Positions 1 through 20,993 of a stretch of DNA of 20,993 nt are shown piece after piece (the stretch's first letter is position 1; each line of letters begins with the position of its first letter). The translations under genes were made by a program, and so were the position numbers. The stretch spans positions 1-20,993 of the IMG/VR virus record IMGVR_UViG_3300030012_002288. One strand, written 5' to 3'. The notes beneath the pieces are model-generated. The model ran no database searches. It saw only the letters and a list, made by a program, of their open reading frames with translations, and was not told the DNA's origin. Source of the stretch: a virus.

Positions 1-12
1 TTGTAATTAAGT

Positions 13-291
13 ATGAACACCAAGGAAACGAAGAAGAATATAATCCAAGCTGGGCAGCGAGCAGTTGAGGAGTTAATTAAAGTAGCTAAAGAAGCTATTG
101 TTGATTCAGATGATGATATATCAGCTGACAGACTCAAAAACGCAGCGGCCACAAAAAAGCTAGCCATATTCGATGCCTTTGAAATACTTAATCGCATTGA
201 AGAAGAAGAAAACTTATTAAACGAAAAACCTAAAGAAGTTAAAGAAGAAAGAACTTTTAAAGGTTTTGCCGAAGGTAGATCTAAGAAATAA
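13..291 (+). CDS. putative small terminase-like packaging protein
   Basis: A 92-residue, highly charged and mostly helical protein directly in front of the large terminase gene. Its position suggests a small terminase subunit, which would recognise phage DNA and hand it to the TerL motor; no DNA-binding motif is clear enough to prove this. The middle (about residues 36-62, with the run KNAAATKKLAIFDAFEIL) looks like a conserved helical oligomerisation segment, followed by a Glu/Lys-rich stretch and a basic end (GFAEGRSKK). The start is well fixed: an in-frame TAA lies at 4-6 and the ATG at 13 is the first start after it. Its TAA shares one base with the terL ATG (TAATG), so the two are probably translationally coupled. 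At 92 aa it is shorter than many small terminases (often 130-200 aa). It could instead be a small conserved accessory protein. Family call is inference from position. Confidence 0.55.
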   Translation: MNTKETKKNIIQAGQRAVEELIKVAKEAIVDSDDDISADRLKNAAATKKLAIFDAFEILNRIEEEENLLNEKPKEVKEERTFKGFAEGRSKK

Positions 292-2501
292 TGTACGAAC
301 AAACACTATACAAAATTTTAAAAGATCATATAAAACCTAAGGTTTTAAAACGTATGAACCGTTACAAAAAATGGGAGTATGGTTATAACAAAGAACACGA
401 TATTGTTATAATAAGTAAAGACGGTACAATAGGGGAGATATACGAAATACAAAACTTAAAAATAGCTTTACCTAAGGCTAAAGAAATACACAAGTTTGAG
501 ACGGATAAATGGGAATATACAGAATATCCTAAAGTATTAAAAAAAATAAAGTCTGTATTTGATTGGGAGGAATATCCTTTAGACTTTAAAGAAAAATGGT
601 ATGATTACATCGATAATGAATTTACTAGAAGAGAAAAAGGCTTTTGGTTTTATAACAAAGGCATTTCTACTTATATCACTGGCACTCATTATATGTACTT
701 GCAGTGGAGTAAAATTGATGTCGGTCAACCTGATTTCCGAGAAGCCAACAGATTATTTTACATATTCTGGGAAGCTTGTAAGGCCGATGCCCGTTGTTAT
801 GGATTGTGCTACCTTAAAAATAGACGATCTGGATTTTCATTTATGGCATCAGGCGAGGTGGTTAACCTGGCAACCATATCCTCTGACTCTAGATATGGAA
901 TACTATCGAAGAGTGGACCAGATGCGAAGAAGATGTTCACGGATAAGGTTGTACCGATATCAGTTAATTACCCCTTCTTTTTCAAGCCAATTCAGGACGG
1001 AATGGACCGCCCCAAGACCGAGCTCGCGTATAGAGTACCCGCGACCAAGTACACCCGTAAGAAACTCGAGACCAACGAGACCCTCAGAGAACTCGATGGA
1101 CTTGACACCACGATCGACTGGAAGAATACCGGTGACAACTCGTACGACGGTGAGAAACTCAAACTACTCGTCCACGACGAAAGCGGTAAATGGGAACGTC
1201 CGACGAACATCCTCAACAACTGGAGGGTTACGAAAACGTGTTTACGATTAGGTAGTAGAATTATAGGAAAGTGTATGATGGGTTCAACTAGTAACTCATT
1301 AGATAAAGGTGGAGACAATTTTAAAAAACTATACAATGACTCAGACGTCACTCAACGAAATGCGAATGGACAAACTCGCTCTGGATTATATAGCTTGTTT
1401 ATACCTATGGAGTGGAATTACGAAGGATACATTGATTCTCATGGATTACCTGTCTTCGATACACCAAAAAAAGCAAAACAAGGGCCTCAGGGTGAAATAA
1501 TAGATTTAGGTGTAATAGAATATTGGGATAATGAAGTAGAGGGTCTTAAAAAAGATCAAGATGCTTTAAATGAATTTTATAGACAATTTCCTCGAACTAC
1601 TAAGCATGCGTTTAGAGATGAATCAAAGGAATCGTTATTTAATCTAACTAAAATCTACGAACAAATAGATTTTAATGAAGATCTTAAAAATTCAATAAGT
1701 GTAACTAAAGGTTCTTTTCAATGGGAGGATGGAAAGCAAGATAGTAAAGTTGTATTCGTTCCAAATAACAACGGTAGATTTTTAATAACATGGGTACCGC
1801 CAGTTCATTTACAAAATAAAAGATATAACAAAAACGGTAAAAATTATCCTAGCAACGAACATATTGGCGCTTTTGGATGTGATCCTTACGATATATCAGG
1901 AACCGTAGACAAAAGAGGTTCTAAAGGATCTCTACATGGCTTAACTAAGTTTTCAATGGAAGATGCGCCACCTAATCATTTCTTTTTAGAATATATCGCT
2001 AGACCTCAAACAGCGGAAATATTTTTTGAAGACGTACTAATGGCTTGTGTTTTTTATGGAATGCCTATACTTATTGAAAATAACAAACCTAGAATATTAT
2101 ATTATTTTAAAAGAAGAGGTTATAGAGGTTTCGCTATGAATAGACCTGATAAAAAATACAACAAATTGTCTGTAACAGAAAGAGAAATTGGAGGTATTCC
2201 AAATTCCAGTGAAGATATAAAACAAGCTCACGCATCAGCTATAGAAACATACATAGAGCATTTTGTTGGATTAAAAGAATCTGGCTACGGAGATGTTTAT
2301 TTTCAAAGAACATTAGAAGATTGGGCTAAGTTTAATATAAACAATAGAACAAAGCACGATGCTTCTATTAGTTCAGGACTTGCTCTTATGGCCTGTAATA
2401 AGCATAGGTATTCTCCAGTAAATAAAAAAATTATAAAACCTGTAGATTTAGGTATCAAAAGATACGACAACAGGGGAACTACATCAAAAATAATAAGTTA
2501 A
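291..2501 (+). CDS. terL: terminase large subunit (packaging ATPase-nuclease)
   Basis: Motor that pumps DNA into the procapsid through the portal and cuts it to genome length. Visible motifs: a terminase-type Walker A with an upstream Lys (KNRRSGFS, residues 176-183), Walker B LKLLVHDE with D296-E297, and a coupling-type motif GSTSN at 331-335. The C-terminal RNase H-like nuclease shows D531/D534 (GCDPYD), E596 in ILIENN and D690 in TKHDASIS, the expected acidic metal-binding set. A length of 736 aa fits crAss-like large terminases, longer than the usual 450-600 aa. Runs such as TCLRLGSRIIGKCMMGSTSN and MEDAPPNHFFLEYIARPQTA agree with what I remember of crAss-like and uncultured marine phage terminases. 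It starts inside the upstream stop codon and ends exactly where the portal gene begins. Oddity: about bases 781-1245 (residues ~164-318) are far richer in G+C than the rest, while the protein stays normal; see the separate entry. Confidence 0.95.
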   Translation: MYEQTLYKILKDHIKPKVLKRMNRYKKWEYGYNKEHDIVIISKDGTIGEIYEIQNLKIALPKAKEIHKFETDKWEYTEYPKVLKKIKSVFDWEEYPLDFKEKWYDYIDNEFTRREKGFWFYNKGISTYITGTHYMYLQWSKIDVGQPDFREANRLFYIFWEACKADARCYGLCYLKNRRSGFSFMASGEVVNLATISSDSRYGILSKSGPDAKKMFTDKVVPISVNYPFFFKPIQDGMDRPKTELAYRVPATKYTRKKLETNETLRELDGLDTTIDWKNTGDNSYDGEKLKLLVHDESGKWERPTNILNNWRVTKTCLRLGSRIIGKCMMGSTSNSLDKGGDNFKKLYNDSDVTQRNANGQTRSGLYSLFIPMEWNYEGYIDSHGLPVFDTPKKAKQGPQGEIIDLGVIEYWDNEVEGLKKDQDALNEFYRQFPRTTKHAFRDESKESLFNLTKIYEQIDFNEDLKNSISVTKGSFQWEDGKQDSKVVFVPNNNGRFLITWVPPVHLQNKRYNKNGKNYPSNEHIGAFGCDPYDISGTVDKRGSKGSLHGLTKFSMEDAPPNHFFLEYIARPQTAEIFFEDVLMACVFYGMPILIENNKPRILYYFKRRGYRGFAMNRPDKKYNKLSVTEREIGGIPNSSEDIKQAHASAIETYIEHFVGLKESGYGDVYFQRTLEDWAKFNINNRTKHDASISSGLALMACNKHRYSPVNKKIIKPVDLGIKRYDNRGTTSKIIS
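781..1245 (+). other. GC-rich, codon-shifted tract inside terL
   Basis: By hand count the 60-base lines from 961 to 1200 have 50-53% G+C, and 781-960 about 42-47%, while lines at 481-540 and 1501-1560 have 28-30%. The change is mainly synonymous: the tract prefers GAC, AAC, ACC, CTC, AAG and TAC where the rest of the gene prefers A/T-ending codons. The right edge is abrupt near 1240-1245, just before the conserved coupling-motif region. The reading frame and family motifs continue unbroken, so this is not an inserted gene, intron or intein. Import from a higher-GC relative by recombination, or repair conversion around a homing site, would explain it; an overlapping function or an assembly chimera are alternatives. 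Confidence 0.8.
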
Positions 2502-4907
2502 ATGAATATATATACTAATTCAAATAGCGCTTTTCCAAGTCAAGTAGTTAGCAATGCTGAAAAAGCTAGCATGGAATACGGTAGTCAAGTGGCTATGGCT
2601 ATTGAATATGAGTGGTTCAAATCAGGTAGAATGAACGGTAACGCTTATTTAACCAATTGGAATAATTTTAATACATTAAGATTATACGCTAGAGGCGAGC
2701 AACCAGTTCAAAAATATAAAGATGAATTATCTATTAATGGTGATTTGTCTTATCTTAATTTAGACTGGAAACCAGTTCCTATTTTATCTAAGTTTGTGGA
2801 TATTGTTGTTAACGGTATATCAGAACGTTCTTATGACGTTAAAGCTTATGCTCAAGATCCAGAGTCTATAAAGAAAAGAACAGAGTATGCTTCTAAAATC
2901 TACGAAGATATGCTGGCTCAAGATTATTTAGATAATTTAAAGCAGACTTTAGGTATAGATTTATATCAAACTTTAAACCCTGAATTATTGCCAGAAAATG
3001 AAGAAGAATTAGAACTTCATATGCAACTTTCGTATAAACAAAGCATTGAAATTGCAGAAGAAGAAGCTATATCTTCTATAATGGCTCAAAATAAGTATGA
3101 ACTAGTAAAAAGAAGGTTAAACATGGATTTAGCTGTTTGCGGTATTGCAGCGGCTAAAACTAGTTTTAATACAGCTAATGGAGTTACCATTGATTACGTA
3201 GATCCAGCTTATATGGTTTATTCATATACTGAAGATCCTAATTTTGAAGATATATATTATGTAGGTGAAATAAAATCTATAACAATACCAGAACTCAAAA
3301 AAGAGTTTCCAAACATATCTGAAAGAGAATTAGAACGTATACAACAAATGCCAGGCAATAGACAATATATAACTGGCTGGGGTGGATATGATGAAAATAC
3401 AGTACAGGTTTTATACTTTGATTACAAAACATACAATGATCAAGTTTTTAAAATAAAGCAAACTGATCAAGGTTTAATGAAAGCTATTGAAAAAGACGAT
3501 AGTTTTAATCCACCAGAAAATGATAACTTTGAAAGAGTTTCAAGATCTATTGAGGTTTTATACCATGGTGCTAAAGTATTAGGAACGGATACAATGTTAA
3601 AATGGGAGTTGGCGGAAAACATGTCAAGACCTTACGCTGATACTACCAAAGTAAAAATGAATTATGCTATTTGTTCGCCTAGAATGTATAAAGGCAGAAT
3701 AGAAAGTTTAGTTAGTAAATGTATTGGTTTTGCTGATATGATTCAAATAACTCATTTAAAGCTACAACAAGTGATGTCTAGAATAGTACCAGACGGTGTT
3801 TATTTAGATATGGATGGACTTGCTGAAGTTGATCTTGGTAATGGTACTAATTATAACCCGGCTGAAGCATTAAATATGTATTTTCAAACAGGTTCGATTG
3901 TAGGTAGATCTCTTACTCAAGATGGTGATATGAATCCTGGAAAAGTACCAATTCAAGAATTAAACTCTAGTTCTGGTCAAGGCAAAATACAAAGTCTTAT
4001 AAATACATATCAGTACTATTTACAGATGATACGCGATGTGACGGGATTAAACGAAGCTAGAGATGGAAGCACTCCAGATAAAGGCACTTTAGTAGGTCTA
4101 CAAAAAATGGCTGCTAATGCTTCTAACGTTGCCACAAGACATATAAAACAATCTTCATCTTATTTAACACTTAGAGTTGCTGAAAACATAGCTCTTAAAT
4201 TAGCGGATGCTTTACAATTTCCTTTAACAGCAGAATCATTAACTAATTCTATTAGCACTTATAATGTTAACACGTTAAAAGAGGTTGCTAATTTAAACTT
4301 ACATGATTTTGGAATTTTCTTAGAGCTAGAGCCTGATGATGAGGAAAAAGCTCAGTTAGAAGCAAACATTCAGGTTGCTTTGCAGCAAGGCGGTATAGAT
4401 CTTGAAGACGCTATAGATTTAAGACAAATTAAAAATCTTAAATTAGCAAATCAACTTCTTAAAGTTAAGCGTAAAGCAAAGGCAAAACAAGATCAAGAAA
4501 ATGCTCAGGCTAATATTAGAGCTCAAGCGGAATCTCAAGCAGAGGCTAATGAAAAAATTGCAATGAATGAAGTTCAGAAGCAAGAAGCAATTAGCGGTTC
4601 TAAAGTTCAATACGAGCAGTCTAGAACTCAAATGGAAATTCAAAAAATGCAGATTCAAGCTCAGCTTGATCAGCAAAAAATGCAAATGCAACATCAATTT
4701 GACATGGAGTTGGCTAAATTACAAGCTCAAGCTCAAGGTCAAAAGGAACAGCAGAGAGAAGCTGCAAAAGACAAGCGTATAAAAATGGAAGGTACGCAGC
4801 AAAGTAAGATGATAGATCAAAGAAAAAATAATTTATTACCAATAGACTTCCAAGAAGATACAGGTGGCCAATCGCAAATGATAGCTACCCCCGAGCAACA
4901 AGCTTAA
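2502..4907 (+). CDS. portal protein (crAss-like)
   Basis: Dodecameric ring at the special capsid vertex through which DNA enters and leaves and on which the tail is built. The call rests on position between terL and scaffold, on length (801 aa; crAss-like portals are close to 800 aa) and on the motif TGLNEARDGS at residues 514-523 followed by LVGLQKMAANASN and ATRHI, which I recall from portals of this group. Residues 1-500 are mixed alpha/beta; from about 655 to the end the chain is extremely rich in Gln, Met, Ala, Lys and Glu, and looks like one long helical barrel or coiled coil with a disordered last 30 residues. The ATG directly follows the terL TAA with no spacer, so the start depends on coupling rather than on a Shine-Dalgarno site. 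Good confidence in the role, no catalytic residues expected. Confidence 0.85.
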   Translation: MNIYTNSNSAFPSQVVSNAEKASMEYGSQVAMAIEYEWFKSGRMNGNAYLTNWNNFNTLRLYARGEQPVQKYKDELSINGDLSYLNLDWKPVPILSKFVDIVVNGISERSYDVKAYAQDPESIKKRTEYASKIYEDMLAQDYLDNLKQTLGIDLYQTLNPELLPENEEELELHMQLSYKQSIEIAEEEAISSIMAQNKYELVKRRLNMDLAVCGIAAAKTSFNTANGVTIDYVDPAYMVYSYTEDPNFEDIYYVGEIKSITIPELKKEFPNISERELERIQQMPGNRQYITGWGGYDENTVQVLYFDYKTYNDQVFKIKQTDQGLMKAIEKDDSFNPPENDNFERVSRSIEVLYHGAKVLGTDTMLKWELAENMSRPYADTTKVKMNYAICSPRMYKGRIESLVSKCIGFADMIQITHLKLQQVMSRIVPDGVYLDMDGLAEVDLGNGTNYNPAEALNMYFQTGSIVGRSLTQDGDMNPGKVPIQELNSSSGQGKIQSLINTYQYYLQMIRDVTGLNEARDGSTPDKGTLVGLQKMAANASNVATRHIKQSSSYLTLRVAENIALKLADALQFPLTAESLTNSISTYNVNTLKEVANLNLHDFGIFLELEPDDEEKAQLEANIQVALQQGGIDLEDAIDLRQIKNLKLANQLLKVKRKAKAKQDQENAQANIRAQAESQAEANEKIAMNEVQKQEAISGSKVQYEQSRTQMEIQKMQIQAQLDQQKMQMQHQFDMELAKLQAQAQGQKEQQREAAKDKRIKMEGTQQSKMIDQRKNNLLPIDFQEDTGGQSQMIATPEQQA

Positions 4908-4909
4908 AA

Positions 4910-4938
4910 TTTTATTAATTATTTAATTATATTATATT
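4910..4938 (+). promoter_or_regulatory. A/T leader element, copy 1 (before scaffold gene)
   Basis: All A/T sequence ending at the scaffold ATG. Read through to the ATG it is 32 nt long (4910-4941) and matches 29 of 32 positions of the leader before the gene at 7737 (7708-7739), in the same position relative to the start. The core TAATTATATTATA (4924-4936) also occurs exactly at 16191-16203. It may be a phage late promoter, a translation enhancer, or both; it fits no standard -35/-10 pair I can name with confidence. Function is inference, the match is directly seen. Confidence 0.5.
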
Positions 4939-6144
4939 ATGTCAGAAGTAAAAACAAATGAACCTGTTAAACAGGAAGGTGAGTTTAAGTTAAAAACAAA
5001 AAAGAAAACACCTAAAAAATTAAACGAAACAAAAGATAACATTACAAAAGTAAATGTTAATCCAAAAGAACCTTTAGTAGAATTAGAAGATAACGTAACT
5101 AAGGTTGAAATTAAAAAAGAAGACGATGCCATTCAAATCGGAGAAACAAAGGAGGTATCTGTGGAAGAACCATCCGGAGATAGCGCAAAGGTGGGAGAAC
5201 CTGTACAAGAGTCCAACGAGACTGCTGAAGGGTTTTCTCCGATCCAAGAAGTAACAGAAGCTGAAGTAAAACAAGTTGAAGCAGAAGTTAAAGAAGCTAT
5301 AAGAGATGAAAAAATATTAGGTAAATCATTACCGGAAAATATTGAAAAGCTAGTTTTGTTTATGGAAGAAACCGGTGGGACAATAGAAGATTATACTCGT
5401 CTTAACGCTGATTATAGCAATATAGATGATAAAACTCTTATAAAAGAGTATTATAAAAAAAATAAACCCTATTTAGATTCTGAAGATCTTGATCTTTTGT
5501 TAGAAGATTTTGACTACGATGAAGACTTAGATGAAGAAAGGGATATACGCAAAAAGAAACTTGCGTTTAAAGAAGAAGTTGCGAAAGCCAAAAACTTTTT
5601 AGAGGAAACAAAGAGTAAATATTACGACGAGATCAAGTTGAGACCGGGCGTTACTCAGGAACAACAAAAAGCTATGGATTTTTTCAATAGATATAACAAG
5701 GAGCAAGAACAAGCTGAGCAACAGCATCAATTGTTTAAAGATAATACAAAAAAGCTTTTTAGCAATGATTTCAAAGGTTTTGATATCAGTGTTGGTGAAA
5801 AGAAATATAAGTATAACATTCAAAACAAAGATAAAGTTGCAGAAAGCCAGTCTAATATAACAAACCTCGTTGGGAAGTTCCTAGACGAAAATGGTAATGT
5901 TAAAGACGTTAATGGTTATCACAAAGCTATTTATGCTGCTGAAAATGTAGATAAGATTGCCGCTCATTTTTATGAGCAAGGAAAAGCAGATGCTGTAAAA
6001 GACGTTGTAAACAAATCAAAAAACCTAAGTGACACTAAAGCTAGGACTACGCAGGGTGATGTGTTTATCGGCGGGCTTAAAGTTAAAGCCATTTCAGGCG
6101 CTGACTCTACAAAGCTAAAAATAAAAACAAAAAAATTTAACTAA
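4939..6144 (+). CDS. putative capsid scaffolding protein
   Basis: A 401-residue, very charged protein between portal and major capsid genes, the usual place for a scaffold that guides procapsid assembly and is then removed. It has the composition expected of one: a Lys/Glu-rich disordered N-terminus, an acidic middle (about residues 178-203, DLDLLLEDFDYDEDLDEERD), a helical coiled-coil stretch (about 205-275) and a strongly basic C-terminus (KLKIKTKKFN), the part that in many scaffolds binds the capsid inner wall. The segment AAHFYEQGKADAVKDVVNKSK near the end resembles conserved helices of phage scaffolds. No protease active site is visible, so it is not obviously a scaffold-protease fusion. 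Residues about 70-103 are encoded by a GC-rich patch. The ATG at 4939 follows a 31-base A/T spacer with the shared leader element. Role inferred from order and composition. Confidence 0.7.
   Translation: MSEVKTNEPVKQEGEFKLKTKKKTPKKLNETKDNITKVNVNPKEPLVELEDNVTKVEIKKEDDAIQIGETKEVSVEEPSGDSAKVGEPVQESNETAEGFSPIQEVTEAEVKQVEAEVKEAIRDEKILGKSLPENIEKLVLFMEETGGTIEDYTRLNADYSNIDDKTLIKEYYKKNKPYLDSEDLDLLLEDFDYDEDLDEERDIRKKKLAFKEEVAKAKNFLEETKSKYYDEIKLRPGVTQEQQKAMDFFNRYNKEQEQAEQQHQLFKDNTKKLFSNDFKGFDISVGEKKYKYNIQNKDKVAESQSNITNLVGKFLDENGNVKDVNGYHKAIYAAENVDKIAAHFYEQGKADAVKDVVNKSKNLSDTKARTTQGDVFIGGLKVKAISGADSTKLKIKTKKFN
5146..5245 (+). other. GC-rich patch in scaffold N-terminal linker
   Basis: The line 5161-5220 holds about 53% G+C and the patch as a whole close to 50%, against roughly 30% in neighbouring sequence. 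It encodes a low-complexity acidic, Ser/Gly/Pro-containing linker (about residues 70-103, including EEPSGDSAKVGEP). The flanking coding sequence returns at once to A/T-rich Lys/Glu codons. Part of the effect is amino-acid choice (Gly, Pro, Ala), part is codon choice. It resembles the patch near 20576 in composition and linker type. Confidence 0.55.
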
Positions 6145-6158
6145 AAAAACTTAAAATT

Positions 6159-7652
6159 ATGAGTTTAACTCCTCAATTTGGTAGTTTAATACCTAATCCT
6201 ACACAGGAAGTATTAAATAGTAACTACCTACAATTTAACACTGGTGCTGCTGCAACTGGTGGTGATTCTTTCGCCCAGCAGTATTTACCAGAAATTTACG
6301 AACAAGAAGTAGAGCGTTATGGAAACAGAACGTTATCTGGTTTCTTACGTATGGTTGGCGCTGAAATGCCAATGACATCTGATCAAGTAATTTGGTCTGA
6401 GCAAAATAGACTGCATATTGCTTACACTGATTTTGGTGTAGGTGCTAATGGTGCTGCTCCTATTGATAACGTTATCACGCTTCCTGCTGGTCAAAATGTT
6501 GTTGTATCTGTTAATGATACAATTGTATTCTTGAACCCAGTAAACGGTAGAGAATCAAAAGCTATTGTAAGTGCTGTTACTGCTTTAGGTGCTGGTGGTA
6601 ATTTCACTGTAACTCCTTTTGACGGTGCTGGTCTTATCGGCGTTGGCGCTTGGTCTGGTGTAGCCGCTAATTTCGCTGCTGGTGCAGGACCTGCTGGCAT
6701 TAAGTGCTTTGTATACGGATCTGCTTATACTAAAGGAACTACTATTGGTGCTGGAAGTGCTGGTAATGGTGCCGCTAGAAACTCTATAGAACCTGTTTTA
6801 ACTCAATTTTCTAACTCACCAATCATTATTAGAGATCAATACACTGTATCTGGATCTGATATGGCTCAAATTGGATGGGTTGAAGTTGCTACTGAAGACG
6901 GTGCGTCTGGATACTTATGGTATTTAAAAGCTGAATCTGAAACTCGTTTGCGTTTTGAAGATTACTTAGAAATGTCTATGGTTGAAAGTGAGTATAACCA
7001 AATTGCTGCTGGTGTAAACACAGCTGCTGGTTTGCCAGGATCTGAAGGTCTATTTGCTGCTATCCAATCTCGTGGTAATGTACAAGTAGGATTTACTGCT
7101 GCTTCTGGACTTAGTGATTTCGATGAAATATTGAAAAACTTAGATACTCAAGGTGCTATTGAAGAAAACATGTTGTTCTTAAATAGACAAACAGCTCTTG
7201 ATTTTGATGATATGCTAGCTGCAATCTCTGGTGGAACTGCCGGTGGTACTGCATTTGGTTTATTTGAAAACTCTGAGGAAATGGCATTAAATCTTGGATT
7301 TAGTGGTTTCCGTAGAGGATCTTATGATTTCTACAAAACTGATTGGAAATACTTAAACGATGCTTCAACTCGTGGCGCTATCAACGGAATTAGTTCTATT
7401 GAAGGTGTATTGATACCAGCTGGAACATCAACTGTTTATGACCAAGTTTTAGGAACTAACATCCGTAGACCTTTCTTACATGTACGATACAGAGCTTCAC
7501 AAGCTGACGATCGTCGTATGAAGTCTTGGTTGACTGGTTCTGCTGGTGGTGCATTTACATCTACTTTGGATGCTATGGAAGTAAACTTCCTATCTGAAAG
7601 ATGTTTAGTGACACAAGCTGCTAACAACTTTGTATTATTCAAAGGAGTGTAA
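6159..7652 (+). CDS. major capsid protein (HK97-fold, crAss-like)
   Basis: Main shell protein of the head. Evidence is position directly after the scaffold, length (497 aa, close to crAss-like capsid proteins) and a terminator directly behind the gene. The run YGNRTLSGFLRMVGAEMP (from about residue 54) and the following SDQVIWSEQNRLHI agree with what I remember of major capsid proteins of uncultured marine phages of this kind. Residues about 95-215 are Gly/Ala/Val-rich and beta-prone, probably a surface insertion or extended loop domain on the HK97 core. The C-terminus (RRPFLHVRYRASQADDRRMK to the end) is conserved-looking. Codon use is noticeably more regular than in neighbours (GCT, GGT, GTA favoured), as expected for a very highly expressed gene. 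The 14-base spacer before the ATG is A-rich with no Shine-Dalgarno sequence. HK97 fold itself is inferred from family, not seen. Confidence 0.88.
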   Translation: MSLTPQFGSLIPNPTQEVLNSNYLQFNTGAAATGGDSFAQQYLPEIYEQEVERYGNRTLSGFLRMVGAEMPMTSDQVIWSEQNRLHIAYTDFGVGANGAAPIDNVITLPAGQNVVVSVNDTIVFLNPVNGRESKAIVSAVTALGAGGNFTVTPFDGAGLIGVGAWSGVAANFAAGAGPAGIKCFVYGSAYTKGTTIGAGSAGNGAARNSIEPVLTQFSNSPIIIRDQYTVSGSDMAQIGWVEVATEDGASGYLWYLKAESETRLRFEDYLEMSMVESEYNQIAAGVNTAAGLPGSEGLFAAIQSRGNVQVGFTAASGLSDFDEILKNLDTQGAIEENMLFLNRQTALDFDDMLAAISGGTAGGTAFGLFENSEEMALNLGFSGFRRGSYDFYKTDWKYLNDASTRGAINGISSIEGVLIPAGTSTVYDQVLGTNIRRPFLHVRYRASQADDRRMKSWLTGSAGGAFTSTLDAMEVNFLSERCLVTQAANNFVLFKGV

Positions 7653-7667
7653 TTACTTCTTAAAACT

Positions 7668-7710
7668 AAACCCCACGGGGCTACACAGTGAGCGTAGCCC
7701 TGGGGTTTTT
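7668..7710 (+). terminator. Rho-independent terminator after major capsid gene
   Basis: Starting 16 bases after the capsid stop, AAACCCCA (7668-7675) pairs with TGGGGTTT (7701-7708), and GGGCTAC (7678-7684) with GTAGCCC (7694-7700), leaving a 2-nt bulge (CG) and a 9-nt loop (ACAGTGAGC). The right arm runs into a T tract (7706-7711). This is a long, G/C-rich hairpin in otherwise A/T-rich sequence, so the call is strong. It should end the transcript carrying scaffold and capsid. Its T tract merges with the leader of the next gene. Confidence 0.92.
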
Positions 7711-7736
7711 TATTAACTATTTAATCTTATTATATT
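7708..7736 (+). promoter_or_regulatory. A/T leader element, copy 2 (before post-capsid gene)
   Basis: Second copy of the leader seen before the scaffold gene: 29 of 32 positions identical when read through the ATG (7708-7739). Because a strong terminator lies immediately upstream, the gene at 7737 needs either its own promoter here or read-through, which makes a promoter role for this element more likely. Promoter identity is inference. Confidence 0.55.
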
Positions 7737-8555
7737 ATGGCTAAAAAAGCTACAGCAGTAGAAACTGTTGAGGTTGCACCTCAGGAAGTGGTTACAAAAA
7801 CACCACCTAAACCCGCTAAAGACGCGTGGGAAATCAAAGATAGAATTTATTATTTAAAAGGAAATAAATCTCCTTTAACTCTTACTATACCGGGAAGGCA
7901 TACTACAAAACACGCTTTACTTTATTTTGATCCTAAAACAGGTAAACAAAGAGAAATTAGATATGCAACAAACCAAAGTTCACCATTTGTAGATGAACAA
8001 AAAGGGGAGTGTACAATGGGTCACATTAGATTTAGTGACGGGACTTTAACTGTAAGAAAAGAACAACAAAACTTACAAAAACTATTGTCTTTGTATCACC
8101 CGCTAAAAGGTAAGTTATATGATGAATTTAGCGCTCAAGAAGAAGCTGTAGATCAATTAGAGATATTAGATATGCAAATAGACGCTATGAACGCGGCTAG
8201 AAATATAGATATTGATCAAGCTGAGGCTATATTAAGAGTGGAAATTGGATCAAAAGTTAACACTATGAGTTCTAAAGAAATTAAAAGAGATTTACTTTTA
8301 TTTTCTAGAACAAATCCAAGTTTATTTTTAAGTTTAGCTAAGGATGATAATGTTCAATTAAGAAACACAGCTATTAGAGCTGCTGAAGCTGGTATTATCA
8401 ACTTATCAAGCGATCAAAGAACATTTACGTGGGGATCAAACGGTAGAAAATTAATGAACGTACCTTTTGATGAAAACCCTTACTCAGCATTCGCTGCTTT
8501 CTTGAAAACAGACGAAGGTGTTGAGATCTATAAATCTATAGATAAAAAACTATAA
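7737..8555 (+). CDS. conserved unknown head-region protein, singly transcribed
   Basis: A 272-residue protein I cannot assign to a named function. The first 25 residues are Val/Pro/Lys-rich and probably disordered; residues about 29-110 (starting KDAWEIKDRIYYLKGNKSPL) look beta-rich, with a turn PGRHTTKHALLYFDPKTGK; the rest (about 110-272) is mainly helical. No signal peptide, membrane segment, zinc site or enzyme motif is visible. Similar proteins, as I recall, sit beside capsid genes in uncultured marine phages. Candidates are a capsid decoration/auxiliary protein or a head-completion factor. Its genetic setting is striking: a strong terminator before it and another after it, with the shared A/T leader at its start, so it is probably made from its own short transcript, perhaps at high level. 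Coding is secure; function is open. Confidence 0.7.
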   Translation: MAKKATAVETVEVAPQEVVTKTPPKPAKDAWEIKDRIYYLKGNKSPLTLTIPGRHTTKHALLYFDPKTGKQREIRYATNQSSPFVDEQKGECTMGHIRFSDGTLTVRKEQQNLQKLLSLYHPLKGKLYDEFSAQEEAVDQLEILDMQIDAMNAARNIDIDQAEAILRVEIGSKVNTMSSKEIKRDLLLFSRTNPSLFLSLAKDDNVQLRNTAIRAAEAGIINLSSDQRTFTWGSNGRKLMNVPFDENPYSAFAAFLKTDEGVEIYKSIDKKL

Positions 8556-8577
8556 AAACAAGTGATACTAATACATG

Positions 8578-8598
8578 GGCGGTTTCGGCCGCCTTTTT
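8578..8598 (+). terminator. Rho-independent terminator after post-capsid gene
   Basis: GGCGG (8578-8582) pairs with CCGCC (8589-8593) around a 6-nt loop TTTCGG, followed by TTTTT (8594-8598). Outer A/T bases (ATACT upstream, AGTAT downstream) can lengthen the stem. It lies 22 bases after the stop at 8555 and is the only G/C-rich element in this 63-base gap. A strong intrinsic terminator. Confidence 0.9.
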
Positions 8599-8618
8599 AG
8601 TATAAATAAAAAATTAAT

Positions 8619-9431
8619 ATGGTAAATGTAAATACGGTATATCAAACAGTCTTGCAAATATTAAATAAAGAGCAAAGAGGTTATATAACTCCTGCTGAAT
8701 TTAATAATTTAGCACAGCAAGTACAGTTGGAAATATTTGAATCATATTTTCCAGATGGAAATCAATTAAACCGTCAAAACCAAAACAACACACAAAACGA
8801 CACTCAGTATTTTAATATTTTTAAAAATCAAGAGGAAAAAATTACTCCGTTCGTTAGAGATTTACCTCTAACTTATGATACAAATCAATTGGGTTGGTCT
8901 TATGATCCACCTCTAAATAACACTACGGGGCAAGCTGAATTTGAAATATATTGGACTGGTGAAATATTATCTTCTTATACTTCGTCTAATTCTCCGAGTT
9001 CTTCTTATGGTTCTAATGCCTCTACAAGTGGCGGTGATTATATAACTCAACTTGTTTCCAAGTCTGAATACAATAAGATTACAAGATCTAAATTAACAGC
9101 ACCAACTGAAAAATATCCTTTAGCTTACACAGACAGCGGCACCTTACAGCCTGGTTATAATCCTTATTTTAAAATATCACCATTACCAAACAGCGTTGAA
9201 ATAAACTGTATCGTAAGACCATTGACTCCTAGATGGAGTTTTAGACCTGGACAACAAGGACAGTATATTTTTTCACCAGGATCATCTTCTAATTTTACTT
9301 TACATATTTCCGAACAAACAAATATTATAATTCGTGTATTAAAATATGCAGGTGTAATAATAAATGATCCTACTATAATAGATGTAGCAGCTCAAGAAGT
9401 TGCTCAAGTAGAAGCAAACGAAAAATCTTAA
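8619..9431 (+). CDS. putative ring/head-tail connector protein
   Basis: 270-residue structural protein. The N-terminus (TVYQTVLQILNKEQRGYITP, residues 6-25, then FNNLAQQVQLEIFESYF) is a helical segment that I recall from a structural protein present in many crAss-like and marine Bacteroidota phages, where members of the neck/tail form stacked rings. The middle is beta-rich with a Ser/Asn-rich low-complexity loop (about residues 126-145, SSYTSSNSPSSSYGSNASTS). No enzyme motif is present. It starts a new run of tightly spaced tail genes after the terminator at 8578-8598; the leader AAATAAAAAATTAAT is pure A/T. Six bases separate it from the adaptor gene. Role as a ring or connector is inferred from order and remembered family similarity; 'structural protein' is safe. 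Confidence 0.6.
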   Translation: MVNVNTVYQTVLQILNKEQRGYITPAEFNNLAQQVQLEIFESYFPDGNQLNRQNQNNTQNDTQYFNIFKNQEEKITPFVRDLPLTYDTNQLGWSYDPPLNNTTGQAEFEIYWTGEILSSYTSSNSPSSSYGSNASTSGGDYITQLVSKSEYNKITRSKLTAPTEKYPLAYTDSGTLQPGYNPYFKISPLPNSVEINCIVRPLTPRWSFRPGQQGQYIFSPGSSSNFTLHISEQTNIIIRVLKYAGVIINDPTIIDVAAQEVAQVEANEKS

Positions 9432-9437
9432 TAAAAC

Positions 9438-10661
9438 ATGGCATTAGTTACTGAAACAAATCAACAATACTATCAAGGTGCGCAAGTTTTTTTATCAGCC
9501 GCAGTTTTACCTACGCCAAATGATCAAACTTTTACTACAACTTTTGACACTAATTTAGTTTTTGGATCTTATGATCCAACTGAAACTAATTATGCATTAA
9601 ATAATTTTAAACTTTATACAAGCCCTAGTGGTTTGCCTGGTACTTTTACAGAATATACAAGTGCTTATACTATAACAAACAACACTATAACTATTTCTGG
9701 ATTATTAGTTAACACTTATGTAGTTGTTCAGTTGAAATCAATAAGTGGTGGTAACTACGGCAATCAAGATGCCTTTGGAACAACAGTAGAAAACAATTAT
9801 GGAGGATATGAATACTTAAGCCTTGGAGATGTCTGTGACAACTTCATGGTGGGTTATGTTGGTGATGGTAAAATACTTCAATCAGTTAAAAAATCTGATG
9901 TTTTGTTTTTTGCTAAAAGATCTTTACAAGAATTTAGCTATGATACTTTAAAAAGTATACACTCGCAAGAATTAACAATACCAGCTAACTTAAACATCGT
10001 ACTTCCTCAGGACTATGTAAATTACGTTAGCGTTTGTTATATTGATCACTTAGGTGTAAAAAGACCTATATATCCAGCAAACAACTTAACAACGAGTCCA
10101 TATCAAAATCTAGTTCAAGATACTGCTGGTGTTCCAATTCAAGATAATTTTGGCTCTAATATAGAAGGAACTTCTATAACAGAAGAAAGATGGAAAAAAG
10201 CTAATGATGTTTTAATTAATCAAGGTATATTTGATAATTTAGACGATTATGCTTATTGGGCTAATTATTATGGTTTTGATAATACATTAGCGTATGGTCA
10301 ACTTTATGGAATAGAACCTAAATATGCTCAAATAAATGGTTGGTTTAATCCTAATTATAGAGAAGGTAAAATGTCTTTTTCAAGTGATTTAGTAAATAAA
10401 CTAATTGTATTAGAATACATATCTGATGGTTTAGCCTATGACATGGATAGTAAAGTACCTAAACTTGCAGAAGATGCCTTATATGCTTCTATAATATACA
10501 ATATAGTTTCCACTAGAGCAAATCAATCAGAAGGAATGGTTCAAAGACTCAAAAGAGATAGAAGTGCTAAGCTTAGAAATGCTAAAATAAGATTATCTAA
10601 CATTAAGCTTGATGAAATAGTACAAGTGATGAGAGGTAAATCTAAATGGATAAAACACTAA
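9438..10661 (+). CDS. head-tail adaptor / tail tubular protein, P22 gp4-like
   Basis: 407-residue neck protein expected to sit under the portal and join head to tail. Residues about 128-407 carry the conserved part: LGDVCDNFMVGYVGDGK, then RSLQEFSYDTLKSI, LPQDYVNYVSVCYID and KRPIYPANN, a pattern I associate with the P22 gp4/tubular-type protein of crAss-like phages. The last 50 residues are strongly basic and helical (QRLKRDRSAKLRNAKIRL). In front of this core lies an extra 115-125 residue beta-rich, Thr/Asn/Tyr-rich domain resembling an immunoglobulin-like or fibre-type sandwich, which I would not expect in the minimal adaptor. Spacing is 6 bases on both sides, so it is in one operon with its neighbours. 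Role moderately sure; the N-terminal domain is unidentified. Confidence 0.7.
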   Translation: MALVTETNQQYYQGAQVFLSAAVLPTPNDQTFTTTFDTNLVFGSYDPTETNYALNNFKLYTSPSGLPGTFTEYTSAYTITNNTITISGLLVNTYVVVQLKSISGGNYGNQDAFGTTVENNYGGYEYLSLGDVCDNFMVGYVGDGKILQSVKKSDVLFFAKRSLQEFSYDTLKSIHSQELTIPANLNIVLPQDYVNYVSVCYIDHLGVKRPIYPANNLTTSPYQNLVQDTAGVPIQDNFGSNIEGTSITEERWKKANDVLINQGIFDNLDDYAYWANYYGFDNTLAYGQLYGIEPKYAQINGWFNPNYREGKMSFSSDLVNKLIVLEYISDGLAYDMDSKVPKLAEDALYASIIYNIVSTRANQSEGMVQRLKRDRSAKLRNAKIRLSNIKLDEIVQVMRGKSKWIKH

Positions 10662-10667
10662 AATTTA

Positions 10668-13600
10668 ATGGCTAAAGTTCAAAATACTTTTTTAAAGTCC
10701 AAGATGAATAAAGACTTGGACGCTCGTTTATTGCCTGATGGTGAATACAGAGATGCTAGAAATGCTCAAATAAGTAAATCAGAAGGATCTAAAGTAGGTA
10801 ATTTAGAAAATACACTTGGAAACGTTAGTGTAGCAGACTATAGCGTATTAACTGGTGATACAGATATTGTTTGTATTGGTAGTTTTGCAGATGAATTAAA
10901 TAATACTGTTTATTTGTTTTTTACAGACTATAAAGATCAAAATCCAAATTTGCATGTATATTCGCCTACAGCTAAAAACTATATAATATCTACAAATATA
11001 TTATCGAATATATCTACAGTACTAGTAAAAGGTGCTTTTCTTAATTTTTCCCAAACAAACTTAATAACTGGTGTTAATATATTAGAAGATTTATTATTTT
11101 TTACAGATAATAGAAATCAACCAAGAGTTATAAATACTACGCTTGCTAATAGCAATCCGTCAGATACCAACCCAACATATTACACAACTGAAGATCAGAT
11201 ATCTGTAGCTAAATACAATCCATACGAAGCTATGGAACTTTGGCAACAAAGCACTACAACACCAGGTGCTACTCCAGAGTACGAAAGCACAATGAAAGAT
11301 GTTAGTACACTGTTTTTACCAAATGGAGGTACAGCACTTTCAACATCAGCCGTAACATCAGCTACTATACCAATAGATAACGTAGTAGGTGAGATTTATG
11401 AAAATGGTTCAGCTTATGGCGTCACAGGTGCTCCTGTGTCTTTGCAATCTAATTTAGCTGGAGGTGATTTTACTCTTACGTCTACTGGAGAAACTGTAAC
11501 TTCATGTGCATCAACCGGACCTGGAACGTTTACTTTAACAATGTCTAATCCTATAACTGTTTTAGATAATCAAAAACTTGTTTTTAATCCTAACCCTTAT
11601 TTTGACGCTAGATTTTCAGGTGATCCTGATTTTTTAGAAAGTAAATTCCCTAGATTTAGTTATAGATTTAAATTTGCTGATAATGAATATTCTATATTTG
11701 CACCTTTTACTCAAATAGCTTTCATACCAAAGCAAGACGGTTATTTTATGTTTGTAGACCCTACAGTTGGCACTAGCACTGGTAGTCAAGCTAAAAATGA
11801 TCAAGATGAAGCATATAGAAGTACTATTGTTTATTTTGTAGAAAATAAAGTAAATAAAATAGATTTAAAAATACCCCTTCCTTTCAATAACTATGACATG
11901 GAAGAGGCTTTAAAAATAAAAGAAATTGATATACTCTATAAAGAGTCAGATGGTGTAGCTGTAAGAGTAGTAGAAACTATACCTATAGATCAAGTAACAA
12001 ATCAATCAGGTGTTTGTTTGGTAGACGGAAATCAAGGGCCTATTGCAATTGGTAATAATTTAGCCATAAAAAATATTCAAGGAGGTATAACAGTTGGTAG
12101 CGTTGTTTTTGGACCAGGAATAAGCACTAACACTAGAGTTACAGAATTTCTACCTACAGACCCTAGTAATCCAGTTGCAGGTAATATAAAAGTAGATAAA
12201 ATAGTAACATTAGTGGACGATAACGCGCCATTAATTATAGGTGATATACAAAGATTTAATTATGAATATGAATCTACTAAGCCCACAAAAACCCTTCCTG
12301 AGTCTAATTTAATTAGAGTTTTCGATAAAATACCGGTTAGAGCTCAAGCGCAAGAAGTTGCTGGCAATAGAGTTATGTATGGTAATTTTCAAAACAAAAT
12401 AACTCCACCTAGTTTTTTAGACTACAACGTGGCTGCAACTCCAAAAGGAGATTTTGCACTTGCTGAGGCAACAATTGCATATGCAGGAGCCGCAGCAACT
12501 TATGCAGCTGGAGATCCAATAGCAGTTACACTTGTGAAATTTACACCACCCGCTGCTGATGGAGGTGGTTTATTTACAGGTTATATAGTAACATGTAATG
12601 AATATGGATCTATTATACCAACTAACACGCAAATAACAAGTACTACAAACAATACTTCTCTTGCTGCAGCAACTATAACACTATCTAATGCTGTTACTCT
12701 TCCAGCTGGAACATTTAATATTATAACAGCTCCAGGAGGTACTACAGAAGAGTCTGTAACTAGAATAGAATACCCAAATAGTTCTGTTAAAACGAATAGA
12801 AATTACCAGGTAGGTTTTGTTCTATCTGATAGATACGGTAGACAATCTAGTGTAATATTATCTGATAGCACAACATCAATTATTGCAACAAATGGTCAAG
12901 AGTTTGGAGGTTCTACCTTGTATTCTCCATATATAGATGAAAGTATAGATCCAATACAATGGCCTGGAAATTCATTGAAAATATTAATGAATGCACCAGT
13001 GCCAAATAATAATTTATATAATGGAGATATAACTAGCGTAGATTATAATCCATTAGGCTGGTATTCTTATAAGATAGTTGTAAAACAACAAGAACAGGAA
13101 TATTACAATGTTTATCTTCCTGGAATAATGGCATCGTATCCTAATGATACTACTTTAGAGGTGGGGCAGACTTCTCACACAGTTCTTATAAATGATAATA
13201 TAAATAAAGTACCTAGAGACTTAACAGAAGTAGGACCTGATCAAAAACAGTTTAGAAGCTCTGTTCAATTAATAGGTAGAGTTCAAAACACAACTACTGC
13301 AATTACCACAAACGTTGGTGCTTCTAACACTCAATACTATCCACAGAGAACAACAGATACAGTTTCTGTTATTTCAACTGTAAATGATTTATTTGATTTT
13401 AACCCTGTTGAACCGCCTTTACTTAATTTATTTCCTCAATTTTACTCTTTAGAGTCAAATCCTTTAATTGCTAGATTAAGTACTGAACTGCAAATAGGTC
13501 AATTAGCTAATTCTAACTACCTGCCAGCAGGTGGTGAATCAGTGGACATGAGTGGTACTGCGAGTTCTACAATACCTGTAACTTCTGTATCTGGTGATCC

Positions 13601-16190
13601 TTCACTTTTTGCGGCTCCTAATTTATTAGCTAATTATTTAGTTTCTGGAACAGGTATACCTTCGGAAACTTATGTAAATACTAACACTGTTATAGGTGGA
13701 GGTGGTACAGCAGGAGAAATAGATGTTACTTTAAAAGACGCTGGTGGTACAGCGGTTAGCGTCGCTTTACCAGCTAACATTAAAATAGCATTTACACCTA
13801 CCACAGGATCAGGTGGTAGTCCTGCTTTTTCATTAACTAGACCTGGCTTACAATATCTTTCAATTGCTGAGACAGAACCTGTAGAAAGTGCTTTAGATAT
13901 ATTCTGGGAAACATCTACATCAGGTTTAATATCAGAATTAAATCAAGCTGTATTAAATAATCAAGCTCAACCAGCGGGATCTAATATTACTTGGAATCCG
14001 GATTTTAATGAAGGTTTAGCTCAAAATGGTAATATTCTTGCCTCTGCGTTTTCTGTTGTAGACAACTTTGGTCAAATAGTACCAGTCACCGCTACTGACA
14101 TTGTAGAGGTTTCAACTATAACAAACGGAAATGGAGACAGTGTAAATGGAGCTGGTTTTGTATCAACTACGCAAGTTAGAGATTATTTTAGATTAGAGGA
14201 TTTAGGCACGAGTGGGACTGGTTATGGTCCTTGGCAAATAAAAACTACTTCACAAACCACTGCGGCTGGTTTAGGTGGACCAGTAGATGCAAGTGTTAAT
14301 TACTTTGACAATGTTTATTATTTTTACGATAATGACGAGGCTTTAAGACAATTTACTTTTACTTTTAGAGTTGTAATAGGTGGTCAAGAAAGTTTTATAA
14401 CAAGACAAGCTAATTTAGATAATGTTGCTCCAGAGTTTTTTAAAATTACAGCTCAAAACGTAAATACTCCAGATGTTGCGTATGGCCCAGGCGGCACTAC
14501 TCCATTAATAACACAAGTGCCCGTTCAAAGTAATAAATCAGCTTTAAACATAGCTTTAATAAAAATAAAAAATGGAGCTGCAAATAATACAGATCCAAAT
14601 CCAAATGGAGGTAGAGCTTTATCTGCTAGAGATCTAGATATAGTAGATCAAAATTTTGTTGATGGCTTTATATGGTCTCAAAACATAGGATCACCAGACG
14701 GACCTGTTGCAGAGGTTAATGCTTTTGGTTCACCTCAACCTATATTTTCATTATCACCAACTCTAGGATTAACTGGAGATGGCACTCTTGAATGGCAACT
14801 TAAAAACAATTTCTTTCAAGACCCAACATTAATAAGCGCTGGGGTTTATTATATAACACTAGCATTACAAGATGCTGGCGGTACTCTTATATTTCAACAA
14901 ATAGAAGTTAATATGACATTGCAATTAAATGGTAATAATTTTTACAATAAATTGCAGCAAGTAGGAGCTTTTGGACTTTTTACAAATGCTCCAGTACCCC
15001 AATATTTATTATCAGATAGTGGTGTAGAAGATTTTTGTGGCTCTGCTTCTTTTTGTCAACCTCCTGGCACAAGCACGAGATGGTGGAATTATCCAGCTAC
15101 TGTTTTTGAAGTAACTAATAGTGATCCAGGCGCCTCAGCTGATACATATGGATGGTATTTATATGCTTTAGGTTATTTTGCTAATACATCTACAGATGCT
15201 AGTCTTTGTTGTGATATAAGTAAATCTAACGGTACAGCCCCTAGTTTATCTTTAGTAGATTACTCTCAATTAGTAACCCCTGGTAATACTATTACTATAC
15301 CGATGAATACACCGATAACAGAGGGCAATCATTTAGTTCAAAAACAACCAACTGCAGCCGAAATGCCAATAACAGGTGCGGAAATACCTGGTTGGGGATT
15401 ACCACCACTTATTCATGGTAGGATAAAAGTTACTGCTTACGACGCAGTAAATTATCTTTGGACTTATGAAATATTAGAAGGTGATAGCACTACTGCTGTT
15501 GAAAATGGAGCACCGGGCACTGCTTTAACAGGTTGTATGAAATTATTTAGAGACGTTGGAGGTACTGATATAGCAGCTGGAGATGGATGGAATTATATAG
15601 ATGGATCTGCTACCAAAGCGGCTATGACTACTCATGTTTTAGATGGCAAGCCTGCAAGAAGAACTCCTAGAATAAAATATACACAAGTTAATGGTGGAAA
15701 TAAACAGTTTTATTGGAAACCAGGAATAGTTGCGTTTGGTTCTACTAATACTCAATATAACAGGGGAGGAACACCACTGTTAGATCCAACTGGAGCATTT
15801 CCTCAAATAGTATACACGTATGGCGGCCCTCAGAACTTTAAAACAAGTCCTTGGTTTTTTGTTCCAACAACTGGAATAACTCCCGCAGATGCAGAACCAA
15901 TACAAAGATTATGGTCTATGTACACTTATAGCGGATGGGTTGGCGCTCAATGGACAGGTGATAATAGAAAAACTTGGGGCACTCAATGGTGTCAAACATG
16001 GGATCGAAATACTTATCCTTTAGTAGTTGACCCTGTTAATAATGGATTAGTAGATGGACTTCAGGCTAGAATGAATGATGATACTCCATCTTGTCCAAGC
16101 TGGGCTGGTCACAGTGTCCAAGTAAATCGCCCACAAGAAAGTGAAGATGCAAGTTCAAGACCATCGAGTTATCAATACTCTGTAATATAG
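10668..16190 (+). CDS. giant tail muzzle/stabilization protein, N-terminal part
   Basis: 1840-residue structural protein, the largest here. The N-terminus (VQNTFLKSKMNKDLDARLLP then GEYRDARNAQISKSEGSKVG) and the region GWYSYKIVVKQQEQEYYNVY, ASYPNDTT, VPRDLTEVGPDQKQFRSSVQ match what I remember of the P22 gp10-like tail stabilization proteins of crAss-like and marine phages, called muzzle in the crAss virion structure. It should form the tail tip that plugs or guides DNA release. Beta-rich modules interrupt the conserved frame at about residues 222-309, 462-526, 601-690 and 961-1044. The C-terminal 400 residues hold a Cys cluster (C1457, C1463, C1514, C1515) and six Trp between W1749 and W1778. 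It ends in TAG followed directly by in-frame TAA. The next gene continues the family's conserved sequence, so the complex seems split over two genes. No enzyme motif seen. Confidence 0.75.
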   Translation: MAKVQNTFLKSKMNKDLDARLLPDGEYRDARNAQISKSEGSKVGNLENTLGNVSVADYSVLTGDTDIVCIGSFADELNNTVYLFFTDYKDQNPNLHVYSPTAKNYIISTNILSNISTVLVKGAFLNFSQTNLITGVNILEDLLFFTDNRNQPRVINTTLANSNPSDTNPTYYTTEDQISVAKYNPYEAMELWQQSTTTPGATPEYESTMKDVSTLFLPNGGTALSTSAVTSATIPIDNVVGEIYENGSAYGVTGAPVSLQSNLAGGDFTLTSTGETVTSCASTGPGTFTLTMSNPITVLDNQKLVFNPNPYFDARFSGDPDFLESKFPRFSYRFKFADNEYSIFAPFTQIAFIPKQDGYFMFVDPTVGTSTGSQAKNDQDEAYRSTIVYFVENKVNKIDLKIPLPFNNYDMEEALKIKEIDILYKESDGVAVRVVETIPIDQVTNQSGVCLVDGNQGPIAIGNNLAIKNIQGGITVGSVVFGPGISTNTRVTEFLPTDPSNPVAGNIKVDKIVTLVDDNAPLIIGDIQRFNYEYESTKPTKTLPESNLIRVFDKIPVRAQAQEVAGNRVMYGNFQNKITPPSFLDYNVAATPKGDFALAEATIAYAGAAATYAAGDPIAVTLVKFTPPAADGGGLFTGYIVTCNEYGSIIPTNTQITSTTNNTSLAAATITLSNAVTLPAGTFNIITAPGGTTEESVTRIEYPNSSVKTNRNYQVGFVLSDRYGRQSSVILSDSTTSIIATNGQEFGGSTLYSPYIDESIDPIQWPGNSLKILMNAPVPNNNLYNGDITSVDYNPLGWYSYKIVVKQQEQEYYNVYLPGIMASYPNDTTLEVGQTSHTVLINDNINKVPRDLTEVGPDQKQFRSSVQLIGRVQNTTTAITTNVGASNTQYYPQRTTDTVSVISTVNDLFDFNPVEPPLLNLFPQFYSLESNPLIARLSTELQIGQLANSNYLPAGGESVDMSGTASSTIPVTSVSGDPSLFAAPNLLANYLVSGTGIPSETYVNTNTVIGGGGTAGEIDVTLKDAGGTAVSVALPANIKIAFTPTTGSGGSPAFSLTRPGLQYLSIAETEPVESALDIFWETSTSGLISELNQAVLNNQAQPAGSNITWNPDFNEGLAQNGNILASAFSVVDNFGQIVPVTATDIVEVSTITNGNGDSVNGAGFVSTTQVRDYFRLEDLGTSGTGYGPWQIKTTSQTTAAGLGGPVDASVNYFDNVYYFYDNDEALRQFTFTFRVVIGGQESFITRQANLDNVAPEFFKITAQNVNTPDVAYGPGGTTPLITQVPVQSNKSALNIALIKIKNGAANNTDPNPNGGRALSARDLDIVDQNFVDGFIWSQNIGSPDGPVAEVNAFGSPQPIFSLSPTLGLTGDGTLEWQLKNNFFQDPTLISAGVYYITLALQDAGGTLIFQQIEVNMTLQLNGNNFYNKLQQVGAFGLFTNAPVPQYLLSDSGVEDFCGSASFCQPPGTSTRWWNYPATVFEVTNSDPGASADTYGWYLYALGYFANTSTDASLCCDISKSNGTAPSLSLVDYSQLVTPGNTITIPMNTPITEGNHLVQKQPTAAEMPITGAEIPGWGLPPLIHGRIKVTAYDAVNYLWTYEILEGDSTTAVENGAPGTALTGCMKLFRDVGGTDIAAGDGWNYIDGSATKAAMTTHVLDGKPARRTPRIKYTQVNGGNKQFYWKPGIVAFGSTNTQYNRGGTPLLDPTGAFPQIVYTYGGPQNFKTSPWFFVPTTGITPADAEPIQRLWSMYTYSGWVGAQWTGDNRKTWGTQWCQTWDRNTYPLVVDPVNNGLVDGLQARMNDDTPSCPSWAGHSVQVNRPQESEDASSRPSSYQYSVI
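11331..11594 (+). repeat. beta-rich module A in muzzle protein
   Basis: Residues about 222-309. Thr/Ser/Val-rich segment with alternating hydrophobics, opening SAVTSATIPIDNV and closing with LTMSNPITVLDNQKLVFNP. The closing pattern (…L…VTL…LxF) recurs in modules B-F. The glycine turn typical of the others is replaced by a different central loop, so this is a divergent copy. Confidence 0.4.
12051..12245 (+). repeat. beta-rich module B in muzzle protein
   Basis: Residues about 462-526. Contains VGSVVFGPGISTNTRVTEF, which fits the module consensus G-x-GI-x-x-x-T-x-V, and closes with IKVDKIVTLVDDNAPLIIGD. It interrupts the conserved muzzle sequence between the KEIDILYKESDGVAVRVVE region and FNYEYESTKP. 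Confidence 0.5.
12468..12737 (+). repeat. beta-rich module C in muzzle protein
   Basis: Residues about 601-690. Ala/Thr-rich, with YGSIIPTNTQITSTTNNTSL and the closing strand pattern ATITLSNAVTLPAGTFNI. It lies between the conserved MYGNFQNKITPPSFLDYNVA segment and EYPNSSVKTNRNYQVGFVLS, as if inserted in a surface loop. Confidence 0.45.
13548..13799 (+). repeat. beta-rich module D in muzzle protein
   Basis: Residues about 961-1044. Opens SGTASSTIPVTSVSG, has the key turn VSGTGIPSETYVNTNTV and closes VALPANIKIAFTP. With module E it is the clearest pair: both have an SGxGIPxxTxV turn. Confidence 0.55.
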
Positions 16191-16222
16191 TAATTATATT
16201 ATAAAATAAGTAATAATTAAAT
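16191..16222 (+). promoter_or_regulatory. A/T-only intergenic leader between the two muzzle genes
   Basis: The 32-base gap contains just two G/C bases. It begins with TAATTATATTATA (16191-16203), identical to the core of the leader before the scaffold gene (4924-4936), but here 19 bases rather than 2 before the ATG. The first three bases form an in-frame TAA after the TAG of the upstream gene. It may hold a promoter or only a translation-initiation leader; no hairpin is present. Confidence 0.35.
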
Positions 16223-18130
16223 ATGGCAGGTGCAATAATAGAAATAAAATACTTTAATACTTTTTTACTAAAAAAGACTAATAATACCACTCCAACACCT
16301 GTTTGGAATGGGTCTTTTGGTATACCTGAACCTATAGGTGGTTATCCTGTGCAAACTGGACTTCCAGAAGCTGATAGCTGGGTCATAGAAGAATCTAGAA
16401 TTAGAGGAGGATATAACAATACTTCAGTTGATTTTGGAGCAAAAGCCTATATAGTTGAAGATGAGCCGGTTGGAACTAGAAGATTTAATACCTTAATATA
16501 CTCTGGTATATTTAATTCAAGAACAGGTATAAATAACACAAATGTTTTTTCTGTTGGTGAAGATATAACTAAGTCTTTAGATCCTGCAAATGGAAGTATA
16601 CAAAAGCTGTATGCTGAAGATACAAATTTAAGTATATTTCAAGAGCTTAAAGTAAGTAGAGCTTTAATAGATAAAGATGCTATATATTCAGCTGAAGGAG
16701 GTGGGACCGTCACAAGTTCTAATCTTGTTATTGGAGCTATACAGCCATATGTTGGTAAATATGGAATATCTAAAAATCCTGAAAGCTTTGGAGTATACGG
16801 TAATAGAAAGTATTTCACAGATAGAAATAATAATGTAGTTCTTAGATTATCAAATGATGGTATTACTGAAATATCATCTTACGGTATGAAAGACTTTTTT
16901 AGAGATAATCTAGCCTTATCAAGAACAGTGTCTACAGAAGGGAAAATAATAGGTGGCTATGATATATATGGAAGTGAGTATGTAGTTTCAATACAGAATT
17001 CTCAAGGTTTAAATAGTCCTGTTAGACTTCCTCAAAATAATACATTAAATTTTGATGAAAAATCACAAGGTTGGGTTAGCTTTTTTGATTATGTTCCTGA
17101 TGAAATTTTTAGTTTAAGAAACAATTATTATTCTGTTAAAACTCAAGGCGGTACAGCTTTAACTAACGGAGCTGTTACCGCGACTACTAACTTAAACGTA
17201 GACAATGTTAAGAATTTTATACAAGCAAACTCCGTAGTTACAACATCTGGAGCAGGTATACCGGTAAACACCGTTGTAGTTAGTTTTAATTATTCTACAG
17301 GAGCGTTAGTTCTTAATAATAATGTTACGCTTGGAGATAATGTTACTTTAAACTTTAGTGGTGTTCCACAATTATGGAGACATTATAGTAACCAAGTAAA
17401 TAGAGGAAGCTTCTATGGAGTTGATCACTCAAGCTCTATTACTTTTGTATTTAATCCAAATCCAACAAATTCTAAAACATTTAAAACAATAGGATACGAA
17501 GGTAGTAATGGTTGGCAAGTAGATAGTGTTGTTTCAGATGAAACAGGACCTATATTTGATAGTGGTTTTCAAATAAATGAAGACAGTGGTGCTTCAATAA
17601 ATAGTCATCATAATGCAGAGTATATTTTAACAGAAGGGCAAGCTACAGTTTTGCAAGACGTAACTGCATCAGCCACTGTTTTATTAAATATTGGTAGCGT
17701 TAATGGATATATTTTTGCTGGAAATACTGTTTTTTCTGATGAAATAAATAGTTCTCTTAGAACAGTCGTTTCTTATAATGCTACTACAGGCGCTTTAGTA
17801 TTAAGTCAACCTGTAACTTTAACAGCTGGATCTCTTATATTTTTCAATGGAGATGTTTCAAGGTCTAACTATGCTTCTATTTTTGGCAGTGCTGTTCCTT
17901 CTTTAAATAGATACTATAATGGTTTCAATTTAAAAGAAAACAAATATGTTGCTAACTTAATAAATAATACTCAACCAAGTTTTGGTGAAATTAATTTTGG
18001 TAAAAATATAACTGGTATAAAAGGTTTTTATGCTACTGTTAAAATGTCTACTGATTCAACAACCGCGCTAGGTGGAGAAAAAAGTTTATTTTCCGTAGAA
18101 AGCAACTACGATATGAATAACGGATATTAA
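16223..18130 (+). CDS. muzzle/stabilization protein, C-terminal part
   Basis: 635-residue structural protein that reads like the continuation of the preceding giant protein. Conserved-looking blocks include SWVIEESRIRGGYNNTSVDF, KSLDPANGSIQKLYAEDTNL, FQELKVSRALIDKDAIYSAE and KYGISKNPESFGVYGNRKYF, then FTDRNNNVVLRLSNDGITEI with YGMKDFFRDN; I recall these from P22 gp10-like stabilization proteins of marine crAss-like phages, a beta-propeller-like fold. Two inserted beta modules lie at residues about 309-380 and 473-544. The end (NNTQPSFGEINFGKNITGIKG, SLFSVESNYDMNNGY) looks complete. The ATG at 16223 is the first start after stops in all upstream codons of this frame. It probably assembles together with the 1840-aa protein at the tail tip. 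Split versus fused state in relatives was not checked. Confidence 0.75.
   Translation: MAGAIIEIKYFNTFLLKKTNNTTPTPVWNGSFGIPEPIGGYPVQTGLPEADSWVIEESRIRGGYNNTSVDFGAKAYIVEDEPVGTRRFNTLIYSGIFNSRTGINNTNVFSVGEDITKSLDPANGSIQKLYAEDTNLSIFQELKVSRALIDKDAIYSAEGGGTVTSSNLVIGAIQPYVGKYGISKNPESFGVYGNRKYFTDRNNNVVLRLSNDGITEISSYGMKDFFRDNLALSRTVSTEGKIIGGYDIYGSEYVVSIQNSQGLNSPVRLPQNNTLNFDEKSQGWVSFFDYVPDEIFSLRNNYYSVKTQGGTALTNGAVTATTNLNVDNVKNFIQANSVVTTSGAGIPVNTVVVSFNYSTGALVLNNNVTLGDNVTLNFSGVPQLWRHYSNQVNRGSFYGVDHSSSITFVFNPNPTNSKTFKTIGYEGSNGWQVDSVVSDETGPIFDSGFQINEDSGASINSHHNAEYILTEGQATVLQDVTASATVLLNIGSVNGYIFAGNTVFSDEINSSLRTVVSYNATTGALVLSQPVTLTAGSLIFFNGDVSRSNYASIFGSAVPSLNRYYNGFNLKENKYVANLINNTQPSFGEINFGKNITGIKGFYATVKMSTDSTTALGGEKSLFSVESNYDMNNGY
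17147..17362 (+). repeat. beta-rich module E in second muzzle protein
   Basis: Residues about 309-380. Opens GGTALTNGAVTATTNLNVDN, turn TTSGAGIPVNTVVVSF, then YSTGALVLNNNVTLGDNVTL and NFSG. It shares the strand pattern T-T-x-L-x-[LIV] … TGALVL … VTL … F with module F downstream. Confidence 0.6.
17639..17854 (+). repeat. beta-rich module F in second muzzle protein
   Basis: Residues about 473-544. Shares with module E the middle ATTGALVLSQPVTLTAGSL (E: STGALVLNNNVTLGDNV) and the same length of about 72 residues, so E and F are the best-supported duplicated pair. The SGxGIP turn of E is replaced here by FSDEINSSLRTVV. Confidence 0.6.
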
Positions 18131-18140
18131 ATTAAATTAA

Positions 18141-18662
18141 ATGAATAATTCCTTAGTAAAACAAGAGTATACATTAGAGCAATTAGAGCACATACAGCGC
18201 TTTAGAGAGCTTATAATGGACTTTGAAGAAAAACTATTAGATTTACCAGGTTCTTACGGTGATCCTAAAAAACCTGGCCAAGATGAAATAGCTAACACGG
18301 TTAATCCACTTAAGCACACTTTTGCGGATGGATTATATATTAGAGAAATATTTATGCCTAAAGGCCAAATAATCTCTACTGGTATACATAAAAAAGAACA
18401 TCCTTATTTTGTATTAAAAGGTGATATATCTGTATTGACAGATGAAGGCATTAAACGCATAAAAGCCCCATACAACGGAATAACAAAACCAGGAACAAAA
18501 AGATTAATATATATGCATGAAGACAGTATATGGATAACTGTTCATGCTACAGATAAAACTACACCGGAAGATGTATTAAATGATGTTGTAGCAAAAGACT
18601 TTAATGATCCAGATATTAGCATAGAAAGCATGAAGAAACAATTAAAATTAAAAAATAAATAA
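18141..18662 (+). CDS. phage cupin-fold protein
   Basis: 173-residue protein with a single cupin-like beta-barrel. The core is at residues 67-137: IREIFMPKGQIISTGIHKKE, then HPYFVLKGDISVLT, then KPGTKRLIYMHEDSIWITVH. H83, H87, H126 and H135 are candidate metal or ligand residues, and the PG turn (117-118) is where cupin motif 2 begins. In front is a helical region (about 10-40) and behind it an acidic helical tail. Similar single cupins occur beside tail genes in many phages, as I recall, but their substrate is unknown; a structural role, carbohydrate binding or an enzyme are all possible. The gene is packed between muzzle and the next virion-type gene (10-base and 1-base gaps), so it is probably co-expressed late and may be virion-associated. 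Fold fairly sure, function not. Confidence 0.75.
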   Translation: MNNSLVKQEYTLEQLEHIQRFRELIMDFEEKLLDLPGSYGDPKKPGQDEIANTVNPLKHTFADGLYIREIFMPKGQIISTGIHKKEHPYFVLKGDISVLTDEGIKRIKAPYNGITKPGTKRLIYMHEDSIWITVHATDKTTPEDVLNDVVAKDFNDPDISIESMKKQLKLKNK

Positions 18663-18663
18663 T

Positions 18664-19335
18664 ATGAGTGTAGTAGCAGCGGGCGCTATTAGCGCAGCGG
18701 GTTCAATTGCCGGTGGTATTTTTGGCTCTAGATCTGCAAGAAGAGCAGCTAAAAGGGCTGCAAGAAAAGCTAGAAAATTAGAGAAAAAATTAGCTCAACT
18801 AGAGGCAAATCGCCAGGAAATTATAAACCCTTATGAAGGAGTTACTAGTTTAAGCGCTATGCTTAGTAATCCATTTGAAAAATTAACGGTAGCAACTAAA
18901 GCCACTGAAATGCAAATGGAACAAACTGACATTGCTTTAGCTAATACTTTAGACACGCTGAGAGCAACAGGAGCTAGTGCAGGTGGGGCAACTGCTTTAG
19001 CACAGGCCGCATTACAAAGTAAAAAAGGTATTGCCGCAGACATAGAAAGACAAGAAGCTAATAATAATCAACAAAGATTAGCTGGTGAGCAAAGACTACA
19101 GTCGCAGCAAATGGCCGAGGCTCAGAGAATACAACAAGCCGATGTCTCTGGTAAACAATTTGTTTTTGGACAAAGAGAAGCTAGAGAAATGCAACAGCTT
19201 GATAGAACCTCTAATCAAATAGCAGCGCTAAGAGGCCAAGAAGCGGCCGCTAGAAGAGATCAAACAGCTGCAATAACTGGAGCTATAGGAGGTGCCGTGG
19301 GCGGAGTAACCAGTGCTATAATGGGTCCTCAATAG
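18664..19335 (+). CDS. putative internal virion/ejection protein
   Basis: 223-residue protein with an unusual layout. Residues 1-21 are small and hydrophobic (VVAAGAISAAGSIAGGIFG), followed by a strongly basic stretch (SARRAAKRAARKARKLEKK, about 24-42), then a helical, Gln/Glu/Ala-rich body (about 80-200) with likely coiled coil, and a second hydrophobic glycine-zipper segment at the C-terminus (AITGAIGGAVGGVTSAIMG, 203-221). Such Gly/Ala-rich hydrophobic ends on a helical protein are typical of podophage ejected or internal proteins that enter or cross the host envelope, for example T7 gp14 and P22 gp7. The segment QTDIALANTLDTLRATGASA is one I recall from uncultured marine phages. It starts 2 bases after the cupin stop codon. 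Role is inference from composition and context; a holin is less likely because of the long charged body and location. Confidence 0.6.
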   Translation: MSVVAAGAISAAGSIAGGIFGSRSARRAAKRAARKARKLEKKLAQLEANRQEIINPYEGVTSLSAMLSNPFEKLTVATKATEMQMEQTDIALANTLDTLRATGASAGGATALAQAALQSKKGIAADIERQEANNNQQRLAGEQRLQSQQMAEAQRIQQADVSGKQFVFGQREAREMQQLDRTSNQIAALRGQEAAARRDQTAAITGAIGGAVGGVTSAIMGPQ

Positions 19336-19349
19336 TTATAAATTAAAAC

Positions 19350-20450
19350 ATGGAAAATAAAAACATAACATACAATCTTTCAATACAGCAGGCTAATAAA
19401 AGTAATGCTTTAGCTTATAATTCTGATTATGTAGCTAGTAATATAGATACTACTTTTGGTATATTAGATAATGCTTATGAAAAAACTGGAAAACAGTATG
19501 CTAAACTAAAAATGGCTGTACAATCTGGTAAATGTATAGATGAATACTGTGATTATGAGAATAAACAATTAGCTAGATTAGAAGATGCTCCTGCTGTTTC
19601 TATAAAATTTATAGAACAATTGGTTGATGAACTGTCCACTACAGAAGACACTTATTACGATGTTAATAATGATTATTCTTTTATGGTCGCTAATTGCATG
19701 ATGACTAATAAACCTGGTTTTTCTAAAACAGAAGGATATAATATTAGATTAGATTTATTAGAAGATGGTTCACAAGAAATAACATTTGAAGGGCCTTTAC
19801 TTGAAAAACCTTTAGTAATAAACAGTAATACTTTAAATGCTTTAGTTAATTCTGGTAATGATTTAGTAACTGAAACTCCAGATATTAACGAAGATATGCT
19901 TAAGCTTTTAATTGACAGTGGTGTATTAGCAGAAGGATCTTCAGATGAAAATGGTCAATTACTACCAGGCGCGGCTATAGCTGATGAGTTTATATTAAAA
20001 AACACTGATGGATCTTATGACTATGAAATCATAGACATTGGTATGGGTAAAGGTAGAAATATATTAAAGTTTGATATAGATAAAATTATTAGAAAAACAA
20101 AGCCATTTATAAATGCTGAGGTTGCTGGTCTTTTACAGCAAGAGCAAAGTGTTGTGGCAGCATGGAATGTTTTTATAGCTAGAGGATCTAGCGAAGAAGA
20201 AGATGATCAAATGATGCAGAACGCTAACGCTGGTAGTTTAGCTTGGGATTACGAAAAAGTACTACCTTTATCACAGAAAAATAAACAATTATTTGAAGCG
20301 GGTTATGCTAAATATTTTGCTAAAAATTATTTAAAGCAATTTATGACTAACAAATTACCAGTAGTAGAACAAGATGCTGCTGTATTTGACTTAGAAGAAG
20401 CTAAGCAAGCTAAGGCAGATAAATTTTTACAAGATAACAATTTAAATTAA
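19350..20450 (+). CDS. conserved virion-region protein of unknown function
   Basis: 366-residue protein without a motif I can tie to a known function. The N-terminus is mixed; residues about 95-155 include YYDVNNDYSFMVANCMMTNK and KPLVINSNTLNALVNSGNDL; further on PDINEDMLKLLIDSGVLAEG, ADEFILKNTDGSYDYEIIDI and INAEVAGLLQQEQSVVAAWN look conserved and match my memory of hypothetical proteins located after tail genes in uncultured marine phages. The C-terminal 90 residues are acidic then helical (FDLEEAKQAKADKFLQ). Overall acidic, no signal peptide, no membrane segment. Position after a possible ejection protein suggests a virion-associated or cargo protein, or its chaperone. TAA is followed after 5 bases by the next ATG. 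Confidence 0.65.
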   Translation: MENKNITYNLSIQQANKSNALAYNSDYVASNIDTTFGILDNAYEKTGKQYAKLKMAVQSGKCIDEYCDYENKQLARLEDAPAVSIKFIEQLVDELSTTEDTYYDVNNDYSFMVANCMMTNKPGFSKTEGYNIRLDLLEDGSQEITFEGPLLEKPLVINSNTLNALVNSGNDLVTETPDINEDMLKLLIDSGVLAEGSSDENGQLLPGAAIADEFILKNTDGSYDYEIIDIGMGKGRNILKFDIDKIIRKTKPFINAEVAGLLQQEQSVVAAWNVFIARGSSEEEDDQMMQNANAGSLAWDYEKVLPLSQKNKQLFEAGYAKYFAKNYLKQFMTNKLPVVEQDAAVFDLEEAKQAKADKFLQDNNLN

Positions 20451-20455
20451 CTTAA

Positions 20456-20993
20456 ATGACAGTACGTGAATATGCTAGATCTTTAGCAGATCAAAACTTA
20501 TCTCAAACAGAAATGTATGATAAGATTCGTGCCTACTCTAATTCTTTAAAGTCTAAAGAACAAGAAGTAAAGAAGAAAGACTCCAAGACGGCGGACCCGA
20601 GCTCGGAGTCAGGCGACAATACAGGGTCCGAATCGGAAACTGGATCTTCAGCGCAGTACGAAATACCTGAGCAATACACTAGAGTAGCTCAACCAGGTTC
20701 CACATACAAGCCGGGTGATGGTTACGAGTACAAATATGAGATTAACAACGAAGGTAAAGGCGAGTATTATAGCAAAAAAGAAGGTGCTAATGACTGGACA
20801 AGAGCTTCTGGTGTTTCTGAAATAGCAGTAGCTAGCGAGTTTGGTCATGCTGATTTTGATAAGGAAAAATACTTTGCTCAGCAGAATAAGAATAAAAAAC
20901 AAATTGAAGAAGCTAAAGAGTTAAATAAAAAAATAGCTGAACAACCTGCTTTAACTACAGTAAAAGAAACAGAGATTGATTATACTAATGTAG
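20456..20993 (+). CDS. partial gene, N-terminal 179 residues, unknown
   Basis: An open frame begins at ATG 20456, five bases after the preceding stop, and has no stop before the window edge, so the gene is cut at its 3' end. The product begins MTVREYARSLADQNLSQTEM, a short helical head, followed by a Lys-rich stretch (KSKEQEVKKKDSK), a Ser/Glu/Gly low-complexity linker at about residues 41-62 (ADPSSESGDNTGSESETG), a region with Tyr/Gly pattern (YKPGDGYEYKYEINNEGKGE) and then charged helices (QQNKNKKQIEEAKELNKKIA). In crAss-like phages large cargo or ejected proteins, and further on virion RNA polymerase genes, can follow the tail genes, so this may be the start of such a giant protein; the visible part proves nothing about that. 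The 3' continuation would decide. Confidence 0.65.
   Translation, partial: MTVREYARSLADQNLSQTEMYDKIRAYSNSLKSKEQEVKKKDSKTADPSSESGDNTGSESETGSSAQYEIPEQYTRVAQPGSTYKPGDGYEYKYEINNEGKGEYYSKKEGANDWTRASGVSEIAVASEFGHADFDKEKYFAQQNKNKKQIEEAKELNKKIAEQPALTTVKETEIDYTNV
20576..20640 (+). other. GC-rich patch in linker of the last gene
   Basis: Bases 20581-20640 hold about 62% G+C (37 of 60 by hand count) in a gene otherwise near 35%. It encodes the Ser/Glu/Gly/Asp linker of the partial protein and uses codons rare in the rest of the window (ACG, GCG, CCG, AGC, TCG, TCC). The edges are sharp on both sides. Confidence 0.6.

Follow-up and report, generated by a model that had tools for sequence, protein, structure and literature searches.

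A family of inserted beta domains in the muzzle proteins of an uncultured crAss-like phage, probably swapped as contact surfaces of the tail tip

The DNA-injecting tip (muzzle) of an uncultured crAss-like phage consists of two proteins that carry six segments of 74–91 amino acids, which, as judged by profile comparison, belong to one domain family. These modules sit in loops of the muzzle and are probably swapped as interchangeable, outward-facing contact surfaces of the tip.

Muzzle proteins and their modules

The window (the whole stretch of DNA analysed, 20,993 nucleotides of IMG/VR record IMGVR_UViG_3300030012_002288) encodes on its plus strand an 1840-aa N-terminal part of the muzzle (10668..16190) and a 635-aa C-terminal part (16223..18130). 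Both are members of the crAss muzzle family, scoring above the cut-offs of the curated models: PF25731 (crAss_MUZ) matches the 1840-aa protein over aa 5–181 (E 2.9e-9; 36 bits, cut-off 27) and PF25729 (crAss_MUZ_C) matches the 635-aa protein (E 5.8e-10; 39.9 bits, cut-off 27), while phrog_14478 matches the two at E 9e-40 and 3.1e-46, respectively. The family profile aligns the 635-aa protein with residues 1058–1297 of crAss001 gp44. Sequence searches of the PDB returned zero matches for the 635-aa protein and one insignificant antibody match (E 0.22) for the 1840-aa protein, and AlphaFold2, given the whole 635-aa protein as a single sequence, did not fold it (pLDDT 28). The muzzle is one gene in crAss001, phi38:1, Gundel_1, elemoA and MW202828, whereas in the window it is split into two ORFs, and a separate upstream ORF of >300 aa stands beside the C-part ORF in 80/80 related loci (individual boundaries unchecked). 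The homology of the muzzle parts is unaffected by this difference in layout.

The initial annotation had placed six related segments in these proteins, and six were located at those places, all on the plus strand. The 1840-aa protein contains modules A (11334..11591, aa 223–308), B (11994..12248, aa 443–527), C (12495..12734, aa 610–689, with the profile match starting at 12471) and D (13530..13802, aa 955–1045), and the 635-aa protein contains E (17138..17362, aa 306–380) and F (17633..17854, aa 471–544). Site E corresponds to approximately residues 1234–1237 of crAss001 gp44, counted by hand from the alignment; this places it in the C-terminal part, beyond the residues assigned to the crass and IG2 regions in the available portion of PMC10172136. 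GC content is 0.34–0.41 in the modules and 0.34 in the muzzle, which is uninformative.

One domain family

Profiles built for each of the six sites from position alone matched one another by hhalign in all 15 pairs (P 4.5e-7 to 1.4e-15), while the reversed controls gave P values of 0.043 or worse. The site-A profile matched the other five at 4.5e-7 or better and the site-D profile at 4.5e-7 to 1.6e-12. The closest pair is E and F, as had been proposed: among the six, BLASTP aligned them at 37% identity (E 9e-11), and their site profiles matched at P 1.4e-15. Before iteration, a profile of the E and F sites found B in the window at E 5e-4, A at 0.86 and D at 2.2, and gave no line for module C. 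Iterated over the relatives, it recovered A (E 1e-10), B (2e-13), C (4e-9), D (8e-3) and F (1e-15), and none of 2078 decoys (1039 reversed and 1039 block-shuffled) fell below E 0.01 in any of the four rounds. Module D of the window is thus weak when taken alone, but D-site modules of relatives are strong (E 2e-20 in L036). The mutual matching of the six sites upholds the relationship suggested by the initial annotation; of the loose pattern on which it was based, the SGxGIPxxTxV-like turn is missing from the diverged module A and from F. The best conserved positions are glycines and aliphatic residues or phenylalanine, and no polar or aromatic ligand site shared by the modules is visible among them.

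An AlphaFold2 model of module E, computed from 107 modules, has six beta strands (pLDDT 96.3, pTM 0.84). The module is therefore predicted to be a small domain of ~70–90 residues; the confident fold is that of E, and the same fold for the other modules follows by homology. Among the structural matches listed, the three nearest solved folds are tail tube, tail tip and baseplate chains (Mystique Z 8.3, Chi 8.4, JBD30 8.9). The model also resembles T5 Dit pb9 (Z 6.4–7.0, rmsd 2.5–2.8 over 70–71 residues, a range that the tool calls common) and domains of two tailspikes (Z 6.5–6.7).

Known families did not account for the modules. A Pfam search with 39 modules at E 1 touched 15 families, none of which covers the module, and neither the T5 pb9 B domain (PF21430) nor BACON, for which Pfam presumably holds a model, was among the matches. 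Ig-like domains on phage virions were reportedly described by Fraser in 2006. Membership of the Ig-like or fibronectin III families was considered and rejected: the Pfam matches were single and weak, each in 1/39 modules (fn3 E 0.0071, Big_11 0.029, Big_1 0.07). The 50 structural matches listed contain no Ig-like or fn3 domain either, but this carries no weight against such membership. A PDB sequence search with the module profile gave zero matches, searching phage records by tblastn with individual modules yielded weak matches only (E 3, 0.03 and 0.02), and hhalign of the 107 modules against the pb9-like stretch of CRP-345 found no sequence link (probability 0.4%).

Presence and absence among relatives

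We compared the six places across 80 IMG/VR relatives, using an alignment of 77 rows for the N-part (L039, L043, L059 and L062, with cut or broken ORFs, were dropped) and leaving L005, which meets a contig end, out of the count for site F; row counts include near-duplicate contigs and so are not independent. These places are occupied in some relatives, whereas in others they are closed by 0–33 residues. Site A is closed by 9–10 aa in 11/77 rows. Site B holds a module in 36 of the 77 rows and is closed in 41, while site C holds one in 54, is closed in 22 and carries another long insert in 1. At site D, 39/77 rows have a module, 14 have a long insert without a confident match and 24 are closed. 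Site E is filled in the window and in 10/80 relatives and closed by 4–18 aa in the remaining 70, and site F is filled in 21/80 rows and closed in 59. Because occupancy of the sites varies in this way, the modules are, on alignment evidence, insertions and not strands of the propeller. The docking loops appear hairpin-like in the alignments. This agrees with the earlier description of segments interrupting conserved sequence. The opposing possibility, that the segments are propeller strands or unrelated folds, is countered by the closure of each site in some relatives and by module E folding as a unit, the fold being that of E by itself and out of context.

Module replacement between near-identical muzzle genes

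Some muzzle genes that are otherwise nearly identical differ almost completely in a single module, and the edges of the difference fall near the module borders. For example, in 20-codon windows L022 and L026 are mostly 83–100% identical in DNA but only 44–64% over modules C and D; similarly, identity is 39–66% over module D in L048/L049 and mostly 37–76% over B and C in L020/L024. Across 23 pairs with 85–98.5% backbone identity, near-duplicate contigs included, windows below 65% nucleotide identity made up 72/423 of those within modules, 9/169 at edges and 32/2417 outside. The modules thus look like replaceable cassettes. Backbone identity was measured over aa 1–1100 or over the whole N-part, and the choice affects the value for some pairs (L010/L012, 86% versus 71%).

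The modules cluster by site (27 changes versus 93 in shuffles), so descent at one site is the rule. This would also be expected if the modules were ancient duplications within the muzzle that evolve faster than its other parts and are never exchanged, as would the finding that modules are usually less alike than the backbones that carry them. Fast-changing stretches occur outside modules too: L041/L057 fall to 40–51% nucleotide identity outside the six sites, and L048/L049 are also at 68–78% over aa 61–116 and 58–63% within module A. We nevertheless give this explanation little credence, as it fits poorly with pairs in which some modules are 93–98% alike and another only 20–56% (D in L048/L049 and L072/L073, C in L020/L024), with modules more alike than their backbone (B in L006/L020, 83% versus 57%; D in L040/L048, 92% versus 83%) and with the finding of the module in virion proteins besides the muzzle. 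A comparison of 16 loci for sites C and D turned up no donor for a replaced module; the best matches there were 47% for L049 D, 39% for L026 D and 47% for L026 C.

We also considered whether the window's E module had arisen separately; trees gave at least three supported changes at site E. The idea was set aside, as AU tests did not reject a single clade (p 0.68 for the E site and 0.72 for the F site). The backbone tree was built with FastTree and carried long-branch warnings.

The module in other virion proteins

A ring-type protein of L028 is interrupted by a module (E 4e-15) at a place that corresponds to five unmatched residues in the window's homologue. Proteins of other phages (a tail structure protein, a tail sheath and tail fibres) contain the module as well, named carriers being gp51 of Roseobacter phage CRP-345 and the tail sheath of L087. 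It is quite possible, although we stop short of calling it probable, that tailed-phage virions share a general plug-in system, in which one cassette family has repeatedly entered loops of proteins from unrelated phages (muzzle, ring, other tail, sheath and fibre proteins) and its members are exchanged whole; the core of the tip would then stay fixed, and its outer surface would be replaceable at six docking places. The initial view of exchangeable domains on surface loops, varying between relatives, is borne out as regards presence and absence, near-complete replacement of single modules and occurrence in other virion proteins, while exposure of the loops is deduced.

Possible function of the modules

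The protein that hosts the modules would act as the crAss-like muzzle does, as a hexameric gatekeeper at the tail tip. The muzzle of crAss001 forms a hexamer at the tail end, and its surface loops probably touch the cell (excerpts of PMC10172136); because it is a hexamer, a virion may display ~36 modules. These would lie on exposed loops, turned towards the surface of the host or other external partners, and would not form part of the channel; recombination within the conserved flanks would generate the differences between modules.

The main alternative is that the modules are structural clamps that pack on neighbouring muzzle or ring subunits and stabilise the tip without touching the host. 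In the tail tube of YSD1, for example, the inserted domain2 folds over the neighbouring subunit, stabilising the ring (PMC8718954, in part), the nearest solved folds among the matches listed are chains of tail tubes, tail tips and baseplates, and clustering by site would suit a site-specific interface. Yet many relatives lack modules, and near-total differences in a single module amid otherwise near-identical genes are hard to fit to a conserved packing interface, so that we regard clamps as unlikely.

Alternatively, the modules could be carbohydrate-binding modules (CBMs) that anchor the tip to host polysaccharide in the manner of evolved Dit. Insertion of CBMs into Dit loops is a known siphophage pattern (PMC7291167, in part), and the likeness of module E to T5 Dit pb9 and to the tailspike domains points the same way, although at such Z scores it may reflect merely a common barrel. 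Tryptophan makes up 0.2% of module residues and is absent from 95/107 modules, and 26/107 lack both tryptophan and tyrosine. Scarce aromatics are unusual for aromatic glycan platforms, although low tryptophan content is an indirect argument. The glycan binding suggested in the initial annotation is unsupported, and this explanation seems improbable. Interchangeable contact surfaces of the tip remain our preferred reading.

Comparison with known systems

Several phage systems share features with these modules. BACON repeats, too, are small domains in crAss-like phage proteins linked to the tail, and horizontal transfer of separate domains is described for them, but they form tandem arrays of another domain (PMC6949934, in part). 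Evolved Dit with CBMs (accessible part of PMC7291167) and the B domain of T5 pb9 (PF21430) also add small domains to a hexameric protein of the tail tip, although the latter has no sequence link to the modules. Ig-like domains recur on phage virion proteins, with a weak carbohydrate role proposed, but belong to other families and are C-terminal additions (PMC8718954, as far as available), whereas the muzzle modules are internal insertions. A domain model of the module would label virion-protein inserts that now match no Pfam family.

Another close known system is the crAss001 muzzle, since gp44 is the same kind of protein as that hosting the modules, although gp44 has no module match at E 1. 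That muzzle length varies by insertions in the crass and IG2 regions, which can affect surface properties, has already been published; the sections of PMC10172136 at hand name no shared module family or swapping. With the modules, that published remark becomes a concrete system in which one family occupies six docking places, with sites left empty and modules replaced in nature, and natural comparisons are now at hand for the role of the outer surface of the crAss-like injection tip.

Muzzle genes and their arrangement

The window covers 20,993 bases of a virus record of 25,417 bases and encodes, in order, the terminase large subunit, the portal, a capsid-type protein, a pair of virion structural proteins (probably ring proteins, judging by crAss gene order) and proteins of 1840 and 635 residues. 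The last two match Pfam crAss_MUZ and crAss_MUZ_C, respectively, with scores above cut-off, and share PHROG 14478; the initial annotation was therefore right to call both muzzle proteins. Together they occupy two adjoining genes on the forward strand (10668-16190 and 16223-18130), whereas the muzzle of crAss001 is encoded by a single gene, as are those of phi38:1, Gundel_1, elemoA and MW202828. The two-gene arrangement recurs, according to the ORF scan, in all 80 IMG/VR loci compared (L001-L080; 234 relatives of the 635-aa protein, of which the best 80 were taken), and the muzzle of Maribacter phage Panino is also in two pieces, with a different split point. The 1840-aa protein ends in a long stretch (residues about 1400-1840; about 14865-16187) that is Trp/Tyr-rich by eye, to which Pfam gave no match and PHROG assigned no best stretch, and which is possibly an extra domain connected with the gene split. 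A small gene 3' of the muzzle (18141-18662) matches the tail fibre families phrog_12032 (E 8e-33) and phrog_24280 (E 9e-30).

Modules are inserted at six sites

Modules A (11334-11591), B (11994-12248), C (12495-12734) and D (13530-13802) lie in the 1840-aa protein, and modules E (17138-17362) and F (17633-17854) in the 635-aa protein. Alignment with the relatives revealed presence and absence of a module at all six sites, and at each one the conserved flanks continue in relatives without it, bearing out the earlier proposal that the modules interrupt conserved sequence. The modules are insertions, not strands of the core. Site E is closed by only 4-18 residues in 70 of 81 rows (80 relatives plus the window) and filled in 11, while site F is closed in 59 of 80 rows and filled in 21, the closed L078-L080 being too diverged there for certainty. 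Counts at sites A-D leave out four homologues of the 1840-aa protein: site B is closed in 41 of 77 rows (10-33 residues) and filled in 36; site C is filled in 54, closed in 22 and holds another long insert in one; site D is filled in 39, closed in 24 and long without a confident hit in 14; and site A is filled in 27, closed in 11 and, by the overlap rule used, long without a confident hit in 39. Extra modules occur near the end of the 1840-aa homologue in L034 and near the end of the 635-aa homologue in L034, L044 and L047. Site E corresponds to residues about 1234-1237 of crAss001 gp44 (alignment counted by hand). None of the five single-gene muzzles gave a module hit at E 1, and the split muzzle of Panino gave one borderline hit (0.015).

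The modules form one family

In a comparison restricted to the six, E matches F directly (37%, E 9e-11), and the remaining pairs are weaker. A profile built only from the relatives' E- and F-site modules found B in the window at E 5e-4, with A at only 0.86 and D at 2.2; iterated over the window and locus ORFs, it reached A at 1e-10, B at 2e-13, C at 4e-9 and D at 8e-3. The last round gave 185 hits under E 1e-3, and none of 2078 reversed or block-shuffled decoys fell under 1e-2 in any of the four rounds. As a guard against drift, one position-only profile was built per site, with members included irrespective of hits by the first profile (59, 31, 47, 47, 10 and 18 sequences for A-F). All 15 pairs of site profiles matched (P 4.5e-7 to 1.4e-15; best reversed control 0.043), and profiles of HMM-selected modules gave the same outcome. 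Pfam does not cover the module: for 39 members, 15 families each matched one member, with a best E of 0.004.

The module is also found in other proteins. For example, in the relative L028 a module (E 4e-15) sits inside a homologue (2578-3570) of the window's 270-aa ring-type protein (8619-9431); the homologue's flanks align to the window protein as far as residue 178 and again from 184. Two modules occur in gp51 of Roseobacter phage CRP-345 (L098:5434-7857), a putative tail structure protein next to a putative tail fibre protein, which we take, by position, for a nozzle-type protein and which has a pb9 B domain-like stretch (PF21430, E 6e-5, below cut-off). Its best PHROG label is amidase, which is doubtful given the tail structure annotation. 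Further modules were located in a tail sheath (L087), in tail fibres (L095 and L096) and, among the at least 595 pattern matches listed by a genome scan, in five large proteins or loci of bacteria. The bacterial cases are module-like stretches in large proteins of Opitutae, Chthoniobacter, Ignavibacteria, Proteobacteria and Planctomycetaceae (L131-L135), one L131 protein having ten, weak to moderate.

Single modules differ between similar muzzles

Module identity is mostly lower than backbone identity, but close pairs are more informative. In 23 of them (85-98.5% backbone identity, near-duplicate contigs included), nucleotide identity fell below 65% in 72 of 423 in-module windows, 9 of 169 edge windows and 32 of 2417 outside. 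The relatives L048 and L049 have 94% of backbone residues in common, 97% in B and 93% in C, versus 33-37% in D. For L072 and L073 the backbone is 96% alike and module D 56%, against 92% and 96%, respectively, for L072 and L037. L020 and L024 agree in 90-92% of the backbone, in 98% of module D and in 91% of module F, but in only 56% of module B and 20-42% of module C, with a second module in tandem at site C of L024. DNA identity between L022 and L026 in 20-codon muzzle windows is mostly 83-100% and drops to 44-64% in each of modules C and D, with the change lying no more than about 20 codons from the module borders. However, the picture is not entirely clean, as L041/L057 fall to 40-51% outside the six sites too and L048/L049 to 68-78% at residues 61-116. 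Some modules are closer than their backbones (B of L006/L020, 83% versus 57%; D of L040/L048, 92% versus 83%), which fits exchange. The proposed exchangeability is supported in so far as single modules differ in some near-identical muzzles; the loci compared yielded no donor, so replacement by recombination stays an inference.

In a tree of 148 modules, site labels cluster (27 changes versus a shuffled mean of 93): most modules are descendants of modules at their own site. Module presence requires 1-4 changes per site on the backbone tree (FastTree, with long-branch warnings), at least three for E being forced by supported branches. One origin of E-site modules, or of F-site modules, was not rejected by the data, so no separate arrival of the window's E module is claimed.

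Predicted fold and possible function

Structure prediction, suggested for every module, was run for E and gave a confident model (alignment of 107 modules; pLDDT 96.3, pTM 0.84) with six strands and no helix. Its best match among predicted viral structures was a Prochlorococcus phage P-HM1 protein (E 8.6e-4, TM 0.86 by query length), followed at weaker E by virion proteins, tail fibres and a P22 gp10-type protein; Foldseek against the PDB reached only E 0.078. Structural re-alignment, in which Z below 8 may by the tool's own note reflect mere common arrangement, gave 8.9 for the JBD30 baseplate, 8.4 for the Chi tail tip, 8.3 for the Mystique tail tube, 7.1 for a GTA virion chain and 7.0 for T5 pb9. 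Phage or GTA virion proteins made up 12 of the first 17 rows (T5 pb9 four of these), interspersed with translation factors and proteins of archaea, and F1-ATPase barrels came next (Z about 6). The module can safely be described as a predicted small domain with a beta-barrel-like arrangement of six strands; phage tail proteins have domains of this kind too.

The crAss001 muzzle is described as a hexamer gating the tail end, with a crass domain whose exposed loops are thought to touch the cell (PMC10172136). Six modules on each of six subunits would place about 36 on the tip, and a fixed core with replaceable additions would suit contact with changing outside partners. The main alternative is that the modules clamp subunits together, as has been described for a domain inserted in the YSD1 tail tube (PMC8718954). 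The initial annotation had suggested glycans or other virion parts as possible partners. The best conserved positions hold Gly, aliphatic residues or Phe, and tryptophan is absent from 95 of 107 modules, a scarcity that speaks against aromatic glycan binding but is compatible with contact to proteins or weak contact with a surface.

Comparison with known systems

Muzzle insertions (PMC10172136), transferable BACON domains of crAss-like phages (PMC6949934), Dit loops carrying CBMs (PMC7291167), a capsid decoration protein with an OB-fold (PMC6449081) and virions bearing Ig-like domains (PMC8718954) have all been described. No account of this module family was found in open-access papers, most subscription papers being outside that search. 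Relative to these known systems, the module family is new, as are its six docking sites and the evidence of replacement.
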